Assembly (NCBI GenBank): GCA_963924555.1
Contig: OZ004582.1
Coordinates: 620,001 to 684,000, forward strand
From: Crambe crambe
Taxonomy: Eukaryota; Porifera; Demospongiae; Poecilosclerida; Crambeidae
DNA length: 64,000 nt
Direction of reading: 5' to 3'
Shown here: positions 1-64,000 of the stretch, one piece after another
Layout: every line of letters begins with the position of its first letter
Numbering within the stretch: the stretch's first letter is position 1
Notes under the pieces: generated by a model
Databases searched by the model: none
Told to the model about the DNA's origin: nothing
Seen by the model: the letters and a program-made list of their open reading frames with translations, nothing else
Program-made: the position numbers and the translations under genes

Positions 1-702
1 TGAAATGTTCTTAATTTGGTAAGTACATAGCACTGGATATGGAAGATTATTAACAATATTTGTGTATTATTCATATTCATAAGAAGTAGTTATTCCTTCA
101 TACCCTGCACCTATGGTTTGCGAATAATTATATGCATTCCCTTGCTAAAAAAAGCTGAATGATTAATTTTGAATGTTATATTCCTCAGGGATGATTGACT
201 GATGAGGAGGTTTCAGAATGAGAAGGTGCAGGCAGTAGTGAAGAAGAACCTGGAAGAAATGAATGGCTGGACACTTAGCTAATTAGCTATTGGTGTGTTT
301 TTTTTTTTTCTTCAATTAATGTGGGGGCATGTGCAATAAGGAGTGGTTGGGCAGTTTTTTATTGAGAGTACCCTCTCATATTTAAAAATTAAAAAATATA
401 TTTTCTGAAATGTTCTTAATTTGGTAAGTACATAGCACTGGATATGGAAGATTATTAACAATATTTGTGTATTATTCATATTCATAAGAAGTAGTTATTC
501 CTTCATACCCTGCACCTATGGTTTGCAAATAATTATATGCATTCCCTTGCTAAAAAAAGCTGAATGATTAATTTTGAATGTTATATTCCTCAGGGATGAT
601 TGACTGATGAGGAGGTTTCAGAATGAGAAGGTGCAGGCAGTAGTGAAGAAGAACCTGGAAGAAATGAATGGCTGGACACTTAGCTAATTAGCTATTGGTG
701 GG
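1..702. repeat. Direct duplication of a ~297-bp segment
   Basis: The stretch 1-297 recurs almost exactly at 406-702 (offset 405), separated by a T-rich spacer. A third, diverged copy starts near 25234. Together with the array downstream it forms a dispersed repeat unit of about 2 kb. No convincing coding potential is seen. Confidence 0.9.
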
Positions 703-1427
703 GTTTATTGTTTGCAAGCATAGGAGTGAAGAATGTTTTGTTGTCTTGAGGGAGGAGAGTATAACTGACATGAAGGAGGAGTATCTGTAGTGAATACAGT
801 ACTGAGGAGTGAAAACATTAGAGTGGAGGAGCAGAAGGAAATGAATCAATAATAGTTGTTGAGGTTTTGTTGTCTTGTATATGAGGGAGGAGGGTATGAG
901 GGATGAGCATGTGCAGTGCAAATGAGTGTTGAGGTCTTGCACGAGGAAGGGTATGGGGAATGAACAAATGAGAGTAGCAATTTGTGATGCGCATGCACAT
1001 TTGATGTAGCAGGATTTTGTGCAGAAGCTTAGTATAGAGATCTGCTGTTTGTGTACGTGATGATCGCGAGATATATATCTATAATAGGGTTAAATGAAGC
1101 CAAGCTATAGCGACTTTATGCTTGCCTTGAGTTAGAGAATTTCTGCAAGTATGGAGATACAAATGAAATGTTTTATAGTGTTTGAGTGCGCGACTTACTT
1201 TTTATTTTTGATGATAGTGGAAATGCACTGGAAAAGACAAGTAGCTATATATAGCTAAGTGATTTTGTAATGTTTTATATTACTTACAGTTTCCTCGATA
1301 CATATTAGGGTCTGGAATTAAAGATTATGGTGATACATGTTATATAATGTGTTGGTGGAAAATGGTTAAGTATGTACTCACATGGGAACGGGCAGAATCG
1401 AACACCCCTCCCTCTGCGCCTGGCCCT

Positions 1428-2060
1428 GGCCCTAGCCCTCCACCCTGGGTGAGGGTGTGCAGTTGGAAGTGGCACTATAGTTAGTTGCTTACCTTCTGGG
1501 AGGGGGTGCGCAGCTGGAGGTGGCACTGGATGATGTAATCGTAAGATCATGAAATGTTTTATTTATAGTTGCTTACCTCCTGGGAGACCGAGGGGGCGTG
1601 CAGTAGGTGGTACTGGATGACGTAATTGTAAGAGTAATGAAATATGTTATCTATAGTTGCTTACCTTCTGGGAGGGGGTGCGCAGCTGGAGGTGGCACTG
1701 GATATAAGAGTAATGAAATATGTTATCTATGTATAATTCTTTACCTTCTGGGAGGGGGCACACAGCTGGAGGTGGCGCTGGATGATGTAATTGTATGAGT
1801 AATGAAATTATCTTTAGTTACTTACCTTCTGGGAGGGGGTGTGCAATGGGAGGTGGGGCGCGCAGCTGGAGGTGGCACTGGATGATGCGATTGTATGAGT
1901 AATGAAATTGTTATCTTTAGTTACTTACCTTCTGGGAGGGGGTGTGCAAAGGGAGGTGGCACTGGATGATATAATTGTAAGATCGTGATATGTGTTATGT
2001 ATAGCTAGTTAGTTGCTTACCTTTTGGGAGGGGGTGTGCAGCTGGAGGTGGCACTGGTTG
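1428..2060 (-). repeat. Tandem array A of micro-exon-like repeat units
   Basis: About seven units of 75-100 bp. On the plus strand each has ttac, then about 33 nt starting cttctgggagggg and ending ggaggtggca, then ctggat. Read on the minus strand this is CAG, a proline-rich 33-nt segment ending CCCAGAAG, then GTAAG, that is a consensus 3' splice site, a frame-preserving short exon and a consensus 5' splice site. Cores start near 1495, 1577 (36 nt), 1666, 1747, 1826 (52 nt, internal duplication), 1928 and 2022. It may be a tandem exon array or simply a minisatellite containing splice-like words. Confidence 0.75.
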
Positions 2061-2173
2061 AGATTAGTGGAGTAGTTCCAAACTGATAGTGCTACGTAGT
2101 CAGAGAAAGATGAAAGAGTAAATATGGTTGACACTGAACACATTTTTTTTGTACAAATAGCTGCAGAGCACTG

Positions 2174-2204
2174 CACTGTTAAAACGGCAGTATGTATTAC
2201 ATAC
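2174..2204 (+). repeat. Left terminal inverted repeat of the CACTA element
   Basis: Starts CACTGTTAAAACGGCAG and ends with a complete GTATG-N5-CATAC site. It pairs with 8479-8509 with five mismatches and no gaps. Confidence 0.85.
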
Positions 2205-2467
2205 CCAAAATGTATGACCATCATTCCAAATAGTGATCATACTATTGGTATGAAATAGTGATAGTATGAAGTACATACAATTATGGTATGATCATCATTC
2301 CTCTTAGGGCTATGTAAATAGGTTAGTATGAAATCCATACCCTTACAGTATGTAGATCATACATGTTTCATCATACCTTTGGTAGTTGTGGTATGATCAT
2401 GGGTTAGTATGAACTCCATACCTAGTATTCAGTATGTTCATCATACTTACTTGTATGTCCTACATAC
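2190..2467. promoter_or_regulatory. Left subterminal palindrome cluster, GTATG-N5-CATAC
   Basis: Seven perfect copies of GTATG, any five bases, CATAC start at 2190, 2264, 2326, 2348, 2407, 2432 and 2453. Imperfect half-matching copies are at 2212, 2248, 2286 and 2391. The spacer sequence varies while both half-sites are fixed, as expected for a dimeric DNA-binding site. CACTA elements typically carry subterminal repeats bound by an element protein; that role here is inferred. Confidence 0.85.
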
Positions 2468-2507
2468 CAAGCATGCTACATGCAGATTAGTGAACCACAA
2501 TTTTAGT

Positions 2508-5500
2508 TCAAAAGACATGATACTTCAGGTTGATAAAGTTCTTGCTACATGTGGTGTCAAAAGATTTGTGCAATGATAATCTATGGTAGTCAACAAAATC
2601 TTGGTGGTGGCAAATCAAGAATTCATTTTGAAGTTGCTCAACTTCGTAGGAATTAAAGTGCCTATTAAAAGTACTAGCAATATATGGTGTTAAGACAAAA
2701 AGACAATCACCGCATGTGGTGACAAGAATGTCCAAGATCTTGCCAAATATTGGGTCACCATTTGAGATTCCACAAATCAGAACGTGTAAATAATAATATA
2801 AAAGATATCTCCACACATAATGCATAGACATGTAACTAAGCTACCTGTGTAGTTCAGACTCAGAATTCAATTCTGGAGAATATTGTAGTAAAGCCAAAGA
2901 ATACTCCAATTCATCAACAACAACACTATGAGCTATAAAACAAGATAAATAAGTCAGTGGTATACTAACAGCTAGCAAATACTAACCTGGACCATAAGAA
3001 TTATCCTTTCCTAAGTAGGTGATGCTGCATGTCATTTTGTAGCACATGTAGCGTTGATAGCGGGTAGCTACAGTTTTCTCCAAGTTGATAAAGTTACCAA
3101 GGGTCTGGGCAATTTTTTTGAAAAATTTATGTCTTGCCTCATAGCGCATGCACCAATGTCTCACTAAGGGACCACATCTGAAGTATAAGAATTAACAAGA
3201 CTCTATTAGATAGCTACATAACAAGTCTAGACATTATGTAGCTACGTACATACCTTTTTATCCATGAAGGCATATGAATAAGATAATGCATTTTAGGTGT
3301 TAATGGCCTTTCAGGATAGAGGTCAGTGAATACTACGAGGTAATCTTCAATGAGGGTCTGAAGGTAGTCGACTTTATCTTCTGTGATTACCGGAGCAAAG
3401 AGAAACTCCATTATTCTAAGGAGACACAAGAAATTCTCCCACTTTTCATCACTTTCAGGAACTAAATCTCCAATAATAAGTGGCAAGAATCGTCCCAAGC
3501 ACCATGCCTGTGAAGCTGAAATAAAAATTGCCAGCCTTTATCATAAGCATGTTTGTTATGGTCCTCCCAAACAGACAAACTAGCAAAAAATAATAGCTAA
3601 TAAAAAAATGGAAAATGAGCAAGCTACTGAAACAAAATAATTAATAAAAACAAAATAAAAAACTACAACAAAAATACCAACATGCATGCTAGCTTTTCTG
3701 GTTTTCCTTACAATAATGAGTGTGCACCATTTGGAATTTCAGTTGGGTCCACTAGCTATATGCAATAGCTGATAACTCACATGATTGCTTAACATTGTTT
3801 CTTGTTGTTGATGATAATGTGTCAAGGCTAATAGGTGTTGGTTTATTGGATGAGTCTGCTGGACCATAGTTAAACGACTGTATTCTGCTGTTCAATGTAT
3901 TAAGTGAAATTATTTTCTCCTCTATGACCAAGTAAGCCAAAAGCCACTTTAGACTATATGTTGATGTAGAGGACCATCAAGGCTGGAACAATGTTCATTA
4001 TATATTTCACGAGTCCGCAACATGAATTCCTTTTCATGAAACTACATTATTATAACACAGTTTCTGATAAATACCTTACTATACTGTAAAGAAATTACCT
4101 CTGTCTGCATATCAGAATCTATAGCCATGCAAGATCTGCACTTTCGAAATGCTGATGTGAGTGACTTGTAACCTCCTATCAGGTTTGCAGCAGGATTGTC
4201 GGCTGATACAATTATTATAGTTCCCCGAAGATGGGATACTTGTCCATCAATAATGAATGGTACTCCAGAGGCCTATGCCGATAAATAGAAAGTAGCTAGT
4301 TTGTGTGAATACTAGAGTTCATTGTTCTTACACTTTCCAGAAGTTTAATATCCTTCATAAATGGTTTCAAAATTTCATTTGCTGAATATTTTTGAACCAG
4401 TGTGTGCCGAACTACAGTAACAAGTTGGATAGTGTGAAGAAATTTTGGATCAATATTACACAGTGAGAAGTAGAAAATGCCTAAATAAATAGATAAATAA
4501 ATAATAAATAAACAAATAAATAAATAAATAAATAATACTTTCTTACCAAGTTTATGAATAGATGCTTTTGATCCAAGGGGATTACAAACTTCCAATTCAT
4601 CGTAGTACAATGCTATCTGCAGGGCACAAGGGTGATCCTTGAATAGGTCATGATTCTTGTATTGTTCGCTGTCACAATAATCTCCCCATTTTCGATCCGA
4701 AAGTTGGTGGGAGTTAAATATCTACAATCATGGCAAAAGTTAATATTCAACATACAAAAGTGTATAGCTAATACCTGGTCACAGATATCATCACATTTTA
4801 ATAGAGCTTGTAAGGAATGTAACAAAGGGACGTCATAGCAATAGTCATCTCTTCCTAACCGTCTTTTAACAGGTGGCTAAAATGGAAGCAATATTAATAT
4901 TATTCATAGTCATGCAATAATTATTGTTCGCTCACCACATAATTACAGTGTTCTAGAAAAAATTTTTCTTGCTTATATTGGCTTTCCAAGCCTTCAAAGG
5001 GATTGGTAATACCAGACACTGTGAAGTGACTTAGCACTTCCGAAATTTCATCGGCAGTCAGCTTATTAAGCCCTTCCAAACTATTTTTTACACTCATCCC
5101 CAAGTTTTCAACAGTTTGATCCAAAAATTGTCTGGTGTCTTGTAGAATAATATCCAATGTTGTTTGAGGAAGTTTTCTTCCATCCCTCATCTTCATAATG
5201 AATTGTGCAGCTGCCAAAGAAGGATGTTGCTGTTCTAAACATGACGGACTAGTAGAAGTAGGATCAGCTGTGAAGCTGTCTGAGCTTTCCATAGCCTCAC
5301 TGGGCACTGCACTCCCGATCGTATCATTTGAGGAAGTGATCATACAACCAGGGTCACTAGGCTTCAAAACATGTTTGTGCTTACGATACACATGCTGCCT
5401 CAAACTTTCATAAGACTTTATAGTGGAAGGGCATCCTTCAATCCCACATCTGACTGGACCTTCAAAATGCGGGTGTGCTTCTCTAATATGGCACATAATT

Positions 5501-5550
5501 TCAGCCAGAGTTTTCCTGGCGTACCTACTGCAGATATTACACTCATACAT
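2508..5550 (-). pseudogene. C2H2 zinc-finger transposase of the CACTA element, internally deleted
   Basis: A multi-exon gene read from 5550 down. Exon 1 (5550-4936) has two C2H2 fingers (CNIC..H..H and CGIEGC..H..KH) and ends at GTGAGC. Further exons with consensus sites lie at about 4876-4776, 4721-4547 (ending NPLGSKASIHKLG), 4480-4332, 4272-4099 (with VSADNPAAN and KCRSCM), 4041-3781, 3515-3254 (LTPKMHYLIHMPSW), 3178-2987 (HWCMRYEARHKFFK), 2932-2845 and about 2808-2508, where it ends NLKYHVF. The conserved order matches a zinc-finger transposase family widespread in sponges, cnidarians and fish. Near 3960-3972 the reading jumps from LDGPL to YSLKWLL with a frame change; the segment that family members carry between them is missing, so the catalytic core is probably destroyed. 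Family assignment is from memory; exon borders are visual. Confidence 0.75.
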
Positions 5551-5669
5551 GATTAGCTAGCCCACCAAATGCGCGCTCTTTCCGTTGCGCATGGGCAATG
5601 AATGATCGAAGCAGCGGGATGTGCAGCAGCTGCTTGCCAGAGACCAGATGGTGGAGTGCTCTATTCATC
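5551..5669. promoter_or_regulatory. Shared bidirectional promoter region of the CACTA genes
   Basis: Only about 119 bp separates the transposase start (5550, minus) from the SAM gene start (5670, plus). The interval is locally GC-richer (around gcgcgctctttccgttgcgc) than its surroundings. No TATA box is obvious. Divergent arrangement implies co-expression; this is inference. Confidence 0.45.
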
Positions 5670-8320
5670 ATGGCCTTTCTCGAAAAAGATGCTGATAAAT
5701 TCGCAGAATGGCTAAGGGAGGAAGGTTTTAAAGAGGAAATTGTTAGTATTTTTCAAGGTAAGAGCAGCTTAGCTATAGAAATTAGATAGCTATAGCTGTA
5801 TCATGTGTCTCTTCCAGACAATGGAGTTGATGGGGAGAGTTTTTTGCTCCTTACCGAAGCTGATCTTGCTGAAATGATTAAAGCAGTTGGTATAAGATGA
5901 AAATTGATAGTAAAACTAAATGCTCTGAAGAAAGTTGATAAAAAGACAATAGAGGTGAGCAAGGTCTTCTCTCTTTGGTCAGCCATGTTTAATAGTGAAG
6001 GTAATAATTACTACCCCATGCAATACTTAATATGTAGGTCAGTGAAGAATGTGCTATCAAGTATGACTTAGTCTCGAGTGATAGTGATCGTGGATGTTAC
6101 TCACTGGAAGATGTAAGTTTATAAAAGATAGTGACCCTCCTCTTAAAAGAGGCATACCTGCTAGCCATTCATTCATATCCAAGAACAGGGATGTTTATTA
6201 CTCAGCAAAAAAAATCTATAGATATAGCAAGGCTGATTATTAGCTATGATCTTTATGCAGCAGTCAGCTGAAGATGATGAGCTACATGATTCTGCTCTCA
6301 AGGAAGAATATCAGACAAGGATGAGGACAATGTCAAGGTAAATACTGCCTTTATATACAATGATAAATGAACACATTCCTTCCATTCATGTACGTAAACC
6401 AAGACTGAAATCATAAAAAAGGAAGTTGCTTTTACCCATTTGAAGAAAAATGTGCTCTCAAAAAGGAAACAGGAACCACCTTTCTCTCATCCATTCGAGC
6501 TACCACGCAATTACCCTGCCTTTGTCATGAGTGAATTGGCTCATAATAGATTATCAGGAAGAGCAAGGACAAAATTTATATCCAGTGTAGCATCTGCTAT
6601 TTTTAAGGAAAAAAGTTGCCCTAAGGATGAGGAATACAGACATGTTGGATCACAAATTGTCAATGAATATCCTTTCCTTAAGTCACTGTCAGGATCAGGT
6701 TATGTAAGTGAAAGATTATAATTATGTAAAGTTAGCAGATTTTGCTGGTGCATTGGGTAATATTAAGCCTACCACAATCGTATCAACCCTCTTCCTGTGT
6801 ATGTTATGTCCATATCTCTTAACTTCTTGCTTATTGCAGGGCTACTTAGTAGAAGCACTCAAAGATAAGATGAAATATTTGAGAAATTCTAAACCTCGTA
6901 TAAAGTCTGAAAATAGTAATGAGATGTCCGAGCCACCAGCTAAGAAGATAAAGAAAGAGTTTACACAAATTCCACATATTCCTGCGGCACCACACATTCC
7001 AAAAGGAGAAGATGAGGCATCATATCTTAGGCACTTGAAAGTTCTTCAACAAGAAGAAAAAAAGATGTCCCCAAACAAGCAAGTGATTGCTGATCTCATG
7101 ACTAGGACTTTCCCTTTTCGAAGGAAGGAGATACTGGAAGAGCCATCATCAATGGACCAACTTCTGAAAAAATTTCCATCTCTAAAAAGAACTGAACAGG
7201 TAACTAATGATCTCAAGAGTATTATAAACCCATGGCCCATATATACATTTGTTTTGTTTCAGATTCTTGATGAGTTGAATCGTATTTTAGAGAAGGATGC
7301 TAAAACAGAGCTTCACGATATTTGGTTGAATACTATCCCAAAAATTTTTGAGGTTGCTCGTGATGAAACAAACTCTCATGTACAGTCCCTCCTTGAGGAT
7401 TGCAAGAAAGATCTCTCTGAAGGTATGTAGTTAGCGACTTAGAGTGCATTTCCTAAAGTATACAAAAGTTGTTTTGATTCAGTTTGTCATGATATGCCTC
7501 AGTGCATTTTGTGTAGCATTAACATGTAGCTTAATGTATGTGTGTACAGCCACATATTCATGTTCATGTATGTAAGTAATGTAACTCAAATTCTTTCTTT
7601 TCAGAGTCGAAATCTATCTTGGCTCTGCTGATAGTTATTTATCTCTTGCCAGACACTAGGACCAAAATTGATCCAAGCAGAGTCATTATATTCTTACCGG
7701 TAATTTGATATTATGTGTAATACTTTCATACTAGTGAGGGACTAAAAAAATATTGTACCCAAACCATTTGCAGTATACTAATGAATTCTGGTTGTTTACC
7801 TGATAGTTTGCTTGGTCTCTTTTTTTAATGAAAGGTCACTGTCCTCATTGATAGCTTCCTGACCATGGTCAAGGAATTTTTTACCTGTTACACATACATA
7901 AGTACTCTTCACAACCCCCCTCCCCGAAAAAACACAAAATCAACCAAAAAACAACAACAACAAAAATAAAAACAAAAACGGAATTAAGCTAGCTATAACT
8001 AATTGAACCTTCTCTTTTAGGAATTTGCTGACGTGTCCAAGGAGGCAGCTGATGTTAACCCTCAGCCTGTATGTATGGTGAGGGGAACAGCAACTAAAGT
8101 AAAAGATGCCGTTCTCTCGATTGAAGGAACTGTTTTGTCAAAAATAAACCCAATTGACATTCCTATAGTATTATTTGCTGCTTATTATGTTTTCAACATT
8201 AAGTACAAGAATGGTACTGCAAATTTTTATTCTTTTTTAGAGGTGATTTTTATAAATGCTACCCCTCCAAAACGTGCAAAACTTAACCATTTTATAAACA
8301 TGATAGAACATGTTATTTGA
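5670..8320 (+). pseudogene. SAM-domain protein, SAMD3-like family, CACTA accessory gene
   Basis: Nine candidate exons: 5670-5757, 5818-5954, 6038-6112, 6261-6337, about 6442-6703, 6840-7199, 7263-7422, 7605-7699 and 8021-8320, most with GT/AG borders. Exons 1-2 encode an N-terminal SAM fold (KFAEWLREEGFKEEIVSIF, then LLLTEADLAEMIKAVGIR). An in-frame TGA at 5898-5900 interrupts the last SAM helix. The middle carries a conserved block (YPAFVMSELA, then YRHVGSQIVNEYPFLK, then SGSGY) and a basic stretch PPAKKIKKEF that could act as a nuclear signal. The C-terminus (FAAYYVFNIKYKNG) matches the tail of SAMD3-like proteins. SAM domains mediate protein or RNA/DNA contacts. The phase of the exon 4/5 join does not fit, another sign of decay or an unseen splice site. 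Its role in transposition is inferred from context. Confidence 0.75.
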
Positions 8321-8343
8321 TGTATTATTGTATTATTATTATA

Positions 8344-8493
8344 GTATGTAATTCATACAAAATTGCATGTAATGCATACCAATGAGGTGGTATGTTTATC
8401 ATACCGATATCTGAAAGTATGTGCTTCATACTTATACAAGGAATGCTCAGTGTAACAGGACAAATCATACCTATTTCGGTATGAAATGCATAC
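8344..8493. promoter_or_regulatory. Right subterminal palindrome cluster, GTATG-N5-CATAC
   Basis: Four perfect copies start at 8344, 8390, 8417 and 8479, and one copy with a single mismatch (GCATG) at 8365. The last overlaps the right terminal inverted repeat, mirroring the left end. Confidence 0.85.
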
Positions 8494-8509
8494 TTCCTTT
8501 TTTACAGTG
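8479..8509 (-). repeat. Right terminal inverted repeat of the CACTA element
   Basis: Ends TTTTTTACAGTG; the reverse complement begins CACTGTAAAAAAGG. Mismatches to the left end are at positions 7, 12, 15, 22 and 26. Confidence 0.85.
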
Positions 8510-9151
8510 TGGAATTGTAAGGAAACAGTTCCAAAGTTGCAAGCAGCTGATTATAAAATGAAAAGAAGCACTGGACTCAGGAGTCAAACAAAGGAAAGAG
8601 TGAGTATAACATACCTTGTTGAACAAACAGCAGAAGACCTTGACCTTGTGTCTCAGAAGAGTGACTGTTACTTAATTTATATGATTAAGAGGTAGATAGA
8701 AGGATTGCACTTTAAAAGCAGCTGCGAAGCTAGCACGTGCGCGTGCAACGCGCGCGCATTGCATACTACGTAATACGCACGCACAGGCTTCAAAATGGCA
8801 GATGAAAAGTAGCTAGTCAGTGGTGGAGGAAGCAGATTTACATTGGTCAGGCAGGTGGAGACTATAACATTATAGTCACACAATATTATATAGCTATTCC
8901 ATAAAAGTACAAAAATGACTAAAAGTTACCAAAAATATGCTGGCGATGCTCACTGTTTCTCACAAATTCAGTGGCAGATTGAGTAAGGTCAATGTTATCC
9001 AATAATGCCTTATAAATATTCAGTAGCATGAGGTGATTAACTTAACAAAATATAGTGCTTCTTAAGCCAGGAACCAATAGTAGATTGTTTTTGAGCAGAT
9101 AATCGCTTTGCCATGCTTCAGGGTCAGTGGATATTTGGGCCAATGCTATAT
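8510..9151. other. Non-coding flank right of the CACTA element
   Basis: Contains short open frames without recognisable motifs and a CpG/purine-pyrimidine-rich patch near 8735-8780 (gcgcgtgcaacgcgcgcgca). Nothing further can be supported. Confidence 0.5.
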
Positions 9152-9214
9152 CAATAATCATGAAGGATGTGCCGAGCCACCGCAGGCGGCTCGGCACATC
9201 CTTCATGATTATTG
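9152..9214. repeat. Perfect 27-bp inverted repeat (hairpin)
   Basis: Arms 9152-9178 and 9188-9214 are perfectly complementary with a 9-nt loop (9179-9187). The inner arm is GC-rich (GTGCCGAGCC) in AT-rich surroundings. It could be a palindromic recombination footprint, a folded-back short element or a small-RNA hairpin. Confidence 0.9.
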
Positions 9215-9499
9215 CTTCATATGATATTCTTATTAATACAAAAATCGAAAATTGACGACCATTACCATGTGGCATCGACCCTTTACCTAAGAAAACAAAG
9301 GTACAAGGACGACGACGTCAGACTATTATTATGTTTAATGCTAAACTAGTTTATGGATCTGTGATACTTTACCTGAGTGATACTGGAAAGAATTGCTTTG
9401 CATCAAATGAGAAGGTAGCTAAGGTAGCCTCGTCCCCAGGCTACATTGATAAATTGGCCTTAGAGCATGCTCCTGAAAGAAATGTCTACTCCACCTTAT

Positions 9500-9950
9500 A
9501 ACTGCACCGGGATTACTAGCTACTGAGCGATCAGGATTGCACTCTGTAGTGATTATACTCTGAATGGAGTGACAGTGATTAGAGTGCATTTCATTCTGGA
9601 GTGACTGATTGTATGTCTTTACTCTTCAAACTTCACTCATGCAGTTCAGAGACGAACTCCTCAGGACTGTCTTCACTCTCCATTGCATGCAGAAACTATA
9701 GAGTGATTGCATGCATGTCCCTGAAGAGTGATGTATAATCATTCGGAAGTCACTGTAGAGTGAAGAATATATGTATACATGTATTATTTGAAGACAAAGA
9801 CAATGTCATGTGCATATAATCACCTCATGCAGTCAGATGGACTGGAGTGATTAGTTGCTGTATAGTATGACGACTGTATGTCTTCACTGCCAGAGACTGG
9901 AGGATTATGTCTTCAGAGACTGCTGGAGTGATATAATTATGTGTGCATAT
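9500..9950. repeat. Cluster of GAGTGA motifs
   Basis: The hexamer GAGTGA recurs at least seven times (near 9558, 9600, 9701, 9726, 9758, 9843 and 9926), interleaved with TCACTC/TCACT words and gcatgc palindromes. This resembles subterminal repeats of a non-autonomous DNA element, but I could not find matching ends. Confidence 0.4.
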
Positions 9951-11587
9951 ATAGAGCAGTCATGCATATAATTGCTGATATAGCTATTAGCTATGTCCAT
10001 CTTCACCATAATTATATGTCCTGGTCTGGATCAGCAATTCTTCCACTGACTGCTTGGTCTGGTTGTGGAATTAACCAAGTAGCTATCAACTCTTGGCAGC
10101 TTTGTTATGCGCTTGCATCAATAATTGATAAGGAACATGTAGTGCCCCTCCTTGGCCTTACATCATAATTTATAGCATAATAATTATTAGCTACACTATA
10201 ATAAATACATGCACTCTTCAAAGTTTCATTTCAGTTGAAGGCCAGGGGCATAACTAGCTATATGCACAATACAACGATCTACAGAAATAATGACAAGATT
10301 ATAGATACAATTTTTAACTATTCACAATGTCAGAGTTTTAGACAACCAAATTCAGTAACAATTGTTAGTTTACCAAATTATAAAGTTCATCAATACTTGA
10401 GACATTTTTATAAAACAGTTGGAGCACTTTGGGATGAACCATGTCATTTTGTCCCTTGTATGGCTTTTTGTGCATGCATGCTTGAATGTCCTTTATTCAG
10501 AGTGTTCTTTATCAGAGGTTCTTATAATACCAGAATTTAGAACAGGTAGAGGATGTGCACATGATTATCACTATGTGCAATTTGAAAGCATACTATTGCC
10601 ATTGTTGTCTGATAACCACTATAGCTACATTATGCTTTCAAATACCTACGTACATGTGACTTGTGAGACTCCTTTAAGAGATGTAACCATTAGACAACTT
10701 CAATAACAGTCTTATGCATAAATCACAAACTGGAGGATTATACATATATCTGCATTGCACTTCTTTAATATGACTAGGGATCAGCACATTCAAGAATAAT
10801 AGGTATTCATGCAGGGTCAAGGAAGTAATCTCATAAACCTCAAGTGCATAACTATGCATGCATGATCATAATCTTTAGGCATCTTATGCTACATTGTGGT
10901 AGAATAATGGGGCCAATTTTGGAGAATACATAGAGATTGTAGAACGTTTGCAATATGAAGTACAGCTCATAAATCAGTAAATGATACAATAGTATACACC
11001 CAGTAACAGAATATTGGGTTTATTAAGTCCATGTCTATTAGATCATTAAATTTTGCATACATCATTAACTTATGGTGGTCAGTTTTATTCGCTCTCTGCT
11101 TTTTCTCAAGATTGTTATCCTACTTAGGAGGCTTTCTTATAGGCTCTCCTGCTGCTGATCATAAATCTGGAGCTTGTATACCCTCTGCTCTCACTGTTTA
11201 TGTTTTTCTTAACTGTTAACTTGCTTACTTGTGACATTGTAGCTTCTGTTCTTGCTGCCTTTTAAGATGATCATTAAATCTTGAGCTTTGTACCCTCTGC
11301 TCCCGTTGCTTATGGCTTTTCTTGCTCCCATGCAGTACAATCATTAACTTGTATGCTCTTGCTGCTTTACTTTTAGCCTTGTACCCAGGCCCGCTTTTTT
11401 TGCGGGGTGGTGGAAAAGCGAAGGGCCTGGTATGCTCCAGTTGCATGTGCATACGCTCCATCCCCCCATTTAGGGGGGATTTGCTATACTTTCGGGCACG
11501 TCCGTTACACAAATTGTAATAAACATTACATCATCGTAATTTTGAGAGATGAGCAGCTAGCTCTAGAATGTCTGCGCTAGATTCAAC
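9951..11587. other. Intergenic stretch without supported genes
   Basis: Short open frames here (for example 9941-10168, 10235-10540, 10419-10706) show no known motif and are AT-biased. A short inverted pair ccaggccc/gggcctgg sits at 11395-11402 and 11433-11440. No gene is supported. Confidence 0.5.
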
Positions 11588-12374
11588 TCACCTCACTCCC
11601 AGAAGCGTTCTGTGCAAGCTGTTTATGAAAGTTTGTGTCGCTACCAAATATATTGGTGGTGGTGGGGACTTGCTATATCCTCTACACACAAATGCTACTG
11701 TTGCTAAATGACAACACTGAAAGTGGTGGTCACAGATGAATGGTACACCATTATATTTTCCAGTACAGAATGAGGCAAAGAGAAACAGTGGAGATAGCAG
11801 AAAAACATATCGACAGGCTTGGGAATACACTGTCACATCATGACCTGCAAGGACTGCTCTCCACAACTGGTCTTCTAAGCACTGTCTCACCTTTGTAACA
11901 TCAGTGTGTGCAAAGCAACGACTATGTAATGATTTTTTGCAACAGAACCCCATCAGCTACTTCAAAATTAGCAGAATAGCTAACTGCTTGAGACTATACA
12001 GACATGATACTTGGCATTTACTAACTACACAACTATAGGTTAGGTATAGGGAGTGCATAAACAGTGGGACATGCATCTACTTACTAGTCTCACAGGCCAG
12101 CTGACTGCACAACTCTTTTTTTCTTCTTCACAGAACAGGAAAAAATAGCGTCTGGCACATCAGACTATTATAGTCTACAATGTCTGGAGATGCTGACCAT
12201 AAAGTTAAAACAGAGTGGGCTACATATTAGATTTTATAACAAGGCCTGGATGAATCCTATAGTCTGGACTCTGGATCTAACCAGCAGTAGCTAATAGCCT
12301 TGAGGGCTGTCACCCTAACTTAGAGGACAAGTCAAAGGTGATAACTAACTCCATCTGAAATATTTAGATAGCTG

Positions 12375-12440
12375 TAGTGCAGCTGCAACCTTACAGACGT
12401 CATTGAGTTGCCTAGATACGCTAGTTGCATAGCGTGATGA
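12375..12440. repeat. Dispersed short repeat shared with 23122-23180
   Basis: The words gcagctg, aaccttacagacgtcattga and gttgcctag appear in the same order near 23125-23170. This marks copies of an interspersed element whose ends I cannot define. Confidence 0.7.
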
Positions 12441-12492
12441 TGTAGCTATCTAAACATTACAGAGCTAGCTAGCTATGGCAATGATGTTGAAT

Positions 12493-12533
12493 GGGGGGGG
12501 GGGGGGGCTTCAGCCCCCCCCCCCCCCCCCCCC
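12493..12533. repeat. G15/C20 homopolymer hairpin
   Basis: A run of 15 G (12493-12507) and a run of 20 C (12514-12533) are separated by cttcag. The two can pair as a hairpin, and the G run could form a quadruplex. Homopolymer lengths may be affected by assembly error. Confidence 0.85.
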
Positions 12534-12667
12534 ACTTAAAATTGATAGTACCTGCACACCTACACTATAATATGCAAATTCAACATCACAGATGCTGCAT
12601 GTTAAGTACACCTACTATATAGCTATCACAGAATGAGATGTGGTTAATTAAGTATTAGTAACACCTA

Positions 12668-12880
12668 CAGAGCCTCCAACCTGTAAACTTTGATTTCAGT
12701 ATAAATTGTCTCATTTTCAGTATTTTTACCATGAATTTCAGTATTTTCAGAAATTTTTAAGTAACACCAATATAAAATGTGTATAGTGAATTTGCCTAAA
12801 TTTCAGTATTTTTTGAAAATCAGTATACTTGGTCAAATTTCAGTAAAAATACTGATAAATCAGTATGGTTGGAGGCTCTG
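12668..12880. mobile_element. 213-bp MITE with 14-bp TIRs and CACCTA target duplication
   Basis: Ends CAGAGCCTCCAACC and GGTTGGAGGCTCTG are exact inverted repeats. The flanking CACCTA occurs at 12662-12667 and 12881-12886. The interior is T-rich with repeated TTTCAGTATTTTT. It has no coding capacity. CAG-type ends suggest a hAT-derived MITE, although hAT normally duplicates 8 bp. Confidence 0.85.
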
Positions 12881-13021
12881 CACCTAGCTCAGCAGTTAGC
12901 TTGGCTCTGCTAGAAAGTATCTGCTATTAAGTCTTCCTGGACTCCACTATGGCACAGAGGAGAATTCACTCCTCAAATTGATACAGGTAACTAAACCTAA
13001 AGTTGAGGTTTATTTAAGTGC

Positions 13022-13545
13022 TTGTGGAAAATAAAGAGTTCTTAGAGCAGAAGAAGGCATTTAACACAAATGTGGATCTTCTTGCAGAGCTACATACACA
13101 CAAAGGTACTCAACACCACCCCATTGGAATTGTTCTAATTTCTTCCAATACAAGTTGTCGGCTATGTGGAGGAAATCTCCTAGTTCGTTCTGACTGACCT
13201 AGCAGTCTACAGACCACATCCAGCAAAACATTTCAGAAAATATTGCCAAAATTATCACAAGGGATGCTCGTTCACGCAACATTACTCCTATCACTCTCTT
13301 TCTGATGAAGATGGCACTGAAATTATCTATGATGTTAACTGGGATGATCTTCCTTATTTCTTGTCTACCAGTAAAACTGCTTTTACTATTGAGTTTCTAA
13401 AAAAATTGGAGGCTGAAATATTACTTGGTCAAATATCTTATAAGCAGAAGAGCGACATTATATCACATTTTGCTGAGTCAGCACACAATCTCCATGGACT
13501 TTTGTTTTTGGAGCTACTGTTTCTATGTTATACAGGATGGTAGCA
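13022..13545 (+). pseudogene. Fragment of a transposon protein with a CRLCGG zinc motif
   Basis: One part (about 13025-13190) reads ENKEFLEQKKAFNTNVDLL, then SSNTSCRLCGGNLLVRSD. A later part (about 13225-13543, with a frame change) reads FRKYCQNYHKGCSFTQHYSY, then WDDLPYFLSTSKTAF and LLGQISYKQKSDI. I recognise the combination as the N-terminal part of a transposase-like family multiplied in sponge and cnidarian genomes, possibly KDZ-type; the family name is uncertain. No downstream catalytic region follows, because other transposon sequence begins at about 13620. It is a truncated relic. Confidence 0.5.
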
Positions 13546-13639
13546 GACTAAGACTTAACAGTAGAAAGATCTAGTGAGTAGTTTTCTAAAAGCAAGTGTT
13601 CTCCATCAATTTCCAGCTACGTACCTTAATTAGCGAGCC

Positions 13640-15350
13640 TCCACAATAGTGGTGCACATTTGGTGGATGATGGTGTGCATGGTGATCTTGGGAGGTTTGA
13701 TGATTGGTTGGGAGAGAAGTACAGAGGGAGGGAGTATAGAGGTGGAAAGTGGTAGAGGTGCATGTGATATGAATGGATGAGATGGTGACGAGTATGTAGT
13801 GAGCACTGAGGAGTTGGTTGAGGAGGCAATGAGGCGTGTGGACTTTGGTGGTGAGGTGGAATTTGAGCTGATGCCAGGTGAGATGAAGGAAGATTTGTTT
13901 GTGGGGCAGTTCATGGAGAGGGGGTGTGGATGTGTGCAGAAAGGAGGTAGGGCATGCAGTGAGCAGAGCACGTGAAGGATGTCAGACTTTCTTTCAGGGC
14001 ACTGTCCAGCAGTGAAATGGATATAGCACTCATGGGGCAGCTGATGGCTTTCTCCAACACCAACAGCTTCACCTCTTCCTTTCACAAGACACCACATGAG
14101 AGGAGTAGACCGCACACTGTGTATTACCACCAGGGGAAGTCTATTTGCAATGTGATGTTTCACTTCTTGCATGGGATCAGCAAGAATAAGCTCTACAACA
14201 TCACCAGATCCCTCATAGAAAACGGACTGACTCCTAAGGTGCATGGCAACACGAAGCGACTTCCAGTGCATACCATCACATTGAAGTCAGTGGAGTATGT
14301 TGTTCATTTTCTTTTGAATTTCGCTGAACAGCATGCTCTGCTTCTGCCTGGTCATGTGCTAGGGATGACATCAAGTTACTGCCATCAAGCACTGCAATCT
14401 GGAAGGTGTACAAAGAGGCTGCTGCAGTAGAGGACTCCATCCAGACGATAGCTACTCCACTTTCTGTCACCTTTGGAGAAAGCAGCTTCCATCATGAAGC
14501 CGATGGCAGACCTTTGTTGGACTTGCCAGCAGAACAGTTCAGCAATCCTGAAGGCTGCAAATTGTCCCGAGAGGGTGTGGTGTGGTGGAGGCAGACAGGA
14601 ACACATCAGGATTGTTCAAATTGAGCGGTTCTTCTATAAGACCACCTGTGATGACTGTAAGAAGAGCATCCGGGAATTCTTTACCAACAGCAATGACTTT
14701 CAGCCACCTCCTCTTGCATCACAATCACCTGCCAATTCACGAGACATCAAGGCTCACTACAGCTTTGACTATGCTCAGCAAGTTCACTTTCCATCAGACC
14801 CGTTACAGCCTGGTCCAATTTACTTCTTGACACCTCGGAAGTGCTCTGTATTTGGAGTGAATTGTGAAGCTTTGCCACGCCAAGTGAATTTTCTGTGTGA
14901 TGAGGCTGGTGATTGTGGAAAGGGAGCAAATACTGTCAGAAGTCAACTCGACTTCTTTTTCAAACATCATGGTCTTGGAGAGAAGGAGGTATTTCTCCAT
15001 GCTGACAACTGCAGCGGCCAGAATATGCTGCTTTGGTCTGTTCAAACGGCTCTATCGAAGGACCAAATTGGGGAGCTTGCAGGCCATTGCACAGGTTGTC
15101 AACAACTCAGCTCAGTGCAACTTTGCCCAACTTGTTTGCACCGAAGATGGTACCACTGTTGTTCCTGTGTTCGACTGGTCATCTTTTTTTGCCTCAGGAA
15201 ACTTCCTGGGTTCAAAAATATTCATCACTTCAGGTTTCCGAGTAGTGATCCTGGAGTGGTGTACGTGAAAACACACTCAGATGAGGAGGAGGTGAAGTTC
15301 ACTCTATTGAAGAAGTCTTCTAAGATGTCACCAGATCCCAGTGAATATCC
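13640..15350 (+). pseudogene. Transposase-like pseudogene with an HADNCSGQN motif
   Basis: Homology to one protein family threads through several frames: about 13790-13970 (acidic N-terminal part), 13972-14390 (LIENGLTPKVHGN), about 14406-14470 and 14473-15060 (MKPMADLCWTCQQNSSAI, then AHYSFDYAQQVHFPSDPL, then CDEAGDCGKGANTV and VFLHADNCSGQN), a switch near 15040 to GLFKRLYRRTKLGSL, then back to the first frame near 15210 (IHHFRFPSSDPGVVYVK). At least four frameshifts are needed, and family members carry extra residues between HADNCSGQN and GLFKRL, so an internal deletion is likely. The aspartates in CDEAG and HADNC look like a DDE-type core, which is an inference. The relic is cut off by the hAT element at 15356. 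Confidence 0.7.
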
Positions 15351-15355
15351 TGAGC

Positions 15356-16124
15356 CAGGGGCGGATTTAGAGAATGTTCGACTATATTTGTTCCAACCCC
15401 AGAAGACTTCAAGTGCTCAAGTCATCGAGTCGACGACAAGACTCTCACTGTGACAGCAGCGCAGCCATCGCGCAGCGAATTCATTAATTATTCATTAGCG
15501 CTATCTAATTAACACACATTCACACACGTGTACTGATTGATGGTCGATATTTTTGCTTACTATGTCTCATCAGAGGAAACTCGACTCCTTTTTTGTTCAG
15601 CTTTGGTAAGTACCGACCATGATCCTAGTGTGGAGGATTACCTAGTGTAGCTAGCTAGTCTAGTAGGTCAGTCTAGGCAGCCCTAGCCCTACTAACCTAG
15701 CTATGAACCTAGTACTGTAGTCTAGGCAGCAGCTGAGCTGCTATTTATTATACTTTGTACTTGTAGCAAGCGTATAGGAAGTCTGATTGTGATGCTGCTG
15801 AGGCTACTACATCTAGCCCTGACCCATCACTCTCCACTGAGATGATTAGATCATCTTGTGTTAGCGAATATAGTAAATAGATTCAAATTAGAAGAATAAG
15901 TCTGTAAAATCATACCATTAAATCATTTGTTCTCATGTCATTTTTACCTACCATTCATTTCATCTATACTTATTCCATCTATGATCATCTATGATTGAGC
16001 TTTTTAACGCTTTGCCATAATGGGCGTAGTTATAAAAGTGGGCGTGGTCCTGCAAAAAATTTTGGCGCACTTGTGCGCACATAATGATAAGAACCCCTTT
16101 TTCCAATTTCTAGATCCACCCCTG
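15356..16124 (+). mobile_element. Deleted hAT element with TGAGC 5-bp target duplication
   Basis: The termini are CAGGGGCGGATTTAGA at 15356 and TCTAGATCCACCCCTG ending at 16124. TGAGC flanks both sides (15351-15355 and 16125-16129). The interior keeps the start of a hAT transposase: an ATG at 15562 opens MSHQRKLDSFFVQL, followed by a donor GTAAGT at about 15606 and an exon-like segment from about 15767 (YRKSDCDAAEATTSSPDPSL). The catalytic region is absent, so this is an internally deleted, non-autonomous copy. Confidence 0.85.
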
Positions 16125-16371
16125 TGAGCAAGTGCATACCTGTAGGGAAGAAGGTCATGCACATACATACCCTGCAGTTTTTTTTCTTTTTACCCCCTAA
16201 TACACTGGCACAGCTAGGAAATGCACATTTCATGCCTTAATTCAAGCTAAACACCAAAAAACAGATTAAACTTTTTCTTTGATACTTCGCTCTGACCAAG
16301 TGTTTAGGGAATGCACACACATGCAGTTTGTTTCTCACCTGTATTGTCACTTACTCTTGACAGTTATCTTA

Positions 16372-16418
16372 GTTATCATTGAGAAGGTTAGGCATTAGTG
16401 TAGCTGCTGGTGATAATG
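16372..16418 (+). pseudogene. Left part of a kinase-gene exon split by the DIRS insertion
   Basis: This short stretch reads LSLRRLGISVAAGDN. If the shared AATT at the DIRS borders is counted once, its frame runs on into 21466 as ELYVYVHVQSSESTPC. It therefore looks like the left half of an exon of the kinase relic at 21466-22905. The exon is short, so this could be chance. Confidence 0.4.
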
Positions 16419-16450
16419 AATTATACTTCGTGAGACTCGCTGCATGTTCC

Positions 16451-16615
16451 ACTGGTAAATATTTCATATTTGCACAAACCACAGCAAAATCATTTCGTAG
16501 CTCCTAATTAAACGATAGTGATAAATAGACTTAAAAAAAAAAATAAAAATAATTTTATAATACGGTATAGTCAGCATCACTATAAAAGGACAGCCACGAG
16601 GACCAAATCCCGCTT
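16451..16615 (+). repeat. DIRS left inverted terminal repeat with TATA box
   Basis: It pairs with 21226-21390 over 165 bp. It includes tataaaag at 16581-16588, about 150 bp before the gag-like start codon, which could be the core promoter. The right copy carries the same box in opposite orientation. Confidence 0.9.
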
Positions 16616-16736
16616 TTTTTCATTTTGCTACTCCACAGTGTAGTACAGTATAGCGTAGCTCCGTGTGTCAGTCTGGTTAGATTCTACAGTTAACTAATAG
16701 GCCTGCTAGCATAGTTAGTGACACACGAAGAGAGGA

Positions 16737-17936
16737 ATGTCCCTCGAAGACGAAGGAGAGAAGACGCCCGAAGAGGGGCTAACTGAAGATCAGGAGCTGG
16801 ATGCCATCCTAGGGGATCCGAGGAAGAAGGAGGCTCTCATAAGGAAGATGGGTCTCGGTACCGAGGATGCTCGTGATTCCAGCCGCAACCTTACCTCTAG
16901 TGGGAAGTCTACAGGTTGCTGGCCGACGTATCCACCTGGGCCATGTTGGCCGACCTTTTTCCCGCCTTTCCCATATCCGGGTCCGGGTGTGCCGGTGCCC
17001 AATTGGGGGGAGGGGCGTGGGACGGAAAGGGGGTGGTCGTCTAGGGAAGATGGAGCGGGGCCTTCCGCTCTGAGGACAGAAGATGAGGATTTTGTGGATC
17101 TTCTGGATGAGGAGGAGGCCCTGGAGCTTGTGGAGTTCGATCCCAAGGTGGATGCCAAAGATACCTGGCCACCACCAAAATCGATGAAGACCTTCTTGGA
17201 GAAGCATTTCAACAAGTCCTTATCAGAAGAGGAGAGGGAGGCTATTTTGAAGGATTTCCCAAAGCCAGATACCAAGGCAGTGTCGACCCCGAAGCTGGAT
17301 GAACAGGTGAAGGAACAGCTGAAGAAAAGAGGCAAGGATCCTCATTTTGGGGCAGAGAAATCTCTGTTCAAAATTCAGGAGCAACTCTTGGAGACTACAG
17401 GGCCCCTGACGTGTCTATGGGCTGACCTTTTGAACAAGGAGGCGAAGATCTCTCATGAAGACACGCTGCTCTTGATACAGAGGGCTCTAGTCCTTTTAGG
17501 GAATGCCTCCCATGCCATCACACTGGAGAGAAGGAAGGTGGCCTGGTCAAGGATAAATCCAAAGCTCAAGAGTTTGGCTACTGAGGAGTACCAGGAGAGG
17601 GATGCCAATTTATTTGGCCCTGGCTTCCTGGAGAAAGCATCCAAGCGCATGGAGGTGGACAAGACCCTGGAGAAGGTCACCAAACAGGGAAGACCATTGT
17701 CCGTCCAGCCCAGCAAGAGACCTAGATACGAAAATGACAAAGGAGACTTGCGTCGTTTTTTATCCAGAGGCGCTTCAGCCCGGTGCGGGAGCTCGAGGGA
17801 TCGCCAATCACATCCGCACACCTCATACACACGGTTTCAGAGCAAGAGGTATTTCCAAGGGGAGCAGGGCTCGAAGCCAAACAGGATATTCTCTGCAAAC
17901 AAGAAGCCAGGTCAAAAGGAGAAGTCAGAGCAATGA
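16737..17936 (+). CDS. DIRS ORF1, gag-like protein
   Basis: A 399-aa protein with a very acidic N-terminus, a proline/glycine-rich segment (PTYPPGPCWPTFFPPF) and a basic C-terminal third (KRPRYENDKGDLRRFLSRG), the usual build of a DIRS nucleic-acid-binding gag-like protein. The helical middle (KSMKTFLEKHFNKSLSEEE onward) has no cysteine knuckles. Its stop overlaps the ORF2 start in the sequence ATGA at 17933-17936, which suggests coupled translation. Start chosen as the first ATG after the left ITR. Confidence 0.8.
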   Translation: MSLEDEGEKTPEEGLTEDQELDAILGDPRKKEALIRKMGLGTEDARDSSRNLTSSGKSTGCWPTYPPGPCWPTFFPPFPYPGPGVPVPNWGEGRGTERGWSSREDGAGPSALRTEDEDFVDLLDEEEALELVEFDPKVDAKDTWPPPKSMKTFLEKHFNKSLSEEEREAILKDFPKPDTKAVSTPKLDEQVKEQLKKRGKDPHFGAEKSLFKIQEQLLETTGPLTCLWADLLNKEAKISHEDTLLLIQRALVLLGNASHAITLERRKVAWSRINPKLKSLATEEYQERDANLFGPGFLEKASKRMEVDKTLEKVTKQGRPLSVQPSKRPRYENDKGDLRRFLSRGASARCGSSRDRQSHPHTSYTRFQSKRYFQGEQGSKPNRIFSANKKPGQKEKSEQ

Positions 17937-20047
17937 TGGATCTTATTCCCCCTTCCAATTTAAACCCTGTCTCAGATTTCAGCAGTATTCTTGGTGTGAT
18001 TCTGTTTCCAATTGCCCAACTGGAGAGCTTGCCAGAGGCTGGGCGCATTCAGCATTGCAAAAGAAATTGGGAGCTGATCTCATCAGACCCATGGATCCTT
18101 CAGGTAGTGGAGGGGTACCATCTGGAGCTGATGGAGACCCCTTACCAGAGAAGGGGGCCAGCGGGAATCCAGTTGAAAGGCAACATGGGCTCCATGATAT
18201 CAGAAGAGGTGGAGAGCCTTTGCAGGAAGCAAGCCATAAAGGCGGTACCCAGAAGGGAGGATCAGTTCCTGAGCCAGATTTTCCTGGTCCCGAAGAAGAA
18301 TGGCTCACAACGCCCGGTGGTCAATTTGAAACCGCTCAATCGCCTGCTGGTGAGAAGGAAATTCAAGATGGAAGGGGCAAAGACAATCAGGGACCTAGTG
18401 AGACAGGGGGATTGGATGGTGTCCATAGACCTCAAGGATGCATATCTTTCAGTCCCAATAGCCCCCAGCCACCGGCGATACCTGAGGTTCTGTTGGAAAG
18501 GAGTGATATACGAGTTTCAATGCCTTGCATTCGGGCTCAGCAGTGCTCCCAGGGTGTTCACAAAGCTATTAAAGCCAGTGGTAGCACTCCTGAGAAAGAG
18601 AGGAATCCGCTGCATGATCTTTCTGGACGACATGCTAGTGATGGGCCAAGACGAGAGGGAGCTAAAGAACCAGATCCAGGTGATAGTTTCCCTCTTCCAG
18701 CAGTTGGGCTTCCGGATCAATCAAGAGAAGTCAGTCCTGACCCCTTCTCAGACAATCCTTTACTTGGGGTTCATAGTGGACTCAAAAAGGTTGACGCTGT
18801 CCCTTCCAGAGGAGAAGATAGAAGCAATAGTGAATGCCTGCGAGACAGCGATGCTCAAAGCCCGGGTGTCAGTACGAGAGCTGGCAAGACTCATAGGGAG
18901 AATGTCAGCAGCTATGCTGGCTATCCTTCCAGCCCCATTATGTTATCGGGGGCTGCAAGCTCTGAAGATCAGATCCTTGGCTGTATCCCAGAGCTTCGAG
19001 ACCGAAGTGGACCTGGACAGAGCATCATTGGAAGAGCTGAGGTGGTGGATGATAGAAGTGAGGAAATGGAACGGACGTTCCATTCTGCCCCCACAGCCAG
19101 ACCTCATCATAGAGACAGACGCATCTCTTCTGGGATGGGGAGCTGTTTCAGACAAGAACAGCACAGGGGGTCTGTGGTCAGAGGCAGAGAGGACTCGGCA
19201 TATCAACCTGCTGGAGTTGACAGGGGGAGCATTTGCAACTCAGGCTTTCACGAAGGATCAGAGAAATATTCACATTCTGTTGAGGATGGACAACACAACG
19301 GCGATATCGTACATCAATCACATGGGAGGTACGAGATCTCAGGACCTCTCACATGCAGCTTGCGAGCTATGGCAGTGGTGCCTTCAGAGAGGGATCACCA
19401 TCACAGCGGAGCACCTACCGGGGGTCTGCAATGTGGTAGCAGATCAAGAGTCCCGCACCCTGAGGTCAACAGAATGGATGTTGGAAGGCAAGGTGTTCAG
19501 AAGAATTCTCTATCGCCTGGGGCCGCTCACGATCGATTTATTTGCCTCCCGGCTGAACAACCAGCTGGTGAGGTATGCCAGCTGGCGGCCCGATCCATTT
19601 GCAGTGCAAACAGACGCCTTTCAGATGTCGTGGAGGGAGGAGATAGGATATGCCTTCCCCCCTTTCAGTCTGATTGGCAGATGCCTCCAGAAGGTGTGGC
19701 AGGAGGGCTGCACGGTGATTCTAGTTGCGCCGACATGGGAAACACAGCCTTGGTTCCCAGTACTCCTGGAGATGCTGGTGGAATTTCCAGTACTGTTACC
19801 AATATACGAGTCTCTACTGAGGGATCCATTCAACAGGGCTCACCCCTTACTGGAAAGAAAGCAGTTGCAGTTAGCCGCTTGGAAAGTCTCAGGCGACACC
19901 AGGTTACAGGTGGAATTTCGGGGAAAGCTTCAAGACTCCTCCTCTCGGGATGGAGCAAAGGTACAAATGCAACTTACCAATCAGGGTGGAGCAAATGGGC
20001 TGGCTGGTGTGATTCAAGGGAGATTGATCCCATATCATGTAATGTGA
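17933..20047 (+). CDS. DIRS ORF2, reverse transcriptase, RNase H and methyltransferase
   Basis: 704 aa from the ATG at 17933. The RT domain includes FLVPKKNGSQRPVVNLKPLN, the motif WMVSIDLKDAYLSVPI and the catalytic box IFLDDML (FLDD at about residues 230-233; FLDD replaces the more common YxDD). RNase H follows (ETDASLLGWG with the aspartate at about 396, then NLLELTGGAF, RMDNTTAISYIN). The last third (IDLFASRLN, then YAFPPFSLIGR at about 573-578, then VILVAPTWETQPWF) corresponds to the DAM-like methyltransferase domain found in DIRS1-group elements. The frame upstream of this ATG stays open to 17783, but the ATGA junction with ORF1 makes 17933 the better start. Confidence 0.9.
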   Translation: MMDLIPPSNLNPVSDFSSILGVILFPIAQLESLPEAGRIQHCKRNWELISSDPWILQVVEGYHLELMETPYQRRGPAGIQLKGNMGSMISEEVESLCRKQAIKAVPRREDQFLSQIFLVPKKNGSQRPVVNLKPLNRLLVRRKFKMEGAKTIRDLVRQGDWMVSIDLKDAYLSVPIAPSHRRYLRFCWKGVIYEFQCLAFGLSSAPRVFTKLLKPVVALLRKRGIRCMIFLDDMLVMGQDERELKNQIQVIVSLFQQLGFRINQEKSVLTPSQTILYLGFIVDSKRLTLSLPEEKIEAIVNACETAMLKARVSVRELARLIGRMSAAMLAILPAPLCYRGLQALKIRSLAVSQSFETEVDLDRASLEELRWWMIEVRKWNGRSILPPQPDLIIETDASLLGWGAVSDKNSTGGLWSEAERTRHINLLELTGGAFATQAFTKDQRNIHILLRMDNTTAISYINHMGGTRSQDLSHAACELWQWCLQRGITITAEHLPGVCNVVADQESRTLRSTEWMLEGKVFRRILYRLGPLTIDLFASRLNNQLVRYASWRPDPFAVQTDAFQMSWREEIGYAFPPFSLIGRCLQKVWQEGCTVILVAPTWETQPWFPVLLEMLVEFPVLLPIYESLLRDPFNRAHPLLERKQLQLAAWKVSGDTRLQVEFRGKLQDSSSRDGAKVQMQLTNQGGANGLAGVIQGRLIPYHVM

Positions 20048-20865
20048 AGTATTTTTTGGATTTCTTGACTGATCTCTTTGAGCAAGGGATGCAGCACCGT
20101 TCTATAAACACAATTAGGTCAGCAGTATCTATGACACATGATAATATCGAAGGCATTCCAATTGGACAGCACCCCCTTGTCACTAGGCTCCTGAGAGGGG
20201 TTCACAATTTAAGACCCCCAAAGCCAAGATATGAGCATACATGGGATGTGGATGTAGTCACCAAGCACATTGTTAAAATGGGAAGCAATGAAGACTTGTC
20301 TCTCAAGCAGCTGTCACAAAAGTTAGCTGTACTTATGGCTTTGGTGGAAGCCAGTCGAACCTCGGAGTTGAGAGCATTGGACCTTAGATTCCGGGTATAT
20401 AAGCCGGACGGGGTGCAGTTCAGGTTAGCATCATTAACCAAGAAAAGGACTCCTGGAGCCCCGCCAAAGGTGCTATTTTTTGGAGCTTTCCCAGAGGAGG
20501 AGCGGTTGTGTGTGATGAAATGCCTTCATCACTATGAGAAAGTCACCTCAGAATTCAGACTGGAAGGAGGTGATGACCAGCCTCTTTTCCTATCTTACAC
20601 CAAGCCTCACAAGCCAGTGACTGCTCAAAGGATCGCTCATTGGATCAAGGATCTCCTCGCTGAGGCAGGGGTGGACACAAAGGTTTTCAAAGCTCACTCT
20701 GTGAGAGGAGCTTCCACTTCAGCGGCCATGGCCAAGGGTGTGTCAATTTCAGACATTTTACAAACTGCAGATTGGAGTAGAGAGTCTACTTTCAAACGGT
20801 TTTATTACCGCACAACCGGCTCAAATGAGTTTGCTAGAAGGATTCTCAAAAGCTCCCACAACTGA
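19735..20865 (+). CDS. DIRS ORF3, tyrosine recombinase
   Basis: About 376 aa from an ATG at 19735 (19681 is an alternative in-frame ATG); the frame itself stays open back to 17602. A SAM-like core-binding region (SGWSKGTNATYQSGWSKWAG, then YFLDFLTDLFEQG) precedes the catalytic domain. The recombinase residues are visible: R in ASRTSELRALD (codon at 20356), HxxR in KAHSVRGAS (codons 20695-20706) and the tyrosine cluster FKRFYYRTTG at about 20790-20820. The enzyme would integrate the circular cDNA. The first part overlaps the methyltransferase-coding part of ORF2. Confidence 0.9.
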   Translation: MGNTALVPSTPGDAGGISSTVTNIRVSTEGSIQQGSPLTGKKAVAVSRLESLRRHQVTGGISGKASRLLLSGWSKGTNATYQSGWSKWAGWCDSREIDPISCNVKYFLDFLTDLFEQGMQHRSINTIRSAVSMTHDNIEGIPIGQHPLVTRLLRGVHNLRPPKPRYEHTWDVDVVTKHIVKMGSNEDLSLKQLSQKLAVLMALVEASRTSELRALDLRFRVYKPDGVQFRLASLTKKRTPGAPPKVLFFGAFPEEERLCVMKCLHHYEKVTSEFRLEGGDDQPLFLSYTKPHKPVTAQRIAHWIKDLLAEAGVDTKVFKAHSVRGASTSAAMAKGVSISDILQTADWSRESTFKRFYYRTTGSNEFARRILKSSHN

Positions 20866-21023
20866 AATAGTGGTGAGAAGTAATGGACTCTGTGCCTAAA
20901 TGTTGGTTGACTTATAGTGCAGAATCCCCTGTGTGGTTTACAATGGAATTTAAGCAGCATCATAATTATTTATGGAGGGCCACCAGGCATAAGTGAGATT
21001 CGCTGGGTCTAAGCTTTAAAATC

Positions 21024-21137
21024 TACCAGTGGAACATGCAGCGAGTCTCACGAAGTATAATTGCCAATTTGGCGAGGGCCCGAAGGGCCCGAAGTCAAGT
21101 TGGGATTATATGAGTGAGACGAGCAAATGTTACACTG
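21024..21137 (-). repeat. DIRS internal complementary region
   Basis: 114 bp complementary to the two element ends joined head to tail: 21024-21060 matches the left end (16419-16457) and 21061-21137 the right end (about 21388-21465). It serves as the splint for circularising the cDNA. It spans the exact junction, including AATT. Confidence 0.9.
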
Positions 21138-21225
21138 CCCTCCCACCCTCCCCAAAAAGTTTATTTAATGGGTTGTTAGTTTTTGTTTTGTTTTTTCCCA
21201 TAGGTACTGTGTCGTAGCAAAGATT

Positions 21226-21390
21226 AAGCGGGATTTGGTCCTCGTGGCTGTCCTTTTATAGTGATGCTGACTATACCGTATTATAAAATTATTTTTATTT
21301 TTTTTTTTAAGTCTATTTATCACTATCGTTTAATTAGGAGCTACGAAATGATTTTGCTGTGGTTTGTGCAAATATGAAATATTTACCAGT
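21226..21390 (-). repeat. DIRS right inverted terminal repeat
   Basis: Reverse complement of 16451-16615 across the full 165 bp. Confidence 0.9.
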
Positions 21391-21465
21391 GTAACATTTG
21401 CTCGTCTCACTCATATAATCCCAACTTGACTTCGGGCCCTTCGGGCCCTCGCCAAATTGGCAATT

Positions 21466-22905
21466 GTATGTGTATGTACACGTACAGTCATCAGAGTCTA
21501 CACCTTGTGAATCAAGAAAGAAGTCCAAGCAGACTCATTTCAGTGAGTTTGAGAAATGAATCAATTCCTGTAGGTAGTGGTTACTCTACATCTAACATCA
21601 TTATTAGTGGTATTATTATAAAAATTTCCTAGAGCTGGTATAATTTATTATTTTCACTTATAATAGGACATCATGAGGGTGACGATGATGTAGAAGTTTC
21701 ATATTCTAGCGAAAAAAGTTGCATCAAGAAAAAGAAAACAAAGTGCCTGTTCCATCAAGTCGCTCATCAAGACAACAGCCAGTACACCCGTTGCCAGTTA
21801 GTTTTTATTTTGATTATAACAATAATTGACGATAATTAATTATAGATCAGTGCATGGAATTTTCGCTGATGAATTAGCTGAAGCCACCAAAAATTTCTGC
21901 AGAAACTCAATCATTGGAAACGGAAAGATTCGTTTTAGTAATGTAGCTATAAAGGTTCTAACACAGGTAAGGATATAATATTTCTTTGTAACTTGACTTG
22001 ATGTTTTAGGAAGGTAAAATGGCCTTTTTAAGAATCAAACCAAATCAACAGCTACAACCAGAATTAGCAGCAATGAATAGGTATCGCATAATAATTTTTT
22101 TCCCTTCATGATTTTCCGATATAGGTTCCGTCATCCCAACATACTCCAACTATTTGGTTATTGTACTAAACCTGTCGCATTGGTTTTTTTAATTTATGCC
22201 AAATGGAAATTTGTACCAGAATTACATGAGGTATAAGGGACTGTGTGTATTTATTTATTAGCTATTATTGTTATAATATAAATTGGAGAAAAGTGTAGCT
22301 TTAAGTTGGGCATTGAGTCTCTCCATTTTAACAGATGTATGCAAAGGGGTTGTATATCTACACACTGACAGCAAATCCACCCACTATTCATCAAGACATT
22401 AAATCGTTAGTTGCTTGTTATAATTTTTACAGAGCAAAAACTTTCAGGTGGACACACCATGTTTTCTTCAGAATGTAACATAAGATCAGAGGGCTACTAC
22501 CCACCGGAAGTGTCAATGGGAAAATATTCAGATAGGAGTGACGTTTACTCCTTTGGAGTGGTATGTCCATAGGATTTGGAATCAGTCTGACCACAGTTTA
22601 TCTATTATAAGTAATTTTTTTTTGTTTCAAACTATAGGTGGTGCTAGAGACATACTGGGCTAAAGGCATATGATCCGACCCTAAATTGGTATGCATAGCT
22701 GCAGGCAAGACATAGGAATTACGTATAGGTAATAAACAATGATGCATGCAGGTAGAACATCTTGAAGATGATCTCTGCAATGAAGATAAATTTGAGAAAG
22801 CTAGTGATTCTTTTCTTCATGCACCAACAGAAGAACAGTGTTTCATGATGTGGTGAAAGTTGCACTCAAATGACATAGTGTGAGACCAACTTCAGTTGAG
22901 GTAGC
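21466..22905 (+). pseudogene. IRAK/receptor-like protein kinase relic
   Basis: Exon-like blocks follow kinase order: a linker (SSESTPCESRKKSKQTHF, 21490-21567), about 21666-21798 (EGDDDVEVSYSSEKS), 21846-21966 (FADELAEATKNFCRNSIIGN, then VAIKVLTQ), 22009-22079, 22126-22231 (FRHPNILQLFGYC; a 1-nt shift separates LIY from MPNGNLYQNY), about 22330-22402 (NPPTIHQDIKS, the catalytic loop with Q in place of the usual R), 22446-22560 (PPEVSMGKYSDRSDVYSFGV) and a C-lobe fragment near 22750. The exon with the DFG motif is missing. The EELxxATxxF start and YSDRSDVYSFGVV are typical of IRAK and plant-like receptor kinases. Frameshifts and stops show decay. Its upstream exon appears to be split by the DIRS element. 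Confidence 0.75.
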
Positions 22906-23789
22906 TAGCTATACAACAAACTGATATTAGTATTGCACTTGCATAATTTTGGGTGGTACACTCCCTCTTGAGAAGCCTCAACAGTAAATGCTTGCACTTG
23001 CTACATGGCAACAAATGTCTGCTGGAGATGGGTACTCTGTTATAGCTACATACAAAATGTCTGGTGGGTTGGTTGACTCTATAATAATCAAATTAGGTAT
23101 TCAGTGGACATGTATACTAGCTAGTGCAGCTGCTTACAACCTTACAGACGTCATTGAGTTGCCTAGTTGCGTAGCGACCTTCTAGCAGATGATGTACTAG
23201 ACAGCTGTAAAATAGTTACTGTCCATTGCAGGTTGGTGGGGATAGGTACACTTTGTCTTATGGTTTACGGATTGTATAGCACATAAAAGGATCAGATTTC
23301 TTAGGTCCTTGTAAGCCACTACCTATTTCTCTGAAATCTACTGTATATAGGAAGCCTATACCTTGGATGGTATGTAATTTATCACCTATGCCCTTGCTTG
23401 TCTTTGGCATACTTTATTTAATTAAGGGTATTATTGTGCACTTGGTTTTGTTTACAGGTACTCAAGCTGCTTCCCTAAAGATAAACTCCAGTTTATTCAT
23501 GTAACCTCTATAATTGACATTAATATATCTTCCTGGCAAGGGATCAAATATATAATCTATAGATTCATTATATGCTACCTGAGGTATCTGAAGAAGGATG
23601 ATTAACTAGATACATGTATATATCTTGACAGCATGAACTGTAATACTTCCTGTAAAATGGAGTCAGCCCAATTTTTGAAGGTACTGGAAAGAAATGGACC
23701 TGGTGGTTCTGAGCATTGCATTTAGCCACAAATTAGAATCGATTTCTCTTGAGTAGTGTATTGTACCTATATATACTCATAATTAATTT
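22906..23789. other. Non-coding stretch
   Basis: Contains the copy (23122-23180) of the short repeat at 12375-12440. I see no gene and no end structure in the rest. Confidence 0.5.
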
Positions 23790-24405
23790 AGCATGATACC
23801 ATTAATTATCTGCAAACCATGTAAAGATGGATAGTTGTAGAGTTCATTAGGGACTCCACTCGGACATTTTGCCATTCTATTTTTTCTGATTAAATGATTA
23901 TTCCAGTTTTCCACAAACTCAGATCTTTGTTTAGTGGACAGATCATAGAATAGGCAAGGCAGCTCTCGTGGAAGTCACAGTGTGAATTGAAATGTCCCTC
24001 AGCAGCTATAGCTAATATGTAACTAAATTACCTTGAAGAGATCAATCCACCAGTGAGTTTTTCTTCACCTAAGCTGTGACCACCATGCTTCAATTCTCTA
24101 AATCAAACGATTTAAGCCGATAAACAATTATTGCTGCTTTAGGCTTACAATGTTGTGCCATACAAAAAACTTTTTCCCCCTTCAGAGTGATAGAATCGAA
24201 AAGCAATATGGATAGCTGCTAAACTTGAATTCTCTGTGCCATAGTCACTTCTTAGGATAGTTGGACAAGCTAAATAAAAATAGCTAATAATAAAGCTACT
24301 GATACTTAAAAACATACCTGCTAAACTTTCTACACTTTCTAGATAATATCTTGCTATGACCTTGGGGTTATGGTTTGATGGTGCAACCTGCAGTTTATTA
24401 TACAA
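23790..24405 (-). pseudogene. DDE integrase-like relic, C-terminal part (minus strand)
   Basis: Minus-strand reading gives PSNHNPKVIARYYLESVESL (about 24395-24325), an intron-like gap, then PTILRSDYGTENSSLAAIHI (second catalytic D in SDYGTENS), FRFYHSEGG, then IEAWWSQLR.RKTHWWIDLF (E in IEAWWS) near 24095-24030, and after a frameshift ENWNNHLIRKNRMAKCPSG and NELYNYPSLHG (about 23910-23830). The order SDxGTEN, EAWWS, WNxHxIR, CPSGxPxELY is that of an integrase-core family common in animals. The N-terminal part lies on the opposite strand at 24455-24545. Confidence 0.75.
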
Positions 24406-24454
24406 TTTAATTACAGTATTAGAGTATATTTATTATAATTGCATGTGCATGCAT

Positions 24455-24545
24455 GAATAATAGGGACCAAATTTCGTCTGGCATGTAGACGGCTATGACA
24501 AGTTGAGCCCATTTGGCTTCACAATATATGGATGCATTGATGGGT
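24455..24545 (+). pseudogene. DDE integrase-like relic, N-terminal part (plus strand, inverted)
   Basis: Plus-strand reading gives GPNFVWHVDGYDKLSPFGFT then IYGCIDG, the first catalytic-aspartate block of the same integrase family (WHxDGYDKL). The rest of the protein is on the minus strand immediately to the left, so an inversion breakpoint lies at about 24406-24440. Confidence 0.75.
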
Positions 24546-24696
24546 ATATTATAGCTAGCTAGTTATTGTAAGTTACCTTTGATCTATATATTCTCCTTTT
24601 CAACTGCTTCTTGCATCTTCTTTCACAGCCATTGGGATCTAACTCCTTCATAATTTTCATTAGTGTCTCTGCATTCGCAATTACTACTATGTATAT

Positions 24697-25190
24697 GAAT
24701 GCAAAAAATTTCTTCTAATAAAAAGTGAAGTAGGGATATCAGTAAAATTTAGCTGCATTCCTATCACTCCTACCCCTCCTAAAATTTCAATATTCACGCC
24801 CATATATACACCCAACTTAAATCCCTACTCTTCACCCCCCCTTCAGCAATAAGTGAGTCAAGAATCACAGCAATAATATTATTACAAAACTAATATTATT
24901 GCTGTGATTCTTGAGTTTGGTGATAATATTAATATTATTACAAAACTAGTAGTTTTGTAATAATATTATTGCTGTGATTCTTGAGTTTGGTGATGGGTAC
25001 GGGTAAGGGGTTACTTGACTCACTTATTGCTGAAGGGGGGGAGGGGGGGGGGGGGGGGGGGGGGGTGAAGAGTAGGGATTTAAGTTGGGTATATATTGAA
25101 ATTTTAGGAGGGGTAGGAGTGATAGGAATGCAGCTAAATTTTACTGCTATCCCTACTTCACTTTTTATTTAAAAGACATTTTTTGCATTC
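24697..25190. mobile_element. ~494-bp MITE with long inverted arms and nested palindromes
   Basis: The left arm from 24697 (gaatgcaaaaaat, then aaaaagtgaagtagggat) pairs with the right arm ending at 25190. Pairing extends more than 130 bp to agcaataagtgagtcaa near 24848 and 25010-25025. The centre holds nested palindromes based on cacagcaataatattattac, and a long G run lies at about 25037-25066. It has no coding capacity. A related end (catccctacttcac to ttttttgcattca) is seen at 44572-44612. Confidence 0.8.
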
Positions 25191-25233
25191 ACTTGTTTCC
25201 ATTCTTTTTCTTTGTAATTAGCTATATAAATTG

Positions 25234-26199
25234 AAATATAGCACTGGATATGGAAGATTATATAACAATACTTGTGTATTATTAATATTCATAAGAAGTA
25301 GTTATTTCCAAATATATGCTAAGAAAAGCTCAATGATTAATTTTGAATGTTATATTCGTCAGGGATGATTGACTGATGAAGTGGCTTCAATATCTTCACT
25401 TGGCAGAGAATGAGAAGGTGCAGTAGTGAAGAAATGAATGGCTGCACTTAGCTAATACCCAAATTTCATAATTATTGGTGTTTTCTTTTTTCAATTAATG
25501 TGTGTGGGCATGTGCAATAAGGAGTGATTGGGCAGTTTTTGTATTGAGAGTATCCTCTCGTGCATGCCTGCTGAGGGTTAATTTGCAATCGGTATTGTTT
25601 GCAAGCATAGGACTGAAGAATGTTTTGTTGTCTTGAGGGAGGAGAGTATGACTGACACTGAGGAGTGAAAAGCATTATTGTAGAGGAGCACAATCATTCA
25701 ATTTAATAATAGTTGTTGAGGTTTGGTTGTCTTACATGAGGGAGGATGGATGAGCATGTGCAGTGCAAATGAGAAACATTAAGTTGTATACTAGACGTTT
25801 GGTTGTCTTGTATGAGGGAGGGTGTGGGGAATGAGCAAATAAGAGTAGTAATTTGTGGCACGTGTGCTACCTCCTGTGTGTACATGTTATGATGCTGGTA
25901 GCTTTGATAGCAGGATTTTGTGCAGCTTAGTATACAGATCTGCTGTTGAGTACGTGATGATCGCGAGATTATATCTAAGTTATTATACTGGAAAAGAGAA
26001 GTAGCTATAGCTAAGTGATTTTGTACTGTTTTATATTACTTACGATTTCCATTGTACATGTTTCGGTCTGGAATTATAGATTATGGTGATGCATGTTATG
26101 TGTTGGTGGAAAATAGTTAAGTATGTACTCACACGGGAATGGGCAGAACCGTTGACGTCCCCTCCCCCTGGCCCTGGCCCTACCCCTCCATGCACCTTC
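25234..26199. repeat. Second copy of the 1-1430 dispersed repeat
   Basis: It follows the same order of segments as 1-1430 with small indels: tagcactggatatggaag, gggatgattgactgatga, tgttttgttgtcttgaggga, then gatctgctgtt, gtacgtgatgatcgcgag and acgggaatgggcagaac. It runs into the second micro-exon-like array. Confidence 0.85.
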
Positions 26200-27095
26200 T
26201 GGGTGAGGGTGGGAAGCTGGAGATGGCACTGGATGATGTAATTGTAAGATCATGAAAATTAATGTGTTATCTTCCTTATCTTCTGGGAGGGGGCGCGCAG
26301 CTGGAGGTGGCACTGGATGATGTAATTGTAAGATCATGAAATGTGCTATCTATAGAGAAATTTACATAGTTGCTTACCTTCTGGGAGGGGGTGGCGTGTG
26401 GGTGGAGGTGGCACTGGATGATGTAATTGTAAGAGCAGTAAATGTGATAGTTCTACATACATGTAGTTGCTCACCTTCTGGGATGGAGGTGGCACTGGAT
26501 GATGTAATTGTGAGAGTGGAGAAATTTCCATAGTTGCTTACCTTCTGGGAGGGGGCGGCGTGCGGCTGGAGGTGGCACTGGATGATGTAATTGTAAGAGC
26601 AGTGAATGTGATAATTCTACATACATGTAGTTGCTCACCTTCTGGGATGGGGTACACAGCTGGAGGTGGGACTGGATGATGTAATTGTGAAATTTCTATA
26701 GTTGCTTACCTTCTGGGAGGGGGTGCGCGGCTAGCTGAAGGTGGCACTGGATGATGTAATTGTAAGAACAGTGAACGTGATAATTATACATACATGTAGT
26801 TGCTCACCTTCTGGGATGGGGCGCACAGCTGGAGGTGGCACTGGATGATGTAATTGTGAGTGTGGAGAAATTTCCATAGTTGCTTACCTTCTGGGAGGGG
26901 GTGCGCGGCTGGAGGTGGCACTGGATGATGCAATTGTAAGAGCAGTGAATGTGATAATTCTACATACATGTAGTTGCTTACCTTCTGGGATGGGGCGCAC
27001 AGCTGGAGGTGGCACTGGATGATGAGTAATGAATGAAAATGCGTTATCTATAGTTCCTTACCTTCTGGGAGGGGGTGTGCAGCTGGAGGCACTGG
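26200..27095 (-). repeat. Tandem array B of micro-exon-like repeat units
   Basis: About eleven units. Cores near 26636, 26805, 26885 and 26978 are 33 nt, bounded on the minus strand by ATCCAG before and GTAAGC or GTGAGC after. Others measure 36 (26375, 26539), 20 (26471), 37 (26704) and 30 (27055). Units with GTAAGC (ggaggg type) and GTGAGC (ggatgg type) alternate between about 26375 and 26885, so the repeat there is a dimer of roughly 166-178 bp. The unit near 26277 has lost the donor GT. Predicted peptides are proline-rich (VPPPAAHPLPEG). Confidence 0.75.
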
Positions 27096-27610
27096 CATGG
27101 TGAAGTGAGCAAACTGCACAGAGCTAAGTACTGATTATGTGTAGCTGTACTGAGGAATGACTGAAACACAAGAAATAGCTATCAAAGCTGAACACCTCTA
27201 GCTCTAGCTAGCGTGCACCTACGTGGCCCCGCCCTTAAAATGGCGAAGAAAGATCAGCTAGTGTTCCATAATCACTGAATTGTGAAATGGAACTGTAGTG
27301 AAAACTAATAGCAAAAGATCAGCCTCTAGGTGCCGCTCTAACAGATGGCCCGAACAGAATTCTGATGACTATAGCCAGTTAGTCAGTACGCCGATCTGAT
27401 TATTATTATTATTATGTTGAAAACTAGAACAAAACTCAATTTTTGAAATCGTTTTTTGTTAATGTTATAGAATGAATTTTAGATTATTATATATTGTGTA
27501 GATGTAGGGATAGGGCCATGACTTGTGAGAATCTGTAGAGTAAGGGTAGAAGAGAAAGAAGAGTTTTTAGTTTATACTGTCCTATGGACTTTGACCTGCC
27601 ATCCCTACTT

Positions 27611-27632
27611 AGAGAGTGCTACCGCACTCTCT
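27611..27632. repeat. Short hairpin agagagtgc/gcactctct, copy 1
   Basis: The arms agagagtgc and gcactctct flank tacc. It is preceded by atccctactt. Further copies are at 28846-28868 and 29093-29114. Confidence 0.8.
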
Positions 27633-27738
27633 GATAGCATGTACATGAGCTGCATATTTTTACCTTCGTACAAGAAGATGATATTTCGACCTCAAAAGTT
27701 GCCACATAGCTCTATAATGAAGCAGTTGGTTAGAGGTA

Positions 27739-27803
27739 GCAAGTTCAATCTATGAATACTTACTGTATATAATATACAGTAAGTATTCATAGATTGAACT
27801 TGC
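27739..27803. repeat. 65-bp near-perfect palindrome
   Basis: The arms 27739-27770 and 27772-27803 are complementary around a single central base (27771). A palindrome with no spacer is normally unstable, which points to recent origin or an unusual element end. Confidence 0.9.
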
Positions 27804-27806
27804 ATA

Positions 27807-28117
27807 CAAATAAGGGGAAAAGCATTTCGTGAAATGAAAAAAAGATGTAGGGATGACCACTGCTCAAAAAAGTAAGGAAACAAGAAGGATGGAAATGGGA
27901 TCAATCTTTGTTCTGTATATCCAGCCAACAATCCCTACATATACACACATTACTACGCTATAATCTGAAGTTACCTGACGTATATGTAGGGATCGTTGGC
28001 TGGATATACAGAACAAAGATTGATCCCATTTCCATCCTTCTTGTTTCCTTACTTTTTTGAGCAGTGGTCATCCCTACATCTTTTTTTCATTTCACGAAAT
28101 GCTTTTTCCCTTACTTG
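27807..28117. mobile_element. Fold-back element with ~137-bp arms
   Basis: The arms 27807-27943 and 27981-28117 are nearly identical in inverted orientation, with a 37-bp spacer. Inside the arms are the motif gtagggatg and its complement. It begins four bases after the palindrome at 27739-27803. It is non-coding; it may give rise to double-stranded RNA if transcribed. Confidence 0.9.
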
Positions 28118-28622
28118 TTCCTGGTCTTTTTTCTTCTCTTTTATGGTTTTAGCTATGATTAGAGTTCATTCTTCTATGTGTATGCAGGGACAGATGAAAG
28201 AAGTTCTCCAATAGCATACCAGCCCAATCATTTATCGAGTCAAGGTGTTGTGTTGTTGAGCCATACTTGGAGGTCGAAGATGCTGAAATAGAGTCTACCG
28301 TGGTGAATCTAAATCCCCGAATCGATACAGTAGTCTATCATCAGCTAGAGCTAGCTAGCTAGCTAGCTAGAGACAGCTGAGTAATATTATGATTTCGAAT
28401 AATTGGATATTCAAATACATGCGCATGCGTATTATAGAAAAGATGGCTTCCTAATTGAATTAGTCGAGTGCTGTGCTCCATAGTGTCTCCTTTTTCATCG
28501 ACTCTTTCGAGGATCAACGAGTAGAAAAGATCGTAGTTGGTAGAATTTGGAGTGGATTTGTCCAGAAATCATGGCTGTAGCTTGAGTGGTTCGAGAGATA
28601 TGGTTGTCTAAGAAAAATAATA

Positions 28623-29116
28623 ATAATAATAGAGAAGAAGAAGAATATAGCGATTTACCTGCTTGCCGTATTTCTGAAACGGTAAGCTCCCTGGTCCTGA
28701 AACTTGGTCTGCACATCGTAGTAGGCTCTAGTAGGCTGGATAATCATTCACAGTATCTTTTGTTAGGTCTAAGTGGGAGAACTAGAATTTCACTTTAGTA
28801 TTAGTCTATAGGCGGCGAGCGCGGCCGTCCGAGTCATCCCTACATAGAGAGTGCTACCTGCACTCTCTGATAATAATAGAGAAGAAGAAGAATATAGCGA
28901 TTTACCTGCTTGCCGTATTTCTGAAACGGTAAGCTCCCTGGTCTTGAAACTTGGTCTGCACATTGTAGTAGGCTCTAGTAGGCTGGATAATCATTCACAG
29001 TAGCTTTTGTTAGATCTAAGTGGGAGAACAAGAATTTCACTTTAGTATTAGTCTATAGGCGGCGCGCGCGGCCGTCCGAGTCATCCCTACATAGAGAGTG
29101 CTACCGCACTCTCTGA
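28623..29116. repeat. Tandem duplication, period 247 bp
   Basis: 28623-28869 and 28870-29116 are near-identical direct copies. Each contains ggcggcg, gcggccgtccgag and ends with the agagagtgc/gcactctct hairpin. An inverted relative of the left copy and its upstream flank is at about 42770-42960. Confidence 0.9.
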
Positions 29117-29599
29117 TTATAAAAATTATTGCTGTACATGGCTACCTTCAGAATTGATCGAATGCTGGAGAGGAGGGTCAGCTTGTCGTCTAGCTAAACC
29201 AAGACGTTTGAATTGATATTTTAACCATCTTTGACTAAAATAATGTAGCTACGTGGATAATGACCTAACTTATTACAGCTAATTAATACCTCTTCACGAT
29301 GTTATACTTTGTAGCTAAGATAGCTAACAACACTTTATACGGCCTCCATGTATAAAACAATTCAGTTTAAAATAAACAACTAGCCATACATAGGTAAATA
29401 TAAGAGAGCCAACTTACCATCCATAGCTTACTTGAAAGTAGCTATGTGAGGATCGATAATATTATTCCCTACACGCACTGCGCGAAAAGCGGCGCATGTT
29501 GTGGCTGCGCTCGCTGTAGCCTGGTGTAGCCGACCCTTTACCTACACTCACAGTTGATAAAGGGTCGACTAGGTTTAGATATCGGCCATGCAACTGCAA

Positions 29600-29735
29600 A
29601 TTTATGAGTCTAGCCAAATTTCCGACAAATCTGAATGTTGCCAACAAATCTCCGACAAATTCCAGATAAATCTGAATCTCCAATAAAAAATCTCCGACAA
29701 ATCTGAATGTCGCCGACAAATCTCCGACAAATGTG
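29600..29735. repeat. Degenerate tandem repeat of aatctccgacaaatctgaat
   Basis: Four or five imperfect copies of a roughly 25-bp unit (tccgacaaatctgaatgtcgc). It lies directly upstream of the transposase relic at 29733. Confidence 0.75.
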
Positions 29736-30280
29736 ACTGGATTTGCGAAAATTGCTAGAGGTTTTGCAATTGTAAATTTTGCGTTTACTCTACTGGATGA
29801 CAAGGAAGCAAAGGGAAACCACACACTAGCCATTTTAAAAGTGTCGGAAAGTTATGACAATTTGGCAGCTGCACTTCATGATATTATTGAAGAAGCTAAG
29901 GATTTGGATATACTGACTGTTGATAGCAAAGTATACCCCTGGGAGGGGACTGGAAATTCCTTGCCTTAGTCTGTGGTATAGAATCAGCCTCATCTATGTA
30001 TTTGGTGCAAATGAGCGGTGGGATATGAGCATCACTTGGTCATTGATGGACTCCAGAAAGGGTGGGGGGAGAACGATCGAAGAAATCACACAGAAAGCTA
30101 AACTGCCCAAATCAAACAAAAACCGCCACAATTGTAGCAGAGCACCACTATTCTCATTCATTCCCCCTAAATCGAGTAGTTATAGACTCTCTCCACTTGT
30201 TTCTCCGAATTGCAGATGTCTTAATTAACCTTCTGATCATTGATTTACTGAATAACAAATGCAAGAGCATCAAACCTTAA
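29733..30280 (+). pseudogene. Transposase-family relic (KVSESYDNLAAAL type)
   Basis: The first frame reads FTLLDDKEAKGNHTLAILKV, then SESYDNLAAALHDIIEEAKD and DILTVDSKVYP. After a shift near 29937 it reads GGDWKFLALVCGIESAS, after another near 29995 NERWDMSITWSLMD and RTIEEITQKAKLPKSNKNR, and after another near 30140 PLNRVVIDSLHLFLRI then DVLINLLIIDL. I recognise the sequence as part of a multicopy transposon-derived family in sponges and cnidarians, but not its formal name. At least three frameshifts mark it as a relic. GGDWKF and the D in RVVIDSLHLFLR may belong to a DDE core; that is a guess. Confidence 0.6.
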
Positions 30281-30303
30281 AAAAAACCACAAATTATAGC
30301 TAC

Positions 30304-31479
30304 TTAGCTGGCCTCTCTGTATAATGTATGCATAGACGAGCGTACTAACCTTTCCACAAAATTCATCAGTAGTTCATCAGTCAGTGGAAGGTTGTCTAAT
30401 GCTACATAGAATGCTCTGACACCTTTGTAGAACTCAGTGACCTGTGATTGACTTATATCTCCTTTGTCAAGTAGCTTCCGTAACTGTCTCTTTGTCATAA
30501 CTCCAACAAAAATGGACTGATCTAAAAAAACAACAACAACAAGAGATAGCTCGTAAGTGAGCATTTGCATTCTAATTCTTCACCTTGGAGCTGATCCTCT
30601 TTTTCCCTGTAGTTAAGGCTAGAAAAATCTCCATTAGCTGCCTTGATAGCTGCTACTGGCACAAACTTGCTAGCTAACTTGGTAAGAAAGGAATTCATTT
30701 GCTCATAAATCACTGCGATCAAAGGATCCTCCCTTTGAAGAAACATGTTGAAATGAATGAACACTTGAAGAACTGATTGGTAGAAATATTGTTGGAGTAC
30801 ACGACCAACAGCTCTCCAAGCTGAGCCACCTAGTGTTTACATGCTTCACTATTTCCCTATAACTGGTATCACAAAAGGTGCAATATTCTGCTAGGCTGGC
30901 TTTCTCTTAGTACTTTTATCAAACCAATAAAAGAGGTCTATAACCTCAACATTAAATTTTGAAACCTTTGCAAAGAAAAAGAAAATAGCTAAGTGAACTA
31001 TTATAAGGGCAACCAATGACTGTTATAGCAGGGTTCACACCTGTGATTCTTGTTGATTGAGTTTGTACAGCCCATATTTGTCAAGACCTATCCCCACGCA
31101 GTTCATCCATGAGATGTCGTAGTTTTCAAGGGCTCCTTGCATTTTTAAGAAAATTCCCTCAGCAGTAGAAGAAGACATAGACATATCTAAGAAGTGAACA
31201 ATACCATGGACAGGATTAAATATGCGGACAGTTAAAGGGTTCATCTTTTCAACGCCACTATCACTGGATCCATCAATAGATAGAGCATATCTGTCGTTGA
31301 AAAAAAGGTGCAATTGCTCCATTTATGATGCATGCAGTTTTTGTTTGTTTTGAAGCATATCCCTTTGCGATTTCACTGTCAGAGAAGATGTCACGAAAGA
31401 GTAACGTGAGCTCATCAGCCAAAGCTAATGGTACATTGTTCTGCACGAGTGCTATTGCCACTTTCACCTCAGCACGCAT
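30304..31479 (-). pseudogene. hAT-family transposase relic, middle part
   Basis: Read from 31479 down: VKVAIALVQNNVPLALADEL, then IAKGYASKQTKTACIINGAI (an entry region of one hAT group), then YALSIDGSSDSGVEKMNPLT with the catalytic-type aspartate, MSSSTAEGIFLKMQGALENY and WMNCVGIGLD. After a gap at 31035-30770: NMFLQREDPLIAVIYEQMNS, ASKFVPVAAIKAANGDFSSL, and after an apparent intron near 30540-30580 DQSIFVGVMTKRQLRKLLDK to 30304. The C-terminal dimerisation block is missing, and the internal order is broken by stops. I see no element ends. Confidence 0.65.
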
Positions 31480-31559
31480 GACCTTTAAAAAAAAGTCACA
31501 GTGAAAGCAATAAGTAAATACAATAAATCTAGCTATACCTTCTCAGATACTGGTTATGG

Positions 31560-31860
31560 TAATATACTTATGATATATAGGTTTTCCACAGTAGCCAATT
31601 TGGCTGATCACCTTAAGGTTGCACATAGTTGGCCTATGTCAATCGAAAGTATGTCATTCAATGCTTTTAGAGCATGGAAATCGGATACTGAAAGGAAAAC
31701 ACACTCATTCTTTGTTCAGAATTCTTCCAAGAAAAAATGTGGGAATCTTTATCTCGATTGTGATAGAAGTGGCATATACACTTCAAAGGGTAAAGGAAAA
31801 TGGTCATTGAAAAATCAAGGAAGCAACAAAATTTGTGTAACCTGCACATCTTACATTATT
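31560..31860 (+). pseudogene. MULE/FAR1-like N-terminal domain fragment
   Basis: Reading LADHLKVAHSWPMSIESMSF, FRAWKSDTERKTHSFFVQNS, LYLDCDRSGIYTSKGKGKWS and CVTCTSYI. The pattern (F..W...E......, C.RSG.Y.SKG.GKRS.K.QGS.K....CTSYI) is the zinc-binding N-terminal module that precedes MULE-type transposases in animal genomes. It is cut at its C-terminus by the LTR-like end of the Gypsy relic at about 31858. Confidence 0.6.
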
Positions 31861-34472
31861 ATTGCACACACAATGACATCATGACAAATTACAACAATGA
31901 CATAATTACTTCACAATTCCCCCTCCTGAGAGGAAACCTTGTACACCAAAAACATGGGTACAGAAAAGAAACAAAACCAAAAAAACAACAACAACAAAAA
32001 CCACAACTCGTGACTGCATTGAAACTGATGATGCGGAAAGGACCATGGTAAGGTCGAGCAAACTTCCACGTTGTGCCTTCTACCTCACTAGGCATGCAAA
32101 CCATCACCTACTGCTTTGCCGTGCGATCGTAAGTCTTCTTCTGTCGTTGCTGTGCAATCTGAATGTTCTCCTGAGCAAGCTTCCATGCGCTGTTTAGTCC
32201 TGTGAGTAGTTCAGTTTATGTACGCAGTGCATTCGCGCGAGAGGGCGCCCAGCACCATACACCAAAAAGAACGGTGACTCCTTTGTCGATTCCTGTACAG
32301 TGATGCGATATGCATAAAGAACATAGGGAAGATGTTTGTCCCAATCCTGCCCAAATCTTTCACCTGTTCGCCAACATCTGAATCATTTGTTTGAGGGTGG
32401 TACCCGGAAGTATTCACCTTCTTCACTGCAAATAGTGCACACACCTCTGCCACTAACTCTGACATGAAATTTGCACCCCGGTCAGACAAAAGTTCAGCTG
32501 GCGCACCATGCCTACATATCATACCTTCAACCATTGTTTCAGCAGTTTGGTTCGGCACTGCAAAAACCTCAACCCATTTGGTTAAGTAGTCTATAAAGAC
32601 AACTGCATATTGGTTTCCTTCTAATGTCAACGGTAACTTCAAACATCTACACCTAGCCGGTGAAACGGGCCCCCAACTGGAATGGGTTGTAAAGCTGGTC
32701 TAGTTGTCTGACCTGCCCCTTTCCTTGATGCACACACTAGGATCTACAATATTGACGGACATCCGATCTCATGCCTAGCCACCAGTGCCTTCTGCGAAGA
32801 AGTTGATATATCCTTTTCTCTGCAAAGTGACCAGAGAATCTGCCATCATGAGCTTCCTGCATCAACTGTTCACGTCTGCCCTATGGTATAGCTAACGAAG
32901 GGTTTTCATGATGAAGACTGGCATCAACGAGGTCAAAGTACTTGCTTTGAAAGACTATCCTACGTGCCTCTTTCTCACTAGTAGGTAATGCACCAGATTT
33001 GAGGTAGTCTATCATTGACTGGGTCTTCATACTGCTCTGCACCAAATTCAGTTGTTGCCACTTCAACAGCTGCCATTGCTGCTGTCATCACTGGACAATG
33101 CATCTGCACTCAGATTGGACTTCCCAGAGCGATGTTTGATTTCTAAGTCCATTTCTTGGATAGTCATGGCCCAGTGGGCGAGTTTTGCCGAGGCGTACAT
33201 GCTGCATGATCAGTCAGCACTACACAGTGATGGCCCAACAGATAAGCCCTGAAATACTTCACTGCCCACACAAGACCTAGTGTCTCTAGTTCTGTAATTG
33301 GAAAGTTCCTCTCATGTTTATGAAGAGTCCTTGAGGCATATGCAACTGGATGTAGCAAGCCTTTTTCATCTTTCTGGGATAGTATAGCACCCAGACCTGC
33401 CAAACTGGCATCAGTTTCCAGGATAAACTGATGACCTGGCCCAAAATGAGGGTAAGCGAGCACTGGAGCACTACAATGTTGACACTCAACAGTCCACTCA
33501 TAGGGAACACCCTTTTTTGTTAAAGCATACCTTTGCGAAAGCTCGAATGAAACGCCTGTAATAGGATAATTGCCTTAACCAGTTGGTTCTGGATAGTTTC
33601 AAACTTTTGCCGTCTTTGCTGGATCAGGGCCTATGCCTCTCTTTGATATGGTATAACCAAGGTATTGCTTGTATATTCACTACCATGCTGATCACCACAT
33701 ACCTGACCATAACCCACAGCCTCGTTAGCACAACCACAACTATTCTCAGCTACACTCTCACTTGCCTGCACACCAACACTGTCAGCCTTTACAACCCCAA
33801 TGATGTACCTCCATCCAAGTGTACAACTTGTTGCTGAAAGTTGACAACAGGAATAATGATTTATCCTGGTCACTGACTGACACATATCAGTGCATCAGGA
33901 GAACTGATGAATCTCCAATGACTTGTCTGGTTCAAATACCACACACACACCCTTCATTACCTCCATCAGCCTCTACTAAAGACATTGCCCTTGCTGGCAC
34001 TGCCTTACTCTGGATAAAATTGACTCTAGGAAGCTTCTGTCTTCCGTCCTCCTTTCGCATTCAGAAATGAAAGTCCAAGTGGCGGTGCTGCGTTCATAGC
34101 TTTACCGTAGGTGGTTCAAGCTTTGGCACAGGCTTCCCAAGACTCTGTAAGTGTTTGCCGATTTTGTGTAGGGTTGACCTTGAGATAATACTCCGGAGTA
34201 GTTTCCTCAGTATTTCTCCTGTAGGTAGATTTCCTTTTGATATCTGTTGGCTGCCCAAGGCCTTCACTTCTCGCGTGGACATAAACTTTGGTCCAACATC
34301 TGTGAATCTAGTAGGAAATACTAGAAAAAGATTGTCTAGGGATTCAGCTTCAATGGCAGGGTCGCCAAATGTAACATTAGTGCTAGATAACTCTTAATCA
34401 TAGAATGCACATGGTTATTCTTATTATTGCACACGCAATGACGTCATGACAACATAATGACTAATTACTTCA
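31861..34472 (-). mobile_element. Internally deleted Ty3/Gypsy element, minus strand
   Basis: A 103-bp LTR-like block lies at 34370-34472 (minus strand TGAAGTAATT to ATGTTACA). It is followed on the minus strand by a primer-site-like tttggcgaccc (34358-34369). The other end has a truncated LTR copy (about 31858-31913) preceded by a polypurine tract (plus caattccccctcctgag, 31914-31930). Only fragments of gag-pol remain between them. Confidence 0.75.
32211..34369 (-). pseudogene. Gypsy gag-pol fragments: RNase H and integrase
   Basis: From 34369 down: a gag-side fragment (34360-34094), an uninformative stretch, the RT/RNase H connection (YAFTKKGVPYEW near 33515), RNase H (ILETDASLAGLGAILSQKDE, RNFPITELETLGLVWAVKYF and VVLTDHAA, 33463-33215) and the integrase core (VVFIDYLTKWVEVFAVPNQT, HGAPAELLSDRGANFMSELV, then GYHPQTND, 32640-32385). 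The first two integrase aspartates are present; the region with the final glutamate is frameshifted. Most of the RT palm is missing. A C-terminal tail (KFARPYHGPFRI) appears near 32080. Confidence 0.75.
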
Positions 34473-34535
34473 CAATTCCCCCTCTTGAGAGGAAACCTCG
34501 TCCTCAAGGAACACCAAAAACATGGGTACAATAAT
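34473..34535 (-). repeat. Extra copy of the Gypsy pol end and polypurine tract beyond the LTR
   Basis: The sequence caattccccctcttgagagg through aaaaacatgggtaca is also found at 31914-31975, inside the element next to its 3' LTR. Its presence outside the 5' LTR implies that a second element copy once shared this LTR. Confidence 0.7.
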
Positions 34536-36474
34536 TACAGGACAGTGACATCCCTGCCATATCCAGAGCAGGGACCAGTATGAGGCATGGATATAGAGTC
34601 TGTGATGTCAAAGTCACTGTGTTTGGCCTTTCAAGACAAGTCTGGAAGGCTCTGGAGGGTGCCAAACTGGCAGGGTTGAAGATGAACAAGTCATCCTGAC
34701 ACTTCCTGCATTTAAATAAAAGATATACATTGTACTTAATGATATTCATGATTTCACATATCCGAATTTTTGGCATATACGAACAGGGGTCGGTCCCGAT
34801 GGGTTCGGATATTGACTGGTACAGTACAACCAAGATGTAGCAGTGCATAAATATCAGGAAAGAAATCCTTATCACATTGCTGGATGGCAGTTGCCAGAGT
34901 AGCCTTCCATCTCAACAACAAATCATCATTATAAAAAGAAATTAAATCTTCAAAGCAAACATCATTAACATTATACTTTACGAATGTCACCAACCTCATC
35001 TATTACATCTTTGACTTTAGAGTAGGCATACACAATGTCACTAGCTCTGTACTGAAGCTTAATACTGACAGGTTTAATTCATTGTTACCACAAAGGATGT
35101 AATGAATGAAAAAGATTGAAACATTTAAAATAAACCATTAGCACATGTTGAATCTCGTTCAATCCATCGAGTACGACACAGGTCTTTAACTTTAACTATG
35201 CTACTTGTCTTATCGATAACTTTCTCAAGAAAATTTTGCCGTTTAGAACTATTATTTAAAAAAAAGCTGATTCAGTCACTGTGGCATATTCTTAATTGCT
35301 ACAATCATGCTTGAATAATACATAAATTAAGGATATGTGAATTAGCTTTAGGGTTGACCGCCATAAGACGCCCTTGTACACCAGATTTACCGGACATGTT
35401 GGAAGCACCATCGTACCCAATCACCAATATCCAAACCATAACTAATTAACACATCTTAGAGCTTATTTGCTAATATTTTTCCTTTCTACTGTAACAAGTT
35501 TGCCCATCCACACAAATCTGAGTACAATAGACACTTGTTCTTCATTCCCAACATCAACCACCTCATCACATAGAATAGAATACCATTTTGCTGCCTTTAT
35601 ATCTTTAAGTATTTTATCTCTAAGGTGTTCACCAATGCATTCAATAATCTCATTTTGAGTAGTCTTGCTGGCATTCCTAGCAGCTGACTAAAGATGATCA
35701 CCCAAGATTCTATTTCCAGATTTTACAGCAAAATCCACTAGAGCAAGAAAATTTCCCGTTATTCCCAGCATCAGCTGTGCTGTCACCTCTGAGAGATATG
35801 CACTGCCTACCACAAAACGAAACAGCTTCAGCTAATGATCTTATAATGTACCTATTCCTTAATACTTCCTCTTTATTAGTTTGCCGAATGCGATCTTCAA
35901 TGGAAGAACCAGGCTTATTCATATTAGTTTTAAGAGCATCTACTTGAGTCATAGCAAGCTGATGATATTTTTTTGAGTTATGAGAAGCAAATCTTGTAGA
36001 CTTCTTAGTCCAATGATCAAATTTTTTACATACCAACTGACCTAGGCTTTTAACATTTGCAAACAGTACATATTGAAGCCCATCTATAAATCTGCTAGGA
36101 AATTTAAAACTAGAGTAAAGGATTAATTAAAAGGAAATATTTTTTCTTTAGAGGTAAATTGCGAACTACTGATTGCAGCATTGACCGCAATAATAAGCCA
36201 ATATCATCACATATATCAATATTACAGGGTTGCAAGGCACCTGCATGAGACAACGATTCCTATACCACACAGAATCATATATTATTATGCTCAATCTACA
36301 TGGTGGAGAATCATCACTATCAAGAGGATCATCAATAATATCATACTCAACATAATGCGCATCACACTGAGAAGATGGAAGATCAGTGGGAGAGACAAGG
36401 GCAGTGACATGGTCACTATGGAGATTGGCAGGTGGAGAAGATAAATCCAGAGAAGATGAATCCAAATCAATCAT
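34504..36474 (-). pseudogene. hAT transposase relic, ZMYM1-like type
   Basis: Read downward: an acidic serine-rich N-terminus (36474-36280), then CKKFDHWTKKSTRFASHNSK and RSLAEAVSFCGRQCISLRGD (36040-35740), then after a frameshift YSILCDEVVDVGNEEQVSIV (about 35590-35530; the D of CDE is the first catalytic aspartate), and a C-terminal piece DFFPDIYALLHLGCTVPV with a fragment of the hAT dimerisation region (34999-34754). The CGRQxIxLRG motif is shared with the relic at 53172-53939. Several frameshifts and a large central gap make it non-functional. Confidence 0.65.
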
Positions 36475-36639
36475 AGATGTAGCAACTGAGCTGGGGCTCA
36501 GGGCTTGGTCTGTGGTTTTCTGACATTTGTAACAGTGGCTAACATTCGAAACGTTAAAACGTTGGTGGTTAGATAATCTAAATGCCTCAATCTGAGCTGA
36601 GCTACGACTTACTTATTAGTCAAGCAGATATGTGTAACT

Positions 36640-39600
36640 ATCGTGCTTTTCGTTGGAAGTATGAAACTTGGTAACATGCTAGAGCATACCATAAGAAAAT
36701 TTTGTGGCTATAGGGACATTTGAGATTTCGTCCTTTACAAAAATGGCGGCCAATTTTCCGAAATAGCCGATATCGGTTTAATAAATTCATGTCAAATGTG
36801 TTTTAGAGGTGTTTTCATCCTCCAAAAGAGCTTCATAATATAATTAAAGTGCATGAATGATTAAAAAAATTAGTCGTTGCAATATCCTCCACAGTTACAA
36901 AGAGCAGTGCATTGAAGCGCAGCGCCCCCTGCATTCTTTCTTGCACCCACAGCGAATCAGCTCTCTGCATGCTTGTGTAGCTTCTGGCAGAGTTGTCCAA
37001 AATGCTTCCCATCCCTGATCTTGGTCCTTCTTTTTCCACCCCCAGTCTCCTGGAGAGGGAAGTTCTGGGGCTGCAATCATCAATTGGGCCCAGCAGTGAC
37101 CAGCCTGGTAGGCTGCCCTTTTGATGTGCTGAATAAGTGCAGCTTGTGTAGGTGGTAGTCGATCAATTGTTCTCCCTTTCTTTGTGAAGAGTTCTTTTCT
37201 GGCCTCATTCACACACTCAAGACTGCTTGTGCGGTCATATAGCAGGACTACAAACCGTTCCAGAAGAGGTAGCCATGCACTGTACACTTGGTGTACCAGC
37301 TAATGCACAAAATGCAGGAGTGACTGAATCGTACAATTTCCAGGTGTTCCATGAAGATCTTTTGCTCTTTCCACCAAAAAAAGACACCGTGTCACATCCC
37401 GTCAGTGCATGAAAGAAAGGCAAGGCAATACACCTTTGAGGACCCAGAGCATTAGCTAGCTTGTGAATTGGAAGGAACCTAAAATGTTTCCCTGCTCCAA
37501 ATGCAACCCAGAGTTCAGTTATTCCCAATCGCTGGGCTGATGTGATGGCTAATACAACAACATCTGTGTCCACTGTGCGAATTGACACTTTGTTGTATTG
37601 TTGCCTCACGGCGTCCTCCAGATGAAGTAGCATACGGGTGTCGGCTTCTTCATGTGTACATGGTGCCAAACCTGCAACATTCTCACAATTGTTGCAAAGA
37701 ACTTCAGTTAGGCATGTGGTAATGATTTGTTTGTTGGTATCAATGCCTGAAACTTGTGTTGACAGAAAGGAAAATAACTCGGTTTTGTTTTCATCGATTC
37801 GCAGAAATTCCCGCCAATTTTGTGGAACCACACTGGATGCTTCCACTCGTCTTCTGATACCGTTCCCCCTCTTGCTGCGTGTATCTGCTTTCAAACATTC
37901 AGGCTTGTAGACATCCCAAACAAGATCTAGTCTGGACACATGCTGGAGTTGTGACTGGATATACGGCAAAAACACTTTGTTGGCGTAGTCCTGGAATGTT
38001 TTTGAATTCACTGGTTTCAGCATGTTAACAATAGCAGCACCGTCAAGGATGAGGACTTCCACTGTAGGACTAAGCAAAGATACTGGAACAAGCTCTTCCA
38101 GGCAGTGCAGCAACTCTGATTTGTCCCCATCTCGTATGATACCATTCTTTGACAATACTGGTGGACATACCTGGTTTTCATGACAGAAGAAATCATCCAG
38201 ATCTCCATTCCGTGTTGAGATGCAATGTATAGCCTAAAAAAAAGAGAACAATCATTCTTCAGGGATGAAAGTTGCAGTTGCTTGCTTGACTTCCGCTGAA
38301 CTGGAGGTCGGCTAAAGAGATGAAGATTGTTTCTTTTGATAGGGTCAGCAATTGCCTTGGTCTGCTTCACTAATCTTTCTTCAACATAGGCTTCATATTG
38401 GTCGATGCCAAGTTGTTCAATCTCTTTAATTGCATCACTCACAGCTACATGTACAATGTTTCGGCTGTCCAGCACCAGAAGATCTTCACTATCTTCAAGG
38501 AATGGATTTCCCATTTCTTCAAAAACTTCAGTTAGCGATTGAACATCTCGTGCAAATGCTGACTGTATGTGCTGCTTTTGTTCATGGTGACAGGTTTCTG
38601 TGTTGTGTTTCTTCTCAGCAGAGGTCTGGAATTCTCCTATTAAACGAGCCATTTCAGAGCCTGAGACCATCCATCGATGAAAAGCTGCAGAGTTTTCTGT
38701 CAACCCAATAGCTCCGCCATCACCTTTCACCACGGCATTATTTTGCTCATGAGCCTGATCTATAGCAATAGCTGAAAATGAGCGCTTGGACTTCTTGACT
38801 ACAAACTTCCCCTTGACAAATTCTGCATAGACACAATTGGGGTCCACCTGGCATAATGAGTATGGTCCAGGGCAAAAAACCATGGAATGATCTTTGCAAG
38901 AGCTTGAACATAAAGTTCGAAAAATTTCCCTCACGTAGTGATCTCACAAAAATCAGTACATACAATTCCAACTGTAAAATAATGGACCAAAAGTGAAACT
39001 GGGGACATTTTTTGGCCTTTTCACTGCACCATTCTTCGAGTGTTACGTCTTGAGTTTCATTTTCTAGTGTCTCGACATAGGCCTTCTTTAGAAGCAAGTA
39101 CAGGCTACTAACAGTAATTTGATGAGCCCGTCATGTACGTGTCACATGTGAAGCTTTCAAAAATGAGTCAGCTGTTCCACTAGAAGCTATCCCAGCTTGG
39201 GTAAGTGCTCCAGTCCAGCCACTGTCTTCCAAGAGATTCCCAAGCAGCCTAAGAGCCCCCATCTCAAAATGTAATCCACCAAACATCACGACATAGTGAT
39301 CCTCTCCATGGGTAGACGACCAACTCCATTGTATTTGTTTTGCAATTGCATACAATGGTTGATCACAGGCTATGATAGGCACTTGACCAGGATTAACAAC
39401 ATCAACGGCTGCTTTAACAACATCCATTGCATGGCGAATCATTGCCACAGATTTGGAGTCTTCACGATAAAGAGGTAGTAGAGATGAGATTGCCAGCTCA
39501 CTACTATTTTGAGGTAATGTTGAAGCTTGAGAGTTAGCATGGTATGCAGCCCAGGAGATCATTTCATTCCCTTGTAGTGTTTCACCACCGCCAATAGTTT

Positions 39601-41705
39601 GCCTCAAATGCTCCAGCCACCTGTAAGAAAAGGTTTCATGAGCAATATTTCTAACCATAATGTGCTCAACTCACATGTGTTCTTTTGAAAGTGCTTGTGA
39701 GATGAGCTGGAGGTCACCACTACTTGGTCTTTGCTTGGGTGGTGGATCACACTTGACAAGTGTAGCTGGAGGAACATTGGTATAGGCCTCTGGCAAACTC
39801 GCCAACTTTTGGTTGCTGCCATCAGCATCGCTGATTGGAGTAAGAGCTGGTTGAGGTGTTCCGGAACAGTCGCTGTCTGGATGTTGGAATATAGAAAGTC
39901 CAGTTCCATGAAGAGATCCCTGTGCCCCTTCTGAGCTGAAGAGGGCACACTACTCCTTGGGAGTTGTACAAATGACAAATCCTGTTACCCAGCATAGTAG
40001 AGATGGCAAGTACACGGTCATATGGAATGCTCAATCCAAGCTCAAACATGTAATGCACCAACTCACGTTTTCGAGTTTTGGAGTGGATGAGTGTTCCCAA
40101 AAGGATAGGTAGAGGTGTCTCTCTTTCTCGGCTATGCTTGTGTACTTGCACTTGAGTTTTCTCGACGACGTATTGTGGTATTGTACATCAATACCTGTGA
40201 AATCGTCAGAACAGGCTGTGGTATAGCCATGAGAGATGATGGCACTGATTCCTCCTGGCACTTGCTATCAAAAGATCCATCAAATTTCTGCAGCATGTCT
40301 CTTCTTACAATTCTTGCAGCCCTTGCAAGAATAACAGCATCGTTATCAGCATCATACTTACACGCCTTGCTCAGTGCAGAGCCAATATGTTCATTTCCAA
40401 TGAGAACTAAATTTCTTCCTTGCTTGTGAGCTTCCATGTCTGGAAAGAAACTCAAAATTCTATCCTTGAGCTTAGTTGAATGAATACGGCCTGCAGCACC
40501 AGTCCCCAGCTGCTTCAGTCTAGTGGTGTAGAGACTGATCAAGTCAGTGAGTTTGAAGATTGGGGCCAACTCAGTGTCTTTGCGACAATCTTCAATCAAT
40601 TCAGCGAATGCTATACCATGGTTCAGTGCATCAGCATTGGTGTCCTCTGATGTTGTAGTTTCTCTGGCTCGATTATACAACGAAACAAGACAAGGTAAAT
40701 GATACAAAGCATCTTGTGCGATTAAATCTCCAGCGCTCAACTTGGCAAGCAGCTGCTTGTCTTGCAATTTCACAGCACATTGCCTGACTCGGACATCCAT
40801 TCCGAATGTTGATGCCTTGCACAAGGACTTACCTGTGGTAGCCGGCTTGCCACAAAAGAAGCATGTCTCACTGGAAGAACTTGGCTCTCCGGAGCTCAGC
40901 CTGGTGAATTTCATAGGGGTTTCTGTCTGCTCTTCCGCTGGTCTTTTTCTGTTCCCAGCACGAAGTAGTTGAGTTTTGTTATACCGAAGCCTGCAACAAT
41001 CATGCCACTTGCTTTTTGCCTGCGCAGGGTAATTTCAATGCCATCACCTTCGTCAAATCGCGCTAAGTTCATTTTTCTGGGCAAGCAACCAATCTTATCA
41101 AACCCTTCCAACAGACCAGCCATTGTCATGTAGCCTGCCCCCTGAGAGTCACGTTTAGAGTCTGCAGGACAGCGAAGCACTTCCGATGTATGCTCCTGGC
41201 ACAGAGCACACTTGCTCCAGTCAGTAGTGAGGTACAGCTGTGATGACTGAAGCTGTTCTGGGCCAACTACCTTGTGTTGCTTATCCATTGTTCCTATCAT
41301 AAACACAGGGCTAGAATAGAGAATTATTTTTTAACAATGCTTACCTTGAGCTATGGTGTGGATCTTTCTCCTTCAGAGAGCTAGGCTATGTGGCAGGGGT
41401 CAGCTGGCAGGGTCAGCTGAATCAGGTGACAGGATAAAGACATTAACACCTACATGATGTTAATTAGCTACAGCTTTTCATGTAGCCAGGCAAGTGTATT
41501 TTTTAGTGAAAACTTCAAACCATGTCCCCAAAACAACATTAGGGTAAGTATAACAAACTGTAAGCAGATCTTTAACAATTGAGTACGGCTCGTGTCATGT
41601 GATGTATCAGCAATGTCCCTATAGCCAAAAATACTCCTAATGGCAGTACCAAACTACATACCAAGTTTCATGCTTCTATCATCAAAAGCACGATTTGGCC
41701 ATAAT
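36640..41705. mobile_element. Candidate DNA transposon carrying a giant PIN-like gene
   Basis: Near 36655-36730 the sequence gtgctttt, gaagtatgaaacttggta, tggctatagggacatt occurs, and the same words in the same order appear in reverse complement at about 41610-41695. The two blocks (about 80-100 bp, moderately diverged) flank the single large minus-strand gene and are plausible terminal inverted repeats. I could not define exact ends or a target duplication. Confidence 0.55.
36895..41306 (-). pseudogene. Very large transposon-associated protein with a PIN/FEN-like region, degenerate
   Basis: About 1300-1400 aa are spread over frames: 41306-41030 (CALCQ..T.E.L.CP zinc-like), 40914-40132 (CFFCGKP zinc-like motif, then YDADNDAVILARAARIVRRD), 40151-39822, about 39960-39131 (WLEHLRQTIGGGETLQGNEM, IACDQPLYAIAKQIQW), 39097-38747, 38934-38220, 38155-37235 (LILDGAAIVNMLKP, DLVWDVYKPECLKADTRSKR, CTHEEADTRMLLHLEDAV, VSIRTVDTDVVVLAI, HALTGCDTVSFFGGKSK) and 37287-36895 (ending CGCKKECRGRC). 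The acidic set D..I, EEADTR, DTDVV in that order resembles the metal site of PIN/FEN-type nucleases. A TGA at about 39133 sits where an arginine (CGA) is expected, and at least five frameshifts are needed. The family is multicopy in sponges, cnidarians and fish; its function is unknown to me. Confidence 0.7.
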
Positions 41706-42049
41706 ACTTAGGTAGTTAAATCTTGAGATAAAGTCACCTTGGCTGGATAAAAAAGGAGTCTAACTTACTTTGATGTGTCATCTCAGACAATTCCTACAGA
41801 CTTTCATCTTTTAACAATGAACTGAACAAATGAAATTCTCACCAAAAAAATGATAATAATGTTTTGTACATGTGAGTGTGCGTTAACTAAGAGTTAGTGA
41901 GCTAGTCCTGGCTACGCGAGACTACTGCTGATCAGGCAGAGACCATGGATCATAAAGGCTAGCTGCCCTTCAGTCCTTCTTCAGTCCTTATAGTCGACCC
42001 TAAAAAAAGGGGGGTTCAGACGAACTTAGTCGAACCTTCTCTGGATCCG

Positions 42050-42800
42050 CCCCTGCTGGCATGCATGAAGTAGTGCATCTTGTGTGGGTGGTATTCTGTC
42101 AATCGATCCGCTCTTTCGACTTCTCTCGCTTGATTGACGGACTGGTTCTATCACAGTTAGCCTATCAATTAAGTGAAGACATTCTACACTCAGAAAGGCA
42201 TGACTGGCAAGGTGTACGAATGTGTCTGTGACAGCTTCATAGATCTGCCAAGCTTCTTCTTTCCCTTTCCTTTAAAGGCTGAAGCAGTATCACAGCCAGT
42301 ATGAAACACTGGTAGACTTCGGGATCTTGGCTCTCCTAGGGTGGAACAGACGGTGTTTATGGAGTAGAAGCAGTAGTTCTTCCCCATCCCAAAGACAACC
42401 CATGCAGATGTCTGCTTGAGGTTGAATTGCAGTAAGGTCATAGAATGCGCCAATAAGGATTGTTACCACATCAGTGTCTACTGTGCACTGGTATCATGGT
42501 TGCAATCTAGCATTGGACAGACTTCCCCGATGTGATATACACTAACTTGCTTGGGCGTATCCAGGAACCTTCACTGTAAGAAAGGTAAACAAAATCCTTC
42601 CAGTTACCAGGGAGCTTAGTTGAGCCAGACATGCACTTTTCTTCACACACCCTTCCCCCTCTTATTCTTGGTGGACTCCTTTAAACTGTATGTATCCCAC
42701 ATAATATCGAATTGTGTAGTATTCCCTAGCTGCTTCATTAAGTAAGGCATGAACACCTATCCAGCCTACTAGAGCCTACTACAATGTGCAGAAAACAGGT
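42050..42800 (-). pseudogene. Diverged second copy of the PIN-like protein, C-terminal part
   Basis: Fragments collinear with the neighbour: around 42700-42600 a block corresponding to DLVWDVY..LK..TR..RG, and at 42453-42190 WVVFGMGKNYCFYSINTVC, RSLPVFHTGCDTASAFKGKG, comparable with WVAFGAGKHFRFLPIHKLA and HALTGCDTVSFFGGK. It is frameshifted and stop-ridden, and clearly older than the copy at 36895-41306. Confidence 0.6.
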
Positions 42801-42960
42801 GAATCACTGGATTCTTCTTCTCTATTATTATTATTATTATTCTTAGACAACCATATCTCTCAAACCACTCTAGCTACAGCTATGATTTCTGCATAAATCC
42901 ACTCCAAATTCTATCTTTTCTACTCGTTGATCCTCGAAAGAGTCGATGAAAAAGGAGACA
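42770..42960 (-). repeat. Inverted copy of the 28440-28760 repeat
   Basis: Contains, in reverse complement, the words ttcctaattga-adjacent catcgactctttcgaggatc, aacgagtagaaaagat, tggagtggattt and gagagatatggttgtctaag seen at 28495-28615, then the agagaagaag stretch and agtaggctctagtaggctgg. Confidence 0.8.
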
Positions 42961-43079
42961 CTACACAGTGGCAGATTTAGAGGGGTTTCTGTGGTTTCCA
43001 TTGAAACCCCCTTTGCTCTGCGCTAGCGTGCGCGATAGATGGCCAGTCTATAGTACAGTGGATTGTAGGTTGCTTGACA

Positions 43080-44285
43080 CTAGTACTTCAGCCAGCAAGG
43101 TCATATGGACCAATCAGATTCATGCTGACATCATTGCCTGCAAATCTGATTGGTCCATGTTTCCTCAGTACAGATTCTCATCCTACACATAGTCAGTACT
43201 TAGCTCTGTACAGTTGGCTCACTTCACCATGCCAGTGCCTCCAACCTGTCAGTGTGAACTTTCATAGGCTTTAAATCTGAAGGACAGTCCTTAATTTTTA
43301 GACTTTGTCCTTCGTCCTTCAATGGCTAGCTACTGCCATATTGTTTGTCCTTAAAGTTGTCTAGATATGAGAACTCAAAACTGTAAGCTTGAAGTTGTAG
43401 TTACAGCACATTATAATTATTATGGCCAATATGCAATTCAGGCTCTGCTTGGCATGTGCAAGGTCAGCTGCTCTATTTATAGCCGTGATGTCAGTGTTGT
43501 GTATGCACTGCCAGAGCTGGAGCAAGCTCATTCATTTGTACTGGTACGGCCATGCATCTGGGGGAAGCCCTCCAGTAAAGAATTTAATTGATTCGATTTC
43601 TATCTGGTATGATCTAGGCAATGCCACGTACCAACTTATAAGTTATTCAAATTGCATACACACATGCTGAATGGTGGTACAGCCATGGCCATACCGTGCC
43701 TCTGGCCATGACTACTTGCAAATTGACATGTATAAAATTATAACACACAATTTATTCCATTAATATGGGTGTGGTTGGGCGTGGTTATGTCAATTAGGGG
43801 CGTGATGATTGAATTATTAGTTTGTGTCCTTAAAGCATTTTTAGAAAAGTTGGAGCCTACGAACTTTGATTTCAGGCTCCCATTTTCTCTAGCGATTCAG
43901 TTACTTAATGCTATAATGTGAAATGTATAAGTTAAATTTCTTGAGTAGTTACTTTTAGACAGATATTTAAGTAAAAATACTTTAGGAGTTTGCCATGCAC
44001 ACAGGTCATTAGCTATACATTGCTGTTGTTGTAAAATTTGATATTGAACTAATTTTCTTTAATTGTTGATCATCAGCACTACGTACCCCCCCCCCCCCCC
44101 CCAAACAGGGACCGGTAATACTGTATTACATACTCAAATTAATGTAACATTCTTACTTAAATCTCTGCAATCCAGTGCCATTGCCATATCCCGCTCCCCC
44201 TCCCACCAAGTATCCCAACTGGTAATACTGATACAAATCCAGTGCCACCACCTGCCCCCCCCCCCCCCCCCCCCCCTCCCAACTT
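43080..44285. other. Non-coding stretch with short inverted repeats and poly-C runs
   Basis: An inverted pair ggaccaatcagatt / aatctgattggtcc lies at about 43107-43156. A block near 43228 (gtgcctccaacctgtcag) and one near 43850 (gttggagcctacgaactttg) resemble diverged ends of the family at 12668-12880. Poly-C runs are at about 44086-44102 and 44255-44276. No gene is supported. Confidence 0.5.
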
Positions 44286-44460
44286 GTACTATAACTGCAT
44301 GCAAGAGAGTGAACTTAGTGAAGTAATCCCTTACCATCACCAAGTACAAGATACTATTCTACTTCACTCCCATGAGGGCAAAGGGAGAATAGTATCTCGT
44401 ACTTGGTGATGAGTAAGGGATTACTTCACTAGTTCACTCTCTTGCATGCAGTTATAGTAC
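44286..44460. repeat. Inverted repeat with 75-nt arms
   Basis: Arms 44286-44360 and 44386-44460 pair with few mismatches (gtactataactgcatgc at the base, aagtaatccctta inside), with a 25-nt loop. Adjacent poly-C tracts suggest it is part of a larger MITE related to the one at 24697-25190. Confidence 0.85.
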
Positions 44461-44829
44461 ATATTCCAGCTAGATTTTGGGGCCATAGCTACTGCTTTGA
44501 TGTTGCAGTGCAGCTAGATTTTTGGGGCATAATGAAGCTGCAGTTGTAGCTATGTGCTAAATTTGGGGCCATCCCTACTTCACATTTTTATTACTAAGAA
44601 ATTTTTTGCATTCATAGCTAAAAGTCATGGTAGAAACTGTTAATATATGTCACAGCTGCAGCGGGAAAAACGATTACAGAGAGTAAGGTTGTAAGGTTTT
44701 TAGCATTAATAATCTATCATTTGATGCTGTCAGCTTTCTAATGATATTCTTGCTAACATGTTTATTAAAGCGACCACATTTCATTTAGAAGAAGACATCA
44801 AACAGATATTGCTGTGACTCAGACTGCCC

Positions 44830-45540
44830 TATGTGGAGGTGCTCAAAACTCTGTTCACACACACCATTGCTTGTGCTTTTCAAGATGGCAACCTTCAGCA
44901 GTTTATATCACATATTACAGATCAGCCTAATCTTTATTCTCTGTCTAAAAAGCCTAGTAAGCACAAAGCATCTACAAAAGTACGATTGTGCCAGTACAGA
45001 ACACACCTTTATTACCTTCTTGTCAGCTGCAAACAGGTGTAGCTGTTGCTAGTATTCCATCAGTACAGATTTCCTTACCACAGTCTATATCAACCCACAG
45101 TACTCTTCCATCACTTTCTCAGGCCTTGGCTGGTGCTCATTCAAATGTCATTGATCCCAACATTTATTTTGGATCCTTAGAGTTTCAGGAAATATTTCTC
45201 GTTGTCAAGGATGTGCTGGAAAAGTGAGAGGTACTGATGGTAAACCTTTGCCTCCACCAGATGACATTGTCTTACAACACAAGGAGCAGGTGATGTTTCA
45301 AAATCCAAGGACTGGTATTTTCCAACTCTCCCATGATTTATGCAATGTCTACTACCATGCCCACTTAGCCTGCATTACAAAGAAGTTTCCATTGTTTTGA
45401 CCTAGTGCACATATTCGTATTGGTTTGGACACTCTAAGAAAGCTTTCTGGAGAACATAGACATATATTAAAAAGGAATTTGGTATCAAGTTTGTTTCTCC
45501 CTCACGAACACAATACTTCAGCTTTGTTTTTTTTTTCTAT
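44830..45540 (+). pseudogene. Transposon-associated protein relic upstream of a RecQ fragment
   Basis: Reading MEVLKTLFTHTIACAFQDGN, LQQFISHITDQPNLYSLSKK, then after a gap NVIDPNIYFGSLEFQEIF, GKPLPPPDDIVLQHKEQVMF, QNPRTGIFQLSHDLCNVYYH and (with stops) RIGLDTLRKLSGEHRHI. I recognise the KEQVxFQNPRTGxFQLS type of sequence from sponge gene models, but no function is known to me. At least two frame changes occur. It stands just upstream of a helicase fragment, possibly the same mobile unit. Confidence 0.55.
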
Positions 45541-45949
45541 GGTCTTGAATCTAAAAAATTATTATACATAATAACCAGAGTCCAGTCCAGAATCCAATCC
45601 AGAGTCCAATCCAGGAAATAGTACTTCCCTCCAGAAATGGCTAGTATAAACAAAAGTGGATGTGGTCAGACAAAAAATTTTCCGCACACAAGCGCGCGGA
45701 ATAGCTGAAACTGCCTTTTAATTTTTCTAGATCCGCCAGCTATGGAGCACAGCACTCAACTAATTCAATTAGGAAACAATCTTTGCTTTGAATCCAGCAT
45801 TTTCACTAGGTGAATCCATCAACAAGCATTGGCTATCTCTGTTTTTTCCACCCAATCTTCAGCAGTTGGGACATGTCTAGTGTATATAGTGTGGTGTATT
45901 TGTTCACACTATATGATTGACAGGCCAAATGTCACTCTTGCATGTGAAG

Positions 45950-46157
45950 AAATGCCATGTATGGGAAAAAAGAATTTGTCTTACTTTGTATCACTGATAA
46001 TGTAAGCCTTATAATGAGTGAGCTAAGTGAAAATGGGATCGACTCAGTTGCTTATGGTGAGATGGACATTAAAGCAAGGAGTGAGAGCTCTGAAAAGTGG
46101 AAAAATGGAGAAGTGAAAGTAATGGTCGCAACAAGTGCATTTGGTATGCACTGTTAA
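45950..46157 (+). pseudogene. RecQ-like helicase fragment
   Basis: Reading ITDNVSLIMSELSENGIDSV, AYGEMDIKARSESSEKWKNG and EVKVMVATSAFGM. This is the start of the helicase C-terminal (RecA2) lobe of RecQ proteins, with motif V VMVATSAFGMG. The reading ends right after AFGM, where family members continue with the GINKPDVR block. No Walker A block is found upstream, so only one segment survives. Confidence 0.75.
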
Positions 46158-46538
46158 AACTCGGTAGTAGATATAACACTAAAAGTGTCAAAACTATAAT
46201 ACCACGACAGTGTACATTCACATGAGGTGCTATGATTACATCACATAGTGTAGATACTGCACCAAGTTTTATGCCAATCTGTAAAATTTCATTCTAAAAT
46301 AAAGCAAATTTCAAAGTAAGTAGTTTAATGACACCACAGGAAAAATGAGATGACCTGGCATGTAATAATTGATGGCTACATTTGTTGAATGGAATAAAAT
46401 CATGTCTCTTTAACCATCCAGGAGTGTAAATAACAACCACACCACTCTTCACTACAACTCCATTGATTTCAATCCACTTCGGCCTGGAAATAAAATGGAG
46501 AATTAACTCAGTGAACGTGACTACTCACAGTGAATATG

Positions 46539-47141
46539 TGACCGGCTCTGGGAAAACCCTCCGTCCGGTGCAAAAATCAATTATCAGATATGAGCACGTT
46601 TAGTTGGCAGTGCCAAAATTTGGCTAAAAAATTTTTTAAGCATAAATGACAACTATGATCCTTGAACAAAGCACAGATGAAGTTTGGAGCTCAGACTGCA
46701 AGTACAAAGGCTTCAAATGAAGCGCTAAAGTTAGCTAGTCAGCCATTGAAGCTTCGTGCACGGAGATTCTAGTCAGGCTGAAATTCATTGAACTTTAGGC
46801 AGGCTTTCCAGCTTATGCGCTGGGAACTAAGCTATCTGCGCTACCTTCGGTACCTTGCTTCTCTTCTCGGAGCTTTGGTTGGACCTTTCTCGAGCCAAAA
46901 GGCAAGAAACTAGCTTCTTACTAACTACAGTTCGAAACCCCACCCACCGTCAATTTACTAGTCCACGGGCATGTCCGGAAATAATGTTCACGTTGCTTAG
47001 TCAGCTTTTCTCTAAAAAACAATAACGCTACCTCGATCTTTCTAAGAGCTGTTCCTCGGGCGTCATAAAAGCTATAGCTTTGAAATTTGCACAATAAATT
47101 TTTAATTTTCACCGGACGGAGGGTTTTCCCAAAGCCGGTCA
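46539..47141. mobile_element. 603-bp MITE with 33-bp TIRs
   Basis: The ends TGACCGGCTCTGGGAAAACC and GGTTTTCCCAAAGCCGGTCA are inverted repeats with one mismatch across 33 bp (46539-46571, 47109-47141). No matching target duplication is visible. The interior has short open frames only. Confidence 0.8.
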
Positions 47142-47386
47142 GAAGGAGTTTGTTTGCTATAATTATAGTGTTAGGATTCTATTCTAGGCATATTTGGACG
47201 TTACACAGAAGCATCACATGATTGACCACACTCACTTGACATAATCTTATTATGCCTAATTACCGTATACGACTGGGAATTTAATTTGGCGTTTGATGAG
47301 GTTTTCACAAATCGCCAGCTTATGCGGAACTTTCACAAACAGGGTTTGTTAATTAATTTTTTAAAGGTATGACGTAATTTTATACA

Positions 47387-47520
47387 GTGGAACCTCCAAT
47401 AAAAGAGGGACACAATCTCTCCACTTTTCAAGGTCCCAAATTTTATTCTTGTCATTACATTTTTACCCCCCAAAGAGAGGCTATATATGGGGGACAATCC
47501 AATAGTAACACCTACAGTAC
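47387..47520. repeat. Possible pogo/Tigger-type terminus
   Basis: The sequence tacagtggaacctccaataa resembles the CAGTNGAACCTC ends of pogo-like elements. A related word, in the opposite orientation, is at 63757-63775 (gtagaggttgcactgtataa). No complete element can be outlined. Confidence 0.35.
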
Positions 47521-47743
47521 GAAAAATAAATCTATAAAAACTACTTATCTGGGCCGACTTCAATTTTATCATCGAGTATGCTCTCAGTGAAGCTAAATTT
47601 GACTCGATCAGCAGCTGCAAACGTGCTGGTGTATTCTTGTGGATAACAGGAGCACTGATTGGTAGCAATCGGCTCTGAGACCAAATTTCAGCAGCTGCAG
47701 TGAGTAAATATACAACAGTGCTATAACTGTCCTAACCTTAAAA

Positions 47744-47912
47744 TGCAAAAGTTTCGACTCAACTCCTTAAGTTAGATGACCTAAATGTTATCTGTAACTA
47801 GAACCGTAAAGTCTGATGTTTGTGATGTCATGTAGCTAGGTAGAATGCCATAAAAGGCACTGAGTTTTATCATTATGTGGCTCTCTCCTAAATACTGAAA
47901 GAAAGTGTTACA
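47744..47912 (+). repeat. Gypsy 5' LTR
   Basis: 169 bp, TG to CA termini (TGCAAAAGTTTCGAC to GAAAGTGTTACA). It is short for a Gypsy LTR. A possible TATA-like element is not clear. Confidence 0.85.
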
Positions 47913-48009
47913 TTTGGGGGCCTGTCCGGGATTCTCTGCGACCTCTTGCTCCAACAAATCTTCTGGTTCGAGTTTTTCATGAGCAGAACTGAAGCTCTCA
48001 GGATGCCAT

Positions 48010-51000
48010 GCAGGTCGATATGAACGGTCTTGAAGTTTCTAATGCCAGACGACTTGGAGAGAGTCCAACAAAACTTTGAGCAATCTCAGCAAGAAAATGC
48101 CTCGCTGAGGCAAGAGAAGCAGCATCTGAAGCAACTCTACGAGCAGCTACTGCGAGGAACTGCCGAAGCCGAAGCTGAAGCTACTCCAGCATTGGAGTGA
48201 TGTGCAGCCCTGGAGGAACAAGTGGCCAAATATCGTGCCGTTCCGCTGATGGGAAGTTCGGGAAGCTCGACTAGTAAGGCAGATGGAGGAGCTAGAGAAG
48301 AAGGCTAGTGTTCAGAATATTGCCATTGAGCCAATCTCGTCAGATGAGTCTTCCTGGTCCGATGACACAGTTAACTCATCCCATCAGGCAGCTCTTGGAC
48401 AGGAAGCTTCTATCCTGCCTTCAGTCATTAGACACCGGTCTGCAGTGGATTCTGATAAGTCGGTAAATTCAATACCAAAATCAGGGCATGTTCTCTCCCC
48501 CCAGGCTGATGTCTTTGTGCCTGTTCCACTTGGACCTACCATTGGAAATAGGACCCATGGTTCGACCTTGGCTGAACATGGATCCACTCCAGCCGCAACT
48601 GGAAGTACCCTGGATTCGCTAACACAAACCATGCTAGCACAGCAGGAGTGGTTGGAACGCCTAGAAATGATGGCTGGAGCCTGTGGGTGGACCAATCAAA
48701 TGAAGCTTGTCAACCTGATAACACGACTGCGTGGATCAGCTTACTCCTTCTTCCGTTCCTGTTCAGCACAGCAGCGATCCAGTTATGAACTCCTGACTAA
48801 AGCTCTGACCAAGCGTTTTACTCCAGTGTATCTTCGATCAGTAAGGAGTAGTCAATTCCATGAACGTAAGCAACAGTCCAATGAATCGGTACAGTTCCGA
48901 TGGCAGAAGTGCAGTTGGAGAGTACTCCTGTGTGTGCTATGATAGACACTGGTTCACCTGTTACTATTCAACATTGTCAGCCAGATCCGGTGTCGGATTA
49001 CAAGAGAGAAGTACTCCGTTACAGAGTACAAAAGGCAGCTCCAGTTGATCTACTTATGAATGAAGTAACACCACATGTTAATCTCTTACCATTGCAGAAT
49101 AGGGAGGGCAACTGTGAAGTGGTGCACACCTCTGCTGAGGGTGTGAGAAATGCAGAGGCGGAGTCAACTGCTACAGTATGTCTGGTGCATGCCACCAGAG
49201 TACCAGGACGACATTTCAAGGTTGTCCGAGCTCGTGTGGATGCCAGCTGGGGATCATCATCGCTTGCTCTGTTTGAGCCTGACAACAGTCTGGATGCTGA
49301 AGGTCTCTCCATGGCCGTCGAACTGGAAGCATATGAGACCCTGACTCTACTGGTGGAAAATGAAAGTTGCCAACCCATATGGCTGCAGAAAGGTCAGGTG
49401 TTAGGCAAATTAGAGCCTGTTTGTCTTGTTGAGTCATTTTCTGAGCTCAAAGCTCCTGATTCAATGGAAAGTAATCCTGAACCCCGTGTCATGGCTCTGT
49501 TGGAAGCTGTGAGACACTGGATCCACGTAACCAGTTGTTGTTATCCATCCTTGGGTTCGATCACATTCCAATTTCAGAGGAAGAGGGGAAGCAGTTAAAC
49601 GATTTACTATCCAAATTTTCCCATATTTTTCCCCTTGATGATACAGAGCTAGGGTGTACTGATTTAGTCACTCACACCATCAACACTGGGGACAGTGCTC
49701 CAATTCGTCAACCACCCAGATGCCTACCATTTGCTATGAGGGACAAGGTTCAGGAGATGGTAAAAGATATGCTGACACGAGGGGTCATCCGGTCATCACA
49801 AAGTCCATGGTCTAGCCCAGTTGTGCTGGTGGCTAAGAAGACGCATAGACGAAATACTTCACAACTCTGGACCTTGCTACTGGATACTGGCAGGTCAAGA
49901 TGTCACCAGAATCTGCTGAGAAAACGGCATTCAGCACGCCCACTGGAGGTCTGTTTGAGTTCGTGGTTATGCCATTCGGACTATGCAATGCTCCAGCAAC
50001 TTTTCAGCGTCTTATGGAAACTGTATTGGCTGGATTGGTGCCAGGGAAAGTCATTCCAAGACCACTATTCCTGCGACTTAGCAAGGCTGGATTGCTACTG
50101 AAACCAAAGAAGTGTCTCTTAGCCCAGAAGGAAGTAGAGTATCTGGGATCAGAGAAAGGAATCTCAGCTGAGCCCAAGAAGATAGCCGCTGTAAAAGAGT
50201 TTCCAGCACCTACGAACCTTAAGTCTCTGCGTTCCTTTCTGGGGTTGACTTCCTATTATCGTCGATTTATTCCCTGCTACTCCTCATTAGCTCATTCTCT
50301 CTATGCATTGACAAAGAAAAATGCACCCTTCGTGTGGACTCCGGAGTGTGAGGAAGCCTTTGGTAACCTCAAGCAGCTACTTACAACAGCTCCCATCCTG
50401 TCTTATCCGGATTTTGAGAAAGAGTTCCACCTTGAGACAGATGCGTCGCAATGTCCAGCTAGCATAAGCAATAGGTCGTACTGATCCATCTCCCTGCATC
50501 TGAACCAGAGAGCTCCAAGCCCTACTCCCAACCCCATGAGAAGAACTATGGAATAACAGAATTGGAAGCTCTCGGCGTGGTCTGGGCTGTTCGACATTTC
50601 AGACCTTATCTCTATGGCCATCGTTGTACCGTTTACACAGATCATGAAGCCTTGAAATCACTTCTCAATACTCCCCACCCTTCGGGAAAATTGGCCCAAT
50701 GGGGAATGGCTCTTCAAGAGTTAAACCTGCATATCACCTATCGACCTGGGAAGAAGAATGAAAAGGCTGATGCTCTGTCAAGGTCACCACTTAGGGACGA
50801 GAAGCCGGCTACTACCATGCCATTTACACTCGTTGCTCCAATTCCCAAGCCTGATGTTCCAGTAAAGGATGGGGACACTTTGTCACAACGCCAGGAAGCT
50901 GATCCGGAACTACAACCAATCATAGCTTATCAAGAGTCAGGTGTCCTACCTGAAGATAAGCACAGAGCAAGGGAACTAGTTTTAAACCAGTCGCAGTTTA

Positions 51001-52105
51001 CTCTGCTTGATGGGAAAGAACTCTTTCATGCTGTACATGGAGGGACTTTTGGAGGACATCTCCGTGATGCAAAAGTACATGGACAACTCAGCCGTCACTA
51101 TTGGTGGCAGGAATGAGGAAGGATATTCGTGATTGGTGTCAAGGATGTGTTCCCTGTGCAACCCGGAATATAGGGAAGCCATTTCATCCACCTCTCACAC
51201 CCATACAGGCGTGGATGTCATACAATTTCCAAAATCTCAGCAAGGAAATCGTTATGCCAATGTCTTTGTTGACTATCTAACCAAATGGCCAGAAGTGTTT
51301 CCAGTACCGGACCAGTCAGCTCCTACAATTGCTCGACTGTTTGTAGAGGAAATTGTCTGCAGACATGGTGTGCCTGGAGAATTACAGGGGTGCTGGATTC
51401 CTCTCGAAGCTGATGTTGGAAATCTGTCGGCTGGTGGGAACAAAGAAAGCCGCCTACCATCCGCAAACAGATGGGTTAGTTGAAAGGTTTAACCGGACCT
51501 TAACTGATATGCTGGCTAAGACTGTGGAAAGGAATGGTGCTAACTGGGATGAAAAGTTACCATATGTCCTGTTCGCATACCGGACGAGTATTCAACAATC
51601 TACTGCTGAATCACCATTCTTCCTTCTTTATGGAAGAGATGCTGGATTGCCAACTCCAAAAGTGATAAATTCCACACCCACACATCATCAGTTTCTTTTA
51701 GATGACTACAAGTCAGATGATGGGGTCTCTTAGGGAGGCATGGCAACTAATGTCGAAAAGGCTCAGAAACGTCAGAACAGCAACATGACCGGAAAGCCAA
51801 AGATGTGGAGACCGAGTATTTGTGTACATGCCAGCAATAAAGGCAACCAAAACTCACAAATTTGCACGACCATTTGAAGGACCTTACCGGATCACTGCTA
51901 TCTATGATAACGGTGCCGATGTACGCCTGGTGGACCAACCCTCCTCCAATGCTATTCGAGTCGCTTTGGATCGTCTACGCCACTGCCCAGCTCAGATTAC
52001 TTCATTGGAAGGTCAAATGCGACGTAAAAGAGGACGATCGCTAGGAAAGAAAAAAAAAAGAAGACAGCCTGAGGACAGTCTAATCACCAAGGATGGGGAA
52101 GTGTA
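48010..52105 (+). pseudogene. Gypsy gag-pol pseudogene
   Basis: Gag region: coiled-coil-like start (48060-48180), then 48283-48942 with QEWLERLEMMAGACGWTNQM and YELLTKALTKRFTPVYLRSV. Protease: CAMIDTGSPVTIQH near 48930, DTGS active site. RT start: VREMV-like DKVQEMVKDMLTRGVIRSSQ and PWSSPVVLVAKK (49745-49840), then a deletion to SPESAEKTAFSTPTGGLFEF and PFGLCNAPATFQRLMETVLA (49900-50040), with the catalytic YxDD block missing, then KCLLAQKEVEYLG and RSFLGLTSYYRRFIP. RNase H from about 50430 (LETDAS, TELEALGVVWAVRHFRPYLY). Integrase: HYWWQE, FVDYLTKWPEVFPVPDQ, then AAYHPQTDGLVERFNRTLTD (51450-51520). Frameshifts and deletions occur in every part. Confidence 0.85.
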
Positions 52106-52106
52106 A

Positions 52107-52253
52107 TGCAAAAGTTTTGACTCAACTCCTTAAGTTAGATGACCTAAATGTTATCTGTAACTAGAACCGTAAAGTTTGATGTTTGTGATGTCATGTAGCT
52201 AGGTAGAATGCCATAAAGGCACTGAGTTTTATCATTATGTGGCTCTCTCCTAA
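52107..52253 (+). repeat. Gypsy 3' LTR, truncated, with inverted end
   Basis: It matches 47744-47890. The last 21 bp of the LTR are not in place; instead their reverse complement (gttaacactttctttcagta) appears at about 52333-52354. Confidence 0.8.
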
Positions 52254-52392
52254 AAAGTGCACTAAAATTTTCTTCACTGTGCATTAAATGGAATTTTATA
52301 CTAGCTCCATTCATCATCCAGCGAATTAATATGTTAACACTTTCTTTCAGTATTTCAATCCAGTAGAATCAAGGTAAGTGTGTATATGGGTG

Positions 52393-54245
52393 CAGGGGCG
52401 GATCCAGGACTTATGAAAGGGGAGGGTGGGGGGGGGGGGGGGGCAAAGTTATGATTGGGATTACACAATACAATATGTAGCTAACATGTAACAAGAATAA
52501 TTATATAGAGTTTGACCAGAAATGAATGTGCTTCAGCTCGAGTGTCTGTTCCAATCAGCTGCTGTACTAAGTGACATTTCTTCTAAACAGCTTACTAAAG
52601 GTAAAAAGAGATCAATAAAAACCTCCAATGCTTCATGTCTCTCCACCCATCGTGTTTTGCATAGCTGTTTAAGCTTACGTCTTTTTTCCTCACTTTGGAG
52701 AGATAGAGAGAATCGATTCTCTCCATCATATTACTCACTTCACAATTGTCAAAACACTTCACCACACAAAGATTAAGTTGGTGGATGCACAGTGCGTATA
52801 GAGTGCCTTAGGGTACTTGGCAACTATCCCTGGCCACGTAATAGTGAAGCTGGTAACTGCCATGCACTTAACTGTGAAAGAATACTATCCGCAATAGCCT
52901 CACCACTCACTCCATTTTCACACTTAACAAAGCCAAGAAACTTCTCACATGGCTTATTATCATGGACAAATCGAATTGAAATAGATAATTGTTCTTTATT
53001 TCCCGAATCAGTGGCTTCGTCAGCAATCACTGCAAAAAAGGATGCTTTCTGGACATATGTTAATATTTTATCCCGAATTAAATTTCCACAAATAAGAATA
53101 ATTTCATTTTGGATAGTTTTGCTAGTATATAAGGCATTATGTCCAGCTTTTCTTAGATGTTGATCTAAAATCTAATCACCAGCTTGAATACAAAATTGTA
53201 ATAAGGCTAAAAAGTTGCCATGATTAGCTAATGGGTTTGATTCAACACTTGTTTGATCATTACGATGCCCCCTCAATGCAATACCCTGCCTCCCACAAAG
53301 TATTAGAGTTTCCACTATAGAACACAATTTCAGACGATTTTCAACCACACATTTCTTTCGTAGGGAACTCAACTGCTGATCAATGGGAAGAACCTCTTTC
53401 TTTTGCCCATCTATATACATCATTGCCACCTTAACAGCTTCCTTATGGAATTTCTTTGAATTAAAATGTTCAACAAGTTTCTCACACTTCTTAAAATTTT
53501 TAAGGGCTCCAAGCTCACTTGTAGTTGAACCACACCTTCCAAATACAAAACAATATTTACAAAAACCACCATTTGCTGATTCTGAATAAACAAGTCCATG
53601 CTGAAAACGGCGTGCAACTCCACCAATGACCCGCACAGGAAATTCATACTCAGGAGGTGGTACAAAAGAATGCTCCAACAAAAAATAAAGCTTTTCCTGA
53701 TCATTAAGATGCCTTTGCTGCTTAAGTACTCTGTTCAAATCACCAGATCTAACATCTGGATGTAATGTACTTTGAACTTCACATGAAGAGCATTCTTCCT
53801 CACTATCTGTGTCTGAAGTACCTTGGGATCCGACCATAGTTTCATCAATGAAATCCCAAACTTCCGAGTCAGTTTCTTCGCCCCCAGATCCAACTCCTTG
53901 GTCACATTCAAAATCACTATAGTAATGTTCCAGAATCACTACTACAATATTTGCACTAATTATTGAACATACCTGCTAAAATGTGAGTGACTGAGGGAGG
54001 AAGAGCTTGGGGTGGAGTTATTAAGCATGTGACACTGTTGGAGGCGTACTGCTGTCCCTGGTAGCTGGACCGAAGAACTGTAGGAGATTGACATTTTGTA
54101 GTCTTTTGGGCTCGTTAGAACTACTTGATGCCAAGCCGTGCTTCATCTTGGCAAGTCCAAATGCACATGAACTAGCTATGACATTATAGACTATACGTAC
54201 GTACGTACATCTGCCCCCAATGCCCCTCCCTCGTATCCGCCCCTG
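52393..54245 (-). mobile_element. hAT element with GGGTG 5-bp target duplication
   Basis: The termini are CAGGGGCGGATCCAGG at 52393 and TCGTATCCGCCCCTG ending 54245. GGGTG flanks both sides (52388-52392 and 54246-54250). The end sequence is the same family as the 769-bp element at 15356. It encodes a degenerate transposase on the minus strand. A G run lies near 52427-52443. Confidence 0.85.
52520..54150 (-). pseudogene. hAT transposase pseudogene, ZMYM1-like
   Basis: Read from about 54145: a short N-terminal exon (KRLQNVNLLQFFGPATRDSS), then 53939-53172 with a TTF-type zinc region (FPVRVIGGVARRFQ, GGFCKYCFVFGR, KKCEKLVEHFNSKKFHKEAV) and CGRQGIALRGHRND. After a stop at about 53170 it continues in frame with ILICGNLIRDKILTYVQKAS, FFAVIADEATDSGNKEQLSI (catalytic aspartate in ADEATD) to about 52825, and after a gap LCKTRWVERHEALEVFIDLF (about 52690-52630). 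The C-terminal dimerisation domain is lost. Confidence 0.75.
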
Positions 54246-54429
54246 GGGTGCAAAAATAAGTATACTGGGTGCAAAGGAACCCATTTGCACCACTACTGAG
54301 GACTGGCATTTGCAATAAAATTAATGGCCATTAGTGGGGGGGAGGGGTTAATTTGAACCCCATATGATTGGATGATGGTTACTGTACCTGCTCAAGTTTA
54401 GATAAATCCTTAACAATCACTCCAAGGAT

Positions 54430-55560
54430 AGAATTAGATTGCTAGCAATTGGATTGATCGAAGAACAGAACGCTTATGAGGATGGATGTTTGCGATGGTA
54501 AAGTAGAACAAACCTGTCAGTGAACACACGATAATTAATCAATTTGTACCTTATTCTATAAAATAATTAATACCTAGCTTGTGAATCTTCCTTGCACTCC
54601 CCAAAAGATTGAATCTGCAGAGTGTTCAATTCAACTACCTGTATAATAACCTCAACATTTAGCTACCTGTACAAAAATTGATGGCGTCCTTTCCAGGATA
54701 TCTAAGATTGGGACATAATAAAATGCATCTATCTTTTCCACAGCACGTCTCTTGCTGCCATAACCTTTCCAAGTATTCCGCTTTCCCAGCTCCATTTGAA
54801 TAGGTTCCTAGACAGTATCATATTGTAAAAAAGACTAAGCACACTTACAATCAACTTGAAGTGTCTCTGTAGAATGACATCTGTCGATAGTGTGTATCCA
54901 AACCATCAAAAGGTCGGCAAAAGGGGGAAGAGGAATCAAACAACCCTGGAATTTTGAAGCTTGGCAAATACAAGTGCGGCAATCCTGTCCACACAAAATT
55001 CGGACACATCTACAATAAATATTATTATTTCTATACCAACCTGGCTGAATTTACTTTTAACTGCTCTAATCTACCAGGCTACGACCATCTTACATGTCCA
55101 GTTCCAAGGGTATTTGCCAATACAGGCCACTCAGTCACAATTTTACTAGCCACAACCTCCAGTTGACTTGTTGCAGTAGTTAAGGCACTTAGCTGCAACA
55201 TCTTGCACTATAGCTCTACGAGTTGTTCCTGTAATTTTGCCTGATGAAAGTTCCGTCATTACTGTTTCGCTATACTGTTTGGGAATGGCAAATTTATCTT
55301 CCCATCCAGGAAGACGATCTGGAACACTCTGAATCATCTTATGAACCTGAAAAAATACAAAGACTAATGTTAATTCAATTTAAAGATTGGCGCATGTACC
55401 TTTATTGCATCTGGCAGATGTCTTTTTTCTGTCACCATTTCATCAAAGTCATATAAAATTAATTGATAAGATGGCTCAAGTGTATAACCAACTTACATTA
55501 CTGGTAGATTCTCCTTCAATTATAGAGTTAGTGCCATCTTTATCATTTTAATTACTCACT
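54430..55560 (-). pseudogene. Relic with SAM-associated and C2H2-transposase-like segments
   Basis: Read downward with exon-like blocks: VHKMIQSVPDRLPGWEDKFA, IPKQYSETVMTELSSGKITG and TRRAIVQDVAAKCLNYCN (55350-55160), then VVASKIVTEWPVLANTLGTGH before a GTAAGA donor (55165-55100). This parallels the YPAFVMSELA and YRHVGSQIVNEYPFLK block of the SAM gene at 6490-6700. Further on, KRRAVEKIDAFYYVPILDIL (about 54760-54700) and a following exon near 54640-54570 parallel the zinc-finger transposase exon 2 segment KRRLGRDDYCYDVPLLHSLQ. Both are on the same strand here, unlike the intact element. Homology is judged by pattern only. Confidence 0.45.
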
Positions 55561-55857
55561 GATGCACTATCATCCTAAATCAATACAAACAATGTCTTAG
55601 TTGGTTAAGCAATGCTTGGCAAGTACTTGTTGGCTAATCACAGAAATGGCAGAAGGTCAGCACACTAGCAACCCCAACAGCTCGTCAACAGGTGGTTGAC
55701 TGTTCCCTTGAGGTCAACCTCACTCGAGATAGTGTTGATGCTGTTGACAAGACAGTGCTTTGAATAGAAGCTGCAGGGTTGGGTAATCCAGTGATAACTG
55801 CATGTGTTATCTCCCTCTCCATAGCTTCAACATCATCATTCTGGTAAGACACTAAGA

Positions 55858-58554
55858 CATGGGCGTAGGAACAGGGGTGGCCACAGGGGCCAGGGCCCCC
55901 CCAGTTTTGAGCTGACATACCTGCAGTTCTGAGAGTGAAATCTAGCTACGTAGCTTAGTCGTACGATCGTACAGTACAGTATGCACAAAACAATTTCAAA
56001 TTTTTTTAGACCTATAATTAGAGAACCACATGTAGTAGTGTGCACCGTGAAATGTCAGGTGGCAAAACGATTAAGGAGTATTTCATAGTCAAGCCTAGTG
56101 AAGAGAGGGCCAGGCAGTCAGAAGATGAAGGCACTAATGGTGAACGAGTTGGTTCAGAGACAGTGGCTGATGATGGCAGTCAGAATGAGGCACAGTCAAG
56201 TGAATCACCTACTATGTCACCATGTGAGTGTCTATGCTGTACAGACTACACTACTCCTCATCAACCTATGAACTTAGATAGTTCTAAAAGAAAGCAATCA
56301 TATCTCACCAAGCAAGGAGAATGTACAAGTACAATGAAGTCTCATACACGGACAATTCAGAGTAGCTGGTACAAACTTCACCCCTGGATTTCTGTGTGTA
56401 CTACCAACTATAAAGTGTTCTGTGCAACTTGCCTCAATGCCAGAGACCAAGGTTTACTTAGTATGAACCAGAAGTGGACTTCTTTTGTGTCCGGTGGTTA
56501 TTCAAATTGGAAGAATGCATTGGCGAACTTTCGTGAGCATGAAGGTAGCAACTTACACAAGGAATCAGCTATGAAATTAGCGGCTAAAAAGTGTGTTGGT
56601 ATTGATGCACAACTGAGCTCCCAACTTTGTAATCAACAAGCACATCGCAGGACAATGCTCATGAGATTGCTTGAATCTATACAATTCTTAGTTCGTCAGG
56701 GTTTGCCCTTACGTGGGCATAAGGAGGATTTGGCTGATCTCGGAGGCAATTTGTACCAGCTGTTACTGCTTCGAGGGAAAACTTGCCCTGGGCTAACACC
56801 TTGGTTAAAAGAGAAGGAGTACACCTCACCAATGATAGTTAATGAATTCATCAATCAAATGGGGCAGTCAGTGTTACGGAAGTTGTTATCTGAGGCCAGT
56901 GCTTCAATGTGGTTTTCTATCCTCGCTGATGAGGCCACTGATGTGTCCCATAACGAGCAAATGTCCATATCAATTAGATGGGTCGATACTGATTATGATG
57001 TGCATGAAGACACACTTGGCCTAATTCAACTTCCTAACACTAGAGCTGAGACAATTTTTTCAGCAATCAAAGACATCATGATTAGGTGCTCATTGCCCAT
57101 GAAGCAATGCTGTGGACAGGCTTATGATGGTGCCGCAAACATGAGTGGTACCAGAAATGGTGTACAGGCACTTTTCAAACGAGAGTCTCCTCATATACTG
57201 TATGTTCATTGCCTGGCACACAGTTTGAATCTCTGTGTCAAGGAAGTTACACGTGCTTGTGATATCATTCGAGATACGATGAGTTTTGTTTATGAATTGA
57301 CACAGCTAATCAAAATGTCTCCAAAGCGACTATCTCTGTTTGATAGTTTGAGAAAGGAGATCACCTTGAACACTGGTGAAATCACACCTAATCTACGAAT
57401 GCTTTGTCCTACACGGTGGACCGTGAGGCATGGATCGATTGGAAGTATCTTACGAAACTATTCCATCCTTCAGGATGCACTTGATGAGATAAAACTTGGC
57501 CATGATGAGTATGCAGCCAAAGGAAATGGAATGGCCATTAGAATGGAAAACTTTGACACATTCTTTGGTCTTAAACTGTCCTATCTATTGTTCTCTGCAT
57601 CAGAGCAATTATCAATCAATCTGCAAGCCAAGAATATCACGGTCCAGGAGGCTGTGCGTGGGGCAAAGCTATTGGTATCCCATTTGAAATCACTTAGAAC
57701 TGATGTCAAGTACAATGCTTTCTATGAGGAAGTCATCCATACCAGTGAAGGTCTTACATCAGAGCCCACCATTCCACGTCAAAGAAAACTCCCTAAAAGA
57801 CTTGATGATGGAGCAAACCCCCATGTGTACATGACTCCTAAGGACAGATTTCGACACGAGTACTTCGAAACTTTAGAACTAGCTGTTGGAGAAATAGAGA
57901 GAAGATTCAATCAGGAAGATATCGGTGTCATCAACAGTCTCGAGTCGTTTCTAATTGACACTGCCAATGACAACTCAACCTCCATGCCTGACAACCTGGA
58001 AACCTACTTGAAGGACACTGGTTTTGATATAGAAAGACTCAAAGTCCAGGTGCCAATGCTTCCCAGTGTAATCAAGACAAGTTCTGAGGCCATTAAACGA
58101 GTGACTTCTGTAAGAACAATTGCTGGGGCCATGGCAGAGAGTGATATATACAAGGGAATGTTGCCGGAAATCAACAAACTGTTGGAGCTTTATTTGGCAT
58201 TTCCTGTAACTACTGCAACAGCTGAACGTTCTTTCTCATCCCTGCGACGTGTCAAGACTTATTTAAGGAACACTATGACCAGTTGCAGGTTGAATAATTT
58301 GTTTTTACTATACATACATCAAGATAAAACTGATAATCTTGATTTATATAAAATAGCTAAAGATTTTATATCTGTCAACAACTGTCGAAGAAAGTATTTT
58401 GGAAATTTTTAAATAGTGATTTTAGAGTTATATATTCTCTGAGTTTGAAATCTGGGCACATTTTGGACAATTATTGCATGTAGCTATGGACCGGGTCACC
58501 CACAGAAGTGTAAAAATGGGCCCCCCCAACCCAAAACATCTTCCTACGCCCCTG
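55858..58554 (+). mobile_element. Complete hAT element with TAAGA 5-bp target duplication
   Basis: 2697 bp. The left end is CATGGGCGTAGGAAC (55858) and the right end TTCCTACGCCCCTG (to 58554); the canonical form is CAGGGGCGTAGGAAG, so the left end has a G to T change at position 3. TAAGA flanks both sides (55853-55857 and 58555-58559). It contains one uninterrupted transposase gene. Confidence 0.9.
56052..58412 (+). CDS. hAT transposase, intact
   Basis: 786 aa from the ATG at 56052 (MSGGKTIKEYFIVKPSEE). Domains in order: low-complexity N-terminus; a TTF-type zinc region (about 115-190, with CTTNYKVFCATCLNARDQGL and FREHEGSNLHKESAMKL); an RNase H-like core with catalytic aspartates in SILADEATDVSHNEQ (D293) and QAYDGAANMSG (D359); the CxxH-like HCLAHSLNLCVKEV; an insertion domain; and the C-terminal hAT dimerisation block LYLAFPVTTATAERSFSSLR with the catalytic glutamate (E725). 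It is single-exon with no lesion, so the protein may be functional. The enzyme would cut and paste elements of this end family; the damaged left terminus may weaken its own mobility. Promoter elements were not identified. Confidence 0.92.
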   Translation: MSGGKTIKEYFIVKPSEERARQSEDEGTNGERVGSETVADDGSQNEAQSSESPTMSPCECLCCTDYTTPHQPMNLDSSKRKQSYLTKQGECTSTMKSHTRTIQSSWYKLHPWISVCTTNYKVFCATCLNARDQGLLSMNQKWTSFVSGGYSNWKNALANFREHEGSNLHKESAMKLAAKKCVGIDAQLSSQLCNQQAHRRTMLMRLLESIQFLVRQGLPLRGHKEDLADLGGNLYQLLLLRGKTCPGLTPWLKEKEYTSPMIVNEFINQMGQSVLRKLLSEASASMWFSILADEATDVSHNEQMSISIRWVDTDYDVHEDTLGLIQLPNTRAETIFSAIKDIMIRCSLPMKQCCGQAYDGAANMSGTRNGVQALFKRESPHILYVHCLAHSLNLCVKEVTRACDIIRDTMSFVYELTQLIKMSPKRLSLFDSLRKEITLNTGEITPNLRMLCPTRWTVRHGSIGSILRNYSILQDALDEIKLGHDEYAAKGNGMAIRMENFDTFFGLKLSYLLFSASEQLSINLQAKNITVQEAVRGAKLLVSHLKSLRTDVKYNAFYEEVIHTSEGLTSEPTIPRQRKLPKRLDDGANPHVYMTPKDRFRHEYFETLELAVGEIERRFNQEDIGVINSLESFLIDTANDNSTSMPDNLETYLKDTGFDIERLKVQVPMLPSVIKTSSEAIKRVTSVRTIAGAMAESDIYKGMLPEINKLLELYLAFPVTTATAERSFSSLRRVKTYLRNTMTSCRLNNLFLLYIHQDKTDNLDLYKIAKDFISVNNCRRKYFGNF

Positions 58555-58559
58555 TAAGA

Positions 58560-59293
58560 GTTATTATAGATGTTACTTTTGCAACTGCATCACCAGCTAT
58601 GACCATGTTAACGGTCATAGCTGATTGAGCCACCTACTTGTGACATAATGGATGGGTTCATTTTGATTGGCCATCTCGCCTATGAATGTTGCAATATAAC
58701 ACAAATTTGTTGTTGAGGATGTGCATATTGGTAGGGACATGCAAATTATGCCAGTATACATTAATGAGGTTGAACCTCAATGCAGCACAATGTTGGGGAT
58801 TCTTACTTCCAGGGGTTGGCAGATATGGATATTGATGTCGAGTTCTTAGAGTAACCACCTATGTAATTGGTGGTAGTAAATATTACTGCTGCTTTTCTTT
58901 ACTATTGATGGATGACCTGCAATTTATGCTACAATAAACCATCACTTATTACTACCACTTACACAGAGACCACTTCTCCATAAGAGACACGCCTCAAGTG
59001 GACATAGAGGAACTCGTCTAGTTGACAACTTATTTACCTGCTGAACCATGCCATGCCACACCTTCACTGATTATGCAGCCCCACCCACTTTGGCATTCAT
59101 AATCCTAAGGGCGTTTGATGCTCATAATATTTTTACAAACTAGATTAATATATGATTCTCTGAGGAAAATCGTACTCGTAGGATTATCTGAAAGAAATTG
59201 TATTTATAATAATTATAATAACATTATAATTATGATTCTACAAAAGCAACCACGAGAAGAAATTAGTTGCAATCATACTGATGGTGGAAATTA
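58560..59293. other. Non-coding stretch
   Basis: No supported gene. The sequence gagaccacttctccataaga near 58975 resembles a pogo-like end, and there is an AT-rich run at 59200-59235. Confidence 0.45.
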
Positions 59294-60029
59294 CTATGGT
59301 CTATACTGGTCTTGCAGCATTTGAAGTAGGATTTCGATAGGTTTATAATCAATGGGCTGTCCGTACCAATAGTTGGCAAACCTATCCCTAATCTTAGGGT
59401 TACTTCCCGAGCACGCTTTTTTAGAAGCGGCAAAGTTTTCTTCAAAATTTTGCCAAAACGGGTTTATTAAAACAAATAGAACTGGTGCATCTTCAAATCT
59501 CCTGTCTATGCCAACAATAGGATTTTGCACTTAGTATCTTGTCGGGTGAAGGGTTGTTTATCCTTGCAAAGTAATCTATACCAAGATATTGATCTGGGGT
59601 GTGCCATAGAATGTTTGGCCGATTCTTTACCTCTTCTACGCTATTGCAACTGGCAACAGCTACCAGATTCAGCAATAGGTTAATCACCTTCAAATCTTTC
59701 GATACATCGGTTGATATTTTACGAAACCCGCAACGAAATGTAGGCAAGATACATTCCGGTACATTAGTTTCAAAAAAATCTATCACAGCATTACTAGCTA
59801 GTCGTTTTATTGTGCCGCCGGCATGCTTCAATGAGTCTTCATCGAGGTCGAAATAGAAGTCAGCCATGTAATCGTTGAGAGTCACAAAATAGGACTTGTA
59901 AAGGAGGAGCGATTTTATCAAACTTGTGCTTAGTCGAACTCTTCTTGATTTTGCTGCCATCACTAAATATAGTTCTCTATCCCAGTCGACAGACTGGCCG
60001 TGCTCTGATATTAATTTGAGGCTTGTCAC
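59294..60029 (-). pseudogene. Unrecognised ~250-aa protein with one frameshift
   Basis: The first frame (60029-59493) encodes about 178 aa including DWDRELYLVMAAKSRRVRLS, LLYKSYFVTLNDYMADFYFD, FRCGFRKISTDVSKDLKVIN and NRPNILWHTPDQYLGIDYFA. The second frame (59530-59294) continues VGIDRRFEDAPVLFVLINPF, WQNFEENFAASKKACSG and RFANYWYGQPIDY. The 38-nt overlap and the abrupt change suggest a small indel near 59520. Composition (many aromatic and charged residues, no low complexity) argues for a real former gene. I do not recognise the family; it could be a transposon or a virus-like element gene, or a host gene. No flanking repeats are seen. Confidence 0.5.
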
Positions 60030-61393
60030 TCCAATACAAAGTACTGCAGGTGTTTTTATATAATAGAGGGGAGGAGGGATCAGGGTAATTGATTTGGTTA
60101 TAATAACTATGACACTTCATATTCAATATTTTAGATTCTAGTTGTAAAGGTTCCAATGGTCGTAATAAGTGGCGTAATAATGACAATAAACATATGTACC
60201 TAGAGAAATAGCTAATTTAAATTCCAAATTATTCATCAAATACTTCAAAAGAACCACACACTTATAAAGATATCACCTTCAATAAAGAAAGTGAGTAATA
60301 CTGGAATGACCTCCCCAATATAATTGTATGTCCAATTCAGAAGTAGTAACTGCAATCAATGGAATCGGCCTCATACTTAAAACAATGTTTGAAAGAGTAA
60401 AGAACACAGAAAGAGAGGTTTTAAAAAATTAAGTCAAGACTATCGAAAGATAAGCCAAAGGAAAAGAAACGGCAAACTGTACCACTAGTTGTCAGAGTAA
60501 GTTTATTAATTACAATTAGTGCTGGTCACATGACTTGTGACCAATCAGATTCTCTGAAAAGTGTACTTTAAATCTCATAAAGCACACTTTCATGTGCACT
60601 AAATATAGTGCACACTTGAGGAACTGTGCTGAAGCTAGGATTATGACCTTCCAGCCTCAGTCCCTAGTGCTTACAGTAAATCTACTTCTTAATGTCTCCT
60701 TTTATAGACTTTAGCATTTCACTTTTTACATTGGGTTTCAAACAGGAAAACCTCAGGAATTTACCTCATTTATTTTTTTAAATTAGAGCATTCTTACTGA
60801 ACCAAAGTGTGTCAGAGCTTGCTAGGTACTAAGGCTAGGCTAGGGCTAGGCTAAGGCTAGGGTTCTGTAAGGACCAGCACTAAAATGTTTAGATCACTCT
60901 TTTCTAGCTCCATGTGTTTTAATGCATGGTGCACTCGAATGATGCTATAATGCTCTCGGTAATGTAATGCACTCGCCTTCGGCTCGTGCATTACATTGCC
61001 AAGGTGCTTTGAAGTTAGTTCGATTTGATGGCTTCAAACCAAATCTCTGTAGTGCAACTTCAGCCAACGTAATTTTCCCCTTTAAATTCGGATCAGATTC
61101 ACCTACAAACACAGTATGTAATGATAATAATTGTTTGGAACACAGATTTCAGGAATAGATGTGCGTCACTTTGACATGCATCTATTTTTTTGTGTTGGTG
61201 TTATTTTTTCATCAGTATTATGATTTTTCTCACAGCTCCTGAAGAAGTGATGCCTGTGAGGAAACAGTTGAAATTCAGGTATGTAAAATATGTAACTTTG
61301 ACTTAACAGGATAGCTTTGAGGTAATAGGCTGCAGTTTGAATGTACCAAGCAGAGCTAAAAATAGGAGTTCAGTGTTACCAGGACAACTTGTC
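60030..61393. other. Non-coding stretch with small repeats
   Basis: Includes a short tandem ctaggctagggctaggctaa near 60832-60862 and the hairpin at 60958-60999. The rest shows no gene. Confidence 0.45.
60958..60999. repeat. Hairpin with 20-bp arms
   Basis: ggtaatgtaatgcactcgcc pairs with ggctcgtgcattacattgcc with two mismatches around a short loop. It resembles a fold-back MITE remnant. Confidence 0.75.
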
Positions 61394-62197
61394 CTAGCAA
61401 GATGAGATTTGATTGGTCATTTGACAGATACTGCCGTGGACAGCTACGACAAACTGGTCCCAGAACTGCTTCCAGTGAATGATGTCTCCATCGAACGTGG
61501 GCACGTCGAGTTTCGGGAGTTTGACTCCTATGCCATCAGTGGCAGCAGGAGCAGGTACATCCGCAGGCGGAACAATAAGTAGAGACTTAATCTTGTGAGA
61601 GATAGCAGACAGTTGCCTTTCAAGAGCTAAGTGGGTGATGAGCAGTTCATCGTCATCGAGTATGTCCTTAGTGATGAGTTCTTCATGGAGGGTAGCAATA
61701 TCCTTCTTGTAATCAGATGCTTCATCCTGATACTGAGTCAACAGAAAACGTTCGATAGGAGGATCAGTTATGGCAATAGCTTCATTAATTCGGTTCAAAC
61801 CAGTTTCAATACAAGACAGCTTACGAGTTAGTGGTCTGCGATCAAGGGGTGGTGCAACAGGTACTGCAGTTGGTGTAGCAGGTCTTATGAGGGCTTCAAG
61901 TCTTACAGTAAGACTAGACACGTCATCATCAAGTTTGTCAATAATTCCTTGCTCAGTGTCAAGTGCGTCAGTGTTTGCTTCGTCTATCAGGTTGATGAGT
62001 TCGAAGTGAATCCTTCTGAAGTCAGAATCCAGTGTCTGCAACTTAGTTAATAGTTGCCTTGCATGATCAGTGGTGCGAGGTTGATCTGTAGTAGCTTCCA
62101 GTTCAGAGACACGATCACTGAGTCGAGTGACAGACCTACGCAATACTCCTTCTTTTTCGAAGGTTAGCTGACATGATGGGCACGAAAGAATCACCAC
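61394..62197 (-). pseudogene. BEL/Pao gag-like fragment with a DUF1759-type motif
   Basis: 267 aa from 62197 down. A coiled-coil-rich N-terminal half (RLSDRVSELEATTDQ, LDDDVSSLTVRLEALI) is followed by a proline/alanine linker and VKLPKLDVPTFDGDIIHWKQ then FWDQFVVAVH, the signature LPKLxLPxFxGDxxxWxxFWxxF of the DUF1759 region of BEL/Pao gag. The frame ends shortly after, where family members continue, and no protease or RT follows, so the element is truncated. It starts about 100 nt downstream of a putative LTR on the same strand, in the expected place. Confidence 0.8.
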
Positions 62198-62300
62198 GAG
62201 GTGGCACGAGTAGACAAGTGGCTCGAGAAGTGAGGCTTCTAGAGACTGGCTAATGATAAGCTTCCAGTTCTGCTTTCAATTCCGGCTCGAAGGACCAAAG

Positions 62301-62604
62301 TTATGAACGAGCCAGCTCTAGGCTGAAACTTAGTGTAAATATCACTCTCTCAAAGTTTTAATAACTCACTTCTAAAAATTACAGAAACATTAAAATGAGT
62401 GAAACAAGAGAGATGATCATTACCAAACAAACTTAGTCTTAACAACGGCAGAAACGGGGAAAGATTTTAGTTCGCCTGCTTAAGTAGCAGCACCACTTTT
62501 GCAGAAGTGCCACATTTGCAGCCAAAAAAATCTTTAGTTATCAGACTCTTATCCCAAAGTATCTTTTCTTAACTCACCAAAATGAAGATTTTGCGGCCCT
62601 AACA
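62301..62604 (-). repeat. Putative BEL/Pao 5' LTR and primer site
   Basis: On the minus strand the block begins TGTTAGGGCCGCAAAATC (62604) and ends CGTTCATAAC (62301), followed directly by TTTGGTCCTTCGAGCCGG (62300-62283), a primer-binding sequence often seen next to BEL/Pao LTRs. No second LTR is in the window, so the borders are inferred. Confidence 0.6.
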
Positions 62605-64000
62605 CTTTTTGGCCTTCGAAATACCCCTATCCTCCATTTGACTGCAGATAATTCCGTGGACGGGTGATGATTACATTTAAAAATTGACACACATACTCAA
62701 GTTTGAACTGTGGTAAGTGCGCTACCTCCTAGATCAAGGCAGACAATGTGCATGGAGTATAGGCCATATTATAGTATTACTATAATAAGAATGCACACTT
62801 TTTTCAAAGACGGCACGGAATTGAAGGATTTCGCTCATATTAAATCAATAATTTTTCAACTGCTGTGTGCTCGTAGCTGTTTGAACTGTGGTAAGTGCGC
62901 TAGCTCCTAGCAAAAACGACTACTATAACCCTTGCGCATGTGTGCTGAGGGTTAATTATGGCCCAGTTTGTGCATTTGGTGTTTTCCTTTCAAACAATTT
63001 AATGGAAAAAATTGGGAGTCACCAGAAATGCAAATGGTGATATCAACCAATATACCAGCAAGTTTGCCTGCAGATCTTCAGTTCAAGCTATAGACAAAAC
63101 TGTAAGTGTGATATCTCTGATATTGATGCTTCTGAAAATCCTGAGCACGTAGATCTGAATCCATCTTTGCAAATGCAGACATTAATTCGATCACTGAAGT
63201 ATACGTATCCTGGTGTGATTTTAAATCAAATACCTATGTTTCATGAGCGATTTCATAAACTTCCTTTCAGCTGAATCAAAAGGTAATCATTCCCAGCGAT
63301 CAGTGCATATTGCCCAGGCGTTGGTGGATCTTTATTGGATTCATGTGAACAGCTTCATGTAGGAAATATACAGTGCTTCATTCGTCATCTACTAAGTCAA
63401 AGCAAGTAACATTGGTACAAGATCCTTTTGAATTGTGGTATCATCATTGGATACTTGTAGTTTCTCCAGATCACGATTACTCAGGACCGGCAACTTTTCT
63501 ACCAGTTTCACAAATATAGAATCGATGTGCCTTAACTTGTAAAAAAGTTAAATTTGATTATGGTGAAGATAATGTATAGTTATTGCCATCATGTGTGGTA
63601 CAAATTACACTATGTAATTTCATAAACATTAGTATAAGGAGTCATCTCTTTTAGTTAATTATTCATTTTGATGTAATCATTGATTGCAAGCCAGCAACTA
63701 ATATTTATTTGTACCGTTATAACTATTATGATGATTAGCAATTAACAGTCGTTCGTAGAGGTTGCACTGTATAACAATCTTATAACAATTATAACACACT
63801 TATGGTAATTCTGTTTTACATAACAATGTATAACATGAATGATCATAATTGCATCATACAATATTGTATATTAAAAAATTACATAAATGTGTACAACACT
63901 ACAGTGGATGCATAACCTTTTTGCATGGTGCATACAACAACTTTTGCTTGTATTTCACAAGATACTCGAAACTGTAAAATTAATAATGGCTTTCACTGGA
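62605..64000. other. Right edge of the window, no supported gene
   Basis: Contains a direct repeat (gtttgaactgtggtaagtgc at about 62702 and 62879), scattered coding-like but stop-interrupted text at 63100-63530 (for example QSKQVTLVQDPFELWYHHWI), and AT-rich sequence with tataacaatt repeats near 63765-63840. A possible pogo-like end is at 63757-63775. Confidence 0.45.

Follow-up and report, generated by a model that had tools for sequence, protein, structure and literature searches.

A decayed CACTA-like DNA transposon of the sponge Crambe crambe that probably encodes its own SAM-domain protein beside a divergent transposase

The window, i.e., the whole 64-kb stretch of Crambe crambe DNA that was analysed, holds an insertion with terminal inverted repeats, arrays of a subterminal palindrome at both ends, and two genes that point away from each other across a short spacer. 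Its features are the following:

2172..2173 (no strand): TG, left copy of the 2-bp target duplication (single TG in 5/6 empty sites, TA in the sixth)
2174..8509 (no strand): complete transposon insertion, CACTG...CAGTG, 6336 bp (six unoccupied host-repeat sites and a terminal match of 26/31)
2174..2205 (plus strand): left terminal inverted repeat, transposase side, CACTGTTAAAACGGCA plus the GTATGTATTACATAC palindrome
2190..2467 (no strand): subterminal palindrome GTATGN5CATAC, seven copies, left end
2511..5550 (minus strand): transposase gene, multi-exon, ATG at 5550, last exon ending near 2511
5551..5669 (no strand): intergenic stretch of 119 bp separating the predicted ATGs, putative two-way promoter
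5670..8320 (plus strand): SAM-domain gene, multi-exon with exon borders partly predicted, ATG at 5670, end near 8320
8344..8493 (no strand): subterminal palindrome GTATGN5CATAC, four copies, right end
8478..8509 (minus strand): right terminal inverted repeat, SAM side
8510..8511 (no strand): TG, right copy of the 2-bp target duplication (single TG in 5/6 empty sites, TA in the sixth)

The element starts with CACTG at 2174 and runs to CAGTG at 8509, with 26/31 (27/32) terminal bases matched. Among the CACT-ended pairs lying 1–12 kb apart in the 64 kb scanned, only two score higher, both at 31/31, and both lie within one 172-bp inverted repeat (16444/21397). The right flank of the element is a repeat with 35 genomic matches (including the window and its duplicate; four are short), and in all six unoccupied copies of this host repeat the left and right flanks are joined directly, the junction reading GCACTG-GAATTG in five and GCACTA-GAATTG in one. 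The insert therefore comprises 2174–8509 with a 2-bp TG duplication, and the ends given in a preliminary description of this DNA (CACTG, 26/31 matched terminal bases and a flanking TG) prove exact to the base; the borders and the 2-bp duplication are upheld by the host-repeat copies together with an empty site of a related family, D. All copies of GTATGN5CATAC in the window lie at the ends of the element, seven at the left and four at the right. Subterminal motifs are enriched at the ends more than twentyfold in family A, to which the window element belongs, and more than tenfold in family D.

The genome has a sole near-identical second copy of the window element, C3:3296650, which we rejected as an independent insertion, both flanks being 98–99.8% alike. 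Because both flanks are common to the two loci, this copy is most simply explained as a duplication of the window insertion, although the flank is itself a repeat and the explanation is hence no proof.

As the preliminary description had proposed, the ends enclose two divergent multi-exon genes, with the transposase on the minus strand and the SAM gene on the plus strand. The predicted transposase has two N-terminal C2H2-like fingers, whose matches to C2H2 Pfam models all fall under the curated cut-offs, followed by YYDELEVCNPLGS, ADN, CRSC, and MRYEA motifs. In its relatives the motif order is YYD..(A/G)DN..CxxC..MHDxLEG..RxEA; the first D, the second D, and CxxC are found in 6/6 covered lineages and RxEA in 4/4, the assignment of catalytic residues being made from motifs only. 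MHDxLEG is present in the transposases of families A (duplicate copy), B, C, D, and I, with the variant MHNILEG in K, and the segment bearing it is absent from the window transposase. Pfam matched DUF4218 in the window transposase (E = 0.0034, 17.7 bits, below the cut-off of 27) and PF02992 (Transposase_21) in a family C transposase, L044 (E = 0.021, 14.5 bits, below the cut-off of 28.6), and gave no trace of these two CACTA domains in the three further transposase lineages scanned (B, I, and K). An NCBIfam scan returned no family for either of the two proteins.

The predicted SAM protein has an N-terminal SAM domain followed by conserved middle and C-terminal blocks. With an X at the stop, the window protein matches Pfam SAM_2 (PF07647) at E = 3.2e-8, with 34 bits vs. 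a cut-off of 20.5; its family D counterpart stays under the Pfam cut-offs (SAM_1, 19.1 vs. 23). Pfam scans identified no DNA-binding domain in the SAM protein. Exon 2 of the window gene contains an in-frame TGA. Given this stop and the missing conserved segment of the transposase, the window copy looks dead or decayed, with both genes damaged.

Related copies are present in the same genome, and the pairing of the two genes recurs among them. A SAM homologue lies divergently upstream, within 10 kb, at 39 of the 54 transposase clusters found in the Crambe crambe genome, and the remaining 15/54 have no SAM neighbour. The other three possible arrangements account for 0, 2, and 0 clusters, with a chance expectation of about 0.15; a search with fewer queries gave the same picture (31/42 clusters vs. 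0, 1, and 0). The searches score best candidates only, so the transposase and SAM cluster counts are lower bounds, and the match rows omitted from the pairing counts all fall inside retained clusters. A chance neighbourhood of transposase and SAM genes is ruled out by 39/54 vs. 0, 2, and 0. The preliminary description had left a choice between cargo and the element's own regulator, and so widespread a pairing speaks for a protein of the element itself. Because the same gene pair occurs in many deeply diverged relatives, the SAM protein seems to have long been part of the transposon and not to be a stray passenger.

Besides family A, the two ends could be mapped on either side of the gene pair in two families, C and D, and in A, C, and D these units occupy different genomic sites. 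Each of the two mapped family C copies has both ends enclosing both genes, and in family D each of the four SAM-side ends found lies opposite one of the five transposase-side ends found, again with both genes enclosed. The transposase is partly deleted in the C16 copy of family D. The ends read CACTG in the window, CACTG and CACAG in family D, and CACAG in family C. The target dinucleotide is TG in the window, TA in 2/2 mapped family C copies and in 3/4 family D copies, and AT/TA in the fourth, and the empty site found for family D gives a 2-bp duplication, TA. Five of the seven ends scanned follow one plan, namely CACWGTWAAAA and then a family-specific palindrome from position 16–18; the two exceptions are the SAM end of D, which is without a palindrome, and an end of B, where the palindrome stands at position 30. 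With the motifs tried, no comparable subterminal array was seen in family C. The spacing between the predicted start codons of the divergent pair is 119 bp in family A, 121 bp in D, and 85 bp in C.

In this one genome, seven or more deeply diverged lineages have kept the SAM protein, in a fixed head-to-head position with the transposase. Leaving aside one close group, SAM proteins from different lineages share 16–45% identity, and their distances range from 0.55 to 0.84 in 39 lineage pairs. Transposase and SAM distances are correlated across ten lineages (r = 0.88, 0/2000 permutations), less so across eight (r = 0.59, 16/20000) and seven (r = 0.47, 66/5040), and the signal fades once the close lineages are dropped and six remain (r = 0.31, 117/720).

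Plant CACTA members make a 3-bp target duplication, and En/Spm has subterminal repeats. The sponge elements resemble En/Spm, with its TnpD and TnpA, in their CACT-type ends, their subterminal repeats, and their two element proteins, as well as in the weak Transposase_21-like and DUF4218-like traces in their transposases. The window has one of the two ends used for CACTA/EnSpm, CACTA or CACTG, and the duplication, according to the empty sites, has 2 bp and not the plant-type 3 bp (TG in the window, TA in family D). The sponge elements further differ from En/Spm in having CACTG or CACAG ends and in encoding their proteins in two divergent genes rather than by splicing of one transcription unit. 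Closer in duplication size are the animal TRC elements of the CACTA superfamily, described in 2006 with SmTRC1, for which 2-bp duplications, inverted repeats, and a Transposase_21 domain were reported (PMC1636069). These differ in turn, since TRC ends begin with CCC, while the window element and the mapped families have CACWG, and TRC makes several proteins by alternative splicing. One splice product of SmTRC1, SmTRC-PrA, was proposed to be TnpA-like, with no relatives found by its authors, and a SAM protein is not mentioned in those parts of the description on which we draw (PMC1636069).

The 5'-CA..TG-3' ends, a 2-bp duplication within the clade's range of 2–5 bp, and a CxxC between the second D and the last E in 6/6 covered lineages also liken these elements to the CMC/CMCT clade. 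The H(3-4)H motif of that clade was seen at the aligned site in family C only, as HDVMHD (L043 and L044); in A (duplicate copy), B, D, I, and K this site reads xDxMHD or PDIMHN, the first H being absent. TA duplications, as in families C and D, are also made by ESTA, as described from fungi, and the window copy has TG. The CACTA type given in the preliminary description thus holds as regards the CACTG ends, but the ends are more generally CACWG with a 2-bp duplication, and the placement of the window element as CACTA-like relies on weak or partial superfamily marks in its sequence.

Taken together, we hypothesize, with a probability of roughly 0.7, that the window contains a decayed two-gene cut-and-paste DNA transposon, CACTA-like, in which the SAM protein belongs to the element as its second protein, perhaps with a TnpA-like role. 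A single short two-way promoter would give rise to both proteins. The transposase would cut and join the element ends, while the element's own SAM protein might bind or gather the palindrome-bearing ends, like TnpA in plant En/Spm. SAM proteins may self-associate, and the element's SAM protein may regulate the shared promoter too. For the plant proteins, TnpA and TnpD were reported to be both essential and to interact (PMC1636069).

Alternatively, the SAM protein may be intrinsic to the element and yet dispensable for cut-and-paste, acting instead against silencing by the host or commandeering the host's chromatin proteins, for instance through incorporation into Polycomb-type SAM polymers of the host. 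We regard this as unlikely but deserving of attention. A PDB search with the SAM protein returned nine weak SAM-domain relatives of solved structure (E-values 0.004–0.76), and the chromatin proteins L3MBTL3, Atherin, and Polyhomeotic are among them; however, the same weak range also holds the non-chromatin proteins ANKS6, Bicaudal-C, and SMSr. An accessory gene shared by many transposon lineages has a precedent in fungal TET/JBP (PMC12730594). The strict head-to-head position cannot tell a role against host silencing from one in cut-and-paste.

It is far less probable that the SAM gene no longer serves the element and persists, mostly as a neutral remnant, owing to the recency of the copies. 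Such a state would be in line with both genes being broken in the window copy and with several SAM dN/dS values, computed here by projecting codons through distant alignments: 0.57 between the window and its C1 relative (A-A2, 400 codons), and near-neutral values of 0.79 for F-G (251 codons) and 0.67 and 0.65 for two J pairs. Intermediate values were obtained for F-H (0.38) and G-H (0.28), and against neutrality stand the ratios of 0.13 for F-K and 0.09 for G-K, though at saturated synonymous sites, as well as SAM, middle, and C-terminal blocks that are still recognisable between lineages. For the transposase, dN/dS was 0.23 for both F-K and G-K and 0.75 for F-G. Two comparisons, the transposase of the window vs. 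its duplicate and the SAM genes of L047 vs. L048, were left out, as both conflict with near-identical DNA.

Similarly improbable is a host origin, with the SAM gene captured by the element as cargo or with the two genes being host neighbours that a transposon has hit. SAM-only loci do exist, with no transposase at 35/74 SAM clusters by search and at 32/74 after direct tblastn added three pairs, and a derivative on C1 keeps a partial left end with no transposase found between that end and the SAM gene; yet 21 of the 35 search-unpaired clusters are single-row clusters, mostly fragments. One arrangement at 39 of 54 transposase clusters, together with three families that hold both genes between mapped ends at different sites, largely contradicts this explanation for the lineage as a whole, and SAM distances of 0.55–0.84 exclude a single recent capture. 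A separate candidate for an intact host SAM gene, L040, was rejected, as just two frames of at least 110 amino acids are listed at this locus, neither of them encoding a full SAM protein.

Among the papers listed in literature searches on SAM domains or SAMD3 in DNA transposons, none describes such a two-gene element in its title or abstract opening, and a search for a second ORF of CMC-EnSpm in animals found no paper. The two-protein transposon proposed above offers a concrete candidate for the partner protein of animal CACTA elements. More tentatively, an animal CACTA-like lineage might be a two-protein machine in which a polymerising SAM protein, made from a shared two-way promoter, is the counterpart of TnpA, and many "SAMD3-like" animal genes might be this transposon gene, free-standing or domesticated. 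The putative likeness to animal SAMD3-like genes comes from the preliminary description, and the N-terminal SAM domain is confirmed in the window protein. A sorting rule for animal SAMD3-like gene models would follow, by which a gene with a divergent transposase next door would count as a transposon gene, and one without may be a domesticated host gene.

The right flank of the window element belongs to a repeat with 35 matches in the searched genome (143 Mb, 119 contigs, with the window at C3:620001-684000), including those of the window and of its duplicate, and four of only 48 bp. In all six unoccupied copies of this host repeat that were fetched, the left and right flanks are directly joined (GCACTG/GAATTG in five, GCACTA/GAATTG in one), and therefore the insertion measures 6336 bp and is flanked by a duplicated TG of 2 bp. 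The borders and the flanking TG dinucleotides proposed from the sequence alone in the preliminary description are thus borne out, and its observation as a whole is confirmed.

Features of the window element
2174-8509: insertion with CACTG...CAGTG ends, 6336 bp
ATG at 5550, minus strand: transposase-like gene
ATG at 5670, plus strand: SAM-domain gene

The two start codons are 119 bp apart. The SAM protein matches Pfam SAM_2 (E = 3.2e-8), and the transposase shows a trace of DUF4218 (E = 0.0034) under the curated Pfam cut-off. The termini agree in 26 of their first 31 bases, and all 11 GTATGN5CATAC palindromes in the window fall within the element, seven at its left end and four at its right end, with none elsewhere in the window. 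The sole near-identical second copy, at C3:3296650 (L004), has the same flanks as the window element, and therefore its sequence is most simply read as a segmental duplicate of the window insertion rather than as an independent jump.

Around the element, the host repeat (window 1446-2173 and 8510-8709) has many genomic matches of 96-100% identity among its 35, and a tandem array of ~85-bp units lies upstream of it. The window also contains a 172-bp inverted repeat (16444-16615 and 21226-21397; 99% identical, arms ~4.6 kb apart), perhaps another transposon; an almost perfect 30-bp hairpin whose loop has 3 bases (9152-9214); a 300-bp direct duplication (1-300 and 406-705; 99% identical); and long self-inverted stretches at 27806-28118 and 44285-44461 (90-92% identity to their own reverse complement).

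The main weight of our finding lies in the pairing of the two genes, which is genome-wide and orientation-specific. Genome searches returned 77 exon matches for the window SAM protein and 103 for the window transposase, and queries from related families gave 90 (family C SAM), 76 (family D SAM) and 118 (family D transposase). Matches from these five queries were grouped into 54 transposase and 74 SAM clusters. A SAM cluster lies directly upstream on the opposite strand, at a distance of ≤10 kb, at 39 of the 54 transposase clusters, against ~0.15 expected by chance; the other placements number none (upstream, same strand), two (downstream, opposite strand) and none (downstream, same strand). 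With a smaller query set (the window queries and two other SAM queries), 31 of 42 were divergent, vs. 0, 1 and 0. Direct tblastn on six fetched genome pieces detected a divergent transposase in five and none in L055; three SAM clusters (L051, L052 and L053) were added in this way, and therefore at least 42 of the 74 are paired. Fifteen transposase clusters were without a partner in the genome searches, as were 32 SAM clusters in the genome searches and direct tblastn combined, and the SAM cluster of L013 has transposase fragments only alongside. Among the first 14 ten-kb loci fetched, ten contained both genes and four (L040, L041, L042 and L049) SAM matches only. The interpretation given earlier, a CACTA-type element with a transposase and a divergent SAM gene, is supported and extended.

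Two loci are described separately. At C1:6294400-6303413 (L003, L012-L029), a relative of the window element retains a partial left end and SAM exons spread over ~8.5 kb, and no transposase was found beside its SAM gene. In L049 (C3:5528001-5538000), two long adjacent frames of 596 and 869 aa stand next to the SAM homologue, and the pair's transposase is ~9 kb off, perhaps reflecting a nested element.

Whole elements were also delimited in families C and D. Family D ends read CACTGTTAAAAATGAGGTGTA on the SAM side and CACAGTAAAAAATGAGGTGTA on the transposase side; the searches found four of the former and five of the latter, and every SAM-side end faces a transposase-side end with both genes enclosed, one transposase-side end standing alone.

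Family D end pairs, by contig
C9
C3
C16: transposase partly deleted
C1: 13-kb span

Flanks differ from copy to copy, with TA on both sides in three of the four and AT and TA in the C1 copy. The flanks of the C3 copy (L048) match C12 on the minus strand at 3255097-3254925 (left, 86%) and 3254926-3254777 (right, 100%), overlapping by exactly 2 bp, which constitutes an unoccupied site that was read directly in L062. In family C, both ends were mapped in two copies (L043 and one on C8), each flanked by TA on both sides. Start codons are 121 bp apart in family D; in family C the gap is 85 bp. By eye, the left flank of a family D insertion (L048:1141-1200) resembles part of an integrase-type frame, so this copy may have landed in another mobile element, and two family B copies 56 kb apart (L037, C13:222001; L039, C13:278001) share long flanks, apparently through local duplication.

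CACWGTWAAAA opens all seven ends scanned, and a family-specific palindrome follows from position 16-18 in five of them (both A, both C and the D transposase side). The best palindrome of the family B end begins at position 30, and none passed the scan at the SAM side of family D, where an imperfect palindrome can be seen. Subterminal motifs reach 2.6-3.1 per 100 bp in family D ends vs. 0.22-0.24, and 5.6-6.1 vs. 0.24 in those of the window element; no comparable array was found in family C ends with the motifs tried.

In the transposase, YYD (first D), ADN, or GDN in lineage I (second D), and CxxC occur in all six lineages covered, and RxEA in all four covered. Families A (duplicate copy), B, C, D and I carry MHDxLEG, and K reads MHNILEG; HxxxH, the motif by which the CMC group is defined, was detected only in family C. 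Transposase_21 (E = 0.021) and N-terminal C2H2 models (E ~0.0005-0.0025) fall under their cut-offs in L044, a family C copy, and a Pfam scan of lineages B, I and K gave no Transposase_21 match. The defining features of the CMCT clade are the motifs CxxC and H(3-4)H, ends of the CA..TG type and target duplications of 2-5 bp; ESTA is marked by TA duplications (PMC12730594). The present elements agree with this clade in ends, duplication and CxxC; only one family matches the H motif. An animal CACTA family with 2-bp duplications has been reported (PMC4298943), and animal TRC elements carry CCC at their ends, duplicate 2 bp of the target and are alternatively spliced, with the TnpA role assigned to a splice product that had no detectable relatives (PMC1636069). 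No SAM protein inside a transposon was described in the titles and abstract openings searched, although prior cataloguing in Repbase is possible.

Outside the close group F, G, H and K, the transposases of the 39 lineage pairs stand 0.49-0.73 apart and their SAM proteins 0.55-0.84, and therefore seven deeply diverged lineages can be recognized. The two sets of distances correlate (r 0.88 with 10 lineages, 0/2000 permutations; r 0.59 with eight, 16/20000), but the correlation weakens without the close lineages (r 0.31, six lineages, 117/720), and it is therefore chiefly the fixed arrangement that speaks for long co-inheritance. SAM dN/dS is 0.13 for F-K and 0.09 for G-K, where synonymous sites are saturated, but higher when the window is compared with its C1 relative (0.57), for F-G (0.79) and in two J pairs (0.65-0.67); these values therefore suggest constraint on the SAM protein between lineages, without demonstrating it for recent copies.

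The window copy itself is almost certainly immobile at present. Aligned with the single open 638-aa frame of L044, its transposase lacks a middle stretch that bears MHDxLEG in relatives and is retained in the duplicate, and exon 2 of its SAM gene contains an in-frame TGA that is absent from the match for the duplicate copy.

The data establish that the element inserts as a unit, duplicates 2 bp and holds two genes in divergent orientation, with motifs conserved in the transposase and repeats at the ends. In the mechanism that we propose, the transposase would recognize and cut the element ends, the SAM protein would self-associate and bridge or regulate these ends, and a shared promoter would couple the supply of both proteins. 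The nearest functional model is En/Spm, whose proteins TnpA and TnpD are each essential and interact with each other (PMC1636069).
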